64,000 nt of DNA from contig NZ_AQOV01000002.1 of NCBI RefSeq assembly GCF_000365425.1, positions 310,001 through 374,000 on the forward strand. Direction: 5' to 3'. Position 1 is the first letter of the stretch. Each line of letters opens with the position of its first letter. Position numbers and translations under genes: made by a program. The DNA comes from Methylomonas sp. MK1. Its GTDB lineage: Bacteria > Pseudomonadota > Gammaproteobacteria > Methylococcales > Methylomonadaceae. Shown here in pieces: positions 1 through 64,000 of the stretch. The notes under the pieces were generated by a model, which was not told the origin of the DNA, ran no database searches, and saw only the letters and a program-made list of their open reading frames with translations.

Positions 1-35
1 GTAGCGATTTCCCCGTCACTTAGACCAAGCCTTGC

Positions 36-722
36 ATGCTAAACGCCGCCGATCTCGACACCTTGTTTTTGACCTTTCGCGTCGCCAGTCTGGCTACCTT
101 ACTGTTGCTATTGTTGGGTACGCCGCTGGCTTGGAAGTTGGCGCGCAGCCGCTCGCGCTGGAAAGGTGTTATCAATAGCATCGTAGCTCTGCCGCTGGTG
201 CTGCCGCCGACGGTATTGGGCTTTTACTTATTGGTGTTGATGGGGCCGGCTGGGGTGGTAGGGCAATTCACCCAGTGGTTGGGTATAGGCACTTTGCCGT
301 TCAGCTTTGGTGGTTTGGTGGTGGCGTCGGTGTTGTATTCGTTGCCGTTTGTGGTGCAGCCTTTGCAGAACGCCTTCGTGGCAATGGGCGATGCACCGCT
401 GGAAGCTGCCGCGACCTTGGGAGCCGGGCCGCTGGATAGATTTTTCAGCGTGGCGCTGCCTCTGGCGAAGCCGGGTTTTTTAACCGCTGGCGTGTTGGGG
501 TTTACCCATACCGTCGGAGAATTCGGCGTGGTATTGATGGTGGGCGGCAATATTCCCGACAAAACCCGCGTCGTATCCGTGCAAATTTACAATCATGTCG
601 AAGCCTTGGAATACGGGCAGGCGCATTGGCTGGCCGGCGGCTTGCTGATCTTCTCTTTCTTGGTGTTACTGCTGCTGTACAACAGCCAACAAACCCAAAC
701 CCTGACGCAATCCTTGAAATGA
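36..722 (+). CDS. modB: molybdate ABC transporter permease ModB
   Basis: This is the inner-membrane permease of the molybdate importer, which works as a dimer with two ModC ATPases and the periplasmic binding protein ModA. The 228-residue length is normal for ModB. About five hydrophobic segments are visible, and the ModC-contacting EAA loop (EAAATLGAGPLDRFFSVALP) lies near residues 122-141, followed by the usual VGEFG segment. The ATG at 36 has no strong Shine-Dalgarno sequence, which suggests coupling to an upstream gene, presumably modA. The first 35 bases are too short to identify that gene. The stop overlaps the modC start as ATGA, so the two are probably translationally coupled. Confidence 0.93.
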   Translation: MLNAADLDTLFLTFRVASLATLLLLLLGTPLAWKLARSRSRWKGVINSIVALPLVLPPTVLGFYLLVLMGPAGVVGQFTQWLGIGTLPFSFGGLVVASVLYSLPFVVQPLQNAFVAMGDAPLEAAATLGAGPLDRFFSVALPLAKPGFLTAGVLGFTHTVGEFGVVLMVGGNIPDKTRVVSVQIYNHVEALEYGQAHWLAGGLLIFSFLVLLLLYNSQQTQTLTQSLK

Positions 723-1810
723 CTATGTCCCAAGTGCCCAGCATTCAGGCCCGCTTGCGCCTGGCTTACGACCAATTTGATTTGGATGTGGATTTGCAAT
801 TGCCTGCCAGCGGTGTGACGGTGCTGTTCGGTCACTCCGGTTCCGGTAAGACCACCTTGCTGCGTTGTATCGCCGGGTTGGAACGGCCAACGCAGGGCTT
901 TTTGAAAATCGGCGACACCCTTTGGCAAGATAGCGAGCAAGACTTTTTCCTGCCCACCCATAAACGTAATCTGGCTTATGTGTTTCAAGAGGCCAATCTG
1001 TTCCCGCATCTGTCGGTGCGCGGCAATCTGGATTATGCAGTGCGGCGCTTGCGAACCAAAGATAGGGCATTTTCCTTAGAGCAGGCTATCGAATTACTGG
1101 CGATAGGGCCGTTGCTGGACCGCTTGCCAGCCCGGCTGTCCGGCGGCGAACGGCAACGCGTAGCCATTGCCAGAGCCTTGGCCGCCAGTCCGGATGTGTT
1201 GTTGATGGACGAGCCGCTGGCCTCGCTGGACGAGCAACGCAAGCAGGACATCCTGCCGTATTTGACCGGCTTGCATCAGAATCTGCAAATCCCGATTCTG
1301 TACGTCACCCACTCCTTGCAGGAGGTCAATCAACTCGCGGACCACCTGCTGGTGATGGCCGCCGGTAAGGCCTTAGCCTGCGGGCCGCTGGCGGAAACCC
1401 TGACGCGGCTGGATGGGCCTATGGCTTTGGATCGGCAAGCGGCCAGCGTCTGGCAGGGTAAGTTGATCAGCCACGAAGCCGAGTATCATCTCAGCCATGC
1501 CGAATTCGCCGGTGGCAGCCTGAGTTTGCCGTATTTGGATATGCCGATTGGTAGCTCGGTGAGAATCAGAATTTACGCCCGCGACGTCAGTATTACCTTG
1601 CAACCGCCGGAAGCTTCCAGCATCTTGAATATTTTATCGGCCCAGGTTTTGGCGCTTAGCGAAATGGGGCAGGGCCAAACCGTGGTGCAACTGGCAGTCG
1701 GCGACGAGGTGCTACTGGCGCATATCACCCAAAAATCGGCGATGTTGTTAAACGTGCAGCCCGGCATGGCCGTCTATGTGCAAATCAAGGGTACTTCCAT
1801 CGTTCGGTAA
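719..1810 (+). CDS. modC: molybdate ABC transporter ATP-binding protein ModC
   Basis: This ATPase drives molybdate import. Visible motifs are Walker A (GHSGSGKTT), Q-loop (YVFQEANLFPHL), ABC signature (LSGGERQRVAIARAL) and Walker B (LLMDEPLASLD). A C-terminal region of about 70 residues after residue 290 fits the Mop/TOBE oxyanion-binding domain (SARILNILSAQVLAL-like pattern). The reading frame is open upstream to 626, but that extension lies inside modB. The ATG at 719 overlaps the modB stop as ATGA and gives a normal ModC of 363 residues, so I use it. Molybdenum uptake is relevant to the putative nitrogen-fixation regulatory site found near 11.1 kb. Confidence 0.94.
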   Translation: MTMSQVPSIQARLRLAYDQFDLDVDLQLPASGVTVLFGHSGSGKTTLLRCIAGLERPTQGFLKIGDTLWQDSEQDFFLPTHKRNLAYVFQEANLFPHLSVRGNLDYAVRRLRTKDRAFSLEQAIELLAIGPLLDRLPARLSGGERQRVAIARALAASPDVLLMDEPLASLDEQRKQDILPYLTGLHQNLQIPILYVTHSLQEVNQLADHLLVMAAGKALACGPLAETLTRLDGPMALDRQAASVWQGKLISHEAEYHLSHAEFAGGSLSLPYLDMPIGSSVRIRIYARDVSITLQPPEASSILNILSAQVLALSEMGQGQTVVQLAVGDEVLLAHITQKSAMLLNVQPGMAVYVQIKGTSIVR

Positions 1811-2172
1811 GCATTTCCGCTCACTTTTACGGTCCGGCGTTTGGCCGCGCTGATTTGTTCATCACCGTCATTCCCGTCCGAATCGGAACCCGGAACATTC
1901 AAAGTTCAGGAGCTTCGCTTTCGCAGAGATGGCGCTGCAACCAGCGTTGCCTTAGCGCGGAGCCGATTACTTGTCGCTGGCGCGCAATTTTGCCGCATGA
2001 AATGTGATAGCCCTCAAAAAACGCAATGAATTTTTCGATGTTGGCGCATTGCAGACCCTTTATCGGCATTTAGCGACTATCTTGTAAACGGTTTGCCGGA
2101 GCGGGTATCGCTGGATGGATAGCCGACGGCCCCCCGCGTCAAAATAGTTGTCACCTCAAAATAATAAAAAAA
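1811..2172. other. intergenic region, modC to TonB receptor
   Basis: This gap of about 360 bases has no convincing gene. A 62-codon open frame at 1841-2029 has no ribosome-binding site and an implausible composition. I see no cobalamin-box or other riboswitch consensus, although a TonB receptor follows. The last 25 bases before the receptor are A-rich. A promoter for the receptor should lie here, but I cannot place it with confidence. Confidence 0.5.
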
Positions 2173-4209
2173 ATGAAAGCAAAGATATGGCTTGATGGTC
2201 GGTATCAAATACAAGCGACGAATCGATTAAACCTGTTCCTGTTCGGTATGGCGCTTAACGTCAATATCTTCGGTAGCGCGGTGGCAGATAACGCGCCGGA
2301 TATCGAAGCTTTTTCCATCAACGAACTGATGCAAATGGAAGTGTCGTCGGCTTCCAGAAAGTCGCAGACCGTATCCGATACCGCGGCGGCGGCGTTCGTG
2401 ATCAGTCAGGAAGACATTCGCCGTTCCGGTGCCACCAGTATTCCCGATGCACTTCGCCTGGCGCCCGGCCTTGAGGTAGCGCAAATCAACGCCAGTGTCT
2501 GGGCGGTTACCGCGCGCGGCTTCAATAGCCGTTATGCCAATAAATTGCTGGTACTGATGGATGGTCGTAGCGTTTATACGCCGCTGTTTTCCGGGGTATT
2601 CTGGGATTTACAGGATACGCTGATGGAAGACATCGAGCGTATCGAAGTAATCCGTGGGCCGGGCGCGGTGATGTGGGGCGCCAATGCGGTAAACGGTGTG
2701 ATCAATATCATTACGAAGAAGGCCAAGGACACCCAAGGTAATCTGTTCGTGGCCGGCGGCGGCAACCAGGAGCGCGGCTTCGCCGGTTATCGGCACGGTG
2801 GTCGTATCGGCGACGACGGTAGTTACCGGGTGTATGCCAAAACCTTTGAGCGCGATACCTTTGTTAACGCAAGCGGAGAAAGGCTGCACGACGACTGGCG
2901 CTCGGTGCAGGGCGGTTTTCGCATCGACGACCGCATCTCCAATGACAGCCGTTACACCGTGCAAGGCGATGTTTACCGCAAGACCATAGGTAATACCGTG
3001 GTACCGCAAACCGTGTTGCCGCCGTTTAACCGCGAGTTCAATTTCGACGACCATGCCGATGGCGCCAACCTGCTGGCGCGTTGGGAAGGCAATTTCAGCG
3101 ACGGTTCTGAATTCATGCTGCAAGGCTATTATGACCGGGTCGCTTTCAGCGCCGCAGCGCTGTCCGACAGTCAAGATATGTTGGATATCGATTTTCAGCA
3201 TCGCCTGCATCCCAATGCCGACCACGATTTGATGTGGGGCGCCAGTTACCGGTTTATTCACAGTACCACGGTCAATACCTCGGCTATCGCCTTTACGCCC
3301 AACAGCTTGGGTTACCACAACGGCAGCGTCTTCGTGCAGGACGATATCACGTTGATAGACAACACCCTGCGCTTGACGCTGGGCACCAAGCTGGAAGAAA
3401 GCCATTTCGGTAATACTCAAGTGCAGCCTAATGCCCGGTTAATGTGGACACCGGACCAAGTGCATTCGGTATGGGCCTCGGTTTCTAGGGCGTCGCGGAC
3501 ACCGGCGCGCGGCGAAGCCCAGGCCAATGTGGGGCTGGGCGGCGTGCCGACCGGTTTGCCGGCGCCTTTCGATCAGATTCAAGTCATCGCTCAGCCCAAC
3601 CCCAATCTCCGCGCCGAAAAAATCTTCGCCGCCGAAATCGGTTACCGCACTCAGTGGACCGAAAAATTCTCCACCGATATTACCGCCTTCAGCAACCATT
3701 ACAGCGATTTGGTGCTATTCCGCCGCGGGGAGTTGGTAGGGCTCACCCAGTCGTTGATCTGGAGTAACGCTCAGCAAGATTTCACCACGCGCGGCATCGA
3801 GATCGCCAGTGAATGGCATGTGTTGGATTGGATGCGCTTCAGCGGCAATTACAGTCATCTGAAAATGGAAATCCCCCAGGATCCGCTCAATCCGGATATT
3901 GCCGGCCTGAGCCCACGCCATCGCGGCTCCTTACGCTGGCAGATGGATTTGCCGGAAAAAATCAAGCTCGACTTTACCCTGCGCCACGTTGGCCGCTTGC
4001 ATTCCACCAGCCAGGCGGTGCCGGCCTACACCACCTTTGATGCCAGACTGGCTTACGAACCCTATAACGGCGTGGAGTTCGCCGTCATCGCCCAAAATCT
4101 GTTCTCGCCCAGCCATCCCGAATATAAAGATTCATCCGCGCTGTCCTTGCCGAGTAGTGCTGTGGAAGTGCCGCGCTCGATCTACGGCAAACTCAGCTGG
4201 CGCTTTTGA
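2173..4209 (+). CDS. TonB-dependent outer-membrane receptor
   Basis: This 678-residue protein should form an outer-membrane beta-barrel that imports a scarce ligand using TonB energy. A signal peptide ends near residue 38 (GSAVA/DN). The mature N-terminus has the 'SINELMQMEVSSASRK' type of start, and a plug domain follows (QEDIRRSGATSIPDALRLAPG, VLMDGRSVYTPLFSGVFW, IERIEVIRGPGAVMWGANAV, GVINIITKKA). The C-terminus ends in an aromatic residue (KLSWRF), as BamA substrates do. The ligand cannot be read from the sequence. In receptors with this kind of N-terminus, a YfiR-type protein and signalling genes often follow, as they do here from 5479 on. The lipocalin-like gene starts 27 bases downstream, so the two are probably co-transcribed. 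Confidence 0.9.
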   Translation: MKAKIWLDGRYQIQATNRLNLFLFGMALNVNIFGSAVADNAPDIEAFSINELMQMEVSSASRKSQTVSDTAAAAFVISQEDIRRSGATSIPDALRLAPGLEVAQINASVWAVTARGFNSRYANKLLVLMDGRSVYTPLFSGVFWDLQDTLMEDIERIEVIRGPGAVMWGANAVNGVINIITKKAKDTQGNLFVAGGGNQERGFAGYRHGGRIGDDGSYRVYAKTFERDTFVNASGERLHDDWRSVQGGFRIDDRISNDSRYTVQGDVYRKTIGNTVVPQTVLPPFNREFNFDDHADGANLLARWEGNFSDGSEFMLQGYYDRVAFSAAALSDSQDMLDIDFQHRLHPNADHDLMWGASYRFIHSTTVNTSAIAFTPNSLGYHNGSVFVQDDITLIDNTLRLTLGTKLEESHFGNTQVQPNARLMWTPDQVHSVWASVSRASRTPARGEAQANVGLGGVPTGLPAPFDQIQVIAQPNPNLRAEKIFAAEIGYRTQWTEKFSTDITAFSNHYSDLVLFRRGELVGLTQSLIWSNAQQDFTTRGIEIASEWHVLDWMRFSGNYSHLKMEIPQDPLNPDIAGLSPRHRGSLRWQMDLPEKIKLDFTLRHVGRLHSTSQAVPAYTTFDARLAYEPYNGVEFAVIAQNLFSPSHPEYKDSSALSLPSSAVEVPRSIYGKLSWRF

Positions 4210-4236
4210 TTTTTCAACCCGTAAAGAGTATCGACC

Positions 4237-5325
4237 ATGCGTAAGCTCTGGAAAAAATTGCCCTGGATTATTGCCGGGATTGTGTTGATTGTCGGCCTGC
4301 TGAAGCCGCCGTTATTGCCTTGGCTGCTGTTAGTATTGACCGTGCTGGCGTGTTTATTTCTGCCGCGCCGCGGGCTGATCGGTCCTGTCGAGCTACCGGC
4401 CGACGATGCCTTTTTACCTAGTGAACAAGTGCAGTGGTGGTATTGGACCGGGCATTTATTCACCGACGACGGCCGTCGCTTTGGCTTTGAAATCGTGTTT
4501 TTCTCGTTCGACAGTTTGGTGATTTTTCGCGATCAGCTGGTGCAGGCGGCGGTTACCGATGTGAATGGTCAACGTTTCTCGTTTGAAGAGTTCGTCGAGT
4601 TTCATTTGCCCAATCGAACCCCAAACGGTTTCAAGCTGACGTCCGGCGCCGACAATAAAGTCACAGCGGTCGGTGGCGATGGCCATGATCGTTTGCATGC
4701 GCAAGTCGGCGACTATGTGCTGGACCTGGAGCTCAATGCCACTCAGCCGCCGGCATTACATTACGGTGGCGATCCGCATCCCTATCGTTTCGGCGGCTAT
4801 ACCTATTACTATTCTCGGCCGAAAATGGCGACCACCGGTACTATCAGTATCGGCGGCCAGACTTTTCAGGTCACTGGCAACAGTTGGTTCGACAGACAAT
4901 ATGGCGAGCTCTACCAAGCCATTTTGCAAGGCTGGCAATGGTTTGCGATCGAATTGGCCGACAACCGGCAAATCATGTTGTTCGACTTCAAGGGTAGCGA
5001 CACTTCAGTGGAAAAATCCGGCTCGATTACCGATGCGCGAGGGCAAACCGTCACGCTGGCGGCGCACGAATTCACGGTAACCGTGCTCGGTGAATGGACC
5101 AGTCCCAACACCGGCTGTACGTATCCTTCCGGTTGGGAAGTCGAGGTGCGTGGGGAAAAATTTACCGTGCAGCCTTTGGTGCAGGATCAGGAATTGCGCG
5201 CGCAGCATACTTTTTGGGTGGGGCCTATATATTGGGAAGGCGCGTGCAGCGTGGCCGGTTCAGCTGCCGGTAATGCCTACGTAGAGTTGAACGGTTTTTG
5301 CCGTTGCCCTGGTAGAGGTGGTTAA
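4237..5325 (+). CDS. lipocalin-like (AttH/CrtC family) membrane-anchored protein
   Basis: The 362-residue product begins with two hydrophobic segments (about residues 9-25 and 27-43). A large domain follows whose opening motif, EQVQWWYWTGHLFTDDGRRF, is typical of the AttH/CrtC lipocalin-like family. That family includes hydroxyneurosporene hydratase and many proteins of unknown role that probably bind hydrophobic ligands. NSWFDRQYGEL near residue 213 is the second characteristic motif. The start at 4237 has an AAAGAG ribosome-binding site. Position directly after the TonB receptor suggests that the two handle a common, perhaps lipophilic, substrate; this is inference. No carotenoid genes are nearby, so a CrtC role is unlikely. 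Confidence 0.72.
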   Translation: MRKLWKKLPWIIAGIVLIVGLLKPPLLPWLLLVLTVLACLFLPRRGLIGPVELPADDAFLPSEQVQWWYWTGHLFTDDGRRFGFEIVFFSFDSLVIFRDQLVQAAVTDVNGQRFSFEEFVEFHLPNRTPNGFKLTSGADNKVTAVGGDGHDRLHAQVGDYVLDLELNATQPPALHYGGDPHPYRFGGYTYYYSRPKMATTGTISIGGQTFQVTGNSWFDRQYGELYQAILQGWQWFAIELADNRQIMLFDFKGSDTSVEKSGSITDARGQTVTLAAHEFTVTVLGEWTSPNTGCTYPSGWEVEVRGEKFTVQPLVQDQELRAQHTFWVGPIYWEGACSVAGSAAGNAYVELNGFCRCPGRGG

Positions 5326-5352
5326 ATTACTGAATCATTCGACATCGAGCTT

Positions 5353-5399
5353 AGAAACGCAAGCCGGTCCCTGACTGGATTGCTGGGGTTTGCGTTTCT
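5353..5399 (+). terminator. 10-bp inverted repeat downstream of lipocalin-like gene
   Basis: AGAAACGCAA (5353-5362) is perfectly complementary to TTGCGTTTCT (5390-5399), and an inner hairpin CCGGTC/GACTGG lies in the loop. It is 28 bases after the stop of the preceding gene. There is no T-run after it, so it may be a factor-dependent terminator, an RNA-stabilising hairpin or a partial terminator ahead of the YfiR gene. Confidence 0.4.
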
Positions 5400-5478
5400 A
5401 CCTTAACAAACTTGATTGCCGGCTCCCGCCAAACAACATCATCGTTAATCTACCCGGACGGTTCTTAACCAAAACCTG

Positions 5479-6144
5479 ATGCAAAAAGGATCTCGCATAC
5501 ATTACGAAATGGCCGGACAGAAAAGTTTAGGTTACGCGTCGGGCGTGATGCGGGGCATTATCAAAAACTATCTGACCAAGCGTTTTTTCGCACCGCAATC
5601 CAGACGCTATAGGGCGCGCAAATGGATTTTCGCCTGTTTTTGCCTTTTAGTGCCTGGCTGGCAGGTGTTGCCGGCCGCCAGCCTGTCGGAGGCGCAGATC
5701 AAAGCCGCCTATCTATACAATTTTGCCAAATTCGTGGAATGGCCGGCCGACGCATTGCCGCCTGGTGCGGACATTTTGCTATGTGTGGTCGGCAATAGCT
5801 TGCTGGACAGCGAGTTACAAGCCCTGGACGGGCGCAAAGCCGGCGAACGCACCTTGCGGTTTGTCCAACATAACTATACCGATCCGGATTTGACTAATTG
5901 CCATCTGTTGTTTCTCGGCAGCTCAGAGAAAGCCCACTTTGTGGTGACCTTAAAAGCACTGCGCGATGCGCCAGTGTTGACCTTATCCGATATCGACGAC
6001 TTTGCCGAAAAAGGCGGCGGTATCAGCTTGCTGTTTCGTGAAAATAAGGTGGTATTTGAAGTGAATCTGGAACCGATTCGTAATGCCCGGCTGCATTTAC
6101 CCGGCCAACTGTTGAATATAGCCGCCATTGTTTACGGGAGATAG
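5479..6144 (+). CDS. YfiR family (DUF4154) periplasmic protein
   Basis: The 221-residue product carries the YfiR family signature [19 protein letters not shown] near residues 72-90 and then [35 protein letters not shown] and the closing [17 protein letters not shown] block. In Pseudomonas, YfiR is a periplasmic repressor of the membrane diguanylate cyclase YfiN. A hydrophobic stretch near residues 52-67 ([16 protein letters not shown]) is the likely signal sequence, so the long N-terminus may be over-called; ATGs at 5509 and 5548 are alternatives. The stop lies 4 bases before the histidine kinase start, so the periplasmic protein probably feeds the kinase that follows. Confidence 0.87.
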
Positions 6145-6148
6145 TTTG

Positions 6149-9100
6149 ATGCGCGTTTTGCCCAATTTTGCCAACTGGTCTCTGCGGCGCAAACTGGTGT
6201 CCATCATCATGTTTAGTTGTGCGGTATGCCTGTTCGTCAGTCTGTCGGTGATGGTAGTTAGCTCGGTGGTGAGCCGCTATCGCAGCGTGTTGCACGAATT
6301 GTCCAGTTTGGCGGACGTGTTAGCCGAAAACGGTCAAGCCGCGCTGGTGTTTGCCGATAAAGCCGAAGCCAGCAGGTTGCTGGTGTCTTTGAAAGACCGG
6401 CCAGAGCTCAATGCAGCCTGGATGGTGTCCGCCGATGGCGGTGTAATCGCGTCATGGAGCCGGGGAACGGCGGATGTCGGCATACCCAGCGACTACCGGC
6501 GACCGTTTCGCGAACTGCGCACCAACTTCTGGAGCCGGCGCGCCGAGCTATTCACGCCGGTGATCAAAAATACCGAGTTGGTCGGCTATGTGTTGTTGCA
6601 AGCCGATTTCACCGCGCAATGGAACGATCAACTGGTCGATTTAGGCAAGAGTTTGGGGGCTGCGGGGCTGGCGCTGATATTGGTTTATCTGTTGGCAATC
6701 CGCTTGCAACGCATCATTTCCAGGCCGATAGAGGAGTTGGCTACTGCCGCGCGGCTTATCGCCGAGGATAAAAATTACACCTTGCGTGTGGCGCAGCGCG
6801 ACCGAGACGAGATTGGCGATTTGGTGCAGGCCTTTAATACCATGTTGGGCGAGATCCAATTGCGCGATGAAACCCTTACCGGCCATCGCGACCGCCTGGA
6901 AGCCGAAGTGGCGCAGCGTACTGAAGAGTTATTGCAAGCCAAAGAAGAAGCGGAAGCTGCATCGCGCTCCAAAGGCATGTTCCTGGCGAATATGAGTCAT
7001 GAAATCCGCACGCCGATGAATGCGATCATCGGCTTGTCGGATTTGGCGTTGAACAGCGATCTGTCGCCTAAGCTGCGCGATTATCTAAGGAAAATCCACA
7101 CCTCATCGCTCGCCTTGCTGGGGATTACCAACGACATTCTCGATTATTCCAAGGTCGAAGCCGGCCGCATGGAATTGCAGACCGAAGCGTTTAGTTTGGA
7201 GGATGTGCTGGAGAATGTGCTGAATCTGTTCATCGTCCGCGCCGAGGAAAAAGGCCTGGAGCTGGTGCTGGAACTGGATTCCGCATTGCCGCCGCGCTTA
7301 ATTGGCGATGCGCTGCGCTTGGGGCAAATATTGAACAATCTGGTTGGTAATGCGGTGAAATTTACCGAGGCGGGGGAAATTCATATCAAAGTTTCGCAGT
7401 TGGCAAAAACCCACGGCTACTCCACCTTGAGTTTTTCGGTACGTGATACCGGTATTGGCATGTCTGCGGAACAGCTCGAGCATTTGTTTCATGCCTTTAC
7501 CCAGGCCGACGGCTCGATTACCCGCCGCTTTGGCGGTACCGGGCTGGGATTGACCATCAGCAAGCGGCTGGTGGAAATGATGGGCGGCAATTTAGCCGTG
7601 CAGAGTCAGCTTGGCGAAGGCAGCTTATTCGAGTTTACGCTGCTGCTGCCGTTTCCGTCCGAGCAGAAAGCGCGGCCAATTCCCGGCCATCTGCAAAGCA
7701 TGCGGGTGTTGATCGTCGACGATTTGGACATTTCCCGACAGATGTTGCGCGATATTTTGCTGGCCTGGGGCTTCCAGGTCGAGGAAGCCGCGTCCGGGGC
7801 CCAAGCCTTAGAAGCACTGCGCGCTGCCAACGATGTCAATCGGGATTTCGAATTGGTGCTGCTGGATTGGAAAATGCCAGGCCTGGATGGTGTGCAGGTT
7901 ACCCGGGAAATTCGGGAGATGGTGCGCCGCACCGAGATTCGCAGCGCCCCGGTCGTAATTATGGTGACCGCCTTCAGCCGCGAGAAATTGTTAAGTGCGG
8001 CGGGCGATGCGATACCCGACGATATTTTGGTCAAGCCGGTGATGCCATCGACCTTGCTGGAAGCCTTGACGCGTTTGCAGGGCGGCAACCCTGAGCAGGG
8101 CACTGAACAAAGCCGGCCGCTGCTGGCGGGGATGGCGGCTTCGATACGTGGGGCACGCATTCTGTTGGTGGAGGACAACGAGGTCAACCAAATGGTAGCC
8201 CGGGAATATCTGGAAAGCTCCGGCTTACACGTCACCGTGGTTAATAACGGCCGGGAAGGGGTCGAGGCGGTCAGGAAAAACCGTTACGACGCCGTATTGA
8301 TGGATTTACAAATGCCGGAGATGAGCGGTATCGAAGCTACTCGGCTGATCCGCCAGGATGCGCGCTTTGCCGAATTGCCCATCATTGCCATGACGGCGGC
8401 GGTACAGGAGCGCGAGCGCAACGATTGTTACGCTTCCGGCATGAACGATCATATCGGCAAGCCGGTGTTGCCGCAGACTTTGATGGCGGCGTTGGTACGT
8501 TGGATCAAACCGTCGGGACGAAGCGTATCTCTCGAGCCGGCACCGCCGAAGTCAGCGTCTATGGTCTCCTGCTTATCCAGGGAACTGCCTGGATTCGATA
8601 TGGCGTATATTCGGATTATGATCGGCGAGGACAGCCGTAAATTACAACTTTTGTTTGAGTGTTTTAGGGATAAATTTGCCGATACAATGCAACGCCTGAG
8701 AGCCTTGCATAGCGCCGAAAAAACCGAGCAGGCGGTCGATTTGCTGCACAATTTGAAAGGAGCCGCCGGCGTGCTGGGCGCTGTCGAACTAAGCCGGGCC
8801 GCGGCGAATCTGGAGGAAGCTTTGCATGCCGGCATGCCGTTCGACGCGTGCCTCGCCGCTTGCGAGACCAGTTTGGCGGAAACCCTGAACACGATTGCCG
8901 ATTTCACCGCTAAGGGTGTTGTTGCAGAAGAGCAGAGCCAAGCCGCCGATTGGGTAGCGGCAAACGAGTTGGCCGGCCAGTTGCGCGACTTGTTGGAGGG
9001 GAGCGATTTTGTACCGAATGACTTGATCGAGCAATTGAAGAGCGCGCTGCCTTGCCCGGAAACCCAGTTACTGATAAAAAAAATAGAAAAACAGGTCGGC

Positions 9101-9181
9101 AATATCGACTATGGGCGGGCTCGAGTGACGCTTGCCGAGTTGGTAACTTTGATAGCGTCACAGCGACAAAACAGAGGATAG
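6149..9181 (+). CDS. hybrid sensor histidine kinase (HAMP-HisKA-HATPase-REC-REC-HPt)
   Basis: This 1010-residue membrane kinase has two transmembrane helices (about 15-40 and 165-185) around a short periplasmic domain of the kind often called CHASE8. It continues with HAMP, a HisKA phosphoacceptor ([18 protein letters not shown], His near 284), an HATPase domain ([18 protein letters not shown] near 465), two receivers ([11 protein letters not shown] with [19 protein letters not shown] with [11 protein letters not shown]), and a C-terminal HPt ([13 protein letters not shown], His near 866). The ATG at 6149 has GGGAG at 6136-6140; the frame is open to a TTG at 6128 inside the previous gene, which I reject. 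A complete phosphorelay is thus present in one protein. The diguanylate cyclase starts 2 bases after its stop, so c-di-GMP output is likely. Confidence 0.92.
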
Positions 9182-9183
9182 TC

Positions 9184-10107
9184 ATGACTACCGAGATCTC
9201 CAAGCCCTTGATTTTGATCGTAGACGATACGCCGACCAACATTCAGGTGTTGGCGGAAAATTTGATCGACGAGTATCGCATCAAGGTGGCGGTCAGCGGT
9301 GAGGCGGCGCTGGAGGCCATCGACCGGCAAGGTCCGCCCGATCTGATCCTGTTGGATGTGATGATACCGGGCATGGACGGATATGAAGTCTGCCGGCGTC
9401 TGAAAAGCGACCCGCAAACAGCGGCTATTCCGGTGATATTTGTGACGGCGATGAATGCGGCGACCAATGAAGAATACGGGCTGAATCTCGGTGCGATGGA
9501 CTACATTACCAAGCCGTTTTATTTGCCGGTGGTTAAGGCACGGATTCGTAATCATATTCGCCTGAAACGGATGACCGATATGTTGGAAGCGATGGCCTGG
9601 ATGGACGGTCTGACCGGCATCCCCAATCGTCGGCGCTTCGATCAGGTGTTGGAAAACGAATGGAAGCGGGCGCAGCGCAATCAGTTGCCGTTGGCATTAG
9701 TCATGGTGGATGTCGATTACTTTAAAGCTTATAACGACTGTCATGGTCATGGCGCGGGCGATATATGCTTGCGGCAGGTGGCAACGATATTGGCGGCCTC
9801 GGTGAGTCGCTCTGGCGATTTGGTGGCGCGTTACGGCGGGGAAGAGTTTGTCATGCTGATGCCGGAAACCGACGCCGAAGGCGCCCGACGCGTGGCCGAA
9901 CTGCTATGCCGGCGCATTGAAGCGCAGCAAATTCCGCATACCGGCTCCAGCGCTTCGCCTTGGGTGACGATTAGCGCTGGTTTTGCAGTAGTGGTGCCGG
10001 ATCTGCAACAGATGCCGTCCGAATTGTTGGACGAGGCTGATCGGCAGTTATATTTGGCTAAAGAAAACGGTCGAAACGGCGCGCGCGGAAACTATTCGAC
10101 CGTTTAG
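9184..10107 (+). CDS. response regulator diguanylate cyclase (REC-GGDEF)
   Basis: The 307-residue protein has an N-terminal receiver (LIVDDTPTN, phospho-Asp in LILLDVMIPGMDGYEV, Lys in ITKPF) and a C-terminal GGDEF domain with an intact GGEEF active site. An RSGD inhibitory I-site lies five residues before it, so it should make c-di-GMP and be feedback-inhibited. This is the PleD/WspR-like output of the preceding hybrid kinase. The ATG at 9184 follows AGAGGA (9173-9178), which overlaps the kinase stop. The frame extends upstream to 9052 inside the kinase gene, and I reject that start. Confidence 0.92.
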   Translation: MTTEISKPLILIVDDTPTNIQVLAENLIDEYRIKVAVSGEAALEAIDRQGPPDLILLDVMIPGMDGYEVCRRLKSDPQTAAIPVIFVTAMNAATNEEYGLNLGAMDYITKPFYLPVVKARIRNHIRLKRMTDMLEAMAWMDGLTGIPNRRRFDQVLENEWKRAQRNQLPLALVMVDVDYFKAYNDCHGHGAGDICLRQVATILAASVSRSGDLVARYGGEEFVMLMPETDAEGARRVAELLCRRIEAQQIPHTGSSASPWVTISAGFAVVVPDLQQMPSELLDEADRQLYLAKENGRNGARGNYSTV

Positions 10108-10154
10108 GTTTAGCCCGGCCGCGTGTTCTCACCGGCCGAGCTTGCGGGATTTTT

Positions 10155-11009
10155 TTAAGCGGCGACAGCCGAAGCTTGTACCGATTGCAGGAAGTCCTGG
10201 CAGTCGGCGTTAATCAGCTCAAAGCCCATTTTGGCGCTAAAGCGTTTTTCCTTGTCGGTAGGGTTTTTTCTTAAAAACCAGCCTCTGTGTTCGTCGGCGC
10301 CGTAGGTGATGTCGCTCATGACCATCCGCTCGGAATCGCGATTGAGCGGCAAACCCAGCAGCAGGTATTTTTTGCCTTTGCGGTAATCCTTTAAAAAATC
10401 CGGGATCGCGAAACCGCCCATCAGCTCGGTGATGTAATCGACATAGTCGGCATCGGAGGCGATGTAATTGGATTCGGGTTTTGGCGTGCCCATAGGTTTA
10501 AACAAGATCGGTAGATTTCTATCGACTTGTTCCTGCGGAATTTCGAAATAGCTGCTGCCGTCGTAATGAAAAATTTTGAACCGAAAAGCGGTAGCGACGA
10601 TCCGCGCGACACCGATAATCAGAGTGTGTTCCTCGTCCGCATAGCTGTCTTGCAATTGGGTGTCGCGGTTAACGTCGACCACATATTTGGGCCGCCATTC
10701 TTTCAACCAATCATGCATGGATGCGCGGGTGTATTGAATTTGTCCGTAAGTCTTGTCGAGAAACTGCGAGACATAGTTGCGGCCGCGCTTCAGTTCCTGG
10801 TTCATCGCCGCGCGCGGAAACTCGTACATCAGTTTCGGCGCCATGGGTTTGCCGCCATTCATCGCCAAAATCAGGCTGTTGCTGTCGGCGGGCATCGGCT
10901 CTTGCGTCAGTTTGCTTTTGGCATCGAACACCGCTCCCGGCCCCAGATAGGGAATGACTTGATTATCGTACAAACCGCTTAGAATTTCGGAAAATACCGT
11001 ATTTGACAT
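10155..11009 (-). CDS. SIR2-like domain protein, possible NifA/sigma-54 target
   Basis: The 284-residue soluble protein begins with VIPYLGPGAVFDA, which resembles the nucleotide-binding start of SIR2-like domains, although the canonical sirtuin GAGIS is not intact. Deacetylase-type catalytic residues are not evident, so it is more likely an NAD-binding or NAD-degrading SIR2-like protein than a sirtuin. Other landmarks are HDWLKEWRPKYVVDVNRDTQLQ and HTLIIGVARI. Upstream, reading toward this gene, are a TGT-N10-ACA site and a GG-N10-GC promoter element, the arrangement of NifA-activated genes. With modBC nearby, a role in nitrogen-fixing cells is plausible, but its function is unknown. The assignment to SIR2 rests on a short motif and fold resemblance. 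Confidence 0.65.
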   Translation of the reverse strand: MSNTVFSEILSGLYDNQVIPYLGPGAVFDAKSKLTQEPMPADSNSLILAMNGGKPMAPKLMYEFPRAAMNQELKRGRNYVSQFLDKTYGQIQYTRASMHDWLKEWRPKYVVDVNRDTQLQDSYADEEHTLIIGVARIVATAFRFKIFHYDGSSYFEIPQEQVDRNLPILFKPMGTPKPESNYIASDADYVDYITELMGGFAIPDFLKDYRKGKKYLLLGLPLNRDSERMVMSDITYGADEHRGWFLRKNPTDKEKRFSAKMGFELINADCQDFLQSVQASAVAA

Positions 11010-11046
11010 GGTTGGCCCCAGCTAAATGAAAAGTAATACTTAGCTC

Positions 11047-11063
11047 AAGCAAAATTCAATCCA
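11047..11063 (-). promoter_or_regulatory. putative sigma-54 (-24/-12) promoter for SIR2-like gene
   Basis: On the minus strand the sequence reads TGGATTGAATTTTGCTT, with GG and GC separated by exactly ten bases and a full TTGCT at -12. The -24 half is a partial match (consensus TGGCACG). The expected transcription start lies about 28 bases before the gene's ATG. Confidence 0.5.
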
Positions 11064-11157
11064 GTTTGCTTATTAGCTTACAGGCCTTGCTCTGCATGGC
11101 TTGCAGCTTTTTGCGGCGCGGGTGGAAAGACAACAACCGTATAAACCTAGATGAAAT

Positions 11158-11173
11158 TGTCGTAACTGCGACA
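11158..11173. promoter_or_regulatory. TGT-N10-ACA site, candidate NifA upstream activator sequence
   Basis: TGTCGTAACTGCGACA matches the NifA consensus TGT-N10-ACA exactly and is also an inverted repeat (TTGTCG/CGACAA). Its near edge is about 95 bases from the -24 element of the SIR2-like gene, a normal distance for a sigma-54 enhancer. On the other side a weak GG-N10-GC at 11189-11202 is only 15 bases away, too close for looping, so I assign the site to the SIR2-like gene. Confidence 0.5.
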
Positions 11174-11258
11174 AATTTGCGCAGCGATGGACGACACGCG
11201 GCTGCGTTTGAAGTATTCGCTCGAATTAAAAACATCCATTGCAAAGAGAGGTATAGCC

Positions 11259-12443
11259 ATGTCCGATATGCTTATTTTGGGTACCCGCAAGGGTACGGTC
11301 ATATTTGATCGGACGAAAGGCGCTTGGCGTCCGCGTCCCATTGCCCATGCCGGCATTCCGGTTTGCTACGCCGCGCGCGACCCGCGTGACGGCACCTTGT
11401 GGGCTTCGCTGGATCATGGCCATTGGGGGCCGAAGCTGTCGCGGTCGCGCGATGGCGGCGAGACCTGGGAAGATGTGTCGTCGTTAAAGTATCCCGAAGG
11501 CGCGCGCTACATCGTCAAATACCTCCCAACGCCGGATTTCGATCCCGAGGCCCCGGTTGGACAGGCCGAGTATCAGCATGCCACGGTGTTCAAGATCTGG
11601 CATCTGGCCTTCGGCAGCGCCGAACAAGCCGGCAGGATTTATGCCGGTACTATTCCCGGCGGGCTCTTTGTCAGCGACGATGGCGGCGACAGCTGGACGC
11701 TAAACCGGCCGTTGTGGAATCACGAGAGCCGAGGCGGCGATTTGTTTGCCGGCGAGGCGACCAGCGAGAATCGCTGGGGCGGCACGCCGGCCAGTATCGA
11801 TTACGGCGTATTCGAACCTGGCATTCATTCCGTCGTTGTCGATCCTCGCGACCCGAATCGGATTCATGTCGCGGTATCGTCGGCTGGCGTATTGGAATCC
11901 GCGGACGGCGGCCGGACTTGGCTAGGTCGAAATGGCGGCTTGTTGATGGACTATCTGCCGAATCCGGCGGCGGATTGGGGTCACGATCCGCATTTCATGA
12001 CCCACTGTTGCGGGCAACCGGAGCATCTTTGGCAACAAAATCATTGCGGCGTGTTTTACAGCGACGACGGCGCTCGGCACTGGCGCAAGGTCAGTCTACC
12101 GGATGCCGGCGTACATTTTGGTTTCCCGATTGCTGTCGATGAGCGTGACGGTCGCATTGCCTGGGTAGTGCCGGCACGGGCGGATTCGGAACGGATGGCA
12201 ATTGGCGGCGGCTTGTGTGTGGCCCGGACCACAGACGGCGGGCAGACTTGGCAAACCTTTCGCGCCGGCCTGCCGCAGGAGCATGCTTACGATATTGTCC
12301 TGAGGCATGGGCTTGATATTGCCGGCGATTGCCTGTGTTTTGCTAGTACCACCGGCAACGTCTATTTGTCGGAAGACCGGGGCGAGACCTGGCAGTGTCT
12401 GGGTAACCATTTTCCGCCGGTCTATTCGGTACGTTTTGGTTAG
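11259..12443 (+). CDS. BNR/Asp-box beta-propeller (exo-sialidase-like) protein
   Basis: The 394-residue product contains repeated Asp-box motifs (SRDGGETWED, SDDGGDSWTL, SADGGRTWLG, SDDGARHWRK, TTDGGQTWQT, SEDRGETWQC), the blade turns of sialidase-type beta-propellers. No signal peptide is seen, so it is probably cytoplasmic. A true sialidase is unlikely without the arginine triad. It has several Cys/His residues (for example HDPHFMTHCCGQPEHLW) that could hold a metal. The ATG at 11259 has AAAGAGAGG upstream. A MoaD/ThiS-like gene follows after five bases, so the two are surely co-transcribed; what the pair does is unknown. Confidence 0.8.
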   Translation: MSDMLILGTRKGTVIFDRTKGAWRPRPIAHAGIPVCYAARDPRDGTLWASLDHGHWGPKLSRSRDGGETWEDVSSLKYPEGARYIVKYLPTPDFDPEAPVGQAEYQHATVFKIWHLAFGSAEQAGRIYAGTIPGGLFVSDDGGDSWTLNRPLWNHESRGGDLFAGEATSENRWGGTPASIDYGVFEPGIHSVVVDPRDPNRIHVAVSSAGVLESADGGRTWLGRNGGLLMDYLPNPAADWGHDPHFMTHCCGQPEHLWQQNHCGVFYSDDGARHWRKVSLPDAGVHFGFPIAVDERDGRIAWVVPARADSERMAIGGGLCVARTTDGGQTWQTFRAGLPQEHAYDIVLRHGLDIAGDCLCFASTTGNVYLSEDRGETWQCLGNHFPPVYSVRFG

Positions 12444-12448
12444 CCGCC

Positions 12449-12727
12449 ATGCCGACTGTAAAAATGACTTCGCATCTTTACCGCTTCTTTCCTGGATTGG
12501 AGGGCAGCGCAATAACGGTGCCGGCCGGTTCGGTGGCGGAAGTTTTACAAGCCGTCAACCAGCTTGCTCCAGGATTCACCGATTACATACTGGATGAACG
12601 CGGGGCGTTGCGCCGCCATGTTTACCTTAGCGTTGACGATACCATTGTGGTCGACAGAAAGACGCTTTCGGATCGGGTCTCGGAGCATGGGGTTGTCTAT
12701 ATTTTTCAGGCACTGAGCGGCGGTTAA
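12449..12727 (+). CDS. MoaD/ThiS-like ubiquitin-fold protein
   Basis: The 92-residue protein has the beta-grasp pattern of MoaD/ThiS sulfur carriers (VPAGSVAEVLQAVNQLAPGF, HVYLSVDDTIV) and ends in the diagnostic Gly-Gly. That terminus is adenylated and thiocarboxylated in molybdopterin and thiamine synthesis. No MoaE, MoeB or ThiF partner is in the window. Its position five bases after the propeller gene, rather than in a moa or thi operon, suggests a sulfur-transfer or protein-tagging role in a separate pathway. Confidence 0.82.
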   Translation: MPTVKMTSHLYRFFPGLEGSAITVPAGSVAEVLQAVNQLAPGFTDYILDERGALRRHVYLSVDDTIVVDRKTLSDRVSEHGVVYIFQALSGG

Positions 12728-12766
12728 GTGCTTTTGCCGGAAACCATCGGACTGTCCAAGCACAGA

Positions 12767-13318
12767 CTAGTGCCAGCCACCGTATTGTGTTGTCGGGTCG
12801 CCACGAAAACCGGATGTGGTCTTGTTGGCATCGGGCACATGCGCGGTACTTTCCGCTGCTTGCACCATATTGTTATGGGTATAACCGCCCATAGCCTTGG
12901 CTTGTTTGGCGATGGCGGTGGTCGTGGGGTTTATGTCGTATTTGCTGGCGTCGGGATGGATCACCACGCTGATTAATTGTGCCTCTTTCGGCGCGTTGGG
13001 GCCCGGTGTGTAACTTAGAATGACCGGTAAATCGGTGCCGGCGGGTACTTGAATTTCATAGCGCTGGCTATTGTTGAGTTCGGTGCTGGCAAGCGTTTTC
13101 CCGCTTTCGGATAGTAAGCTGACAGTGCCGGTTTTCAGCGGTCCGGCGTTGTCGCTGACCGCGCCGAGCAACGATGTAGTGCGCAGGGTTTGTTTGACGG
13201 CGGCTTTGCTGGGAGCGCTTGATTTTGCTTGGTCCTGGCCGCAACCGGTCATTATTCCGGAGATCAGCAGGGTAAGGCCGGCGATCAGGGCAAGTGTGAA
13301 TGTAGTCGGGTTTTTCAT
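12767..13318 (-). CDS. putative lipoprotein of unknown function
   Basis: The 183-residue product begins with a lipoprotein-type signal (LIAGLTLLISGIMTGC, Cys near residue 26). A low-complexity linker rich in Ser, Ala and Lys follows, then a region that looks like a small beta-rich carboxypeptidase-regulatory-like domain (TGTVSLLSESGKTLASTELNNS). The ATG at 13318 has GGAGA six bases upstream. The frame is open to 13603 but that extension has no ribosome site and unlikely composition. I do not recognise a function. The stop is 39 bases from the stop of the MoaD-like gene, so the two are convergent. Confidence 0.65.
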   Translation of the reverse strand: MKNPTTFTLALIAGLTLLISGIMTGCGQDQAKSSAPSKAAVKQTLRTTSLLGAVSDNAGPLKTGTVSLLSESGKTLASTELNNSQRYEIQVPAGTDLPVILSYTPGPNAPKEAQLISVVIHPDASKYDINPTTTAIAKQAKAMGGYTHNNMVQAAESTAHVPDANKTTSGFRGDPTTQYGGWH

Positions 13319-13466
13319 CTGTGTCTCCGTTGACGTCAGTTTAAGATACCCGCTAAATCGGCCAGCGACAAGTAGGGTTTGCGTGCCACGGGCGCTCAGA
13401 TAGCAGTTGAATAAAGCCGCTAAGGTCGTTATAGTTGCCCAACTTTTATACTTGTAAATCAATGCT

Positions 13467-13949
13467 ATGCCTTCATTCGACATCGTTTCAGAACTCGACA
13501 GCCACGAAGTGACCAACGCAGTGGACCAGGCCAATAAAGAAGTCGCTACCCGATTTGATTTCAAAGGCTCCAATGCCTGTTTCGAACAGCAGGACGACAG
13601 CATCGTGATGAAAGCCGAATCGACCTTTCAACTGCAACAAATGTTGCCGATTTTGTATGCCAAAATGGGTAAACGCGGCATCGATATTTCCAGTTTGGAA
13701 AGCGGCAAGATTCAGGACACCGGCAAAACTGCTCAGCAACCTATCACCTTAAAGCAGGGTGTGGGTACCGATCTGGCGAAAAAAATCGTCAAGCTGATCA
13801 AGGATAAGAAACTAAAAGTCCAGGCCGCGATCAACGGCGATAAGGTGCGCGTGACCGGCAAAAAACGTGACGACTTGCAGGAAGTGATTCAAATGTTGCG
13901 CACGGAAGAATTGGAGCAACCCTTGCAGTTCAATAACTTTCGCGACTAG
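13467..13949 (+). CDS. yajQ: YajQ family nucleotide/c-di-GMP-binding protein
   Basis: The 160-residue length and end-to-end sequence fit the YajQ family (MPSFDIVSELDSHEVTNAVD at the start, RFDFKGSNA, LKQGVGTDLAKKIVKLIKD, FNNFRD at the C-terminus). Family members bind nucleotides, and some Xanthomonas and Pseudomonas members bind c-di-GMP and control transcription. It stands alone with a long intergenic region after it. It may be one c-di-GMP receptor for the diguanylate cyclase encoded 3.4 kb upstream, although there is no direct link. Confidence 0.93.
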   Translation: MPSFDIVSELDSHEVTNAVDQANKEVATRFDFKGSNACFEQQDDSIVMKAESTFQLQQMLPILYAKMGKRGIDISSLESGKIQDTGKTAQQPITLKQGVGTDLAKKIVKLIKDKKLKVQAAINGDKVRVTGKKRDDLQEVIQMLRTEELEQPLQFNNFRD

Positions 13950-14060
13950 TTTCGGTTCCGAAGCTTTTAAGTTAACTAAGAGGGTTGTCGGCCGTCTCGC
14001 GGATTTGGATTCTTCAAGGACTTCCGTTTAATTCCTTCCGGCTGACCATGGAGGCCGGAT

Positions 14061-14114
14061 AACAAGTTGATCCCGTTCGTGCCAGGCTTGCACAGTGAAC
14101 CCCATCAACTTGTT
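14061..14114 (+). promoter_or_regulatory. long hairpin upstream of thioredoxin-fold gene
   Basis: AACAAGTTGAT (14061-14071) pairs perfectly with ATCAACTTGTT (14104-14114). Inside, GTTC/GAAC and GTGC/GCAC extend the stem around the loop CAGGCTT. There is no T-run. It ends 35 bases before the next start codon, so it could be a leader structure or an operator; function unknown. Confidence 0.4.
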
Positions 14115-14149
14115 CGAAGATTTCGTTAAAACTATCGGGGGAGAGCGAT

Positions 14150-14806
14150 ATGCGAACGGTAATGATCGGTCAAAAAGTGCCGCCCCTATCGGTTTCCGAA
14201 TGGGTGCAGGGACAGTCTGTCAATTTCGAACAATTGCGTGGTCAAGTTGTGTTGGTGGCGGTGTTTCAAGTCAACTGTCCCGGCTGTTTTTTGTCTTGTT
14301 TGCCGCAGGTCTTGGCGTTAAAACAACGTTATGCCGAGAGCGGTTTGACCGTGCTGGGGTTGGCTACCGCGTTTGAGGACTTCGATAAAAATAATCTGCA
14401 AAACTTGAAACGTCTGATCGAAACCGGCGAAGTGGTCGGCGAAACCTTGCGAGTGTTAAGTGGGCGAGGTCTGTTGCAGGACGGCAAGTTACCGTATCGC
14501 CTCGATTTTCCGGTAGCAATGGATAGATTGACCAAGCGTGAATTCGGCAGTATTGAAAGCGAAATTGACGCCTTTATCAGCCAACGCTTAAGCGATTTGG
14601 AGCAAGACATCGGTTTACGCCAACCGCATGTGCGAGCGCAGGTAAAACAATATCTACAAACCCTGGATTATCACGCCGAAACCTTCGAATTTTTCCAGTT
14701 ACAAGGCACCCCATCCTATATTCTGGTTGATAGAGCGGGCTTGCTGGTCCAATGTAAGTTTGGCGCTTATCCCGATCTGGAAACCGATATTCTCAAGCTG
14801 TTGTAA
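14150..14806 (+). CDS. thioredoxin-fold (AhpC/TlpA-like) protein with CPGC motif
   Basis: The 218-residue product has a thioredoxin-like core: VVLVAVFQVNCPGCFLSCLP with a CPGC redox motif near residues 44-47, and a late cis-Pro segment GTPSYILVDRAG. A helical insertion of about 80 residues separates the two halves. There is no signal peptide, so it is probably a cytoplasmic peroxiredoxin-like or thiol-disulfide protein. The start at 14150 follows GGGGGAGAG. It is single, between yajQ and a convergent secreted-protein gene. Confidence 0.72.
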   Translation: MRTVMIGQKVPPLSVSEWVQGQSVNFEQLRGQVVLVAVFQVNCPGCFLSCLPQVLALKQRYAESGLTVLGLATAFEDFDKNNLQNLKRLIETGEVVGETLRVLSGRGLLQDGKLPYRLDFPVAMDRLTKREFGSIESEIDAFISQRLSDLEQDIGLRQPHVRAQVKQYLQTLDYHAETFEFFQLQGTPSYILVDRAGLLVQCKFGAYPDLETDILKLL

Positions 14807-15045
14807 CTCCCGTTCGGGTGCGCTAGGTTCGCTGCGTAGCCGCCAGATAGTGCGTAAACGGTATTGAATGCGGCCGGTGAATGTCACTCTGGCTCGCGCG
14901 GGGCTTTAGACGCAGCAGTTACAAAGCCAGCGACTGCTTGTGACGAAATCTTAAGGCGACATCCGTGTCTAGTGTTAACGTTTTTTAGCAAGCCAAACCT
15001 GCCGTTTCCGGATAAGTCAGGCTGGGGTATAGCAATACAACCGTC

Positions 15046-15786
15046 TTACGGGCTTACTTTGCGACGCAAACCAATCAGGCCTGCCAAAGCTGAGGCAAAC
15101 AACCAGACAGCACCAGGAACAGGCACTGCGGTTGATCCGCCTTCAACAAACGGCGTAAATACCAGACTTTGTGATGATTGTTTTTTCTCGATCAATGCGG
15201 AATCACCTACATTGAAAGATTCAGCGGTTAAGTCGTTTTGGATTCTGACGCGAACATCGGCATTACCCCAAGCAACAGGCGTATTCAACGTAGCCGAGGC
15301 CGACCAAGTGCTTAGCGGGCAGCCAGTTGATGTGGCGCATGAGTCTGTCAATGGCCCAGCGGAAAAATTGGTCGCGATATGATCCACCCCATTCCACAGA
15401 TTGGTTAAACGCAATTGACCGGATGCATCGACCGAAGGCGCCAAGGTGATGCTGCCGGAACGATTGACCAGACGGTAGTCGCCGTTTTCCACCAGGCTTA
15501 CGCCACTCAAACTCAGATTCGCATCGGGTCTGATGTCAAACTGCACGTTGCTGTTGGTGAACACCGTACCTTGGGTACCGGTTGCTTGGGCTTTAAAGTT
15601 CAACGGCGAGAACAAAACGCTATTGCCGTCACCCGATAAAGTCGGGGCGCCAAACAAGCCTAAATTGGTGTCGTCATAGATAGCCGTAAAGCCGTTACCG
15701 TCCAACGAAATTAATGCCGCCGAGGCATTCCCGCTGAATATTGAAATTACCCCGGCAAATGCCAGGAGCGAAGTTTTAAATTTCAT
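15046..15786 (-). CDS. secreted protein with VPxPGA-CTERM sorting signal
   Basis: The 246-residue protein has a signal peptide (cleavage after GNASA, about residue 23) and a beta-rich, low-cysteine body. Its C-terminal tripartite tail, VPVPGAVWLFASALAGLIGLRR, is a sorting motif plus hydrophobic helix plus basic end. This is the VPLPA-CTERM/PEP-CTERM type processed by exosortase in bacteria that make exopolysaccharide. No exosortase gene is in the window. The pair of cysteines in SCATSTGC may form a disulfide. The body is not recognised. The protein is probably displayed on the surface or released into the extracellular matrix. Confidence 0.78.
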   Translation of the reverse strand: MKFKTSLLAFAGVISIFSGNASAALISLDGNGFTAIYDDTNLGLFGAPTLSGDGNSVLFSPLNFKAQATGTQGTVFTNSNVQFDIRPDANLSLSGVSLVENGDYRLVNRSGSITLAPSVDASGQLRLTNLWNGVDHIATNFSAGPLTDSCATSTGCPLSTWSASATLNTPVAWGNADVRVRIQNDLTAESFNVGDSALIEKKQSSQSLVFTPFVEGGSTAVPVPGAVWLFASALAGLIGLRRKVSP

Positions 15787-16275
15787 AAAAGTCCCTAATA
15801 ACTTTAAAAAGGCAAGTTGACTTCAAGTCGAACCATTAGCTTTCACTAAAGGCCTATCAAAGTCGGTTAAAGTGTGCTGGCCGCATTGTGTTTGGAACTT
15901 TTCAATGCGTTGCCGCTTCCATTGCCAGCTACCTACGTTCAGCCTTTTGTCGAGAAGATCTCGAATAAAAACAAAGTCGTCGGTATTCTTCCTAGAAATT
16001 CTGTCTTGGCGACCTAGCAGAGTTCCGGTCGGTGCGCAATCGTACGAATTGTCCAAGTCAAAACGGTTACCGAACCGTGAAGGTTTGAAGAAATGTATTA
16101 CAAAGGTATTCTGCCCATAGTAGGGATGGCTTACTGAAAGCCCAGTAGGAGGCTTTGATTCTTTGAGACAAAGCAGCTCTAGCGAGGGACGCTAATGCCA
16201 ACCTATACCTAACAATTCAGGTCATGGTATGGTTGCGCGACTTTTTTATCCTTGCCGCTTTTTCAGGAAATGCCC
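15787..16275. other. intergenic region, CTERM gene to HerA-like ATPase
   Basis: About 490 bases lie between divergent genes. Open frames at 15823-16056 (minus) and 15872-16120 (plus) overlap each other, lack ribosome sites and match nothing I know; either could be a decayed remnant. GAAAGCCCAGTAGGAGGCTTTG near 16136-16157 can form a short hairpin. I see no clear regulatory consensus. Confidence 0.4.
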
Positions 16276-17781
16276 ATGACCGAACCCTTGCTGATCGCCA
16301 AATCCCAACTTGCCGAACTTTGTCTGTTGCCGGCCATGGCTAACCGCCACGGCTTGATCGCCGGCGCTACCGGGACGGGTAAGACCATCACTCTGCAAAC
16401 CTTGGCCGAAGCGTTTTCGCAAATCGGTGTACCGGTATTCATGGCCGATGTGAAGGGCGATTTGTCCGGTATCAGCCGGGTCGGTGGGGACAATGCCAAA
16501 GTTGAAGCGCGGCTGGCCGAGTTGGGCATAGCCGCCAACTATTCGGCGCTGCCGACTCTGTTTTGGGACGTGCTCGGTAAAAAAGGCCACCCCCTACGCT
16601 CGACCGTCTCGGAAATGGGGCCTCTTTTACTGGCGCGAATGCTGGACTTGAACGAGGTGCAAAGCGGCGTCCTCACTGCTGCCTTTAAAATTGCCGACGA
16701 CAATGGCTGGCTGTTGCTGGATTTGAAAGACCTGCGGGCCTTGCTGCAATACGCGTCCGAAAACGCCTCGGAGCTGTCTAGCGAATACGGCAGTATCTCG
16801 GCGGCCAGCGTCGGCGCGATCCAGCGCGGTTTGCTGCAACTCGAGCACGAGGGTGGCGAGAATCTGTTCGGCGAGCCAGCCTTGGATTTCAACGACTTTC
16901 TGCAAACCGACGGCGGTAAGGGCGTGATCAATATTCTGGCGGCGGACACCTTGTATAACTCGCCGCGCGTTTACGCCACCTTGTTGCTGTGGTTGTTGTC
17001 CGAACTATTCGAAAATCTGCCGGAAGCCGGCGATCTGGATAAGCCCAAGCTCGTGTTCTTCTTCGACGAAGCGCATTTGCTCTTCAACGATGCGCCGTCG
17101 GCACTGCTGCAAAAAATCGAACAAGTGGTGCGCTTGATCCGTTCCAAGGGCGTGGGTGTGTATTTTGTCAGTCAAAATCCCTTGGATATTCCTGACGTGA
17201 TTCTCGGCCAGCTCGGCAATCGGGTGCAGCATGCCTTGCGGGCGTTTACGCCGCGCGACCAAAAAGCCGTGAAAGCGGCGGCGGAAACCTTCCGGGCGAA
17301 TCCAGGTTTGGATGTTGAAACAGCTATTACCGAGCTGGGTGTTGGCGAAGCCTTGGTGTCTTTCCTCGACGAAAAAGGTACGCCGATGCCGGTAGAGCGA
17401 GCAATGATCAAGCCGCCTAGTTCCCGAGTCGGCCCTGCCAGCGATGCCGAACGCCAGGAGTCTATCAGCACATCCGTGATTGCCGGCCATTACGAAAAAC
17501 AGGTTGATCGCGAATCGGCTTACGAAATTTTGAAAGGCCGCGCGGAAAAAGTCGCTCCGCCCGAGCCCGCCGCCGAGAATGGTGGTTCCGGCTCAGGTTT
17601 CAATTGGGGCGAAGTATTGCTGGGCGGCGTGGGCGCGGCTACCAAATCGCGGCGCGGTCGCAGCGGCGGGCAAAGTGTGCTGGAAGCGGCCGCGAAAAGC
17701 GCCGCCCGCAGTATCGGCCAGGAAGTGGGCAAGCAAATTATTCGCGGCGTGTTGGGCTCGTTATTAGGTGGTCGGCGCTAA
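16276..17781 (+). CDS. HerA-like ATPase, DUF853 (YjgR) family
   Basis: The 501-residue protein fits the YjgR/DUF853 family of HerA-FtsK-type ATPases. It has Walker A ([16 protein letters not shown], about residues 28-43), then [14 protein letters not shown], Walker B ([13 protein letters not shown]), an arginine-containing segment ([17 protein letters not shown]) and a glycine-rich, basic C-terminal tail. The family's role is uncertain; a DNA-translocase or helicase activity is assumed from the fold. I chose the ATG at 16276 because AGGAA lies six bases upstream; the in-frame ATG at 16270 touches that site. It appears monocistronic and ends in a hairpin. Confidence 0.85.
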
Positions 17782-17783
17782 GG

Positions 17784-17828
17784 CCTAAAACATTGCTGAC
17801 ATAACGCTGTCAGGAGGGCTGTTTTAGG
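17784..17828 (+). terminator. nested hairpin after DUF853 gene
   Basis: CCTAAAACA (17784-17792) pairs with TGTTTTAGG (17820-17828), and inside it CTGACA pairs with TGTCAG (17796-17813). It begins two bases after the stop codon and precedes the next ribosome-binding site, as expected for a transcription terminator, although the T-run is only four bases and inside the stem. Confidence 0.5.
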
Positions 17829-17863
17829 ATGACGGCTCTTTTAACCACAACGAGGAGAACATT

Positions 17864-18238
17864 ATGGTCAACAACTTAGCAACTTGGTTTGAATTACCCG
17901 TCATCGATATGCCGCGCGCACAGGAGTTTTATCGCGGCGTTTTAAACGCATCGTTCAAGGAGGAGGAAATGAGCGGCTATCAAATGGCGATTTTTGACGC
18001 TGAAGAAGGCGCGGTCAGCGGTATGTTGATATTGGGCGACCATTATCAGCCCAGCGCAACCGGCGCGGTGGTGTATTTCAACGGCGGCGCCGATCTGAAC
18101 GAGCCCTTGGCCAAGGTAGAGGCAAACGGCGGTAGTGTATTGATGCCGAAAACCCCCATACACGATGGCGAATGCGGTTATTTTGCGATGTTGCTAGACA
18201 GCGAAGGTAATCGTGTTGGCCTGTATTCCCAAGCTTAA
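17864..18238 (+). CDS. VOC family (glyoxalase/dioxygenase-fold) protein
   Basis: The 124-residue protein has the vicinal-oxygen-chelate pattern: an N-terminal FELPVIDMPRAQEFYRGVL, a middle AVVYFNGGADLNEPLAKVEANGG and a C-terminal YFAMLLDSEGNRVGLYS with the metal-type Glu/Asp region. Substrate cannot be told from sequence. CGAGGAGAA gives a strong ribosome site eight bases before the start. A WYL-type regulator follows in the same direction, 49 bases on and after a hairpin. Confidence 0.8.
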   Translation: MVNNLATWFELPVIDMPRAQEFYRGVLNASFKEEEMSGYQMAIFDAEEGAVSGMLILGDHYQPSATGAVVYFNGGADLNEPLAKVEANGGSVLMPKTPIHDGECGYFAMLLDSEGNRVGLYSQA

Positions 18239-18253
18239 CGGCAATTAAAACGG

Positions 18254-18279
18254 CGGGCAGTTTCAACCTTGACTGCCCG
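18254..18279 (+). terminator. 8-bp hairpin between VOC and WYL genes
   Basis: CGGGCAGT (18254-18261) and ACTGCCCG (18272-18279) form a perfect stem with a ten-base loop, 15 bases after the VOC stop and just before the regulator's start. No T-run follows, so termination may be incomplete or it may occlude the regulator's ribosome site. Confidence 0.4.
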
Positions 18280-18287
18280 ATCTACGG

Positions 18288-18974
18288 ATGCGCCGCGCCG
18301 ATCGTCTGTTTCAAATCGTCCAAATCCTGCGTAACCGGAGGCTGGTTACCGCCAAGGCGCTCGCCGAGCGTCTGGAAGTTTCCGAACGCACCATCTATCG
18401 CGACATCCAGGTCTTAAGCCTGTCCGGCATTCCTATCGAAGGCGAGGCCGGTGTCGGCTATATGCTGCGCCATAGTTTGGATATTCCGCCCATCATGTTC
18501 AGCGCCGCCGAACTGGAAGCCTTGGTAATCGGCGCGCGGATGGTTAGAACCTGGGCCGGTAAGGAGCTGGGCCATTCCGCTCAGTCGGTGCTGGATAAGG
18601 TGACGGCGGTGGTGCCGGCCGAACTGCGTGAGCAACTGGAGCGCAGCAAATTATTCGCGCTGCGTTTTTCGCAGCGCGAAGATTTGGATGTGACCATGGA
18701 TATTTGCCGCAAGGCGCTGGACGGCAAGCGTTTGCTATCCATGGATTACCGCCGTGCCGACGGTACCTTCAGCCAGCGGCGGATCAGGCCGCTGGGCTTA
18801 TATTTTTGGGGCAATGTCTGGACCTTGGTGGGTTGGTGCGAACTACGCGGCGACTTTCGCAATTTCCGGCTGGATCGTATCCTGCGGGCGCTGGTGCTGG
18901 ATGAAGTATTTACCGACGACGCCGGCCAAACCTTACAGGATTTTATTCGGCGGATGCATTGCCTGCCGCAGTGA
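18288..18974 (+). CDS. WYL-domain transcriptional regulator (YafY family)
   Basis: The 228-residue protein starts with a winged helix-turn-helix of the HTH_11 type (MRRADRLFQIVQILRNRRLV, AKALAERLEVSERTIYRDIQ). A WYL sensor domain follows (LSMDYRRADGTFSQRRIRPLGLYFWGNVW region near 145-180, ending FRNFRLDRIL). WYL proteins bind a ligand, possibly nucleic acid or a nucleotide, and often regulate neighbours or stress and defence genes. The adjacent VOC gene is the obvious candidate target. The length is typical for YafY-like members. Confidence 0.88.
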   Translation: MRRADRLFQIVQILRNRRLVTAKALAERLEVSERTIYRDIQVLSLSGIPIEGEAGVGYMLRHSLDIPPIMFSAAELEALVIGARMVRTWAGKELGHSAQSVLDKVTAVVPAELREQLERSKLFALRFSQREDLDVTMDICRKALDGKRLLSMDYRRADGTFSQRRIRPLGLYFWGNVWTLVGWCELRGDFRNFRLDRILRALVLDEVFTDDAGQTLQDFIRRMHCLPQ

Positions 18975-19092
18975 GATTTCCGGTAACGCTACGATTCGGG
19001 TTGCCGAAAATCAGGTTTTCTCTATCATGTCCAATTAGACCGGTAGAATTGCCGGTATTTTCATTTCATCGACTCTCAACTGCTCCTGACTC

Positions 19093-20514
19093 ATGACAAC
19101 AATCAACATCCAACAAATGATGGCCGACAGCGGCGTGGCTTTCGGCACCAGCGGCGCGCGCGGCCTGGTTAAGCAAATGACCGATGAAGTCTGCGCGGCG
19201 TATACGCTGGCGTTTATCCAAGGTTTAAATCTGGTCCGGCCCGGCCAAAAAATTGTTTTTGGTATGGACCTCAGGCCGTCCAGCCCTGAAATTGCTCAAG
19301 CTTGCATAGCAGGCATTCGTCAGGCCGGCTGCGAAGTGGATTTTTGCGGCGTGTTGCCGACGCCGGCGCTGGCTTTGTATGCGTTGGCGAACGGTCTGCC
19401 AGCGATTATGGTTACCGGCAGTCATATTCCGTTCGACCGCAACGGCATCAAGTTTTATCGGGCCGACGGCGAGATCAGCAAGGCCGACGAAGCAGCGATG
19501 ACTAGCGCAACAGTGGACGTGCAAACTGTTTCCGCCGAGCTGCCGCCAGTCAATTCGGCTGCGCTGACGCAATTTCGGCAGCGTTACACCAGTCTATTCG
19601 GTCACGATTTGCTAAACGGCTGGCGAGTCGGCGTTTACGAACATTCCAGCGCCGCCCGCGATGTATTGAAAGACGTGCTGGCGGAATTGGGCGCTGAGGT
19701 AATCGGTTTGGAGCGAACAGATACCTTCGTACCTATCGATACCGAAGCGGTTGGGGAGGCGGATCGGCAGCGCGGCCGCAACTGGGCCGCCGAATATAAA
19801 CTGGATGCACTGATCTCCACCGACGGCGACGGCGACCGACCCTTGATCGGCGACGAAACCGGTGAATGGCTGCGCGGCGATATTGTCGGTTTACTCTGCG
19901 CAAAGTTTCTGGGTGCGGACACGGTGGTAACGCCGGTTAGCTGCAATACCGCCATAGAGGCGTCCGGCTGGTTCAAACAGGTGATACGCACGCGAATCGG
20001 TTCGCCTTACGTGATTGCGGGCATGGAGCAAGTGCCAAGCGGCGGCGTGGCCGGTTTTGAAGCCAACGGCGGCTTTCTGGCCGGGAACGGTTTGTCCGTG
20101 AACGGCAAAGCCTTGGCACCATTGCCGACTCGCGATTCGCTGCTGCCGGCCTTGGCGTTACTGGCGATGGCTAGTACCCAAGGCGTGAAGTTATCGGGAC
20201 TGTTGCAAGGCTTGCCGCAACGCTACACCGCCAGCGACCGTATCCAAGACTTTCCGGTAGCTAATAGCCGGGCTTTGCTGGAGCGTTTGCAAGCCGAACC
20301 TACGGCTTATCGTAGTTTGTGGGGCGATGAATTGGGTGAACTGGTTCATAGTGACGTCACCGACGGATTACGCTTGAGTTTTGCGAATGGTGAGATTGTG
20401 CATCTGCGCCCCTCCGGTAATGCGCCGGAACTGCGTTGTTATGCCGAAGCCGACGACATGGCGCGCGCTGAATCACTGGTTAGTTCCACGTTAAAACGGA
20501 TTGCCGGGGTTTGA
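19093..20514 (+). CDS. phosphomannomutase/phosphoglucomutase family protein
   Basis: This 473-residue alpha-D-phosphohexomutase has the N-terminal FGTSGARG, a catalytic serine loop TGSHIPFDRNGIKFYRADGE (Ser near residue 113), a metal loop STDGDGDRPLIGDE and a C-terminal phosphate-binding loop RPSGNAPELR. The SHIP rather than SHNP serine loop separates it from GlmM and from standard AlgC, so whether mannose or glucose phosphates are preferred is open. It would supply sugar nucleotides for exopolysaccharide or compatible-solute synthesis. It stands alone, with the start shown by TCATG at 19091. Confidence 0.85.
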   Translation: MTTINIQQMMADSGVAFGTSGARGLVKQMTDEVCAAYTLAFIQGLNLVRPGQKIVFGMDLRPSSPEIAQACIAGIRQAGCEVDFCGVLPTPALALYALANGLPAIMVTGSHIPFDRNGIKFYRADGEISKADEAAMTSATVDVQTVSAELPPVNSAALTQFRQRYTSLFGHDLLNGWRVGVYEHSSAARDVLKDVLAELGAEVIGLERTDTFVPIDTEAVGEADRQRGRNWAAEYKLDALISTDGDGDRPLIGDETGEWLRGDIVGLLCAKFLGADTVVTPVSCNTAIEASGWFKQVIRTRIGSPYVIAGMEQVPSGGVAGFEANGGFLAGNGLSVNGKALAPLPTRDSLLPALALLAMASTQGVKLSGLLQGLPQRYTASDRIQDFPVANSRALLERLQAEPTAYRSLWGDELGELVHSDVTDGLRLSFANGEIVHLRPSGNAPELRCYAEADDMARAESLVSSTLKRIAGV

Positions 20515-20612
20515 GAAATTGTATGGCACGTCAGTAATAGCGTTAATCAGCCGTTAAGTTTGGCTGGGGTATTCTGTCCCCGCGTTAATAACTATTACTA
20601 AGGAGTTTCACC

Positions 20613-21059
20613 ATGCAACACAAAAATGTATTTTTGGCTTCACTGTTGTTAATTTCTGGCTCCGCTTTCGCCGAAAGCTCTGTTTTAGGCGGTATTGCCA
20701 AGCAAGCCGCGACCAACGCCGCCACTGCGGCAGTGCCGACTGCGGTGCCGGGCGCGACAACGGCAGTCCAGGCTGTCGAATCCGCGGGCGCGGCAAAACA
20801 GGCTGTACAAACAGCGCCTGGCGTGGTTAAGGATCAGGCCCAGGATGCGGTGAAAGACGCCGCGCAGCAAAAAGTGGAGCAGGCGGTGCCGGCGGAAGCC
20901 AAGCAAGGCGTGGAAACCTTGAAAGCCGGCAAGGAAGCGGCAACGGATCTGAAAGGCAAAGTCGATGCGGCACCTAAATCAACCGGCGAAGCGAGCAGCG
21001 TAGTAAAAGGCAAGGCTAAAGAAAAAGCCGCCGAAAAAGCGCTGGATCTATTGAAATAA
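20613..21059 (+). CDS. alanine-rich secreted helical protein, unknown function
   Basis: The 148-residue product has a clean signal peptide (LASLLLISGSAFA/ES). The rest consists almost only of Ala, Val, Lys, Gln and Glu in heptad-like repeats (AAKQAVQTAPGVVKDQAQDA, AAQQKVEQAV), which should form long amphipathic helices like those of LEA-type proteins. No aromatic residues occur in the mature part and no enzyme motif is seen. AAGGAG gives an excellent ribosome site. A periplasmic structural or stress role is a guess. Confidence 0.72.
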   Translation: MQHKNVFLASLLLISGSAFAESSVLGGIAKQAATNAATAAVPTAVPGATTAVQAVESAGAAKQAVQTAPGVVKDQAQDAVKDAAQQKVEQAVPAEAKQGVETLKAGKEAATDLKGKVDAAPKSTGEASSVVKGKAKEKAAEKALDLLK

Positions 21060-21074
21060 CAACTGTAGCTTGAC

Positions 21075-21103
21075 GCGGAAACCTCTGCATTCGAGGTTTC
21101 CGC
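21075..21103 (+). terminator. 11-bp perfect hairpin after secreted protein gene
   Basis: GCGGAAACCTC pairs with GAGGTTTCCGC around a seven-base loop, 15 bases after the stop. It lies between convergent genes and is probably the terminator for the plus-strand gene; there is no T-run. Confidence 0.55.
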
Positions 21104-21131
21104 CCACTTAATCGCTAAAATCCTCATCCTG

Positions 21132-21154
21132 CTCACCGTCAAGCCGACGGTGAG
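21132..21154 (-). terminator. 9-bp perfect hairpin after cysN
   Basis: CTCACCGTC and GACGGTGAG form a stem with a five-base loop seven bases beyond the cysN stop. With the hairpin at 21075-21103 it separates two convergent transcription units. Confidence 0.5.
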
Positions 21155-21160
21155 TCCTCA

Positions 21161-22786
21161 TTATCGAATCACTTCCCGATTTTTCAATGCAACGTAAATC
21201 TCATCGACGTTGTATTGATCGCAATCGAAGCTCAAATCGGCAACAGCCGGTTTTTCATCAAGGCATAAGCACAATAGACCGGCGTTCTTGATAGCAGTGG
21301 TCAGTGCGTCGTTCGCTTGCTCCAATACCGTGGTGGCGTGGCCCGTATCGAACAGTTTGCGTTCCAATTGATAAGCCACTTGTTTGGCATTGGCTCCGTT
21401 CAAGGCGATGATGCTGGCGGTTTGGCTGAAACGTATCGCCCGTTCGGCCGCAGACACCGGCGACCAGTCTTCCGCGCTGGCGTCGCCAGTGATCATGCCG
21501 GCGCCGACCGTGACGTTAGTCAGGCGGTCTATGACGATGAACGAACCGGTGGTTTTATTGTGTTTGTAAGGGTCGAACACCACCGGCGCATTGACCGTCA
21601 CGGTGCAGGAGCCGATTTCGTTGAGTTTTAACTCCATAGCATCGTGGTGTTCCAGCGTGTTGACGTCGATGCGATGATGAATCATGGATATCGAGCCTGA
21701 CACGCTGCGTGTCGCCAGTTTAATCACGTATTGCCGGCCAGGCACCATGGCTTGCTCGGTCATCCAGACGATAGTGGCCTTGAATTTGTCGGCGATGCTG
21801 GGTGCAGCTTGTTGCTTGCCAAGGATAATGTCGCCCCGGCTGACGTCGATTTCGTCTTCCAATGTCAAGGTTACCGCCATCGCCGCAAAAGCTTCGTCCA
21901 GTTCGCCATCGAAGGTGACGATGGATTTGATTTTGCTGGTTTTGCCGGACGGCAGCGCGGTAATCGCGTCGCCTTTATGAAATACGCCGGAGGCGACGGT
22001 GCCGCAAAAGCCGCGAAAATCCAAATTAGGGCGGTTGACGTATTGCACCGGGAAGCGGGCGTCGTCGAAGTTGTGGTCGCTGGCGATCTCGATACTATTC
22101 AGTAACTCCATCATCGGCATGCCGGTAAACCAGGGCATGTTGACGCTGGGGTTGACCACGTTATCGCCGTCCAAAGCCGACATCGGGATGAAATGCACGT
22201 CGTGTAAATCCAGGGTTTTGATAAACGCCAGATAGTCGTCTTGGATTTTCCGATAAGTGTCTTCGCTATAACCCACCAGGTCCATTTTATTGATGGCGAC
22301 GATGATGTGTTTCAAGCCCAGTAGCGAGGCAATGAAGCTGTGGCGTTTGGTTTGAGTTTGCACGCCATAACGAGCGTCGATCAATATGACCGCCAAATCG
22401 CAAGTCGACGCGCCGGTGGCCATGTTGCGCGTGTACTGCTCGTGCCCAGGGGTGTCGGCGATGATGAATTTGCGGGTGGAGGTGGAGAAATAACGGTAAG
22501 CCACATCAATGGTAATGCCTTGCTCGCGCTCGGCTTGCAAACCATCGACCAGCAAGGCCAAATCGATCTTGCCGGCGCCGGTGGTGCCGGACTTCACGCT
22601 ATCGGCTTGCACAGCCGCCAACTGGTCTTCGTAAATCATTTTCGAGTCGTGCAACAGGCGGCCGATCAGGGTGCTCTTGCCGTCGTCGACGTTGCCGCAG
22701 GTTAAAAACCGCAGCAGCTCTTTACGTTCGTGTTGCGCCAAGTAGGCGTTGATGTCGGTGCTAATTAAGTCGGATTGGTGGGACAT
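21161..22786 (-). CDS. cysN: sulfate adenylyltransferase subunit 1 (GTPase) CysN
   Basis: CysN couples GTP hydrolysis to ATP sulfurylase activity of CysD, making APS from sulfate for assimilation. The 541-residue protein has G1 ([19 protein letters not shown]), G3 ([17 protein letters not shown]), G4 (NKMDLV) and a C-terminal EF-Tu-like beta-barrel part ([17 protein letters not shown]). There is no fused CysC APS-kinase domain, which would add roughly 200 residues, though the tail after about residue 440 is longer than a bare GTPase needs. cysD lies 1.1 kb upstream rather than next to it, with three small genes between. Confidence 0.95.
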
Positions 22787-22822
22787 GGGATTCCTAAGTG
22801 CCTTATTTGTTTAAAAGGTGCC

Positions 22823-22842
22823 GCGCTTTTTTTATAAAGCGC
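22823..22842 (-). terminator. hairpin at end of toxin gene
   Basis: GCGCTTT and AAAGCGC form a seven-base-pair stem with a TTTTAT loop directly after the toxin stop codon. It could reduce read-through from the toxin-antitoxin pair into cysN. On the transcribed strand no T-run follows. Confidence 0.3.
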
Positions 22843-23220
22843 TTACTTGCAATATTGTTTTAATAAGTCGGCTAGTTCGTCACGACTCAATTGCCGGGTT
22901 GCTACATTAATTACCCATTCGTAGAGCTGGGTGTTGTCCATCGCCGGTTGTTTATGGTTGGCAGCCAGAAAAACCAGCATACAAGCAGCGGCGGCTCGCT
23001 TGTTGCCGTCCAAAAACGGGTGGTTATTGGCGAGCGAATAGCAATATTGAGCGGCAGTTTGAAAAATGTCGCTGCTGTAATGCCAGGTTTGTTGGGCTGC
23101 ACCGAGCGCCGATTCCAGCAATGATTCATCTCTAATGCCTTGCGTACCGCCGAAGCGTTCTATTTGTTGCCTATGTATCGTTAATGCCAGGGTTTTCGAG
23201 ATAAAAAACAAGTCGGGCAT
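22843..23220 (-). CDS. Doc-type Fic-domain toxin (death on curing)
   Basis: The 125-residue protein matches the death-on-curing family of Fic-fold toxins. It has LTIHRQQIERFGGTQGIRDE near the start and the active-site motif NNHPFLDGNKRAAAA near residues 65-79, corresponding to HxFx(D/E)GNKR. Phage P1 Doc phosphorylates EF-Tu and halts translation. The start is two bases after the antitoxin stop, the usual antitoxin-first order. The pair sits between cysD and cysN, so it is a recent insertion or a stabilised accessory module. Confidence 0.88.
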   Translation of the reverse strand: MPDLFFISKTLALTIHRQQIERFGGTQGIRDESLLESALGAAQQTWHYSSDIFQTAAQYCYSLANNHPFLDGNKRAAAACMLVFLAANHKQPAMDNTQLYEWVINVATRQLSRDELADLLKQYCK

Positions 23221-23222
23221 TG

Positions 23223-23426
23223 TTACTGCGCTAGTTTTGCAAAGGCGTCGGCATACTGATTCATCAATTGTTGATGAATCTTTAGGGCCTCTTCATCGTT
23301 AATTACGGTATCCGGTAACGATTGCGTTTGTTTATGTTCCAAAAACAAGACGAAATCCAATACCTCCGCTTGTAAGCGGGGTTCCAGCCTTACAAGGTGT
23401 TCTTGTATTTCTTCATGTAATTGCAT
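23223..23426 (-). CDS. antitoxin of Doc-type toxin-antitoxin pair
   Basis: This 67-residue acidic protein has MQLHEEIQEHLVRLEPRLQA, then VLDFVLFLEHKQ, which resembles small DUF2281-like antitoxins that precede Doc or PIN toxins. No Phd-type DNA-binding domain is obvious, so autoregulation is uncertain. The C-terminal part (EEALKIHQQLMNQYADAFAK) is helical and may wrap the toxin. The call depends mainly on its position two bases before the toxin gene. Confidence 0.75.
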   Translation of the reverse strand: MQLHEEIQEHLVRLEPRLQAEVLDFVLFLEHKQTQSLPDTVINDEEALKIHQQLMNQYADAFAKLAQ

Positions 23427-23445
23427 GAGTTACTCGCTAAAAGAC

Positions 23446-23877
23446 TTATCGGCACCACTGTTTTTCACAGGGAATGCCATCATTGTTGCCATCCATTTTG
23501 GTGTCCGGGCAGTTGTTGATGAAAAAAGTCGCTTCTTCGCATGAGGTCATTTGCGAGCAATACGTGCGACCGTCGCATGCGTATTTTTGCGCTTGGTGCT
23601 CTACTAAACTGGTCGTCGGCGCACTATCTGGGGGCTCGGGGTTTGAGTCACTCTGAAAAAAGCTCTTAACCTTATCGGCGATTTTGGTGCTGGGCGATTG
23701 TTCGTTTTTGACTTCTGCAAGCGGCTTCAAATTCGCGGTCTTGCGATCAACTTTGGTATCGCAAGCGGTGTCTGAATAGACGATGCGGCCATTTGTATCG
23801 GTGCATTTATAAACTACGCCTAAGCTATCCGCCGCATACAGAACGATGAACATCAATAACAAACTTTTGATCGCCAT
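23446..23877 (-). CDS. DUF4124 plus excalibur-domain secreted protein
   Basis: The 143-residue protein has a signal sequence (LLLMFIVLYAADSLG) and a DUF4124-like segment (VYKCTDTNGRIVYSDTACD). After a linker, a C-terminal cysteine-rich motif (CDGRTYCSQMTSCEEATFFI, DGNNDGIPCEKQWC) fits the excalibur calcium-binding domain. The combination suggests an envelope protein stabilised by disulfides and calcium. The ATG at 23877 is preferred to a TTG at 23889. It lies between cysD and the toxin-antitoxin pair and has no link to sulfate assimilation that I can see. Confidence 0.75.
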   Translation of the reverse strand: MAIKSLLLMFIVLYAADSLGVVYKCTDTNGRIVYSDTACDTKVDRKTANLKPLAEVKNEQSPSTKIADKVKSFFQSDSNPEPPDSAPTTSLVEHQAQKYACDGRTYCSQMTSCEEATFFINNCPDTKMDGNNDGIPCEKQWCR

Positions 23878-23904
23878 GTTCGCTGTCAACGCAGTGCCGG
23901 TCTG

Positions 23905-24813
23905 CTAGAAGTAGCCTTCGCGTTTCTTCTGTTCCATAGAGCCGGCTTGATCGTGATCGATCAAACGGCCTTGGCGTTCAGAGGTAGTGGTCAGCAACAT
24001 TTCCTGGATGATTTCCGGCAGCGTGGTGGCTGTCGATTCAACCGCGCCGGTCAAGGGATAACAACCCAACGTGCGGAAACGCACCATTTTCATTTCGACT
24101 TTGTCGTCCGGGCCGATCGGCATGCGCTCGTCGTCGACCATGATCAGCATGCCGTCTTTTTCGACCACGGGCCGCTCTTTGGCAAAGTACAAAGGCACGA
24201 TGGGGATGTTCTCCAGATGGATGTATTGCCAAATGTCCAGCTCGGTCCAGTTGGATAGCGGGAAAACGCGGATGGACTCGCCTTTATCGACTTTGCCGTT
24301 GTAGATGTTCCAGAGTTCCGGGCGTTGATTTTTCGGGTCCCAACGGTGATTTTTATCGCGAAACGAATACACCCGTTCCTTGGCGCGGGATTTTTCCTCG
24401 TCCCGCCGCGCGCCGCCGAAGGCCGCGTCGAACTGGTATTTGTTTAGGGCTTGTTTCAAGCCGTCGGTTTTCATCACGTCGGTATGTTTTTTACTGCCGT
24501 GGGTGAACGGGCCTATGCCTTGGGAGACACCTTCTTCGTTGATATGCACGATTAAATCCCAGCCCAGATCTTTCGCCATGTTGTTGCGAAACTCGATCAT
24601 TTCCCGAAATTTCCAGGTGGTATCGACATGTAATAAGGGGAAGGGCGGTTTGCCGGGGAAAAAAGCTTTGCGCGTCAGATGCAGCATCACTGCCGAATCT
24701 TTGCCTATCGAATACAGCATGACCGGCTTTTCAAATTCCGCCGCCACTTCGCGAATGATATGGATGCTTTCTGCTTCGAGCTGTTTCAGATGGGTTAATT
24801 TATAATCGGTCAT
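23905..24813 (-). CDS. cysD: sulfate adenylyltransferase subunit 2 CysD
   Basis: CysD is the catalytic ATP sulfurylase subunit that adenylates sulfate, with CysN as GTPase partner. The 302-residue protein has the start [20 protein letters not shown], the PP-loop-type [33 protein letters not shown] and the C-terminal [15 protein letters not shown], all characteristic. The ATG at 24813 gives the family start; an upstream extension to 24837 is not supported. Expression with cysN requires transcription through the three intervening small genes or a second promoter. Confidence 0.96.
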
Positions 24814-24903
24814 CAAATATCCGGGGCGCACGGCCATGTTTGCTGTGAAGTGTAAGCCCGCTATTTTAAAGGCAAACCCCCATCGACGCTATCGGCAAAG
24901 CTT

Positions 24904-25326
24904 ATGAGACAGATACACGGACTGGAAAAATTGGTAGAGCAACAGCCGGGGCGACTCAATGCGCAAATACTGGCCGAGCTATTGCTGACCGATTTGCACC
25001 AGTGCCGTTGCAGTATTTACGGCACTATCGGCGATGACGACAGGGTATTGCTGGCGGAGCTGGCTTTGTTGCCGGGCGGCATTGAATACGAGATGTTCGA
25101 TCAGCGTATCGATTTGGTCGTCGCCGGGCCGATACTGCGCAACGATTGCGTGCCGTTGACTTATCGCCTGCAAGGCGAGCAGTTTGCGCTCAGCGGCCGC
25201 TGCTCGATGATCGCCAGGGTCTGTGGTGTGGATTTATATTTGCAGCGCAGTTATACCGGGGTGGTCGGCGACATCGCCCGCCAGAAATTCGCTATTCCGC
25301 TCAAGCCGCTGTTGCAAATGCTGTAG
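24904..25326 (+). CDS. conserved hypothetical protein
   Basis: I do not recognise this 140-residue protein. It has no signal peptide or membrane segment and is rich in Leu and Gln. Notable stretches are LLTDLHQCRCSIYGTIGDDD, LLPGGIEYEMFDQRIDLVV and LSGRCSMIARVCGVDLYLQR. It is transcribed divergently from cysD, 90 bases away. It ends 115 bases before the OGT gene and may share a transcript with it. Codon use looks like the neighbours, which supports a real gene. Confidence 0.6.
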   Translation: MRQIHGLEKLVEQQPGRLNAQILAELLLTDLHQCRCSIYGTIGDDDRVLLAELALLPGGIEYEMFDQRIDLVVAGPILRNDCVPLTYRLQGEQFALSGRCSMIARVCGVDLYLQRSYTGVVGDIARQKFAIPLKPLLQML

Positions 25327-25391
25327 CGCTTTAGTCGGCACCCCGATAAATCCGGCACTGCGACGGATTTGGGGTACCATGAGGTTCAGGT

Positions 25392-25409
25392 CCCGCGCAT
25401 CTTCGCGGG
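25392..25409 (+). repeat. short GC hairpin ahead of OGT gene
   Basis: CCCGCG and CGCGGG (25392-25397, 25404-25409) form a six-base-pair stem with a six-base loop. It may be a REP-like unit or a weak terminator for the preceding hypothetical gene. Confidence 0.3.
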
Positions 25410-25441
25410 CCATTGGGCAGGATGGCGACGGAGTCAGACAG

Positions 25442-26812
25442 ATGAAATTCTATGATCGCAGTCGTAGCCTTTGCGAGTGGGAGCGGGTTGAGGAATGGCG
25501 CGAGAAAATGCGCGTTAGCCTGGCGGCTCAGGAAAGCAATAAAGTGTCGCCGTTTCATTTATTGTCGATACCCGGCGTATCGGCAGCAGAGCAGCGCTTG
25601 TGCGCCGATCTCTGGTTGAAAGATCGCATCGATGCCAGTGCGCTTGAGCGCGCCGATCTGGCGTTTAGTTATACTAATAATAATCGGCCAAAAATTCGTT
25701 TGGGTTATTTGTCCAGCGATTTTCACGAACACGCCACGGCTTTTTTACTGGCGGAGTTGTTCGAGGCGCATGATCGAGAGCAGTTTGAAGTGTATGCCTA
25801 TTCGTATGGCCCGGACGACGGCCTGGGCATGCGCCAACGCCTTTGCGAGTTTTTTGACAGTTTTGTCGATCTGCAAGCTCTGTCTTTATCAGAAGCCGCC
25901 CAAGCCATTCACCACGACAATATCGATATTCTGATTGACCTAAAAGGTTACACCCGCGGCACCCGCACCGAGATTCTCAGCTACCGACCAGCGCCGATTC
26001 AGGTCAACTACCTGGGGTATCCCGGTACCTTGGGCGGCGACTTTTGCGATTACATCATCACCGATCCGTATCTGACCCCGGCGGCCAGTGCGGCCGATTA
26101 CAGCGAAGCCTTTGCCTACCTGCCGGATAGTTATCAACCGCACGGCCGGCATGCGGAAATTGGTAAGCCGACCAAGCGCGCTCAGCATGGTTTGGACGAG
26201 CACGGCTTTGTATTTTGCTGTTTCAACCAGGCCTATAAAATTACCCCGGACGTGTTCGATATTTGGTGCCGGCTGTTATACAGCGTCCCGGGCAGCGTGC
26301 TGTGGCTGTTAAAAAACTCCAAAGCCAAGGGCCGGCTCAGAAACGAAGCCTATCAACGCGGCATTGCGCCGGATAGATTGATATTTGCCGACGATTTGCC
26401 GCAGGTCGAACACTTGGGCCGCCTGGCCTTGGCCGATCTGGTGCTGGATACCCAACCTTACAACGCGCATACCACCGCCAGCGATGCCTTATGGGTGGGG
26501 GTGCCGATAGTCACTTGCGTCGGCGATACCTTTGCATCCCGGGTAGCCGGAAGTTTGCTGCACGCGATTGGCTTGCCGGAATTGATAGCCGCCGATTTGG
26601 AAGGCTATTACGATTTGGCCCTGGAACTGGCGACCAACCCGGCACGCTTAAGCGAAGTCAGGCAAAAATTGGCAGACAATCGCTTAAGCACACCACTGTT
26701 CGATATCAAGGCTTATACCCGGCATTTGGAAGCCTTGTACAAAACCATGTGGCAGCGGCACGTCGCCGGCGATTTGCCGATAGCCATCGGCCAAACCGAG
26801 CCGCGTTTATAG
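25442..26812 (+). CDS. O-GlcNAc-transferase-like glycosyltransferase (GT41) lacking TPRs
   Basis: The 456-residue protein carries the SPINDLY/OGT C-terminal catalytic region: PKIRLGYLSSDFHEHATAFL, IDILIDLKGYTRGTRTEILS, PAPIQVNYLGYPGTLG, FVFCCFNQAYKITPDVFDIW, then DTQPYNAHTTASDALWVGVP and TRVAGSLLHAIGLPEL-like (SRVAGSLLHAIGLPEL). It should transfer a sugar from a UDP or GDP donor to protein Ser/Thr. The N-terminus has only the pre-catalytic linker (MKFYDRSRSLCEWERVEEWR). The TPR superhelix that normally selects substrates is absent. The ATG at 25442 has GGAG eight bases upstream. Its 3' end overlaps trxC by six bases tail to tail. Confidence 0.85.
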   Translation: MKFYDRSRSLCEWERVEEWREKMRVSLAAQESNKVSPFHLLSIPGVSAAEQRLCADLWLKDRIDASALERADLAFSYTNNNRPKIRLGYLSSDFHEHATAFLLAELFEAHDREQFEVYAYSYGPDDGLGMRQRLCEFFDSFVDLQALSLSEAAQAIHHDNIDILIDLKGYTRGTRTEILSYRPAPIQVNYLGYPGTLGGDFCDYIITDPYLTPAASAADYSEAFAYLPDSYQPHGRHAEIGKPTKRAQHGLDEHGFVFCCFNQAYKITPDVFDIWCRLLYSVPGSVLWLLKNSKAKGRLRNEAYQRGIAPDRLIFADDLPQVEHLGRLALADLVLDTQPYNAHTTASDALWVGVPIVTCVGDTFASRVAGSLLHAIGLPELIAADLEGYYDLALELATNPARLSEVRQKLADNRLSTPLFDIKAYTRHLEALYKTMWQRHVAGDLPIAIGQTEPRL

Positions 26813-27241
26813 CTGGCTGTTTACCCAGCGCACGATGTCTGGCGCGCTCAGTGCGCCGGCTTGTCTGGCCAGTTCTCGACCGCCTTTAAACAAAATCAAA
26901 GTGGGAATACTGCGAATGTTATAACGGGCGCTGAGCGCCTGCTCGGCTTCGGTGTCGACTTTACCCAAGCGAATCCGTGGTTCCAAAACCTGCGCGGCTT
27001 GGGCAAAGGCCGGAGCCATCATTTTGCACGGTCCACACCAGTCTGCCCAAAAATCCACCAGCAGTGGAATGTCGTTGCGCGCCAGATGTATTTCAAAACT
27101 TTTCTCAGTCAACGCCAAAGGATGGCCGCTGAATAATTCTTGGTGGCATTGTCCACATTTTGGGCTTTGCGACAGACGGGCCGCCGGCAGGCGGTTTACC
27201 GCTTGGCAATGTGGGCAGACTAAATGTAGGGATTCGCTCAT
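26807..27241 (-). CDS. trxC: thioredoxin 2 (zinc-finger thioredoxin) TrxC
   Basis: TrxC is a cytoplasmic thiol-disulfide reductant induced by oxidative stress in other bacteria. The 144-residue protein has an N-terminal zinc ribbon (CPHC at about 9-12 and CGQC at about 29-32) and a thioredoxin domain with the WCGPC active site and the cis-Pro segment IRSIPTLILFKGG. Length and layout match the E. coli protein. No OxyR site is evident upstream. Its stop lies within the end of the convergent OGT gene. Confidence 0.95.
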   Translation of the reverse strand: MSESLHLVCPHCQAVNRLPAARLSQSPKCGQCHQELFSGHPLALTEKSFEIHLARNDIPLLVDFWADWCGPCKMMAPAFAQAAQVLEPRIRLGKVDTEAEQALSARYNIRSIPTLILFKGGRELARQAGALSAPDIVRWVNSQL

Positions 27242-27297
27242 ATTGTGTTCTCGAATATAAGTATCGGCGAATTGATTCGCCCGTCAAAATTAACCGA

Positions 27298-28251
27298 CTA
27301 TCGCCACAAACCGCCGATGCGCCAACGCGCTGGCCGGACAATCACCCGGCTACCGTAAGCCGGCGCGATGAACGGCTCGTGCCAACGGGTTTGCGGCCGG
27401 CTGGGGCTCAAGGCTTGCAGGCGGCGTACCCGTTCAGCGGTCGGCGGATGAGTGCGCAGCCAAGACGGTTCCGGATTGCCCCAGCCTGGCAGTAGTATCG
27501 ACTTCCAACCGCCGCTGACTTGTTCGATATGCGCCAAGGCTGTCGCCAATCCCAGTGGATCGCCGGTCAGCGCCGCCGCATTCAGGTCGGCATCGTATTC
27601 GCGGATGCGCGATAAGCCCAACTGCATCAATAAGGCCAAATGCGGTGAAAACAACAGCAGCAACAAGCCAGGCCAATTGATTTGAAAGCTGATTTCGCCG
27701 AACAGCAGCAAAGGGATGGACAGCAACAAAAACAACTGTCCGGTGGCGGCGAATAAAGCGGTAATCCGGCTAATCGCATCGGCCAAGCCCATCACCCGCA
27801 AATCGTTATTGGCGATATGCGCCATTTCGTGCGCCAACACGCCGGCCAGTTCCCGCGAGTTAAGTTGCTTGAATAATCCATCGGTCAACGCAATTGCCGA
27901 TTGTTGGCGGCTTCCGACCGCAAAGGCGTTGATAAGCGGGCTGGGAATGTAATACGGCGCTGGGACGCTGGGCAGTTCGGCGCGTTCGGCCAGCACCTGT
28001 AGCATTTGCCACAGCGCCGGCGCTTCTTGCGGATGGATAGGCCGCGCGCGATAAAGACTTAGCGTCAAGCGCCAAGCCGCCGCCGGTTCGAAGATCAGCG
28101 CAAATACGCCGGTCGCCAAGGCGATCCAGATGCCTTCTTCCCCAAACAACAGGCTGCCGGCCAAGGTGCAGATTGCCAATAGTGCCAACATTAATAGCAC
28201 TGTTTGCAGGCGGTTAAGCCAGCTATGACGATGCCATTCGATGCTCTGCAT
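27298..28251 (-). CDS. HtpX-like M48 family membrane metalloprotease
   Basis: The 317-residue protein has two N-terminal transmembrane helices (about 16-35 and 41-60), the zinc motif HEMAH near residue 140 within LAGVLAHEMAHIANNDLRVM, two more hydrophobic helices (about 160-205), and a downstream glutamate region (REYDADLNAAALTG) that supplies the third zinc ligand. This is the layout of HtpX, which degrades misfolded membrane proteins. A C-terminal extension rich in Arg and Trp follows. It starts four bases after cbpM ends, so it is likely co-transcribed with the co-chaperone genes and acts in protein quality control. Confidence 0.85.
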   Translation of the reverse strand: MQSIEWHRHSWLNRLQTVLLMLALLAICTLAGSLLFGEEGIWIALATGVFALIFEPAAAWRLTLSLYRARPIHPQEAPALWQMLQVLAERAELPSVPAPYYIPSPLINAFAVGSRQQSAIALTDGLFKQLNSRELAGVLAHEMAHIANNDLRVMGLADAISRITALFAATGQLFLLLSIPLLLFGEISFQINWPGLLLLLFSPHLALLMQLGLSRIREYDADLNAAALTGDPLGLATALAHIEQVSGGWKSILLPGWGNPEPSWLRTHPPTAERVRRLQALSPSRPQTRWHEPFIAPAYGSRVIVRPARWRIGGLWR

Positions 28252-28254
28252 AGC

Positions 28255-28563
28255 CTACTCCAGGCCGGCCCGGCGCAAGCGGCGGCGCAATTCGTCGATC
28301 TCTTCCTGCATATCCGCCACCAGCGCGGCCAGCTCCGGTACCGCTTCGAAATTGCGTTCCAGACTGACGATACGTCGCACCCGCACCAGATGCGCACTGG
28401 AAAAACGCCATTCGCTTTGCTGCTGCGGTAGCGGGTTGAGTAAGCCTTCTTCAATATGCCGGGTAATCCATTCCGGCTCTACCGCGCAGATGGCCGCCAG
28501 CTGCTGCAATGTCAGGCCGCTGTCTTCCAGAACGGCGTCTATCAAGTTCTCGGCTGATGGCAT
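28255..28563 (-). CDS. cbpM: chaperone modulator CbpM-like protein
   Basis: CbpM binds the J domain of CbpA and blocks its activation of DnaK. The 102-residue protein begins with an HTH-like segment of the MerR type (LQQLAAICAVEPEWITRHIE) and ends in a coiled coil (MQEEIDELRRRLRRAG). Size and position directly after cbpA are typical. The gaps to cbpA and the protease gene are only three bases each. Confidence 0.85.
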   Translation of the reverse strand: MPSAENLIDAVLEDSGLTLQQLAAICAVEPEWITRHIEEGLLNPLPQQQSEWRFSSAHLVRVRRIVSLERNFEAVPELAALVADMQEEIDELRRRLRRAGLE

Positions 28564-28566
28564 GCT

Positions 28567-29511
28567 TTAACTCCTGTGCTGAGCGCGCGGGTCGAAAGCC
28601 AGTTCGCGCGCCATGGTTTCGTAAAGTGCTTTGGCTTTGGCCGTGTTGGCCGGCGGCAATACCACCTGAATATCCAACAACAAATCGCCCGGCGTCGCGC
28701 TGGGGATGCCCTTGCCGCGCAGCCGCAATTGTTGGCCGCTTTGTGTGCCTTCCGGGATGCGCACTTTCAGGCCGGTATCGAATAAATTCACCGGCACCAT
28801 TGCGCCCAGCGCCGCTTCCCAAGGCGTGACCGGCAGGCTCATATGCAGATTGCTACCGTCCACCCGCAAACGCGGATGCGGATTGAAATGTACCTCCAGC
28901 AACAAATCGCCGGGTTTGCCGCTGCCCATGCCCGGCGCACCTTGGCCGGCTAGACGGATGATTTGGCCTTCGTAGACGCCCTTGGGAATTTTTACGTTCA
29001 AGGTGCGCGTATCCAAAACCACATGGCCGCCGGCATCCATACGCGGCACCCGCAAGCTGATTTGCCGGGCCGCGCCGTTAAAGGCGTCGGCTATATCCAG
29101 CAGTACTTTGGCGTGATGATCTTCGCCTTGGGCATGAAAACCGGCTTGGCCGTCAAAGGGCCCGCCGCGAGCTCGGCCGGCGCCCATCTTGCCGAATAAT
29201 TCGCTGAAAAAGTCGCCGAAATCGGCCGTATCGGTGCTGGAAAACTCGAAGCCGGCATCCCAGTTCGGCGGTGGATGAAACTCCTGGCCCGGTTGATAGC
29301 CGCGTCCCAATTGATCGTAAGCCGCGCGCTTTTCCGTATCGGACAGCACGGCATAGGCTTCGTTGAGTTCCTTCATGCGCGCCTCGGCATTCGGTTCCTT
29401 CGAAACATCGGGATGATACTTGCGGGCCAGCTTGCGGTAAGCTTTTTTGATGTCTGCCAGCACCGCATCGCGACTCACGCCGAGAATTTGATAATAATCT
29501 TTATATTGCAC
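28567..29511 (-). CDS. cbpA: DnaJ-type co-chaperone CbpA
   Basis: CbpA is a J-domain co-chaperone of DnaK, also DNA-binding in E. coli. The 314-residue protein has a J domain at 1-70 with the HPD motif ([20 protein letters not shown]), a Gly/Phe-type linker and a C-terminal substrate-binding DnaJ_C region ([40 protein letters not shown]). The zinc-finger domain of true DnaJ is missing. The start is GTG, with AGGAG eight bases before it. It heads the cbpA-cbpM-M48 protease operon. Confidence 0.93.
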
Positions 29512-29731
29512 GCAATGGCTCCTGTTGATGCTGTGACGAGGGCTTGGGCGTTATGGTTGTCTATGACTTATAGCGGATAGCCGGGCCTCCGACAACTTAT
29601 AAAACAAGGTTTAGCAACATCGAACGATATAGGGTTTGAGTTGCCGCAGATCAAGGTTTAATTTGCGGCATTACTGTTCAGGCGATTGGGAAAAAGGCCC
29701 TCTTGAAATAATTGATTTAAAACCTATATAG

Positions 29732-29761
29732 CTGACAATTATTTTATCGATTTGATAAGAT
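29732..29761 (+). promoter_or_regulatory. sigma-70 promoter of ssrA
   Basis: CTGACA (29732-29737) and TAAGAT (29756-29761) are separated by 18 bases and lie ten bases before the tmRNA 5' end. Both differ from consensus by one or two bases, as expected for a strong stable-RNA promoter. Confidence 0.65.
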
Positions 29762-29771
29762 ACAACTTCTT

Positions 29772-30152
29772 GGGGGCGACATGGCTTCGACGTGGGTAGC
29801 AAAACCTCAGGTGCATGCCGAGCACAGTACAGCTCGTAAAACCTACTGAAAACAAGTATTCGCAAACGACGAAAACTACTCAGTGGCCTTAGCAGCTTAA
29901 AACCTGCACCACTTCTCTGACCAGATGTACTTATGCGTCTGGAGTCTCCTTCGGGGGGCGCTCAGGGATCATATTACATAAGCTCGCGCCAAGGCTTAGT
30001 TCGGAGCCCGAAGCGCTAAATCCAATCGAAATCGCTGTTGATCCTCTTGGCCCGACGGGTAGTCAACAGTTAAATTAAAAGCGCGGGATAAGCATGTAGA
30101 GCTTGTGGCGGAGTGCTTGCGGACGCGGGTTCAATTCCCGCCGCCTCCACCA
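29772..30152 (+). ncRNA. ssrA: transfer-messenger RNA (tmRNA)
   Basis: tmRNA rescues stalled ribosomes and tags the unfinished protein for proteolysis. The 5' end GGGGGCGACATGGCTTCGAC and the 3' end with GGGTTCAATTCCCGCC and CCACCA are diagnostic. The ends pair into a seven-base acceptor stem (GGGGGCG with CGCCTCC). The tag reading frame begins at 29862: GCA AAC GAC GAA AAC TAC TCA GTG GCC TTA GCA GCT TAA, giving ANDENYSVALAA. The ending ALAA is the usual protease signal. CCA is encoded. The 381-base length fits proteobacterial ssrA. Confidence 0.97.
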
Positions 30153-30184
30153 AGAATGAGTATTAAAAGTCCTAAGATGTACCG

Positions 30185-30219
30185 AACCCTGCGAGTTTCA
30201 AGACTTCGCGGGGTTTTTT
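30185..30219 (+). terminator. Rho-independent terminator of ssrA
   Basis: AACCCTGCGA (30185-30194) pairs fully with TCGCGGGGTT (30206-30215) with one G-T pair, and the T-run continues to 30219. It lies 33 bases after the mature tmRNA end. Confidence 0.85.
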
Positions 30220-30314
30220 ATGTCTGGTAAAGTCTACTAAAATCACAGTACCCGTTCGTTTACCTGAGTATATGGCTGAAAGTCTTGCAAATGCTGTTGA
30301 AGGAGCAATAAACC

Positions 30315-30623
30315 ATGCGGTTATCACAATCTCAAGCCCAAACAATACGTGAAAGCGTCTTAAGCAACTTCGGTGAAGATGCTCATGTGTGGTTGTTCGG
30401 CTCAAGAGCCCGGGATGACGAAAAAGGTGGCGACATCGATCTTTATATTGAGGTCCAAGCGCAATCGGCAGCGGACTTGATCAATAGTAAGTTGAAATTT
30501 CTACGTGATTTACACAAAAGGCTCGGGGATCAAAAAATCGACGTCGTGTTGCGTAAGGCCAATGGCTCGGTTGACTTACCTATTTATCAAATTGCTAAAC
30601 AGACCGGGATTAAGTTGCAATGA
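30315..30623 (+). CDS. MNT-type nucleotidyltransferase antitoxin
   Basis: The 102-residue protein is a minimal nucleotidyltransferase with the pattern GSRARDDEKGGDIDLYIE, matching GSx10DxD. In the MntA/HepT systems the enzyme adds AMP to a tyrosine of the HEPN toxin to silence it. The second catalytic Asp is in KIDVVLRK. The HEPN gene overlaps its stop as ATGA (30620-30623), so production of the two is coupled. Confidence 0.88.
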   Translation: MRLSQSQAQTIRESVLSNFGEDAHVWLFGSRARDDEKGGDIDLYIEVQAQSAADLINSKLKFLRDLHKRLGDQKIDVVLRKANGSVDLPIYQIAKQTGIKLQ

Positions 30624-31078
30624 TTACAGCCATACAAGAGATACTAAAAATCTGTGACCGTCATGCCGATAGGTTGCGGTGGGCTGTAAGTCAACTGCAA
30701 TGCCATGCCCCATTTGACGAACACGGTTTAAGTCGTTTGACCGATACTGAGATTGCCGTTTTGGATCAGTTTTCTGTCCGATTTGGGAAATTGCAGGATG
30801 CAATGGGCGCCAAGCTGTTCCCGGCGGTGTTAGAGCTGACAAAAGAACCGGGGGAATTAAAAGCTTTTATTGATAAGCTGAATCGCCTTGAAAAAATTGG
30901 TGCGATTCCATCAGCGGATGATTGGTTGTTGCTGCGTGAAGTCAGAAACACCTTTGCACATGATTACCCTGATGATCCTGAACTCAAAGCAGAAATCATC
31001 AATAAGGCGCTTGATCTAACAGCTTCCCTTCTTGATGTGTTGGATTCTGTAAAACGTTTCGTCCAACCTTATTTGTAG
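30620..31078 (+). CDS. HEPN/HepT-like toxin
   Basis: The 152-residue all-helical protein has the HEPN ribonuclease motif RNTFAH (in LREVRNTFAHDYPDD near residues 108-122). It partners the overlapping MNT gene. It is longer than typical HepT (about 115-140) and lacks the usual RxxxxHxY tyrosine spacing; DYP lies just after the histidine and may carry the AMP acceptor. It could be an RNase toxin or an abortive-infection unit. hsdM starts 56 bases later. Confidence 0.8.
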   Translation: MITAIQEILKICDRHADRLRWAVSQLQCHAPFDEHGLSRLTDTEIAVLDQFSVRFGKLQDAMGAKLFPAVLELTKEPGELKAFIDKLNRLEKIGAIPSADDWLLLREVRNTFAHDYPDDPELKAEIINKALDLTASLLDVLDSVKRFVQPYL

Positions 31079-31134
31079 TGATTGGTAAACACCGATAACC
31101 CCCACAAGACGCCAGAAATAATTTAAAAAACCTA

Positions 31135-32925
31135 ATGCCTATGGTCAACATCGACGAACAACAGTTTTTAAACAACCTCGATAAAAAACTCTGGACCAGC
31201 GCCGACAAACTGCGCTCCACCCTGGACGCCTCGCAATACAAACACACGGTACTCGGCTTAATCTTTTTAAAATACGTCAGCGACTCGTTTGACATTCGGC
31301 GCCAAGAGCTAACGGAGCAATTTAAAAACCCTGGCCACGAATACTACCTAGACCCCGCCGACTTTGGCGGCGAGGACAGCGCCGACTACCAAGCTGAAAT
31401 CAACACCGAACTGGAACAACGCGACTACTACGCCGAAACCAATGTATTTTGGGTGCCGAAAGTAGCGCGCTGGGAGTTTTTGCAAAATCAGAACAAAGTC
31501 GTCATTAACAGCGTCATTTGGCTGACTAAAGCCGGTGACGTACTGACCCAAGCGCCGGCAGATGACACCGAAAAACGCCTTTGCACCCGCATCAGCTCGG
31601 TCGGGCAGTTAATCGACCACGCGCTGGAAGCCATCGAACACGACAACGCCAAACTCAAAGGCATCCTCAACAAACGCTATACCAGCCTGCAAATCGATCC
31701 TGCCAAACTGGGCGAGCTGATTGACCTGATCGCCACCATCCCCTTCAAGCATGCCAGCCTCAGCAGCAAAGACATTCTCGGCCATGTTTACGAATACTTT
31801 CTCGGCCAATTTGCCTTGGCCGAAGGCAAGAAAGGCGGGCAGTTTTACACGCCAAAATCCATCGTCAGCTTGATCGTGCAAATGCTGGAACCGTTTAAAG
31901 GCCGCGTCTACGATCCGGCGATGGGCAGCGGCGGCTTTTTTGTACAATCGGAAAACTTTATCCGCGAGCATCAAGGCCGTATTGGCGATGTGTCGATTTA
32001 CGGCCAGGAATACAACCACACCACTTGGCAGTTGGCCGCCATGAACATGGTGATACGTGGCATCGACTTTAACTTTGGCAAAGAACCCGCCAACACCTAC
32101 ACCAACGACCAACACCCCGATTTACGCGCCGACTTTGTGATGGCTAATCCTCCGTTCAATATGCGCGAGTGGGATACCGGTGTCAGTGACGACGACCCGC
32201 GCTGGGTATATGGCAAACCGCCCAGCGGCAACGCCAACTTCGCCTGGCTGCAACACATGCTTTACCACCTGGCGCCCAACGGCAGCATGGGTTTGCTGCT
32301 CGCCAACGGCTCCATGAGCTCCAACACCAATAACGAAGGTGAAATCCGCAAAGCGCTGATCGAAAATGACTTGGTGGAATGCATGGTCGCCTTGCCCGGC
32401 CAGTTGTTCACCAATACCCAAATCCCCGCCTGCATCTGGTTTTTAACCAAAAACAAAGGTCCACGCACCTCCGCCAGTGGCAAAACCTTACGCGATCGCA
32501 AAGGCGAAATCCTGTTTATCGACGCCCGCAATCTGGGCTACATGAAAGACCGCGTATTGCGCGACTTTACGCAGGACGATTTAAACAAAGTCACCGAGAC
32601 CTTTTATTGTTGGCAAACCGTAGGTTGGGGTGAGGAACGAACCCCAACGAATGCCGAAGCCGATGTTGGGGTTCCTAACGTCACCCCAACCTACGCCGAC
32701 ATCCCCGCATTTTGTAAATCTGCCACCCTGGCCGATATTCAAAAACACGACTATGTCCTTACCCCAGGCCGTTATGTTGGCGCAGCCGATGCCGTGGACG
32801 ATGGCGAAGCCTTTGCCGACAAAATGGTACGCTTGACCGCACAGCTGAAAAGCCAGTTTGAACAGAGTGACAAGTTGGAAGCCGAGATTAAAAAGAACTT
32901 GGCGGGGTTGGGTTATGAGTGTTGA
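31135..32925 (+). CDS. hsdM: type I restriction-modification DNA methyltransferase subunit HsdM
   Basis: HsdM methylates adenine N6 in the sequence recognised by HsdS and is needed for both modification and restriction. The 596-residue protein has the N-terminal helical domain (TLDASQYKHTVLGLIFLKYV), the SAM motif DPAMGSGGFFVQS, and the catalytic NPPF motif (FVMANPPFNMREWD). Residues about 496-520 are encoded by a palindromic repeat (see 32620-32694) that homologues lack, between FYCWQ and YADIP. Otherwise the sequence is complete, ending ELEAEIKKNLAGLGYEC-like. An ATG at 31141 is an alternative start. It heads the hsdM-hsdS-ATPase-hsdR operon. Confidence 0.95.
   Translation: MPMVNIDEQQFLNNLDKKLWTSADKLRSTLDASQYKHTVLGLIFLKYVSDSFDIRRQELTEQFKNPGHEYYLDPADFGGEDSADYQAEINTELEQRDYYAETNVFWVPKVARWEFLQNQNKVVINSVIWLTKAGDVLTQAPADDTEKRLCTRISSVGQLIDHALEAIEHDNAKLKGILNKRYTSLQIDPAKLGELIDLIATIPFKHASLSSKDILGHVYEYFLGQFALAEGKKGGQFYTPKSIVSLIVQMLEPFKGRVYDPAMGSGGFFVQSENFIREHQGRIGDVSIYGQEYNHTTWQLAAMNMVIRGIDFNFGKEPANTYTNDQHPDLRADFVMANPPFNMREWDTGVSDDDPRWVYGKPPSGNANFAWLQHMLYHLAPNGSMGLLLANGSMSSNTNNEGEIRKALIENDLVECMVALPGQLFTNTQIPACIWFLTKNKGPRTSASGKTLRDRKGEILFIDARNLGYMKDRVLRDFTQDDLNKVTETFYCWQTVGWGEERTPTNAEADVGVPNVTPTYADIPAFCKSATLADIQKHDYVLTPGRYVGAADAVDDGEAFADKMVRLTAQLKSQFEQSDKLEAEIKKNLAGLGYEC
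32620..32694 (+). repeat. palindromic repeat inserted in frame in hsdM
   Basis: GTAGGTTGGGGTGAGGAACG (32620-32639, arm ends CCCCAAC at 32648) is mirrored by an arm at 32665-32694 ending CACCCCAACCTAC. Over about 30 bases the arms differ only at an inner segment of a few bases, and each arm can fold on itself (GTTGGGGT/ACCCCAAC). The unit is 75 bases, a multiple of three, and has no stop in frame. It resembles REP-like elements. Confidence 0.75.
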
Positions 32926-34333
32926 TGGTTGGAAAAATGCAACTATTGAATCTTTAATAGCTGATGGAGTTATTATTACCCACAAAGATGGAAATCACGG
33001 TTCTAATTATCCTAGAGCATCAGAGTTTGGTAAGAGAGGTGTGCCTTTTATTACAGCTAAATTATTAGATGATTCCGGGAATATTGATATTGAAAACGCT
33101 CCTAGATTAAATAATAACAAAGCAAGTAAATTTACTTTTGGTTTCATTCAGGCCGATGATGTCTTACTGTCTCATAATGCAACGGTAGGAAGAGTTGCTG
33201 TGGTGCCAATGCTAAACGAACGAGTGTTAATAGGTACATCTTTGACTCTATATAGATTAGATATAACGAGATTATTGCCTAAGTACCTTGCCGCTTATTT
33301 TTCTGGTCGCGAATTTCAAAATCAACTTGCATCCGTGATGAGTCAAACGACTAGAAATCAGGTTCCAATCACTTCGCAAAGAAAATTATCTATAGTTATT
33401 CCGCCTTTAAATGAACAGGAAAAGGTTGCGGATATATTAGAGTCTTTTGATAAAAAAATAGAACTCAACCGCCAAACCAACCAAACCCTAGAACAAATCG
33501 CCCAAGCCATTTTTAAAAGCTGGTTTGTCGATTTTGAGCCGGTGAAAGCCAAAATGGCCGCCAAACAAGCAGGCGCAACTGCCGAGCAAATAGAACAAGC
33601 CGCCATCTGCACCATCAGCGGCAAAACCCCGGAACAACTCGCCCAACTCGACCCGCAAACCCTAAAACAACTCAAAACCACCGCCGCCTTATTCCCCGAT
33701 GCCTTGGTGGATTCTGAGCTGGGGGAAATGCCGGAGGGGTGGGAAGCGAAGCCTTTAGGTAATTACTTAGAAATAAAGCGGGGTGGCTCACCAAGGCCAA
33801 TAAATGAATACATGGTTGAAAAAGGATTGCCATGGACAAAAATTGCCGATGCTACAGCTGAACCTAGTCCCTTTCTGTTTCGTACGAAAGAGTTTATTAA
33901 AGAAGAAGGTTTGAAAAAGACAGTTCTATTAAAAAAAGGTACTTTGATTTTAACTAATAGCGCGACACCAGGGTTGCCAAAGTTTCTCGAGTTAGATGCA
34001 TGTATTCATGACGGGTGGCTCCATTTTCCAAATAAGAAATTATTTACTGATAATTACTTATATCAGCTTTTTTTAGATATTAGAAAAGCACTTATTGCCC
34101 AAGGTAATGGAAGTGTATTTACAAATTTAAAAACAGACATACTCCGAAATCAGGTTGTTGTCGTGCCTCCTCAAGATTTAATAATTAAATTTGAAGATAC
34201 TATCCAATTGATTTTTATGCAGCTAAAAGAGAATTGCAAAGAAATTAATGTGCTTACTGAATTAAGGGATTCCCTACTCCCCAAACTCCTCTCCGGCGAA
34301 ATCACCCTTGCAAATCAAGATGAGGCGTCATAA
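32915..34333 (+). CDS. hsdS: type I restriction-modification specificity subunit HsdS
   Basis: HsdS sets the DNA sequence recognised by the complex. The 472-residue protein has two target-recognition domains (about residues 5-170 and 280-445), each followed by a conserved coiled-coil spacer (first: LNEQEKVADILESFDKKIEL; last: ELRDSLLPKLLSGEITL). The coding DNA of both recognition domains is clearly AT-richer than that of the central spacer (33470-33730) and of hsdM/hsdR, which fits shuffling of recognition domains. The ATG at 32915 overlaps the hsdM stop by 11 bases. Confidence 0.92.
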   Translation: MSVDGWKNATIESLIADGVIITHKDGNHGSNYPRASEFGKRGVPFITAKLLDDSGNIDIENAPRLNNNKASKFTFGFIQADDVLLSHNATVGRVAVVPMLNERVLIGTSLTLYRLDITRLLPKYLAAYFSGREFQNQLASVMSQTTRNQVPITSQRKLSIVIPPLNEQEKVADILESFDKKIELNRQTNQTLEQIAQAIFKSWFVDFEPVKAKMAAKQAGATAEQIEQAAICTISGKTPEQLAQLDPQTLKQLKTTAALFPDALVDSELGEMPEGWEAKPLGNYLEIKRGGSPRPINEYMVEKGLPWTKIADATAEPSPFLFRTKEFIKEEGLKKTVLLKKGTLILTNSATPGLPKFLELDACIHDGWLHFPNKKLFTDNYLYQLFLDIRKALIAQGNGSVFTNLKTDILRNQVVVVPPQDLIIKFEDTIQLIFMQLKENCKEINVLTELRDSLLPKLLSGEITLANQDEAS

Positions 34334-34380
34334 TCCCTAACGGTTGTTCAGGCTTGGTCGCGCTATTTTCAAGTGGTAAT

Positions 34381-34462
34381 CTACAATTGGACGCTGACTT
34401 AACCAGCAATTGGACGGCGTTTAAACCTACAATTGGACGGTGACTTAACCAGCAATTGGACG
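34381..34462 (+). repeat. two tandem 46-base repeats between hsdS and ATPase gene
   Basis: CTACAATTGGACGCTGACTT begins a 46-base unit at 34381-34426 that is repeated almost exactly from 34427. Each copy holds two CAATTGGACG motifs separated by about 15 bases, so four occur in about 80 bases. The array ends about 40 bases before the ATPase start and may be an operator or promoter region, or a slipped repeat. Confidence 0.7.
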
Positions 34463-34499
34463 GTAAAATAGGCCGGAATGATTGGCACTGGGAGCGGTT

Positions 34500-35738
34500 G
34501 TGGCGGAACAGAGTGTGTATGTGCGGCATATGATGCCTGTGTTGCAGGCGGCGCTGGCCGATACGCCGGTGGTGTGTTTGTTGGGGCCCAGGCAGGTGGG
34601 TAAAACCACGCTGGCACAGCAGGTAGCGCCCAGTACGCCTTATATTAGTTTTGACGACCCGAATTTGGTCACGGTGGCGCAACAGGATCCGGTGGGTTTT
34701 GTGGCGGGCTTGCCTGCATCGGTGGTGCTGGATGAAGTACAGCGGGTGCCTGGGTTGTTTACGGCCATTAAAGCATCGGTCGATAAAGACCGGACGCCGG
34801 GGCGATTTTTATTGACCGGTTCGGCCAATTTATTATTGTTGCCCAAGGTACAAGAGTCGCTGGCGGGGCGCATGGAGATTGTGCTGTTGCAGCCCTTGTC
34901 GGAAATGGAAAAGCAGGGCGGCCACTATTGCTTGTTACAAGCGCTATTAGACGGCAGTATTAAAACAGAGATTAGCGGTGAGCAAACCGTGGTGCCAGGG
35001 TTGGCCGAGGCTGTTTGCAGCGGTGGCTACCCGGAACCGTTGCGGCGCAATCCCGCTCGAGCCCGGCAGTGGTACAGGCAGTATCTAAACGCGATTATGC
35101 AGCGCGACGTTAACGATATTACGGCGATTAAATCTACCGATGATCTGGCCAAATTGATGGCTTTGTTGGCGTATCGCACGGCCAATTTGTTGAATGTCAG
35201 CGGCTTGTCCAACGAATTGGACATCAACCGCGAAACGGTAGAAAAGTATTTGGGTATTTTGGAACGTTTGTTTTTAGTGCGGCGTTTGCCTGCCTGGCAT
35301 CGCAATGACGCTAAACGTTTAATTAAAACCCCCAAGATCCATGTCGTCGATTCCGGATTGGCGGCGGTGTTACATCGTTTGGCAATGGAAGATTGGTCGT
35401 TTCAAAGTACTGAGTTTGGCGGGCTGCTGGAGAGTTTTGTGGTGCAGCAGTTTATTTGCCAGGCGGGTTGGGTCGATAGCGATTTAAAGTTTTCGCATTA
35501 TCGCGATAAAGATCAGGTTGAAGTGGATTTGGTGATTGAGCGCGGGCGCGAGGTGTGGGCGGTTGAGGTAAAGCGCGCCAGTAGCTTTAATGAAAATGAT
35601 GGTGCCGGTTTGGCCAGGCTGGCCTTACAGGCAGGCGAACAGTTTAAGGGGGGGATTTTGTTGTATTCAGGAAGTAATTGTTTGCCCATGAAGCAGGCCA
35701 ACTGCTTTGCCGTGCCTATGGACAGGTTATGGTCATGA
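34500..35738 (+). CDS. AAA ATPase with DUF4143 domain, inside type I R-M operon
   Basis: The 412-residue protein has an N-terminal AAA_14-type ATPase (Walker [17 protein letters not shown], Walker [14 protein letters not shown], sensor [12 protein letters not shown]). A C-terminal DUF4143 half follows, with [17 protein letters not shown] and [10 protein letters not shown], a pattern like the PD-(D/E)xK nuclease fold (D...ExK). The GTG at 34500 has GGAG upstream; the ATG at 34530 is possible. Its end overlaps the hsdR start, so it is coupled to restriction. Its job in a type I system is not established. Confidence 0.85.
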
Positions 35739-38700
35739 TCAGCGAAGACCAACTGGAACAGCTTTGCCTCGATTGGTTTCAATCCATTGGCTATAGCTAC
35801 GCCAATGGTTATGACATTGCGCCCGATGCTGAGCATCCAGAACGGGTCGATTACCGGCAAGTAGAGTTATTTGACCGTTTACTGAGTCAACTGCAAAAAA
35901 TCAACCCGCATATTCCGCTCGATGTACTGGAGCGCGTCTCCCAGCAAATCGCCAAACCGGAATCGCCGGTGTTAATCAAAAGCAACCATGTGTTTCATCG
36001 CCTGTTATTAGAGGGCGTGAAAGTTGATTTTAAAATCGACGGCGAAGAGAAAACCGATTACGTGGCATTGCTGGATTTTGCCACGGTCAGCAATAACCAG
36101 TTTTTGGTGGTGAATCAATACACGATTGCAGGCAGCAAGGGCCATCGCCGCCCGGATGTGGTGGTGTTTGTGAATGGCTTGCCGTTGGCGGTGCTGGAGC
36201 TGAAAAATCCGGTAGACCTTAACGCCGATATTTGGGCGGCATATCAGCAGTTGCAAACTTATAAGGATGAAATTAGCGATTTATTCATCTTTAACGCGGC
36301 ACTGGTCGTTAGCGATGGTTTGCATGCGCGGGTGGGGTCGCTGACCGCCAATAAAGAGCGGTTTTTGCCGTGGCGCACACTGGCAAATGAAGACGACAAG
36401 CCGCTGTTTGAATATCGTTTGGAAACCTTGGTGAAGGGCTTTTTTCAGCCGGAATTGTTTTTAGATTATCTGCATTACTTTATTTTGTTTGAGCAGGACG
36501 ACGGCCAATTGATTAAAAAGATTGCCGGTTATCATCAGTTTCATGCTGTGCGCGAGGCGGTAAAAGCCACGGTCATAGCTGCGCAGCAGATAGACGACCG
36601 TTCAGCCGAGCCCCGCGCGGATTATGCACAGCGGGTGGTGCCGGGTTCTGGGAAAGCGGGAGTGGTGTGGCATACCCAGGGTTCGGGCAAGTCGATTTCG
36701 ATGGTGTGTTATGCCAGTAAATTATTGGCGCAGCCGGAAATGAATAATCCCACCATCGTGGTAGTGACCGATAGAAACGATTTGGACGGCCAGCTGTTTA
36801 ATACCTTCAGCATGGCAGTCGAAACGTTGAAACAAACCCCGGTGCAGGCCGGTGATCGTGATGATTTGCGCGAGATGTTGGCCGCACGCCAAGCGGGTGG
36901 GATTATTTTTACCACCATCCAAAAGTTTGCCTTGCTGGCCGATGAAACCAGTCATCCGGTATTAAGCAATCGCCACAATATCGTGGTGATTAGCGATGAA
37001 GCGCACCGCAGCCAATATGGCGATAAAGCCAAGCTAAATGCCAAAGGCCAATATACCTTTGGTTATTCCAAGCATTTGCGCGATGCCTTGCCCAGCGCCA
37101 GTTTTATCGGCTTTACCGGTACACCGATTGCCGCGCAAGATAAAGATACGCGCGCGGTGTTTGGCGATTATGTGTCGATTTACGATATTCAAGACGCGGT
37201 GGATGATGGCGCGACGGTGCCGATTTATTATGAATCGCGCCTGGCCAAGCTGGACATCAACACGGCAGACATCGAAGCCTTGAATGCGGAAGTGGACGAA
37301 GTCATCGAGGATGAAGAAGACATCGCCAGCCGCGAAAATACCAAATCTAAATGGGCGGCCTTGGAAAAGCTGGTGGGGAGTGCGCCGCGCGTGGAGCAGG
37401 TGGCTAAGGATTTGGTGTGTCATTTTGCAACCCGCGTTGCCAGTATGCCCGGCAAGGCCATGATTGTGTGCATGAGCCGGGATATTTGCGTGGAGCTGTA
37501 TAACGCCATTGTGGCGCTTAAGCCCGAATGGCACGATGCCGACCCCAACAAGGGGGCGATCAAAATTGTGATGACCGGTTCGGCCTCTGACCATGCCAAG
37601 CTTCAGGCGCATATTTACAGCAAAACCACTAAAAAGCTGTTTGAAAAGCGATTTAAAGACAGTAACGACCCGCTGCAATTGGTGATTGTGCGCGATATGT
37701 GGCTGACGGGTTTTGATGCGCCGTGTTGCCATACCATGTATATCGACAAGCCGATGAAAGGCCACAACCTGATGCAAGCCATTGCACGGGTGAATCGGGT
37801 GTTTAAAGACAAGCCCGGCGGCTTGGTGGTGGACTATATCGGCATTGCCAGCGAGCTGAAGCAGGCGCTGAAAACCTACACCGATTCCAAAGGCAAAGGC
37901 GCACCCACGCTGGATACCCATGAGGCCTATGCACTGCTACTCGAAAAACTGGATATAGTGCATGGCATGATGCAGGGCTTTGATTACAGTGCCTTTGCCA
38001 CCCAGGCTTTGCAGTTATTGCCGGGCGCGATGAATCATATTTTGAGTTTGCAAGGCAGTAATGGTGAGTTAGACGGTAAAAAGCGTTTTTTCGAGGTAAT
38101 GACCTTATTAGTCAAAGCGTATAGCTTATGCAGCACGCTGGATGAAGTCGCCCCGCTTAAAATGGAAATTGCCTTTTTAAGCGCGGTGAAAGCCTCGTTA
38201 ACTAAAAACACCACAGTGGATAAACGCTTAAGTGATGAAGAGAAAAACTCGGCGCTAAAGCAGATCATTGATAACGCGATTGTCGCCGATGGCGTTGATG
38301 ATATTTTTAGCTTGGTGGGTTTGGACAAGCCCAATATTGGCTTGCTGTCGCCAGAATTTATGGATGATGTCGCCCAACTGAAGGAAAAAAATCTGGCGGT
38401 GGATTTGCTGGAACGTTTGCTGCGCGATGAAGTGAACGCGCGGATGAAAACCGATGTAGTATCCGAGAAAAAATACTCTGAGCGCATTCTGGAGTCTTTG
38501 CGCAAATACCACAACCGCGCCATCGAAACCGCTCAGGTAATTGAAGAGCTGATTGCGATTGCCAAAGACATGCAGGCGGATTTGGCGCAAGCGGAAAAAC
38601 TGGGTTTAAATCCGGACGAAATCGCCTTTTACCGGGCCTTGATTCAAAATGAATCGGCCGTGCGGGAATTGGGTGATAACAACCTGCGCGAACTGGCGAA

Positions 38701-38893
38701 ATATATTACTGAGCAATTACGCAATAGCACGACGGTCGATTGGGCCAAACGCGATAGCGTGCGGGCCCGATTGCGGAATCTGGTCAGAAGGGCTTTGCGG
38801 CGCTGGAAGTATCCACCCGATAAAGCCGACGAAGCGGTTGAGTTGTGTCTAAAGCAAGCCGAGGTACTCAGTGAGGCTTGGAGTGTGGGCTAA
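35735..38893 (+). CDS. hsdR: type I restriction enzyme endonuclease subunit HsdR
   Basis: HsdR cleaves unmodified DNA after ATP-driven translocation. The 1052-residue protein has an N-terminal nuclease domain ([18 protein letters not shown], the D...ExK core), helicase motifs I ([12 protein letters not shown]), II ([13 protein letters not shown]), III (FIGFTGTP), and later [21 protein letters not shown] (motif VI), with a C-terminal helical HsdM-binding part. The ATG at 35735 forms ATGA with the ATPase stop; one at 35729 is also possible. No frameshift is seen, so the system looks complete. Confidence 0.95.
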
Positions 38894-39098
38894 TAAGCCA
38901 CCGAATGGATTTCGGTACCTGGCCCTGGTCAACTCGCTGTCGATTTTGAGTCAACTTGGTGCGTATTTTTGTGAACTCCAACGGGAAGTTCGTCCTTTTG
39001 GTGCGTCGCGCCTCTATTTGGCTTGGGCGGCATTGAGCAATATCGCTGGCGAGAAAATTGCTGGCAAATCGGCATGTCTCAACTGAAGGCGCATCAAA

Positions 39099-40271
39099 AT
39101 GTCCGTATTGCTGATTAACTCGTTTCTCGGTCGCTTCAAGCTAAAAAGTAAATTTGCGCTGATATTTACGCTGATTGTTTTGGCCGGCGTGCTGACCCTG
39201 ATTATGCTCGTCGATGCGGGTCTGTCAATTTCCGGGTCACAATGGCTGGTGATAGTCTCCGCTAATCTGGCTTGGATAGTGGCGTTGTTAGCAATGTATT
39301 CTTCCCTATCGGGTGCGATTGCGGCATTGATCGGCGCACACAGGCAGTTAGAGCTTGGCAACTTCAATATGCGTCTGCAGCTTACCGGTCAGGATGAGCT
39401 GTCGCAGTTGTATAGCGGTTTTAACGAAACCGCCAAAGCGTTGGGCCGGCGCCTAGGCGATGTGCATGCGTCTATTCAAGAAGTGACCTATGCCGCCGAC
39501 CAACTCAACCAGGGTGCCGGTTTCGTCGCCGAAAAACTCGATAACCAACGCGAAAGAACCACGATGATGGCGGCGGCCATTGAACAAATGTCAGCCAGTA
39601 TCATGGGCGTGGCGGGGCAATGCCGGGACGCTGAAAAAATATCGTCGACCACGCAGCAGCTTTCCCAGCAAGGCCATCGCGCCATCGAAAGCTTTATTGC
39701 CGATATGAAGGCGTTGTTCGGCGAAATTCAGGACTTGGCTCAATTGATGCAGAATCTAGAATTGCATTCACAGCAGGTTGCCAGTATCTCGGAAGTGATT
39801 AAAGCCATTTCCGATCAGACCAACCTTCTGGCTCTGAATGCGGCGATAGAAGCCGCACGAGCCGGGGAATACGGTCGCGGCTTTGCCGTGGTGGCCGACG
39901 AAGTTCGCTCGCTGGCGCAACGGGTGCGGCAATCGGCCGAGGAAATAACCGGTACCACCGAAGCCGTCAGGGAAAAAATTTATCTGGCCGCGCAGTCCAT
40001 CGCCGCCACTCGGGATCAAACGGAAAAAGGCATTGACAAAGCCTTCGAAGTTGAACAATCGCTGGCCGAGATTCGGCAGTATGCGGATCAAGCCTTAAAT
40101 AACGTAACGATGATAGCAACCAGCGCCGAACAGCAAACCCAGGTAAGCCAGGAAATCGGCCGCAACATCGAGACGATTGCTCAAAGCGTTGAACAAAACA
40201 GCAATGCGGCCCAGGAATCAGCGGAAATAGCCAGGCATTTGGCTAAATTGGCGCAAATCGTCGCTCATTAA
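39099..40271 (+). CDS. methyl-accepting chemotaxis-type protein without a periplasmic domain
   Basis: The 390-residue protein has two close N-terminal transmembrane helices (about 19-39 and 47-70). With almost no residues between them, a periplasmic sensor is missing. A HAMP-like region follows, and then a signalling domain with the conserved hairpin tip ([38 protein letters not shown]). It should control a CheA/CheW complex encoded elsewhere. The next gene, 22 bases on, encodes a separate NIT-like sensor protein that might supply the missing input. Confidence 0.88.
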
Positions 40272-40293
40272 CCAATATAAAGGGGAATTAGAC

Positions 40294-41274
40294 GTGCCCG
40301 ATTATGTTTCTGAATTGTTTTTATTGGCGGCGGTGATCGCCAGTACTGCTGCATTTATGTGCTACAAAAATCGCCAGACGCGCCTTGACCATCTACGTGG
40401 GCAATTGCATAGTCTGGAAATCACCGGCGCTTTGAAAAACCTATTGACGCAGATACAACAACATCGCGGCATGGTGAGCGCTTATTTGAACGGCGATCTG
40501 AGCTTTAAATATAAAATCGCGGTCTTGCAATCCGGCATTGATCGGCAGCTCGATCAACTCTCTGGGCAGTTCAAGCGGTCGCCGGAATCGTGTCAGTCGT
40601 TCGTTGACATTCGCGATGCCTGGAAGCAACTACACCCTTCCGCGTTGCATCTGACCAAGGAAGTAAGTTTCGAACGGCACTGTTTATTGGCCGGTACTAT
40701 TCTCAATTTGATAAGAGATATAGCGGAGCATAGCCAATTACATCAGGAAAGTATTTGTCCGTTCAGCTTTATAGAAATTCTATGGCATCTATTGCCGGAT
40801 ACCGCGGAGGCGATAGGTCAGGCACGCGCTATCGGCACCGGCGTGGCCGCGGCTGGCCGCTGTCGGATCACTGATAGGATCAAGCTGGGTTTTCTGATTA
40901 CGCGTATCCGCCAGGCCATCGAACGGGTTGAAGCCGGCATGGGCAACGCCGATATATCCATGGTTGCCGATAACCGCTTTCAGCAGTCTTCGGCTGCGGT
41001 TCATGTGCACATTACCAGTTTAATTGGCCATATCGAACAAAAATTGCTGACTGTGGATAAGCCGGCGATCGATCCGGTGGCCTTCTTTGACACCGCCACG
41101 GGGACATTGAACAGTATTTTTGCTCTTTACGATCAGGGCGAAGTGATTACAAGCCATGCCTTGCAAAACCAACTGGCAAGTGCCAGACGTAGTAGCAATC
41201 AGTCTTTCGCTATCGTGTTGGTAAGCTTGGTTTTTTTACTGGCTTCGTTGGTTTTGAAGCATGGGGTTTCTTAA
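40294..41274 (+). CDS. membrane protein with nitrate/nitrite-sensor (NIT)-like domain
   Basis: The 326-residue protein has a helix at about 5-23 and another at about 302-321 enclosing a mainly helical domain. The segment LLTQIQQHRGMVSAYLNGD matches the start of NIT domains, which sense nitrate or nitrite in receptors and kinases. There is no kinase, HAMP or output domain. The GTG start at 40294 has AGGGGAA upstream. It directly follows the sensor-less chemoreceptor and probably acts with it. Confidence 0.6.
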   Translation: MPDYVSELFLLAAVIASTAAFMCYKNRQTRLDHLRGQLHSLEITGALKNLLTQIQQHRGMVSAYLNGDLSFKYKIAVLQSGIDRQLDQLSGQFKRSPESCQSFVDIRDAWKQLHPSALHLTKEVSFERHCLLAGTILNLIRDIAEHSQLHQESICPFSFIEILWHLLPDTAEAIGQARAIGTGVAAAGRCRITDRIKLGFLITRIRQAIERVEAGMGNADISMVADNRFQQSSAAVHVHITSLIGHIEQKLLTVDKPAIDPVAFFDTATGTLNSIFALYDQGEVITSHALQNQLASARRSSNQSFAIVLVSLVFLLASLVLKHGVS

Positions 41275-41596
41275 TCAGCGAGATCAAAAATCACGCTTTC
41301 GATGGAGGCAATTTAATTTTGAGGGATGCTGTAGTACTAAATGAGAGGCATCATTTCGAATTTGTTTGATTACATTAAACAGTCTACGCCCACTTTTTTA
41401 GGCAAGAATTCTGGAAAAGTCAGGATGTCAGCGCGATTGGCTAAGCTAAGCTAGGCAAGACCCGTTTGTTGCGCTATGGTTAATGCCCGCTTCCTCCGGC
41501 CCAATAGCTTCGTCTAGCGGGTTGGCCGAATAGCACTAAGCAATTATCAGTCGTCGCTAACCTAAACATCTAAGTCCATCCCCATTCCTCGACACA
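41275..41596. other. intergenic region before helicase gene
   Basis: This 322-base gap is of even composition. I see no gene, repeat or terminator-like hairpin. The helicase start has no clear Shine-Dalgarno sequence (ATTCCTCGACACA precedes ATG), so its promoter and leader lie here but are not identified. Confidence 0.4.
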
Positions 41597-44500
41597 ATGG
41601 CTCAACCACCCGACAGAATTCGAGCCAAGTGCCTTTGCATCGACATAGAAACCGCGCGGCAGGATAGCTTAAAGCTGCGGGAGATTGGTGCGTATCGCCC
41701 GGACACCGATGCCCGCTTGCGCTTATCAGGTAAAGCTGCCGACTTGCGGCAAAAGCTGGATCAGATCAGCGAAGGCGCGGCGTTTGTGTTGGGGCATAAC
41801 GTGATTGCCTTCGATCAACCGGCTCTATCGGTATTGCATCCGGATTTGGTGCTGCATCGTTTGCCCTTGGTCGATACGCTGGAACTGTCGCCGGTGGCTT
41901 TTCCTCAAAATCCCTATCACCGCCTGGTGAAGGACTACAAACTCTGTACCACCACCCGCAACGATCCGGTTCGGGACGCGGAACTGGCTTACGAGCTGTT
42001 TCTGGATCAGGCTGGCGCCTTGCGACAGCGGGTGGCCGATCAGCCTGACGAAGCGCTGTGTCTGCATTTTTTATTGGCGCCGGAAAACGGAAAGGGCGTG
42101 GCGAATTTTTTTGCCAGCTTGCGCGCCGCGTTGCGGCCTTCCTTGCCTGATGCCCAAGCAGCCTGGCAACGAGCTACCGAGGGTAAGGCGTGCCGCGCTG
42201 GGCAGCTACAAATCGTCAATCACTATTTGCCCGATCCTGCTTGGCATAAGTCTTTGGCTTATGTGCTGGCCTGGCTGCGAGTAGCGGGCGGCAATTCGGT
42301 GTTACCGCCCTGGGTGAGTTTGTCCTTCCCGAAAACGCGGGAGTTAATCGCGACCTTGCGCGATGTGCCTTGTGGCGATGCCGAGTGCGACTGGTGTCGG
42401 GAGCAGCATGATCTGTCGCAATTGTTGCCGCGCTATTTTCCTGGCATCACCCAGTTCCGGCAGACGCCGACTACCGAGGACGGTCAGTCCTTGCAACAAG
42501 TCATCGTCGAACACGGCTTTGCCGGCACTCCGACCCTGGCGATTCTGCCAACTGGCGGCGGCAAGTCCTTGTGTTATCAATTGCCGGCGCTGGCGCGTTT
42601 TTATCGCAACGGCAGCCTGACGGTGATTGTCTCGCCGCTGCAATCCTTGATGAAGGATCAGGTGGATAACCTGGAAGCGCGGGGCATCACCTGCGCCGGC
42701 TACATCAACAGTCTGCTGAATCCACTGGAACGGCAGGTGATGCTGGATAAGTTGCGCTTGGGCGATTTGGGTTTGATCTTTGTCGCGCCGGAACAATTTC
42801 GCAGCAGCGCATTTGCCAAAGCCTTACAGCATCGTGAAGTCGGCGCTTGGGTATTCGACGAAGCGCATTGTTTATCCAAATGGGGTCATGATTTTCGGCC
42901 GGATTATTTGTACGTGTCGCGTTTTATAAAAACCCGGCAAAAGGATAAGCCGTCACCGGTGTTTTGTTTTACCGCCACCGCCAAGCCGGATGTGGTGCAA
43001 GACATTGTGGAGCATTTTCGCAAGCGCCTGGGTATTACGCTGGCGTGTTTGACCGGCGGCGTCAGCCGCGAAAACCTGCTGTACGAAGTACACGCGGTGC
43101 CGGCCCAAGCCAAATACCCGGAAGTGCTGCGTTTGCTGGAGCAAAGCTTGCGCGACGAGGGCGGTGCCATCGTGTTCTGCGCCCGGCAGAAAACCGTGGA
43201 GGAAACGGCCGAATTTTTGAAACAGGCCGGTGTGGATTGCGGCTATTTTCACGGCGGTATGCAGCCCGAGCAAAAGCGTCAGGTGCAGGAAGCTTTTATC
43301 GCCGGCGAGCTTCGGGTAATCGCCGCCACCAATGCCTTTGGTATGGGCGTGGATAAGGCCGACGTGCGCTTGGTGATTCATTTGGATACGCCGGGCTCGC
43401 TGGAAAACTATTTGCAGGAAGCCGGTCGGGCCGGTCGTGATCAAGATCCTGCGCGTTGTGTGTTGCTGTATGACGATGCCGACCTGGATGTGCAGTTTCG
43501 CTTGCTGCGTAATTCCAAGCTGACGCAACACGATATTTCCGCGATTTTAAAAGCGCTGCGCAGCATCGAGCGCAAAGACCGCAGCGAAGGTTCGGTGGTA
43601 GTCACCAGCGGCGAAATATTGCTGGAGATTCCGGACAAGCACGGCATCGATCCCGACGCCGCCGATGCCGACACCAAAGTCCGCATTGCGGTGGCCTGGC
43701 TGGAAGAAGCGCGCTTGCTGGAGCGTCAGGAAAATCATACCCGGGTGTTTCCGGGTAGCTTGCAGGTTGCCAGTCTCGAAGAAGCCCAGGTTTTGCTGCA
43801 GAAAAAGCTGGGTCCGAATACCAATATCGAGCCTTATATGGCGCTGTTGTCGCAGTTATTTTACAGCGAAGACGACGAAGGCATTAGTACCGACGACTTG
43901 ATGTTGGCTACCGGCCGCAACTCTCACGAAGTGCAGAGCATGTTACGGGAGTTGGATCGTTTTAAGCTGGTCTCCAACGATACCGAAATCGGCGTGACCC
44001 TGTACCGCGATCCCGACACGGTCGATAGGCTGGCGGACTTGCGCAAGCTGGAAGACGCCTTGATCGCCAGCATGCGCGAGGCCGCGCCCGATGCCGACCA
44101 AGAGCAATGGCAGATTCTGAATGTGCGACGGCTCTGCGATACCTTGCGGCGCGATGCCGGCGTGGAATTGACGCCGGACAAATTGACCCGCTTGATGAAA
44201 TCGTTTGCCGAAGCCTTTGGCGATAGTAGCAGCCAGCGTGGTTTTTTCGCGTTGCGTCCGTTCGGTCAGGATAACCGCTATCTTAAATTGCTGCGTAGCT
44301 GGCAGGACATCGACCTGATTCGGCACAAACGCATGCGGCTGGCTCAGGCCTTGCTGAATTATTTTCTAGCACAACGCCAAGGCAATAATTTGCTCGTCAC
44401 CTGCAAGCAAGGCGATTTGGAGGTGGCTTTGCAAGCCGATCTGACTTTGCAGGATCTGGAGGTGCGTGATTGGCAGGTGGCTTTGGCAGCAGCGCTAATC

Positions 44501-46759
44501 TATCTGGACAGCAATGAAGTTTTGCATCTGGCACGCGGCAAGGCAGTATTTCGGGCGGCGATGAGTATCCAGCTCAATGCCGAAGCCCGGCGCCGACAGT
44601 TTAAAAAATCCGATTACGCCGAACTGGCTTTGCACTACAAGGACAAGATTATCCAGGTCCATGTGATGGCGGAATACGCCCGGCTGGCGCTGGGCAAGAT
44701 TCAGGCGGCGATGGCATTTATCGTCGATTACTTTGCCATGGACAGACCCGAATTCGTGCGCCGCTATTTTGCAGGCCGCCAGGATATTCTGGAAATGGCC
44801 ACCACCGAAGCCGCGCATCGGCGCATTCTCACCGATCTGCAAAATCCCGATCAGCAAGCCATCGTTGCTGCGCCGCCCGAGGGTAGTCAGTTGGTGTTGG
44901 CCGGCCCCGGTTCCGGTAAGACCAAGGTCATCGTGCATCGGGTGGCCTGGTTGCTGCGCGAATGCATGGTGTTGCCGGAAGATATTATGGTGCTGAGTTA
45001 CAACCGCTCGGCGGCGCTTGAAATTCGCAAACGCTTGTGGGCCTTGATTGGTGCCGATGCCTCCGGCGTCACGGTGCAAACCTTGCACGGCTTGGCAATG
45101 CGCTTGACCGGCACCAGTTATGCGGTGGCTGCCGAACATGGTGAGAGCGTTGATTTTTCAGCGGTGATCAAAAACGCCACCGCGCTGTTAAAACAAGCGG
45201 AGCAGGGCGACGAACTTGGGCCGGGCATCCAACGTGACCGCTTGCTGTCCGGTTTGCGTTATTTATTGGTTGACGAATATCAGGACATCAACGCCGAGCA
45301 TTACGAGCTAATCAGCGCGCTGGCCGGTAGAGCCATCAATAGCGAGGACGATAAATTGTCCTTGTTGGCGGTGGGTGACGATGATCAAAACATCTATGCT
45401 TTTGGCGGCGCGAATGTGCGTTTCATCAAACAGTTTGCCGTGGACTATCAGGCAAAAACCTACTACCTGATCGAAAATTACCGCTCCACGGCGCAGATCA
45501 TCCATTGCGCGAACCGGGTGATTGCCCCGGCGCGGGAGCGGATGAAAACCCAGCATGCAATCCAAATCAATTACGCGCGCAGGGATGTGGTGGATGGTGG
45601 CGAATTTGCCGAGCTGGATAGTTTGACTCAAGGCCGCGTGCATATTCTGGAAACGCCAGCGTCGTTGGATGGCGAAGTCCAGGTGGCGTCGGTCGAGCTG
45701 TTAAGGCTGAACACCTTGGCAAACGCGGGCCAAGTCAGCCATTGGGGCCGGTTTGCGGTGATTGCTAGACATTGGGACACGCTGGAGCCGCTGGCAGAAT
45801 TGTGTCGGTTGCTAGGCATTCCGGTAAGGCTGATGCGCGACGATTATTTGCTGAATTTGCATGCCACTAGGGAAGGCCATAGTTTGCTGGCCCTGTTGAA
45901 TAAGCAAAGGCGAACGGCCCGCAAACCAAGGGTGTTGCTGCGTTGGGGATCGTTGTCGCGCTGGTTCAAACGCCGCTATCGGCAAAATGTGAATGAGCTG
46001 ATCGAACATCCTTATCTAGCCATGCTGGCGCAATTCATCATCGCCGCCGAGGTCGCCGCGCCGGGTTGCCAGCAGGTGGTCAGCAACCTTGTCGATGCAC
46101 TCTACGAATTCGGTTTCGGCAGCCAGTCCGGTGAAAACGACAGCCGGCATGCGCCGCTACTCTTATTGACGGCGCATCGTGCCAAGGGCTTGGAGTTTGA
46201 TCATGTCCTGATTCTGGATGGTGGTGGCTGGCAGCAAGCAAGCGACGAGGAGCGGCGGCTGTTTTATGTAGCGATGACGCGCGCCCGCAAAACCCTAACT
46301 TTGTGCGCCAAGCAGGGCGGGCGGCATGCTTTTGTCAGAGACTGCGAAGCGCTTTGCGTTAAAACCCAACCGCAACACGCGTTGGAGTTTCAGCGGCTGG
46401 GGCAACGCACTTGGACGGCGGATCTTGGGCAAATCGTGTTGTCTTGGCCCGGCTACTTTCCTCCCGGTAAGCCGATCCACCGGGCGATTGCCGCGTTGGA
46501 TGTGGGTAGCGAGTTGATTTTGCGGGCCAGAAGCGATGGGCAAGCTGGTTGGGAGATAGCCGATTTAAATGGCATGGCAGTTACCCGGATGGCACAGGCT
46601 TTTGCGCCGCCAAAAGGCGACATCGTTAAGGTGCGGGTTGCTGCCATTTCGGTTAGACATAGAACCGCCGTGAATACCGAAAATTTGCGTTGCGAGCATT
46701 GGGAAGTGGTGTTGCCGGAAATTCTATATTTGCCGAGTTCAAATGTCGGAAAGACCTAA
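41597..46759 (+). CDS. exonuclease-RecQ-UvrD fusion helicase
   Basis: The 1720-residue protein fuses three units. Residues 1-170 look like a DEDD 3'-5' exonuclease (CLCIDIETA, GHNVIAFD, VRDAELAYELF). A cysteine cluster (CGDAECDWC near 256-264) may bind zinc. Residues about 300-660 are a RecQ helicase (PTGGGKSLCYQLP; VFDEAHCLSKWGHDFRPDY; YLQEAGRAGRDQDP). Residues about 1090-1600 are a UvrD-like helicase (LVLAGPGSGKTKV; LLVDEYQDINAEHY; LFYVAMTRARKTL). No stop or frameshift interrupts it. It is probably a DNA repair or defence nuclease-helicase; the start at 41597 is the first ATG of the frame. Confidence 0.88.
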   Translation: MAQPPDRIRAKCLCIDIETARQDSLKLREIGAYRPDTDARLRLSGKAADLRQKLDQISEGAAFVLGHNVIAFDQPALSVLHPDLVLHRLPLVDTLELSPVAFPQNPYHRLVKDYKLCTTTRNDPVRDAELAYELFLDQAGALRQRVADQPDEALCLHFLLAPENGKGVANFFASLRAALRPSLPDAQAAWQRATEGKACRAGQLQIVNHYLPDPAWHKSLAYVLAWLRVAGGNSVLPPWVSLSFPKTRELIATLRDVPCGDAECDWCREQHDLSQLLPRYFPGITQFRQTPTTEDGQSLQQVIVEHGFAGTPTLAILPTGGGKSLCYQLPALARFYRNGSLTVIVSPLQSLMKDQVDNLEARGITCAGYINSLLNPLERQVMLDKLRLGDLGLIFVAPEQFRSSAFAKALQHREVGAWVFDEAHCLSKWGHDFRPDYLYVSRFIKTRQKDKPSPVFCFTATAKPDVVQDIVEHFRKRLGITLACLTGGVSRENLLYEVHAVPAQAKYPEVLRLLEQSLRDEGGAIVFCARQKTVEETAEFLKQAGVDCGYFHGGMQPEQKRQVQEAFIAGELRVIAATNAFGMGVDKADVRLVIHLDTPGSLENYLQEAGRAGRDQDPARCVLLYDDADLDVQFRLLRNSKLTQHDISAILKALRSIERKDRSEGSVVVTSGEILLEIPDKHGIDPDAADADTKVRIAVAWLEEARLLERQENHTRVFPGSLQVASLEEAQVLLQKKLGPNTNIEPYMALLSQLFYSEDDEGISTDDLMLATGRNSHEVQSMLRELDRFKLVSNDTEIGVTLYRDPDTVDRLADLRKLEDALIASMREAAPDADQEQWQILNVRRLCDTLRRDAGVELTPDKLTRLMKSFAEAFGDSSSQRGFFALRPFGQDNRYLKLLRSWQDIDLIRHKRMRLAQALLNYFLAQRQGNNLLVTCKQGDLEVALQADLTLQDLEVRDWQVALAAALIYLDSNEVLHLARGKAVFRAAMSIQLNAEARRRQFKKSDYAELALHYKDKIIQVHVMAEYARLALGKIQAAMAFIVDYFAMDRPEFVRRYFAGRQDILEMATTEAAHRRILTDLQNPDQQAIVAAPPEGSQLVLAGPGSGKTKVIVHRVAWLLRECMVLPEDIMVLSYNRSAALEIRKRLWALIGADASGVTVQTLHGLAMRLTGTSYAVAAEHGESVDFSAVIKNATALLKQAEQGDELGPGIQRDRLLSGLRYLLVDEYQDINAEHYELISALAGRAINSEDDKLSLLAVGDDDQNIYAFGGANVRFIKQFAVDYQAKTYYLIENYRSTAQIIHCANRVIAPARERMKTQHAIQINYARRDVVDGGEFAELDSLTQGRVHILETPASLDGEVQVASVELLRLNTLANAGQVSHWGRFAVIARHWDTLEPLAELCRLLGIPVRLMRDDYLLNLHATREGHSLLALLNKQRRTARKPRVLLRWGSLSRWFKRRYRQNVNELIEHPYLAMLAQFIIAAEVAAPGCQQVVSNLVDALYEFGFGSQSGENDSRHAPLLLLTAHRAKGLEFDHVLILDGGGWQQASDEERRLFYVAMTRARKTLTLCAKQGGRHAFVRDCEALCVKTQPQHALEFQRLGQRTWTADLGQIVLSWPGYFPPGKPIHRAIAALDVGSELILRARSDGQAGWEIADLNGMAVTRMAQAFAPPKGDIVKVRVAAISVRHRTAVNTENLRCEHWEVVLPEILYLPSSNVGKT

Positions 46760-46780
46760 ATTTTTCGGCACCGATTTCTT

Positions 46781-46847
46781 CGTTCCCGCGTATGCGGGAA
46801 TCCAGGAAAGCCAAAATTCTGGATCCCCGCTTGCGCGGGGATGACGA
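46781..46847 (+). repeat. intergenic palindromic repeat (TTCCCGC...GCGGGAA type)
   Basis: CGTTCCCGCGTATGCGGGAA starts the unit and GGATCCCCGCTTGCGCGGGG near its end forms a second hairpin. AATCCAG and CTGGAT make the two halves an inverted pair. Such units are scattered in many proteobacterial genomes between genes. Here it lies between the helicase and gatB ends and could double as a terminator. Confidence 0.8.
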
Positions 46848-46875
46848 TAAATTCAGTGATTGGGAGGTGGCAGAC

Positions 46876-48315
46876 CTAGCTTTTCAGCTTGGCAATCAAC
46901 ATCTTGTTCACTTCGCCCGGATTGGCCTTGCCTTGGGTTTCTTTCATGATTTGCCCAACTAAGGCCATCAAAGCCTTGTCCTTGCCGGCTCGGTATTGTT
47001 CGACTGGTACCGGGTTGGCGGCGATGACTTTGTCGACGATCGTTTCTATCGCGCCGCTGTCGGTGATCTGCTTCAAGCCTTCTTTTTCGATGATCTCGTC
47101 GGCGCTGTCGTTGCTGTTCCAAAGCTTGTCGAATACCTGTTTGGCGGTTTTGCCGGAAATCGTGTTGTCGGCAATGCGTTTGATCAAGCCAGCCAAACGG
47201 TCGGCACTGACCGGGCAATCGCTGATTTCCAGGCCGGCTTTGTTCAATGCGCCGAGCACGTCGCCGGTCAGCCAGTTGCCGGCCAGTTTGGCTTCGCCGC
47301 CGGAGGCTTTGACCACGGCTTCGTAAAAATCGGCCAGTTCGCGGGATGAAGTCAAGGTCGTGGCGCTTTCGTTATCCAGGGCGTATTGATCGATGAAACG
47401 CTGCTTCTTAGCATCCGGCAACTCCGGCAGGGTCGCACGGATTTCGTCCTTCAAACTTTCTTCGATCAACACCGGTAACAGATCGGGGTCGGGGAAGTAA
47501 CGGTAGTCGTTGGCTTCTTCCTTGCTGCGCATCGAGCGGGTTTCGTCTTTGTTGGCGTCGTAAAGCCGCGTTTCCTGAACTACTTTGTTACCGCTTTCGA
47601 TTACATCGATTTGCCGCTCAATTTCGTGATTGATGGCTTTTTCCACGAACTTGAAAGAGTTGATGTTTTTGATTTCGGCGCGGGTGCCGAATTCCTTTTG
47701 GCCTTTGGGGCGCACCGAGACGTTGGCGTCGCAGCGGAACGAGCCTTCCTGCATGTTGCCGTCGCAGATTTCCAGGTAGCGCACCAGTTCGTGCAGTTTA
47801 CGCATGTAGGCCACGGCTTCCTTGGCGGAACGCATGTCCGGCTCGGAAACAATTTCCAACAGCGGTGTGCCGGCGCGGTTCAGGTCGATACCGGTCAAGC
47901 CGTGGAAATCCTCGTGCAGGGATTTGCCGGCGTCTTCTTCCAGATGGGCGCGGGTGATGCCGATGCGTTTTTCGACGCCGTCGACTTCAATGTCCAGATG
48001 GCCGTTGCCGACGATGGGCAGCTCGAACTGACTGATCTGATAGCCTTTCGGTAAGTCCGGGTAGAAGTAGTTTTTGCGGGCAAATACCGAGTGTGGCGCG
48101 ATTTCGGCATCGATCGCCAAGCCGAAAGTCACGGCCTTGCGGACCGCGTCTTTGTTCAGCACCGGCAATACACCGGGCAAGCCTAAATCCACTGCACACG
48201 CCTGAGTGTTAGGCTCGGCGCCATAAGCGGTGGCTGCGCCGGAGAAGATTTTGGATTTAGTGGACAGTTGGGTGTGGATTTCCAAGCCGATGACGGCTTC
48301 CCATTGTGAGTTCAT
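46876..48315 (-). CDS. gatB: Asp-tRNA(Asn)/Glu-tRNA(Gln) amidotransferase subunit B
   Basis: GatB activates misacylated Glu-tRNA(Gln) or Asp-tRNA(Asn) by phosphorylation for transamidation by GatA. The 479-residue length is normal. [19 protein letters not shown] at the start, [29 protein letters not shown] and a C-terminal YqeY-like tail ([20 protein letters not shown]) are characteristic. The gene is separated from gatA by a Uma2 gene. It is convergent with the helicase gene, with a palindromic repeat between. Confidence 0.97.
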
Positions 48316-48333
48316 TCTTGGTTCCTTTAAAGC

Positions 48334-48936
48334 TTATTCGGCAAAAACGTCGTTCAAGTCGATTTGCAGGTCGGGGAATAAATGCGGGGTGGCGATTTCG
48401 TTGCCGGGATACAGGCCGCGTAATTGGTATTTGCCGTGCTCGTCTAGCACAAATTGCTGCACGATCTGCTCGTAGGGGAATACCAGCCAATATTCGCTGA
48501 CACCGCTTTCTTCGTATAAATCGTATTTCAGGCGAACTTCTTTGCGGCTATTGCCCGGCGACAGTACTTCAATGATCCAATTGGGTGCGCCGTCGCAACC
48601 TTGTTCGGTCAGTTTGTCCTTGTCGCAGATCACGCAAAGATCGGGTTGCACGACGCTGAAAGCTTCGCGGTCGGTCAGTAGCGATTTGCGGCGGTCGTAA
48701 AGCTTGACGTCGAAGGGGGCAATAAAGACTTCACAACTTTTGTGCAAGAAGTAGTTGTCAATTGGTCGCAGTAACTTAAGCGCAATCCTTTGATGCTTGA
48801 CATTTGGTGCAGGCGACATCGCCATGATCTTGCCCTTGATAAGCTCGACCGATTCTTCGAGCTGCCAGGTCAAATAATCCGCGTAGCTATAGGTGCCGTT
48901 CGGGTCCAGTTGCGATAGTTGCGTGATAGGCGCCAT
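48334..48936 (-). CDS. Uma2 family (DUF820) putative endonuclease
   Basis: The 200-residue protein matches the Uma2/DUF820 family of PD-(D/E)xK-fold proteins: YSYADYLTWQLEESVELIKG, VVQPDLCVICDKDKL, APNWIIEVLSPGNSRKEVRL and YEESGVSEYWLV. The Asp in VQPDLCV and the Glu-Val-Leu after NWII are the presumed metal ligands. The family is abundant in cyanobacteria and some methanotrophs and is of unknown function. It is read in the same direction between gatA and gatB, 18 bases before gatB, apparently inserted without harming the operon. Confidence 0.88.
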   Translation of the reverse strand: MAPITQLSQLDPNGTYSYADYLTWQLEESVELIKGKIMAMSPAPNVKHQRIALKLLRPIDNYFLHKSCEVFIAPFDVKLYDRRKSLLTDREAFSVVQPDLCVICDKDKLTEQGCDGAPNWIIEVLSPGNSRKEVRLKYDLYEESGVSEYWLVFPYEQIVQQFVLDEHGKYQLRGLYPGNEIATPHLFPDLQIDLNDVFAE

Positions 48937-48949
48937 GTTGCCTCCCGTG

Positions 48950-50401
48950 CTACTCGAAGCCTTTCGGTAGTTGCAAATGCCAGTCGGTCACTTGTTGATA
49001 GCGATGGCCGACATTCAGCAATTTAGCTTCGCTGAAATAATTGCCAATGACATGCAAACCCACCGGCTTGCCGTTTATGAAACCTGCCGGAATCGACATG
49101 GCTGGTAGGCCGGCCAGGTTGATGGCTATCGTGTAAATGTCTTCCAGATACATCTGAATCGGATCGCTGGTTTTTTCGCCGATACGAAAGGCGGTGCTGG
49201 GGGTAACCGGGCCCATCAATACATCGACTTCGCTCAAAGCTCGCTTGAAGTCATCGCTGATCAGGCGGCGTACTTGTTGAGCTTTTAAGTAATAAGCGTC
49301 GTAATAACCGGCCGACAGCGCATAGGTGCCCATCAGGATACGGCGTTTGACTTCCGCACCGAAGGCTTCGCCGCGCGAGCGAGTGTACAGGTCAGTCAAT
49401 TCTGCCGGATTTTGGCAACGGTAGCCGAAGCGCACGCCGTCGTAACGCGAGAGGTTGGACGAACATTCGGCCGAAGCAATGACGTAATAGGCGGGAATGG
49501 CCAAGTTCAGGTTGGGCATGTCCACCTCTTTGACTTCCGCGCCGAGTTTTTGGTATTCGGCGATGGCGGCCTGGATGGCGGCAGCCATTTGGCTGTCGAG
49601 TTCGGCGCTAAAAAACTGTTTTGGCAGACCGATCTTCAAACCTTGCAAGCTATCGTTCAGGTCCGCGCTATAGTCAGGCACCGCTTGATTCACGCTGGTG
49701 GAGTCTTTAGGATCGAAGCCGGCCATGATTTGCATCAACAGAGCGGCATCTTCGGCGCTCCGGGTCATCGGTCCGCCCTGATCCAGACTGGAAGCGTAAG
49801 CGATCATGCCGTAGCGCGACACCCGGCCGTAAGTCGGTTTTAAACCAGTGATGCCGCACAATGCCGCAGGCTGGCGAATCGAACCACCGGTATCGGTGCC
49901 CGTCACGGCAGGTGCAAGGCGCCCCGCAACTGCCGCCGCCGAGCCGCCGGACGAGCCGCCGGGGACGCAATCAGTCGCCCAAGGGTTGCGCACCGGCCCG
50001 TAGAAGCTGTTTTCGTTGGACGAACCCATCGCAAATTCGTCCATGTTCAATTTGCCCAGCATCACCGCGCCGGCGCTGTTGAAATGATCAACCACGGTGG
50101 CGTCGTAAGGGGCGATGAAATTGTCCAGCATTTTCGAGCCGCAGCTGGTTTTAGTGCCTAGCGTGCAGAAAATGTCTTTTTGGGCGATGGGGATGCCGGC
50201 AAGTGGTCCGGCGTTACCAGTGGCCAGCAGTTGATCGGCGGCTCTCGCTTGTAGCAAGGCGCTTTCTGCGCTAACGGTGATAAACGCATTTAAGTCTTGG
50301 TGCTGGCTTATGCGGTCCAAGAAGAATTGGGTGAGTTCAACGCTGGAAAATTCTTTACTGCGCAGCCCGGCTGCCAGTTCGCTAAGGTTTTTTTTGTGCA
50401 T
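48950..50401 (-). CDS. gatA: Asp-tRNA(Asn)/Glu-tRNA(Gln) amidotransferase subunit A
   Basis: GatA is the glutaminase of GatCAB, giving ammonia to GatB. The 483-residue protein has the amidase Ser-cisSer-Lys triad: Lys in [20 protein letters not shown], the glycine/serine loop [20 protein letters not shown], and [20 protein letters not shown]. It starts eight bases after the gatC stop. Confidence 0.97.
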
Positions 50402-50409
50402 AATCGTCC

Positions 50410-50697
50410 TTAATCGATGACTTTCGGAACCAGGTACAATCCGGCTTCGGTTTGCGGGGCTATGGATTGGAAATGGTCGCGTTGGTCGGTCTCTGTCACC
50501 GCATCTTCGCGCAGACGTTGCATTTGATCCAAGGGATGCGCCATTGGTGTCACGCCGTCGGTATTTAACTGGCCCATCTGGGTCATTAATTCCAGTACGC
50601 CCGATAGGTCTTTTGCATAGTGTTCGACATCTTGTTCAGCAATGCCCAGCCTTGCCAGGTGAGCGATTTTTTTAACGTCATTCGCCGTTAACGACAT
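50410..50697 (-). CDS. gatC: Asp-tRNA(Asn)/Glu-tRNA(Gln) amidotransferase subunit C
   Basis: GatC is the small clamp that holds GatA and GatB together. The 95-residue protein begins [19 protein letters not shown] and has the central [20 protein letters not shown] and the C-terminal [10 protein letters not shown], as usual. It is the first gene of the gatC-gatA-uma2-gatB operon and is divergent from mreB, 114 bases away. Confidence 0.95.
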
Positions 50698-50775
50698 TCT
50701 TCTAACTCCAGGTTTTCTTAGTAAAACTATGATACTTTATATCTTGCTCAAATACCTGCTTGATTGTTAAAGTAG

Positions 50776-51855
<1,080 letters not shown>

Positions 51856-51874
51856 GCGCTGAGCTGAAGTATCT

Positions 51875-51917
51875 CTAAAAGGCCGCTGTAATCGCGAAAA
51901 GCGGCTACAGCGGCCTT
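51875..51917 (+). terminator. Rho-independent terminator/attenuator after mreB
   Basis: AAAAGGCCGCTGTA (51875-51888) is perfectly complementary to TACAGCGGCCTTTT (51904-51917). The 14-base-pair stem ends in a T-run and lies 20 bases after mreB, 105 bases before mreC. Confidence 0.8.
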
Positions 51918-52022
51918 TTCTACGAAATTTGTGCCGCTCGGCGATGAAAGTGCCTTGAAGCGGAAGTCCATATGCTTACTTTCGCGTCAATTGACGCCGG
52001 TCTTGATTGTTAGAGGTTTGCC

Positions 52023-52919
52023 ATAAAACTCTTATTTGCCAAAGGCCCTTCACTTAATACCCGTTTACTGGTGGCATTGCTGGTATCAATTTCGATGTTA
52101 GTGATTGATTATCGTAGCGAGCGTCTGGACCGGTTGCGCTCCTTGTTATCGGTGTTCACTTATCCATTACAGTCGCTGGCCAGTCTGCCGGTGGATTTTT
52201 ACCAGACAGTGTCCGGAACGGTCATTTCTTTTGTGGAGCTGCAAAAAGAAAACCGCCGCTTGAAAGAAGCTCAGTTCGTCAACGATGCGAAATTATTGAA
52301 ATTCGCGGCCTTGGAAAAGGAAAACACTCGTCTGCGGATGTTGCTGGAAAACTCCTTTCAGCTTGGCGAGCAGGTGCTGGTAGCCGAACTGGTTTCGGTA
52401 AAACTGGCGCCTTACGAACATACGGTGGTGGTCAACAAAGGCTCCCGTTTTGGCGTGCATCCGGAACAACCTGTTTTGGATGCCAACGGTATTGTTGGGC
52501 AGGTGGTGCGGGCCTTACCGTCCAGCTCGGAAGTGATGCTGATCACCGATCCCGACCATGCCATCCCGGTACAGGTCAACCGCAACGGTTTGCGTACCAT
52601 CGCTTTCGGTACCGGCCAACCCAACCGTCTGCATTTGCCGTTTCTGGCGAATAACGCCGATATCGTGCCGGGTGATTTGTTGGTTACCTCTGGGCTTGGC
52701 GGGGTGTTTCCGGCCGGTTATCCGGTGGCGGTAGTGGATAAGTTCGAAGCCAGGCCGGACAAATCCTTTGCCAATATTTACGCCACGCCAAAGGCGGAAT
52801 TGGATAAAAGCCGCGAGTTTTTGATCGTCTGGAGCCACTCCACCCCGGTTGTGCTAGGGGAGTCGGCGAAAGCCGCGGTCGAACCTGAATCCAAGGATGC
52901 AGAACATGTCGCGCCTTGA
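52023..52919 (+). CDS. mreC: rod-shape protein MreC (apparent ATA start)
   Basis: MreC is a periplasmic scaffold linking MreB to wall synthases. The frame gives a transmembrane helix, a coiled coil (LQKENRRLKEAQFVNDAKLL) and the beta-domains (GQVVRALPSSSEVMLITDPD; GDLLVTSGLGGVFPAGYPVA). The usual N-terminus 'LFxxGPSxxxRL' is encoded only if translation begins before the GTG at 52071: from ATA at 52023 it reads IKLLFAKGPSLNTRLLVALL, with AGAGG at 52013-52017 correctly spaced. I therefore place the start at ATA, a rare initiation codon, unless ATA is a sequencing error for ATG. This gives 298 residues, versus 282 from GTG. Confidence 0.85.
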   Translation: MKLLFAKGPSLNTRLLVALLVSISMLVIDYRSERLDRLRSLLSVFTYPLQSLASLPVDFYQTVSGTVISFVELQKENRRLKEAQFVNDAKLLKFAALEKENTRLRMLLENSFQLGEQVLVAELVSVKLAPYEHTVVVNKGSRFGVHPEQPVLDANGIVGQVVRALPSSSEVMLITDPDHAIPVQVNRNGLRTIAFGTGQPNRLHLPFLANNADIVPGDLLVTSGLGGVFPAGYPVAVVDKFEARPDKSFANIYATPKAELDKSREFLIVWSHSTPVVLGESAKAAVEPESKDAEHVAP

Positions 52920-53394
52920 TTTTGCCGCCACCGTTTACTTCATCGCTACCATAGGCGCGGCGATGGTGCTGCGGGTAATGTCGCTGTTTCCCAGTATGGA
53001 TGTATTCAATCCGGACTGGATCGTATTGGTGTTGATTTATTGGTCCATTGCCTTGCCGGAACGGTTTGGCGTATTCAGTGCCTGGTCGATAGGCTTGTTG
53101 ACTGACGTGTTGACCGGTCGCTTGCTGGGCCAGTACGCCTTGATCTATGCGCTGATTTGCTATTTCAGTATCAACGAGCATCGGCGTTTGCGGCAATTTC
53201 CGATGGTGCAGCAATGCTTATTTGTGTTTTTGTGTTTGTTTGCGTCGCAGAGCATTATTTTCGGCACGGAAAGCATGCAAGCCGGCAACCGCTTGTCGCT
53301 GTCGTTCTGGTATCCGGTGTTATCCGGGACTTTGGTATGGCCGCTGGTGTTTGTGGTGTTGCGCTATATCCGGGTGATGGCGCGCATCTTTTAA
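52906..53394 (+). CDS. mreD: rod-shape protein MreD
   Basis: MreD is a small inner-membrane protein of the elongasome. The 162-residue product has about five transmembrane helices (for example VYFIATIGAAMVLRVMSLFP, IVLVLIYWSIALPERFGVFS, LGQYALIYALICYFSIN). The start overlaps the end of mreC by 14 bases; an ATG at 52897 three codons earlier is an alternative. It ends six bases before mrdA. Confidence 0.92.
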   Translation: MSRLDFAATVYFIATIGAAMVLRVMSLFPSMDVFNPDWIVLVLIYWSIALPERFGVFSAWSIGLLTDVLTGRLLGQYALIYALICYFSINEHRRLRQFPMVQQCLFVFLCLFASQSIIFGTESMQAGNRLSLSFWYPVLSGTLVWPLVFVVLRYIRVMARIF

Positions 53395-53400
53395 CGGGGC

Positions 53401-55251
53401 ATGGATAGAAAATTCGCCATCAAGGATCCGCTAGCGGAGAGCCGCTTGTTCCTGAGCCGCATCGTCGCGGCGTTTATCTTGATCCTGTTTTTGATCGCCG
53501 GTTTGGTGGTGCGCTTGGTGTATTTGCAGGTGGTCGGTCACGAGCACTATGCGACGCTATCCAAGGATAATCGCATCAAAATTTCGCCACTGCCGCCCAC
53601 CCGTGGTGTGATTTACGACCGCAAGGGCCGAATGCTCGCGGAAAACGTGCCCACCTACAGTTTGGAACTGATTCCGGAACAGATCGAAAATCTGGACGAC
53701 ACGCTAGTCAGACTGCAAAAGCTGCTGGACATTTCCGAAGAAAAAATCGATCTGTTTCAAAAGCAGCGTAAGCGCAACAAATCCTTTACCAGCACGCCGT
53801 TACTGCAGAATCTGAGTGACGAAGAAGTCGCCAAATTCGCGGTGGTCAGACCGTATTTTCCCGGCGTCGATGTCTACGCCCGCTTGGTACGGCATTACCC
53901 TTACGGCGATTTGGCTTCTCATGTGGTCGGCTACGTGGGCCGGATCAACGAGAAGGAAATGCAAACCTTGCCGTTAGCGAAATATCGGGGTACTAATCAC
54001 ATCGGTAAAACAGGCATCGAAAAAACCTACGAGGAGCATCTGCTGGGTACCGCCGGCTATGAAGAAATAGAAACCAATGCCCAGGCCAGGGCGGTGAATA
54101 CCGTGGCCACGGTGGAGCCGGTAGCCGGGTCCAACATCTATCTGACCTTGGACATCGACCTACAAAAAATCGCCTACGATGCGTTGTCTGAGTATAACGG
54201 CGCGGCGGTGGCGATTGAGATCAAGACCGGCGGCGTACTGGTGTTCGCCAGCAGGCCCGGTTTCGACCCTAATCCGTTTGTATCGGGGATTTCCGGCAAA
54301 GAATATAAGGCCTTGCAGGATTCGCCGGATCAGCCGCTCTATAATCGGGCCTTGCGTGGCCAGTATCCGCCCGGCTCGACGGTGAAACCGTTTTTGGCCT
54401 TGGCCGGTCTGGAATACGGTGTGACTGAATTCAACCATCGCTTGTTTTGTCCCGGCTATTACAAATTGCCGAATGTTGACCACAAATACCGGGACTGGAA
54501 AAAATGGGGACACGGCATGGTGGATATGAACGACGCGATTACCCAGTCTTGCGACGTCTATTTCTACGATCTGGCGCTGGCGCTAGGCATCGATAAAATG
54601 CATGCGTTCATGGACAAGTTCAGTTTCGGCCGGAAAACCGGGATCGATTTGGTCGGTGAAGTTGACGGCTTGATGCCGTCCAAGGAATGGAAAAAACATT
54701 ACCGCAGTCAGGCCTGGTTTCCCGGCGAAACCCTGATTACCGGGATCGGCCAAGGCTACACGCAAGCGACGCCGCTGCAATTGGCACACGCGACTGCGAC
54801 TTTGGCCAATTACGGCAAGGTCATTACGCCGCATCTGGTGCACAGTATTATCAGCGCCGACTATGCCGACTTGATCGGCGGCAAAGCCGATGCGCTGATT
54901 CCGCTGAAAACTCAAAACGTCGATAACATTATCAGGGGTATGACCAACGTGGTGCACGGATCGCGGGGCACCGCCGGCCGCTTGGCCAAGGCCATTACCT
55001 ATCAAATTGCCGGCAAGACCGGCACCGCGCAGGTTTTTACCATCAAGCAGGAAGAGAAATACAACGAGGACGCCATCGATTTTAAAATGCGCGACCATGC
55101 TTTGTTCATAGCCTTTGCGCCGGTCCACGATCCGCAAATCGCGGTGGCGATTATCGCCGAGCACGGCGGTCACGGCGGCTCCGTAGCGGCGCCTATCGCC
55201 GGCGAAATTATCGATGCCTATCTGAATCAGAAAAAGGAGGCGCAGCCATGA
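53401..55251 (+). CDS. mrdA: penicillin-binding protein 2 (peptidoglycan transpeptidase)
   Basis: PBP2 cross-links lateral wall peptidoglycan with the RodA glycosyltransferase. The 616-residue protein has an N-terminal membrane helix (about 22-42), a pedestal domain (PTRGVIYDRKGRMLAENVPT) and a transpeptidase domain with the catalytic SxxK (GQYPPGSTVKPFL), SxD-type SCDVYFYDLA and KTGT (IAGKTGTAQVF). Its stop overlaps the rodA start by four bases (ATGA). Confidence 0.96.
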   Translation: MDRKFAIKDPLAESRLFLSRIVAAFILILFLIAGLVVRLVYLQVVGHEHYATLSKDNRIKISPLPPTRGVIYDRKGRMLAENVPTYSLELIPEQIENLDDTLVRLQKLLDISEEKIDLFQKQRKRNKSFTSTPLLQNLSDEEVAKFAVVRPYFPGVDVYARLVRHYPYGDLASHVVGYVGRINEKEMQTLPLAKYRGTNHIGKTGIEKTYEEHLLGTAGYEEIETNAQARAVNTVATVEPVAGSNIYLTLDIDLQKIAYDALSEYNGAAVAIEIKTGGVLVFASRPGFDPNPFVSGISGKEYKALQDSPDQPLYNRALRGQYPPGSTVKPFLALAGLEYGVTEFNHRLFCPGYYKLPNVDHKYRDWKKWGHGMVDMNDAITQSCDVYFYDLALALGIDKMHAFMDKFSFGRKTGIDLVGEVDGLMPSKEWKKHYRSQAWFPGETLITGIGQGYTQATPLQLAHATATLANYGKVITPHLVHSIISADYADLIGGKADALIPLKTQNVDNIIRGMTNVVHGSRGTAGRLAKAITYQIAGKTGTAQVFTIKQEEKYNEDAIDFKMRDHALFIAFAPVHDPQIAVAIIAEHGGHGGSVAAPIAGEIIDAYLNQKKEAQP

Positions 55252-56378
55252 GAAACGAAATGCGCAACGAACAATTCCAGCCGCCGTCGCTGCTCGGTAA
55301 TTTGCTCCGAAAGTTGCATATCGATATTCCGCTTTTTATAGGTTTGTTATTGATTTGCGCGGCCAGTTTCGTGATTTTATACAGCGCGGGCGGGCAAGAG
55401 GTGCCCTTGTTGATTCGGCACGCTACCCGTATGGGTTTCGCCATTTTATTGATGATTGTGCTGGCACATATCAACCCACGGCGCTTCCAAAGTTTTTCGG
55501 TGGCCTTGTTCACGGTGTGCGTGCTGTTGCTGCTGGCGGTGGCGGTGATGGGGCAGATCAGTATGGGTGCTCAGCGTTGGCTGGATCTGGGTGTTTTTCG
55601 TTTTCAGCCTTCCGAATTTACCAAAATCAGCGCGCCGATGATGGTGGCCTGGTATCTATCGGAGCGCGCCTTGCCGCCCAAGCCCAAGCACGTGTTAGGC
55701 GCGGCGACGCTTTTGATCGTGCCGGTTTTGCTGATCGCTAAACAACCGGACTTGGGTACCTCGTTACTGGTTGCTAGCTCCGGGGCGGCGGTATTGTTCT
55801 TTGCCGGCTTATCCTGGTGGTTCATGCTGGGCATTGTGGCTTTGCTGGCGTCTCTGACACCGGTGCTGTGGCACTTCATGCGCGAATACCAACGGAATAG
55901 AGTATTGACGTTTATGAATCCGGAAGCCGATCCGATGGGCGCCGGTTACCATATCATCCAGTCCAAGATCGCCATCGGTTCCGGTGGGATAAACGGCAAG
56001 GGCTGGCTGGGCAGTAGCCAGGCGGAGCTGGATTTTCTGCCGGAAAGCTCTACGGACTTTATCTTTGCGGTGTTTGCCGAGGAGTTTGGCCTGTTCGGCT
56101 GCGTTGGTCTGCTGGTTTTGTATTTATTGGTCATCAGCCGTTGTTTTTATATCGCAGTGCAAGCTCAGGATACCTACTCGCGCCTGCTGGCCGGCAGTCT
56201 AGCGTTCACTTTTTTTGTGTATGTCTTCGTGAATATCGGCATGGTGATCGGCGTGTTGCCGGTAGTCGGTGTGCCGTTGCCGTTGATCAGCTATGGTGGC
56301 ACTTCAATGGTAACGCTGATGGCCGGCTTCGGTATCCTGATGTCTATCCATACCCACCGTAAATTACTACCCGTCTAA
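55248..56378 (+). CDS. rodA: peptidoglycan glycosyltransferase RodA
   Basis: RodA polymerises lipid II during elongation. The 376-residue SEDS protein has about ten membrane helices and the family segments GAQRWLDLGVFRFQPSEFTK, AKQPDLGTSLLV (with the key Asp), and VGVPLPLISYGGTSMVTLM. The ATGA overlap with mrdA couples the two partners. mltB begins eight bases later. Confidence 0.96.
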   Translation: MRNEMRNEQFQPPSLLGNLLRKLHIDIPLFIGLLLICAASFVILYSAGGQEVPLLIRHATRMGFAILLMIVLAHINPRRFQSFSVALFTVCVLLLLAVAVMGQISMGAQRWLDLGVFRFQPSEFTKISAPMMVAWYLSERALPPKPKHVLGAATLLIVPVLLIAKQPDLGTSLLVASSGAAVLFFAGLSWWFMLGIVALLASLTPVLWHFMREYQRNRVLTFMNPEADPMGAGYHIIQSKIAIGSGGINGKGWLGSSQAELDFLPESSTDFIFAVFAEEFGLFGCVGLLVLYLLVISRCFYIAVQAQDTYSRLLAGSLAFTFFVYVFVNIGMVIGVLPVVGVPLPLISYGGTSMVTLMAGFGILMSIHTHRKLLPV

Positions 56379-56385
56379 TTGGCTT

Positions 56386-57369
56386 ATGAAAATTAATAAG
56401 AATATATTCAGCTGGCTATTGGCAGCCACGTTGTTCGCCGCTGGTTCGGCATCTGCTGAAATCGCTGAAACCGACAGTTTCAAGCAATTTATCCACAACA
56501 TGGTCAAACAGCAGCATTTCAACGAAGCTGAATTGCGAAACCTGTTTAAGGCTGTGCAAATCCAGCAGCCCATTCTGGATGCGATGTCCAAACCGGCGGA
56601 AGGTAAGCCCTGGTTTCAGTACCGCGAAATCTTCATGACCGAAGCCCGGATCGCTGGCGGGGTGCAGTTCTGGAAAGACAACGAAGCAGCTTTGAAAACC
56701 GTGGAAAGCCAATACGGCGTGCCGGCCGAAATCATCATTGCCATCATCGGTGTGGAAACCAAATACGGCGCGCATACCGGAAAATACCGGGTGATTGACG
56801 CGTTGGCGACCTTGGGTTTTGCCTATCCGCCGCGCAGCGAGTTCTTCCTGAAAGAACTGGAGCAATTCCTGGTGTTGGCGCGCGAAGAGCATATGGACCC
56901 GTTGCAACCTATGGGTTCTTATGCCGGTGCGATGGGCTTGCCGCAATTCATGCCCAGCAGTTTTCGCGGCTATGCCAAGGACTTTGATCTGGACGGCAAA
57001 CGCAATATCTGGACCAATAGCGCCGACGCCATAGCCAGCGTGGCCAACTATTTCGTGCGCAACCAATGGCGACCCGGCGGGGCTGTGACTTACCCGGTCA
57101 GTGCGCGCGGCGATGCCCACAGGCAAGCGCTAAGCAAGGGCGTTAAGCCTGACACAACTGTCGGCGAATTGCGCCGCCTTGGAGTGGATGTTCCTGCACA
57201 ATTAGCCGCTAGCGAAACCGTCAAGCTGCTGGCTTACCAGCAACAGGTGGGGGAAGATTTATGGGTGGGTCTACATAATTTTTATGTCATCACGCGCTAC
57301 AACCATAGCCCGCTATATGCGATGGCAGTGTATCAACTCAGCCAGGCCATAGCCGCGCGCAAGGCCTAA
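56386..57369 (+). CDS. mltB: membrane-bound lytic murein transglycosylase B
   Basis: MltB cleaves the glycan backbone and releases 1,6-anhydro-muropeptides. The 327-residue protein has a signal peptide ending GSASA/EI and the catalytic glutamate in IIGVETKYGAHTGKYRV. The conserved SYAGAMGLPQFMPSSFRGYA and DLDGKRNIWTNSADAIASVA follow. No lipobox cysteine is present at the signal end, so it may be soluble in the periplasm rather than lipid-anchored. It ends the mreC-mltB operon. Confidence 0.94.
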   Translation: MKINKNIFSWLLAATLFAAGSASAEIAETDSFKQFIHNMVKQQHFNEAELRNLFKAVQIQQPILDAMSKPAEGKPWFQYREIFMTEARIAGGVQFWKDNEAALKTVESQYGVPAEIIIAIIGVETKYGAHTGKYRVIDALATLGFAYPPRSEFFLKELEQFLVLAREEHMDPLQPMGSYAGAMGLPQFMPSSFRGYAKDFDLDGKRNIWTNSADAIASVANYFVRNQWRPGGAVTYPVSARGDAHRQALSKGVKPDTTVGELRRLGVDVPAQLAASETVKLLAYQQQVGEDLWVGLHNFYVITRYNHSPLYAMAVYQLSQAIAARKA

Positions 57370-57554
57370 TAACCACGATACGCATTGTTGGGCTATGCTT
57401 GCTCGGCACTGGCGAAACCAAACTTGCCGGCGTTAAGGCGGTATGGTGCCATCACCGATAACAACAGGCGATTAATGCGTGTATTCGCTAGAGACTCGAT
57501 TACAGACTGATAAGCAGACCTGGCGTAGGCGCGCTGTAGCGATGAGGCAAGTTG

Positions 57555-59249
57555 ATGGAAGACGATAAAACCGTTTTCATGGGAGTCAGTCCGTTTAAAG
57601 CACCGGAAGCGGATGCTGATCGCACCGTATTGGCCAAGCCGGAAACGCTTCTGGTTGAGTTACTGAATATCAGCGGACAAGTGATCGCCAGTTATGCGTT
57701 CGAAAACAGTTTCAGTGTTGGTCGTGCCCAAGAGAATTCGGTGGTTGTCAACGATCAATCCATAAGCCGGCATCATCTGGAAATCAAGCGTGAGTCCGAT
57801 GGTTGGTGGGGGTATGACTTAAACAGCACGCACGGCGTGTATCTGGACAAACAACGGCTGGCTGCTAAAACCAAGTTGCATTTGCCGGTGTTGTTGGGCC
57901 TGGGTGTTTCGCCGTTTGAACTAAAAATCGCCTCCGCGAATGTAAAACCCGTTTTGCCCACCCCCAAAGACGATGCCACCTTATTTGCCGTCGCGCCAAC
58001 GCCTGTTTTAAATCAGCCCAAAGCCCCACCTCCCAAACCGCAGCAGAACTTATCGGCCGATGCCATCAAGAATCGCCTGCTGTCCGATGAAGAATCTGCG
58101 GATATGGGCGATTACACCCGCATGGTGCGGCGGGTGATCCGCGAGGACAGAACGGTCAGAACCAAAAATTACAAAAAACTGATTTGGTCCTTGGGAATCT
58201 TGTTTGTGATAGCCGCCGGCTTGGTGACTTATCAATATCTGGCGCTGGACAATGCCCGCAAGCTGGCGATCAATATGTTTTACGACGTAAAAACCTTGGA
58301 AGTCAGTTTGTCGCAAGCCGACATGCGACTGGCGGAGAATGTCGAGTCCTTGGCCAAAGCTTTTGAAGAATTAAAGGACGAAAAATTAAAAGTCTCGCAA
58401 GAGCGCATCAAAGCCGAGCAGGCAAAAATTCTGGAAGAGAAAAAACGCTTAGCAGAGGAACGGCAAAAGCTGAAACTGATGAAAGCCAAATATCAGGAGT
58501 ATCTAAAGGAAATCGATTTTCTGCGCCTGAGCTTTCCGACCGATGAACAATACGAACGCGAGTTGATCACCCGCGTGGTCAGGGGTTTCGGCGAAAGCGA
58601 GTTGGAATTGCCGGACGAGTTTGTCACCCAGGTGCGGCAATACATCAAGAACTGGCAGGACACCGGTCGGTTGCGCGTAGCTATTAAAAACATGCAAGAT
58701 AACCAATATGGCGTGATGGTCTTGGATGCGCTGGATAAGGAAGGGCTGCCGGCTTATTTTATGTATTTGCCGCTGCAGGAAAGCAATTACGACACCAAGG
58801 CGATAGGGCCGGAGACGCGTTTTGGCATTGCCAAGGGTGCCTGGCAATTTTTAGCCACCACCGGACAGGAATACGGTTTACCGCCCGGACCGCTGGCGAA
58901 TGTCAGGGAATACGACGAGCAGGACGCGCGCTTCGACTTTGCTCAGGCCACTCAAGCTGGCGCTAAATACCTGAAATATATCTACAGTAAGCAAGCGCAG
59001 GCATCAGGATTATTGGTAATGGCCAGCTATAACTACGGTCACAATAAAGTGCGCGGCATGGTGGAAAAAATGCCGGACAACCCGCGCGACCGTAACTTTT
59101 GGAAGTTCATCCAGCAATACGAAATTCCGCTGGAAACCTACGATTATGTGTTTTACATCGTGTCGGCCGCAGTGATAGGTGAAGACCCTAAGCATTTCGG
59201 TTTTGATTTCAGCCCGCCGCTGTTACAAATATCTCAGGCCGTTAATTGA
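57555..59249 (+). CDS. FHA-domain membrane protein with lytic transglycosylase domain
   Basis: The 564-residue protein has a cytoplasmic FHA domain (about 50-115: FSVGRAQENSVVVNDQSISR, HHLEIKRESDG), which binds phosphothreonine. A Pro-rich linker follows, then one transmembrane helix near 210-230, a long coiled coil (about 230-320: AEQAKILEEKKRLAEERQKL) and a C-terminal lytic-transglycosylase domain (YFMYLPLQESNYDTKAIGPE, GAWQFLATTGQEYGLPPGPL, LLVMASYNYGHNKVRGMVEK). The catalytic Glu is in LQESNYD. GAGG lies seven bases before the ATG at 57555. It probably couples a phospho-signal to wall cleavage. Co-regulation with the mre cluster is unproven, since 185 bases separate it from mltB. Confidence 0.82.
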   Translation: MEDDKTVFMGVSPFKAPEADADRTVLAKPETLLVELLNISGQVIASYAFENSFSVGRAQENSVVVNDQSISRHHLEIKRESDGWWGYDLNSTHGVYLDKQRLAAKTKLHLPVLLGLGVSPFELKIASANVKPVLPTPKDDATLFAVAPTPVLNQPKAPPPKPQQNLSADAIKNRLLSDEESADMGDYTRMVRRVIREDRTVRTKNYKKLIWSLGILFVIAAGLVTYQYLALDNARKLAINMFYDVKTLEVSLSQADMRLAENVESLAKAFEELKDEKLKVSQERIKAEQAKILEEKKRLAEERQKLKLMKAKYQEYLKEIDFLRLSFPTDEQYERELITRVVRGFGESELELPDEFVTQVRQYIKNWQDTGRLRVAIKNMQDNQYGVMVLDALDKEGLPAYFMYLPLQESNYDTKAIGPETRFGIAKGAWQFLATTGQEYGLPPGPLANVREYDEQDARFDFAQATQAGAKYLKYIYSKQAQASGLLVMASYNYGHNKVRGMVEKMPDNPRDRNFWKFIQQYEIPLETYDYVFYIVSAAVIGEDPKHFGFDFSPPLLQISQAVN

Positions 59250-59646
59250 TAGGTCTGATTTAATTCGGTAGCTTCGATAACACTGGGTATGTTGCAGCAC
59301 ACAAGCTTGGGCTTGAACCTAGCGGCATATTCCGATGCGGAACGCCAGCCGTAAACTTCCGACGTCATACAGACACTTTGTGCTGGTCAGTGGCAATGCG
59401 GGGTGGTTCATCGAAGCCTTCGGAACGCTTGACGGAGACGGAAAGCTTTCCAACGTTTCCGCAATCGATGTCTATCCGTTTGCCGCCCCCAAGAACTTCG
59501 GATACTGGGCTGGCACTGGACCGGTTAATCCTTGAAGTCCAGAAATACCTTTGTTATGGCTATCAAAGCGAGCCATTACTTCGGCAAGACAGCGCTTATT
59601 GGTACACCCCATTCAATTCTCTACCCACCACCACAAGGAAACAACG
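59250..59646. other. intergenic region with unconvincing small open frame
   Basis: The 397-base gap contains a 66-codon open frame at 59335-59535 (contains SGNAGWFIEAFGTLDGDG) that reads like real protein but has no ribosome-binding site and no close stop of a neighbour. It may be a remnant or a short gene. AAGGA before 59647 is the site for the next gene. Confidence 0.35.
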
Positions 59647-60066
59647 ATGAGTATGACGCTTTGGTTGAATATCCGTAACGGCGAAACTTACGAGAGCAAC
59701 GGCGAAGATCATTCCGCTGTCTTCTACCTGCAAGAGCCACTGGATGCGTTGGCTCACAAACTCAATGTCACCCCGCTTAGCGCCTTTTATGATGATACTG
59801 ACGTTCGCTATAACATGGACGAAACCGGCGAGTTTGAAGACTGCGAAGAAGGCTGGTCGGCATCAGTCGCCAATTGGTTTCCGGCCGCAGTCGTATTGTC
59901 TTCGGTATCCGTGATATTGGACCACCTGCAAACCAATCCTAACGCGTTAACGACCACAGACGGCTGGAAGCAAGACGATGTCATTGACGAGCTTACCGAT
60001 TTTAAGTCCGAACTTGAGCGTGTCGCAGCGCAGTCAAACACGGTCCATCTATGTATCGTCATGTGA
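59647..60066 (+). CDS. conserved hypothetical protein (acidic, 139 residues)
   Basis: The product is acidic (FYDDTDVRYNMDETGEFEDC, DVIDELTDFKSELERVA) without signal peptide or membrane helix. It begins MSMTLWLNIRNGETYESNGE. I do not know a function; the style resembles small immunity-type proteins. AAGGA precedes the ATG, and a strong terminator follows. The open frame extends upstream to 59551 but with implausible content. It lies beside the defence locus, which raises interest. Confidence 0.72.
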   Translation: MSMTLWLNIRNGETYESNGEDHSAVFYLQEPLDALAHKLNVTPLSAFYDDTDVRYNMDETGEFEDCEEGWSASVANWFPAAVVLSSVSVILDHLQTNPNALTTTDGWKQDDVIDELTDFKSELERVAAQSNTVHLCIVM

Positions 60067-60084
60067 TGCCTGGCCTGGTAATCA

Positions 60085-60117
60085 AACGGACCTGCGCAAA
60101 AAAAGTGCAGATCCGTT
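60085..60117 (+). terminator. hairpin terminator after hypothetical gene
   Basis: AACGGA and TCCGTT with inner CTGC/GCAG (60085-60095 and 60107-60117) form an almost continuous stem with a one-base mismatch pair and an A-rich loop, 19 bases after the stop. TATTTCT follows. Confidence 0.7.
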
Positions 60118-60527
60118 ATTTCTAAGGTCGATCTCAAGGCGTCCGAATGGCTGACTAAAGCGGAAATTTGTGCCGCTGTTTGACACCATGGTACCTGTAA
60201 GGATGTGGCGGCTCCCGGGCTGGGCTCGGGCGATTTACAATCGATCAAGAACAAAGTAGACGCTGACTGATCAATTTCGACCGATTGTGTTGAAAAAGTC
60301 GGTTTTCGGTGAATTTAGGCCAATTTTTCCTACTCTCGTATTTTCAACCTATTGTTTTCAATAGGTAATAATTTTTATAAAAACAGCTCCTTTCACAAAA
60401 GAGCCCGTTTTCAACACAATCGACCCAATTCTGACAGTGGACTGCATAAATGAGATGACTATAATTTGGCGTTAAGCGGACGTTGAATCAATTTTTGTGC
60501 ATGATTCCGACCCGCTAACATTAGCGT
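60118..60527. other. intergenic region before Vsr gene
   Basis: About 410 bases without a gene. It holds the MITE-like element at 60282-60422; the remainder shows no clear motif apart from a possible start region for vsr at its end. Confidence 0.5.
60282..60422 (+). mobile_element. MITE-like element with 15-base terminal inverted repeats
   Basis: CGATTGTGTTGAAAA (60282-60296) is exactly mirrored by TTTTCAACACAATCG (60408-60422). The 141-base element is AT-rich, codes for nothing and has an internal hairpin ACCTATTG/CAATAGGT (60347-60366). The ends look like those of an IS family, but the transposase is absent and no target duplication is evident. Confidence 0.6.
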
Positions 60528-60941
60528 GTGGTTATTTTGGATACAATTACCATAGAAAAACGCAGCGAAATGATGAGCAAGGTCCGGAGCAAAAACACCT
60601 CTCCGGAACTTGCCGTCCGTAAGTTGGTTTTCGCCCTCGGTTACCGCTACCGCCTGCACGGTAAAAACCTACCCGGCAAGCCGGATTTGGTTTTTCCAGG
60701 TAAGAAGAAGGTCATCTTCGTGCATGGCTGCTTTTGGCACGGGCACGACTGTAAGCGCGGTAGCGTACCGGCGACAAACAAAGAATTTTGGCTTCCTAAA
60801 CTGCAAAAGAACAAATTACGCGATTCGGAAATACTTAGCCGGCTAGACAATATGGGTTGGAAAACTTTGGTTATTTGGCAATGCCAACTGAAAGATAAAG
60901 ATGCTTTAAAAAATGCAATAGACAATTTTTTAAAAAATTAG
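60528..60941 (+). CDS. vsr: very short patch repair endonuclease Vsr-like
   Basis: Vsr nicks T:G mismatches produced by deamination of 5-methylcytosine. The 137-residue protein has the family core SKVRSKNTSPELAVRKLVFA, GKPDLVFPGKKKVIFVHGCF and WHGHDC, with the catalytic Asp in KPDLVF and a zinc site using Cys/His. The start is GTG at 60528 and a ribosome site is weak; an ATG at 60570 is possible. It lies 34 bases upstream of a GHKL ATPase and 2 kb from a cytosine methyltransferase, so it is part of that locus. Confidence 0.9.
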   Translation: MVILDTITIEKRSEMMSKVRSKNTSPELAVRKLVFALGYRYRLHGKNLPGKPDLVFPGKKKVIFVHGCFWHGHDCKRGSVPATNKEFWLPKLQKNKLRDSEILSRLDNMGWKTLVIWQCQLKDKDALKNAIDNFLKN

Positions 60942-60975
60942 TCGTATTATGACACGCCATTATTAAGGAAAACTA

Positions 60976-62958
60976 ATGACGGAATTCGCTTTTAAAATCG
61001 ATTTGAACGTGCTTAATCATTTAGGCTTAGGGTTATACAGCAGCACACCAGCTGTTTTAACGGAAATTATCGCCAATGCTTACGACGCCGAAGCTACGGA
61101 GGTGACTATTTCAATCGATAAAACTCGGCATATTATTACAATTACCGACAATGGCCACGGCATGTCGGAAATTGACTTGCAAAATAAATTTTTGAATGTC
61201 GGTTACGCAAGGCGGAATTTTTCCGACTTTACGCTTACCGAAAAGCGACGCGTTATGGGCAGAAAGGGTATAGGAAAATTGGCTATGTTCTCTTTAGCCG
61301 ATGTGGTTAATATTTCGACTAGGCAAGATGGAAAAGATGCTTTAGGGGTTTCGGTAAACGTGCCGGATTTAAAAAATACCATTAATAAACACCAAGAGTA
61401 TAAGCTTAACTCTGTAACACCTTCCAATAAACTCAACGACTCTCACGGGACAGTGATCGAGCTGTCGGAATTAAATAAGACAACTACCTCGGCAACGGAG
61501 TCAAATTTAAAACTTAGGTTGGCTCGACGCTTCAGCATTATAGGAAATAGTGCTGAACTACCTTTTAATATTTATATCGATGGTGAAAAAGTCACAGTAG
61601 CCGACCGTGGATTTCATGAGGATGTGCAATTTTTTTGGAGTTTCGGCGGAACCGAGGCGGACGAGAATTTAAGACTATGTAAGAATCTCGCCGTCGATAA
61701 AGATACAAAAGTACAAAGAGTTATGTTGCTTGACTCTTCCGTTACCAGCGATACCGAATTGTCACTCCGAGGGTATATCGCTTCGGTTACCAAACCGAAA
61801 CAGCTGAAAGAAAAAGAAACCAACATCAACCAAATATCGATTTTCGCCAATGGACGTGTTTTCCAGGAAGACGTGCTGCCGATACTGAGCAACAGCGACC
61901 ATTTCAACAGCTATTTGGTCGGCGAAATTCATGCCGATTTTTTGGATCAGGATGACGTGGATAGAGCGACGGCTAGCCGGGAAGCGATCAAACAAAACGA
62001 CCCGAAATTCATGGGTTTGATTAGTCATTTAAGAAGTCAGATGCAAAGAGTAGCCGGAGCATGGGACGAATGGCGCAAGGCTTTGGGATACGAGAATCTG
62101 CCGGATAAGAATCCGTTTGTTGAGGATTGGCTTAATAGTCTTATCGACAAACGGGATAGAAAGTCGGCTGAGAAATTAATAATGAGTGTTTATAACAATC
62201 AATTCTCACCAGACCAAAAGCAAAACGACGAATATAAAAAGGATTTATATAGAAGCACGATTATCGGTTTCGAGAAGCTTAAAGCCAAAAAACAATTAGC
62301 AAAACTGGAAGCTATCAGTAGTGTTACGAGTCCTGAATTTCAAGCTATATTTCAGTCGCTAGATGACATGGAGGAAACCTATTACTGGGATATAACCAAC
62401 AATCGCCTACATATCATAGAGAAATTCAAAAAAATCGTAGATAACAAAGAACTCGAAAAAGTCGCGCAAGAGTATCTTTTCGAGCACTTATGGCTTCTCG
62501 ATCCAACTTGGGACAGAATTAAAGGATCCGAGCATTTGGAATTAACATTGACCGCTGAATTAAAGAAAGCCAGACCCGATGCCGATAGCGGTGCCAGAAT
62601 TGATATCGCTTATAGGAACAGCGCTGGTCGTCAGATTATTATCGAACTCAAGAAGCCCGGAATAACTCCGGATTTTTACAAATTATTGAAGCAAGCGAAG
62701 AAATATAAAGATGCCGTGAAGCAGTTCCTTGTCGAACATCCGGATACTTTCCATGGTTCCGTAGATGCTATCGATATATGCTTATTGCTCGAAAAGGATA
62801 TTGCAATGGATGAAGATCAAAAAAATATGCTTCAGAGTGCAAATGCCAGGATTGTTACTTATAAAGGCTTAATCGAAAACGCATTTAGGGTGTATCAGGA
62901 ATATCTAAATGCACATCAAGAAGCCTCAAAAATCGAACAATTGGTGCAAAAAATCTAA
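60976..62958 (+). CDS. GHKL (MutL/MORC-like) ATPase, possibly with C-terminal nuclease domain
   Basis: The 660-residue protein has a GHKL ATPase fold: N box (LTEIIANAYDAEATEV), G1 (ITDNGHGMSE) and G2 (GRKGIGKLAMFSLADV), as in MutL and MORC proteins. Near residues 535-560, RIDIAYRNSAGRQIIIELKK has the D...ExK spacing of PD-(D/E)xK nucleases, so it may be a conformationally switching nuclease. Its coding DNA is AT-richer than the chromosome. Related ATPases occur in restriction-modification loci with cytosine methyltransferases. It ends tail to tail with the methyltransferase, overlapping by four bases (62955-62958). Confidence 0.8.
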   Translation: MTEFAFKIDLNVLNHLGLGLYSSTPAVLTEIIANAYDAEATEVTISIDKTRHIITITDNGHGMSEIDLQNKFLNVGYARRNFSDFTLTEKRRVMGRKGIGKLAMFSLADVVNISTRQDGKDALGVSVNVPDLKNTINKHQEYKLNSVTPSNKLNDSHGTVIELSELNKTTTSATESNLKLRLARRFSIIGNSAELPFNIYIDGEKVTVADRGFHEDVQFFWSFGGTEADENLRLCKNLAVDKDTKVQRVMLLDSSVTSDTELSLRGYIASVTKPKQLKEKETNINQISIFANGRVFQEDVLPILSNSDHFNSYLVGEIHADFLDQDDVDRATASREAIKQNDPKFMGLISHLRSQMQRVAGAWDEWRKALGYENLPDKNPFVEDWLNSLIDKRDRKSAEKLIMSVYNNQFSPDQKQNDEYKKDLYRSTIIGFEKLKAKKQLAKLEAISSVTSPEFQAIFQSLDDMEETYYWDITNNRLHIIEKFKKIVDNKELEKVAQEYLFEHLWLLDPTWDRIKGSEHLELTLTAELKKARPDADSGARIDIAYRNSAGRQIIIELKKPGITPDFYKLLKQAKKYKDAVKQFLVEHPDTFHGSVDAIDICLLLEKDIAMDEDQKNMLQSANARIVTYKGLIENAFRVYQEYLNAHQEASKIEQLVQKI

Positions 62959-63992
62959 TTCAATGATTCCAAATGCTTCAAAATCACTTCGCCTTGTTGC
63001 CTAATAAAATCCGGTGGCAAGGCGTTTCCTATCATCAACGCAGCGGAGTCTTTGCCTCTGCGTAATGAAAAATAGTAATCTTTAGGAAAGGTTTGCAGCA
63101 ATGCGGCTTCCCTTAAAGTAATTGCTCGGTTTTCTTCCGGATGCAAAAAACGGCCTTTCGACGGATTATGACACCCGCCGGTTATGGTTGGTGAAACGTC
63201 GTTCCAACTCATTCTGCCGTACACATCCCTAAATCCATTCGGATACCGTTTATGGCATTCCAACCAATATTCCAGCGGTAAATCCGATCGGCTACCGCCG
63301 TCTTTAGGTACCAATGAAATCATTTTATTGACTTTCTCAGACCGGTTGTCCGGTAAGTCGTGCAGCGGATCACCGCTATAGCCTGCTTTCGGTAACCAGG
63401 CTATAGCCTCCTTTACCGTGGTTTTGGCTTCAGCCGGTTTTGGTTGCTCTACCGCGCCGAATCGGCTGGCTGTAAAAATCATGCGCTTGCGTCTTTGAGG
63501 GATGCCGTAATCGGAAATATCGTCGATACGTAAATTTGAATCGCCGATCCTATAGCCTAAGTCTTCGAGTTGCGCGATTGCACTAGTCATTCTTATGTCT
63601 TTCGCAAGTGCCGGCACGTTTTCCAACATTACACATTTGGGCAGGAACACCTTTACCCAGCGAACGAATTCGAAAACAAGGTCATTACGTCGATCATCTA
63701 CACTAGACTTTTTGTTTCTGGTCCTTAGCGATGAGAAACCTTGGCAAGGCGGACAACCAGCCAGTAATGATAATTCGCCGGGCTTCAATCCCAACGCCGA
63801 CATCACTTCAGCTGGCGATAGGTTGCAAATATCATCTTCCAATAATAGGGTTCTTTTGTGGTTGTGGCGATAGGTTTCGGCCGCAATGTCGAGCAGTTCG
63901 ACACCAGCAAGCACACGAAAACCGGCTTGCTCAAGCCCGCATGTCAGCCCGCCGGCACCACAAAATAAATCGATGGCTGTGTAATTTTTCAT
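62955..63992 (-). CDS. DNA (cytosine-5) methyltransferase
   Basis: The 345-residue protein makes 5-methylcytosine. Motifs in order are I (DLFCGAGGLTCGLEQAGF), IV with the catalytic cysteine (GCPPCQGFSSL), VI (LENVP), VIII (PQRRKRMIFTAS), IX (RAITLREAALLQTFP) and X (MIGNALPP). The target domain lies near residues 190-290. The recognition sequence cannot be read. The start is close to the window end, and the complete frame is inside the window. It should protect against the convergent Vsr-GHKL genes' effector. Confidence 0.93.
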   Translation of the reverse strand: MKNYTAIDLFCGAGGLTCGLEQAGFRVLAGVELLDIAAETYRHNHKRTLLLEDDICNLSPAEVMSALGLKPGELSLLAGCPPCQGFSSLRTRNKKSSVDDRRNDLVFEFVRWVKVFLPKCVMLENVPALAKDIRMTSAIAQLEDLGYRIGDSNLRIDDISDYGIPQRRKRMIFTASRFGAVEQPKPAEAKTTVKEAIAWLPKAGYSGDPLHDLPDNRSEKVNKMISLVPKDGGSRSDLPLEYWLECHKRYPNGFRDVYGRMSWNDVSPTITGGCHNPSKGRFLHPEENRAITLREAALLQTFPKDYYFSLRRGKDSAALMIGNALPPDFIRQQGEVILKHLESLN

Positions 63993-64000
63993 AACTTATA

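Follow-up and report, generated by a model that had tools for sequence, protein, structure and literature searches.

In-frame palindromes are already in print for two kinds of repeat, the Rickettsia palindromic elements (RPEs) and the GTAG REPs. According to the main text of Di Nocera 2013 (PMC3733652), dimers or groups of GTAG REPs can encode 20-30 residues inside open reading frames (ORFs). Passages on GTAG REPs and REPINs (PMC3733652, PMC3116915) describe a GTAG tail beside a hairpin, head-to-head units, and dispersed copies. RPEs lie in frame in conserved enzyme genes, and in one such case, as part of PMC2229807 relates, a guanylate kinase carrying an RPE is active with an altered substrate affinity. 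REPs of subclass 2.4 can enter a gene without breaking its frame, although in the passages of PMC6006769 that describe them the host is the tnpAREP transposase gene itself.

The locus considered here lies in a 64,000-nt stretch of the Methylomonas sp. MK1 genome (the window), where hsdM, encoding the methyltransferase subunit of a type I restriction-modification (RM) system, carries a REP dimer in frame and, judged from its sequence, looks like a working gene (Table 1). The names RPE, REPIN, RAYT and IS608 are applied here in their usual sense. The GTAG tail beside the hairpin, the head-to-head unit and the dispersed copies are shared with the described GTAG REPs and REPINs. However, compared with what those sources present, the copy number is very low, no cognate RAYT was found in the own genome, and the host gene is hsdM; the terms "hsd" and "methyltransferase" are absent from the main text of PMC3733652, whose Additional file 3, on interrupted ORFs, may include hsdM. 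Likeness to RPEs extends to the presence of a palindromic repeat in a conserved enzyme gene, but repeat family and host differ (a GTAG-REP type and Methylomonas rather than an RPE sequence and Rickettsia), and here several families use one loop of one protein. A literature search, judged by title, returned nothing on hsdM inserts, on DUF559 with hsdM, or on DUF559 with repeats. Three features were not found in print: that many families have refilled a single HsdM loop, that the REP joins at a Tyr codon, and that a DUF559 domain is bracketed by palindromes.

Table 1. Positions of the hsdM palindrome, the RM genes around it and the further dimers of the genome (window numbering unless a contig, C2, is given)
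Feature	Position	Strand	Basis
hsdM, type I RM methyltransferase subunit, 596 aa, intact	31135..32925	+	ORF, Pfam, dN/dS
Inverted repeat, perfect 15-nt arms 32619-32633 / 32681-32695	32619..32695	.	arm search, fold z -6.87
Left REP, GTAG tail and 8-bp hairpin	32620..32649	+	arm fold, sequence
Spacer separating both REPs	32650..32663	.	sequence
Inverted right REP ending in CTAC, making the dimer head-to-head	32664..32694	-	sequence, arms, fold
TAC codon common to REP end and conserved HsdM Tyr	32692..32694	+	junction comparison
hsdS, specificity subunit	32915..34333	+	ORF, Pfam Methylase_S
hsdR, restriction subunit, downstream	35678..38893	+	ORF; HSDR_N, SWI2_SNF2, T1RH-like_C
Further dimer	C2:288500-288636		genome pattern search
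Further dimer, single arm near	C2:1387902-1388038		genome pattern search

The HsdM protein belongs to a type I RM system: it matches N6_Mtase (2e-107) and HsdM_N (2.6e-19) in Pfam, and hsdS and hsdR adjoin it. The end of hsdM overlaps the start of hsdS by 11 nt, and the hsdM frame stays open across the palindrome. Outside the loop that holds the palindrome, dN/dS is 0.043-0.052 between the hsdM of the window and those of three congeners, and 0.043-0.074 over all six pairs among these four genes. Thus, the hsdM core is under purifying selection and the genes are kept; the intact ORF and the low dN/dS together rule out a pseudogene. An AAA_14/DUF4143 ATPase gene lies between hsdS and hsdR (window 34482-35738). 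Upstream (5') of hsdM, at 30315-31078, are a gene for a nucleotidyltransferase-domain protein and a 152-aa partner with no Pfam match, an arrangement that is toxin-antitoxin like.

The palindrome itself is a 75-nt unit (32620-32694, GTAG...CTAC) whose perfect arms are 47 nt apart. None of 200 shuffles folds as well as the unit does as DNA (z = -6.87), and arms of at least 15 nt occur in 0/1500 random 77-mers from the window (the longest is 14), which rules out a chance palindrome. A known RNA family was also considered and set aside, since an Rfam scan of 31000-34500 gave no match up to E 0.1. The unit is a GTAG-tagged, REPIN-like REP dimer. Just one of the three frames in each orientation is free of stops, and the coding frame is that one. 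The first-pass annotation, which had described a REP-like palindrome of two mirrored hairpin arms turned coding within hsdM, was right on these points. It had also counted 25 added residues without a stop or frameshift; the open frame stands, but in net terms the loop gains about 18-21, because the final TAC doubles as the Tyr of the YxDxxGFC motif and the common short loops already have 4-7 residues. As an overall reading, the coding palindrome holds, but it is neither the first case nor a one-off.

Copies of the unit in this genome are few: three head-to-head dimers including that in hsdM, and a single arm. The sequence GTAGGTTGGGGTGA is found at four places (hsdM, C2:288501, 1387903 and 1388161), with a related arm at C1:15083. 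Both other dimers and the single arm lie outside ORFs of at least 150 aa, the dimer at 1387902-1388038 being overlapped by a 113-aa open frame. The pattern GTAGGTTGGGBTGA detects four forward and four reverse arms in this genome and has matches in 23/37 genomes of the genus. In both arms GTAG adjoins a palindromic stem-loop, and copies are dispersed, at low number, as in GTAG REPs; as in REPINs, two inverted REPs form one unit, both within hsdM and in the two further dimers. A RAYT flanked by the same REP was not seen, as none of 10 Y1_Tnp loci (own genome, fetched DNA) holds GTAGG[GTC][TC]?GGG. The RAYT-like genes L189 (G000:C1:3002646) and L187 (G000:C1:284099) have inverted palindromes on their flanks, but these belong to other types. 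The palindrome type of one RAYT-like gene, GTTCCCACG, resembles an hsdM filling described below (L042).

Among homologues, the loop was measured as the gap that separates a conserved W[QRK] from the conserved Tyr, which could be done for 133 loci (105/110 plus 28/29 that were readable, the window's own counted; a few genomes probably appear twice, as in L019/L062 and L047/L219). It does not exceed 12 residues (4-12) in 93/133 loci and is longer in the other 40, amounting to 37-200 bp in 32 of them and to more than 300 bp in 8. The extra residues are therefore missing from most homologues and are not native to the HsdM family; filled loops in many bacteria likewise rule out a single event in this strain. 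Gap length is a multiple of three in 131/133 loci, and both exceptions carry DUF559. Two of the gaps above 300 bp are of a different kind: L039, a distant HsdM, seems to have an additional region there by nature, and the length in L057 comes from an insertion at a second loop.

The fillings are recurrent and different. GTAG REPs of several kinds occupy the loop in L012-L014, L020, L021, L031, L063 and L096; CCCTCTCCC...GGGAGAGGG palindromes and their variants in L015, L028, L054 and others; CATTCC[CG]GC palindromes in L057, L060, L096 and L100; and a GTTCCCACG...CGTGGGAAC palindrome in L042. The homologues were also searched for the same residues without inverted symmetry outside this lineage, a pattern that was not seen: L020, from another family of the same order, shares both the arm residues and their inverted symmetry but differs in the middle, and other homologues have different palindromes or a short loop. 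The perfect inverted arms of the 32 inserts measuring 37-200 bp were compared with two controls: in 17 inserts they are longer than in 95% of 60 shuffles, and in 13 longer than in 95% of segments from the same gene. Since 15/32 by the first control and 19/32 by the second lack significant symmetry, drift or the decay of elements may explain part of the loop growth.

The best 120 proteins among the matches listed, a set biased towards near relatives, give 119 readable loops, of which 92 are long or contain a repeat peptide, the peptide classes being patterns defined for this analysis. A FastTree phylogeny of these classes requires at least 94 class changes and at least 32 changes between short and insert, counts that have no shuffled control and serve as a hint only. 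Insertions of at least 10 aa in the proteins of 127 loci fall at this loop in 27 cases, at the second loop, before a "DAR" motif, in 5, and elsewhere in HsdM in 24 (counted by length), with 12 of the latter between reference positions 94 and 131. The loop is presumably flexible; structure models are of low confidence (mean pLDDT 59 and 51).

Probably, then, a REP dimer has inserted in a permissive HsdM loop, which acts as a "landing pad" that keeps stop-free, frame-preserving insertions. The dimer, a REPIN-like miniature mobile element that would move in the manner of RAYT-dependent REPs, would have entered between the methyltransferase domain and the C-terminal segment of HsdM. Because this loop would accept extra residues, unrelated small palindromic elements could arrive there repeatedly; inserts that are free of stops and keep the frame would survive, tolerated rather than beneficial, while the remainder of HsdM stays under purifying selection. 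One HsdM loop would thus sample many small bacterial palindromic elements in frame and, if this is borne out, could serve as a recorder of moving elements, of their joining sites, and of protein tolerance.

Pairs of HsdM with and without an insert can be close, with core identities of 96% (L031/L033), 94% (L060/L079) and 91% (L021/L025), although in L031/L033 native codons are missing from the filled copy, so that the insertion is not clean. Four congeneric HsdM of 94-96% identity have three different fillings: the short REP dimer in the window, a longer REP dimer in L013 and L014, and a CCCTCTCCC palindrome. The dimers of L012-L014 may share one insertion event. The insert common to L013 and L014, from two species, differs at 3 of 129 nt, compared with a median of 9 in other 129-nt windows of the gene, and is less diverged than every non-overlapping 129-nt window of hsdM. 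It is more alike than drift alone predicts, and it may be constrained, younger than the split of the two species, or exchanged. This unusual conservation makes the landing-pad explanation somewhat less probable, and two of its rivals more so.

According to the first of the rivals, the insert has been retained because it is beneficial, altering the HsdM surface (for example its contact with HsdS, HsdR or phage anti-restriction proteins), and turnover of inserts diversifies this surface. The L013/L014 insert, as the least diverged stretch of hsdM, fits such a role, as does the finding that close relatives differ in filling at one loop of a defence gene. However, the inserts are unrelated in sequence and 93/133 homologues do without one. 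Palindromes in other genes bear on this reading in both directions. Sixty regions were examined (59 for CCCTCTCCC palindromes among the matches listed, one for hsdM), and they contain 73 distinct CCCTCTCCC palindromes, 28 of them, in 25 ORFs, within frames open for at least 50 aa on both sides. Pfam domains are present in 16/20 scanned palindrome-bearing ORFs (a set that leaves out L266, L278, L282 and L292, and also hsdM, whose frame had been identified already). They include defence genes of the genus (a type ISP enzyme, Cas3, HsdS, and HsdR in three ORFs, two of which are the same gene in two genomes), consistent with a benefit; a SIR2 ORF has its palindrome near the frame start, perhaps outside the gene. 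But non-defence genes hold such palindromes as well, namely those for urease alpha, FecR, a P-type ATPase and ABC transporters, besides DNA polymerase III alpha, GGDEF and DUF1175 ORFs. Retention for a benefit is thus considered unlikely. The defence-gene loci of the genus with CCCTCTCCC in frame are L290:1633-3228, L264, L268, L271, L263, L255 and L304.

The right junction of the REP is common to different insertions. In all 8 loci with complete GTAG dimers, in which both GTAG and CCTAC were detected (L012-L014, L020, L021, L031, L063 and L096), the terminal TAC is the conserved Tyr codon. At least four HsdM lineages are represented; L021, L031 and L096 belong to lineages other than that of L012-L014 and have near relatives with short loops. 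In the protein set, 17/22 REP loops lead straight into the Tyr. Cleavage by E. coli TnpA-REP occurs at a CT adjoining the REP, and for another such enzyme also at CA, according to passages of PMC8266576. By analogy with the CT cleavage, it is plausible that REPs join at a CT/AC step within (C)TAC, which would place the right end of complete dimers on the Tyr codon. A site made "hot" by preferred target DNA (a CT/AC step in the Tyr codon, or the structure of the DNA there) more than by loop tolerance would account for the constant junction, and the short loops offer suitable targets, their Tyr codon being TAC in 53/95, with CTAC in 17. However, CCCTCTCCC, CATTCC[CG]GC and other families use the loop and not this junction, the second loop also receives inserts (L057), and two REP loci stop short of the Tyr codon end, L240 (GTAG seen by eye) by 13 nt and L090 (partial, with the CCTAC arm only) by 8 nt. 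Target preference as the main cause is therefore quite improbable. CCTAC is also found at the Tyr codon without a REP (L042, L054).

It is most doubtful that the hairpin acts in the mRNA, slowing ribosomes and so tuning how much HsdM is made relative to HsdS, whose gene overlaps hsdM. The predicted RNA stem of -49.9 kcal/mol, the 11-nt overlap and the nucleotide-level likeness of the L013/L014 insert would suit that role, but many homologues have a short loop or a filling that lacks long inverted arms, and the Rfam scan of 31000-34500 was empty.

Besides short palindromes, the HsdM loop holds DUF559 (PF04480) nuclease domains. Two of the 120 proteins among the matches listed (P0033 and P0051) combine PF04480 with HsdM domains in this loop. 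At the DNA level, DUF559 lies in frame within hsdM in L047/L219, in a broken hsdM in L019/L062 (L062 is Methylomonas sp. WSC-7; the filling is the same in both), out of frame in L034/L036, and at the second HsdM loop in L057. Wherever DNA was read, the hsdM-embedded DUF559 is flanked by CCCTCTCCC-type palindromes. The domain is present in 21/37 genomes of the genus and 87/276 of the class, and its flanks were compared in 51 loci (the best 58, with 7 weak ones left out). In 40/51 loci the inverted repeats score above the 99th (and 95th) percentile of 881 control ORFs, whose flanks were taken equally long, with a median of 22.0 versus 8.5; 11/51 are without such flanks. Pairing mismatched flanks across DUF559 loci gives a median of 10.5 and a 95th percentile of 27.0, which is high because many of these loci have the same palindrome. 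Against 600 random segments, 31/43 loci are above the 99th percentile (8 loci without a core were left out); with shorter control flanks and a control pool that includes DUF559 loci, 40/51 are above the 95th and 28/51 above the 99th. The bracketing palindromes vary by locus (L122-L149, L190-L218) and include CCCTCTCCC, CCCCCTTT and ATTCCCCTCC.

Exact CCCTCTCCC palindromes occur in 26/37 genomes of the genus, with 18 copies in this genome, and the reversed pattern gives none. Copies are commoner in the 17/37 genomes with a strong DUF559 match (Mann-Whitney p 0.0019), and also when the 31 more complete genomes alone are compared (p 0.0037), kinship being ignored in both tests. DUF559 is nevertheless absent from two genomes that have 14 and 16 copies, and present in two that have no copy. 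We tentatively propose that DUF559 nucleases serve the widespread CCCTCTCCC-type (and CCCCCTTT-type) palindromes as autonomous partners, in the way that RAYTs serve REPs. The two would then constitute a new small mobile element, with a full form, palindrome-nuclease-palindrome, and a short form, the palindrome alone; the HsdM loop would catch both in frame, in the former case giving an HsdM with an embedded nuclease domain. The DUF559 family, so often found between inverted palindromes, could thus mobilise a common repeat for which no such enzyme has been assigned. For RM biology, the prediction is that type I enzymes with segments encoded by mobile DNA, up to a whole nuclease domain, may still work. 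The REP arm GTAGGTTGGGGTGAG resembles GAGGGTTGGGGTGAG, the tail of the CCCTCTCCC palindrome, with 2/15 bases different, which may be coincidence or kinship.
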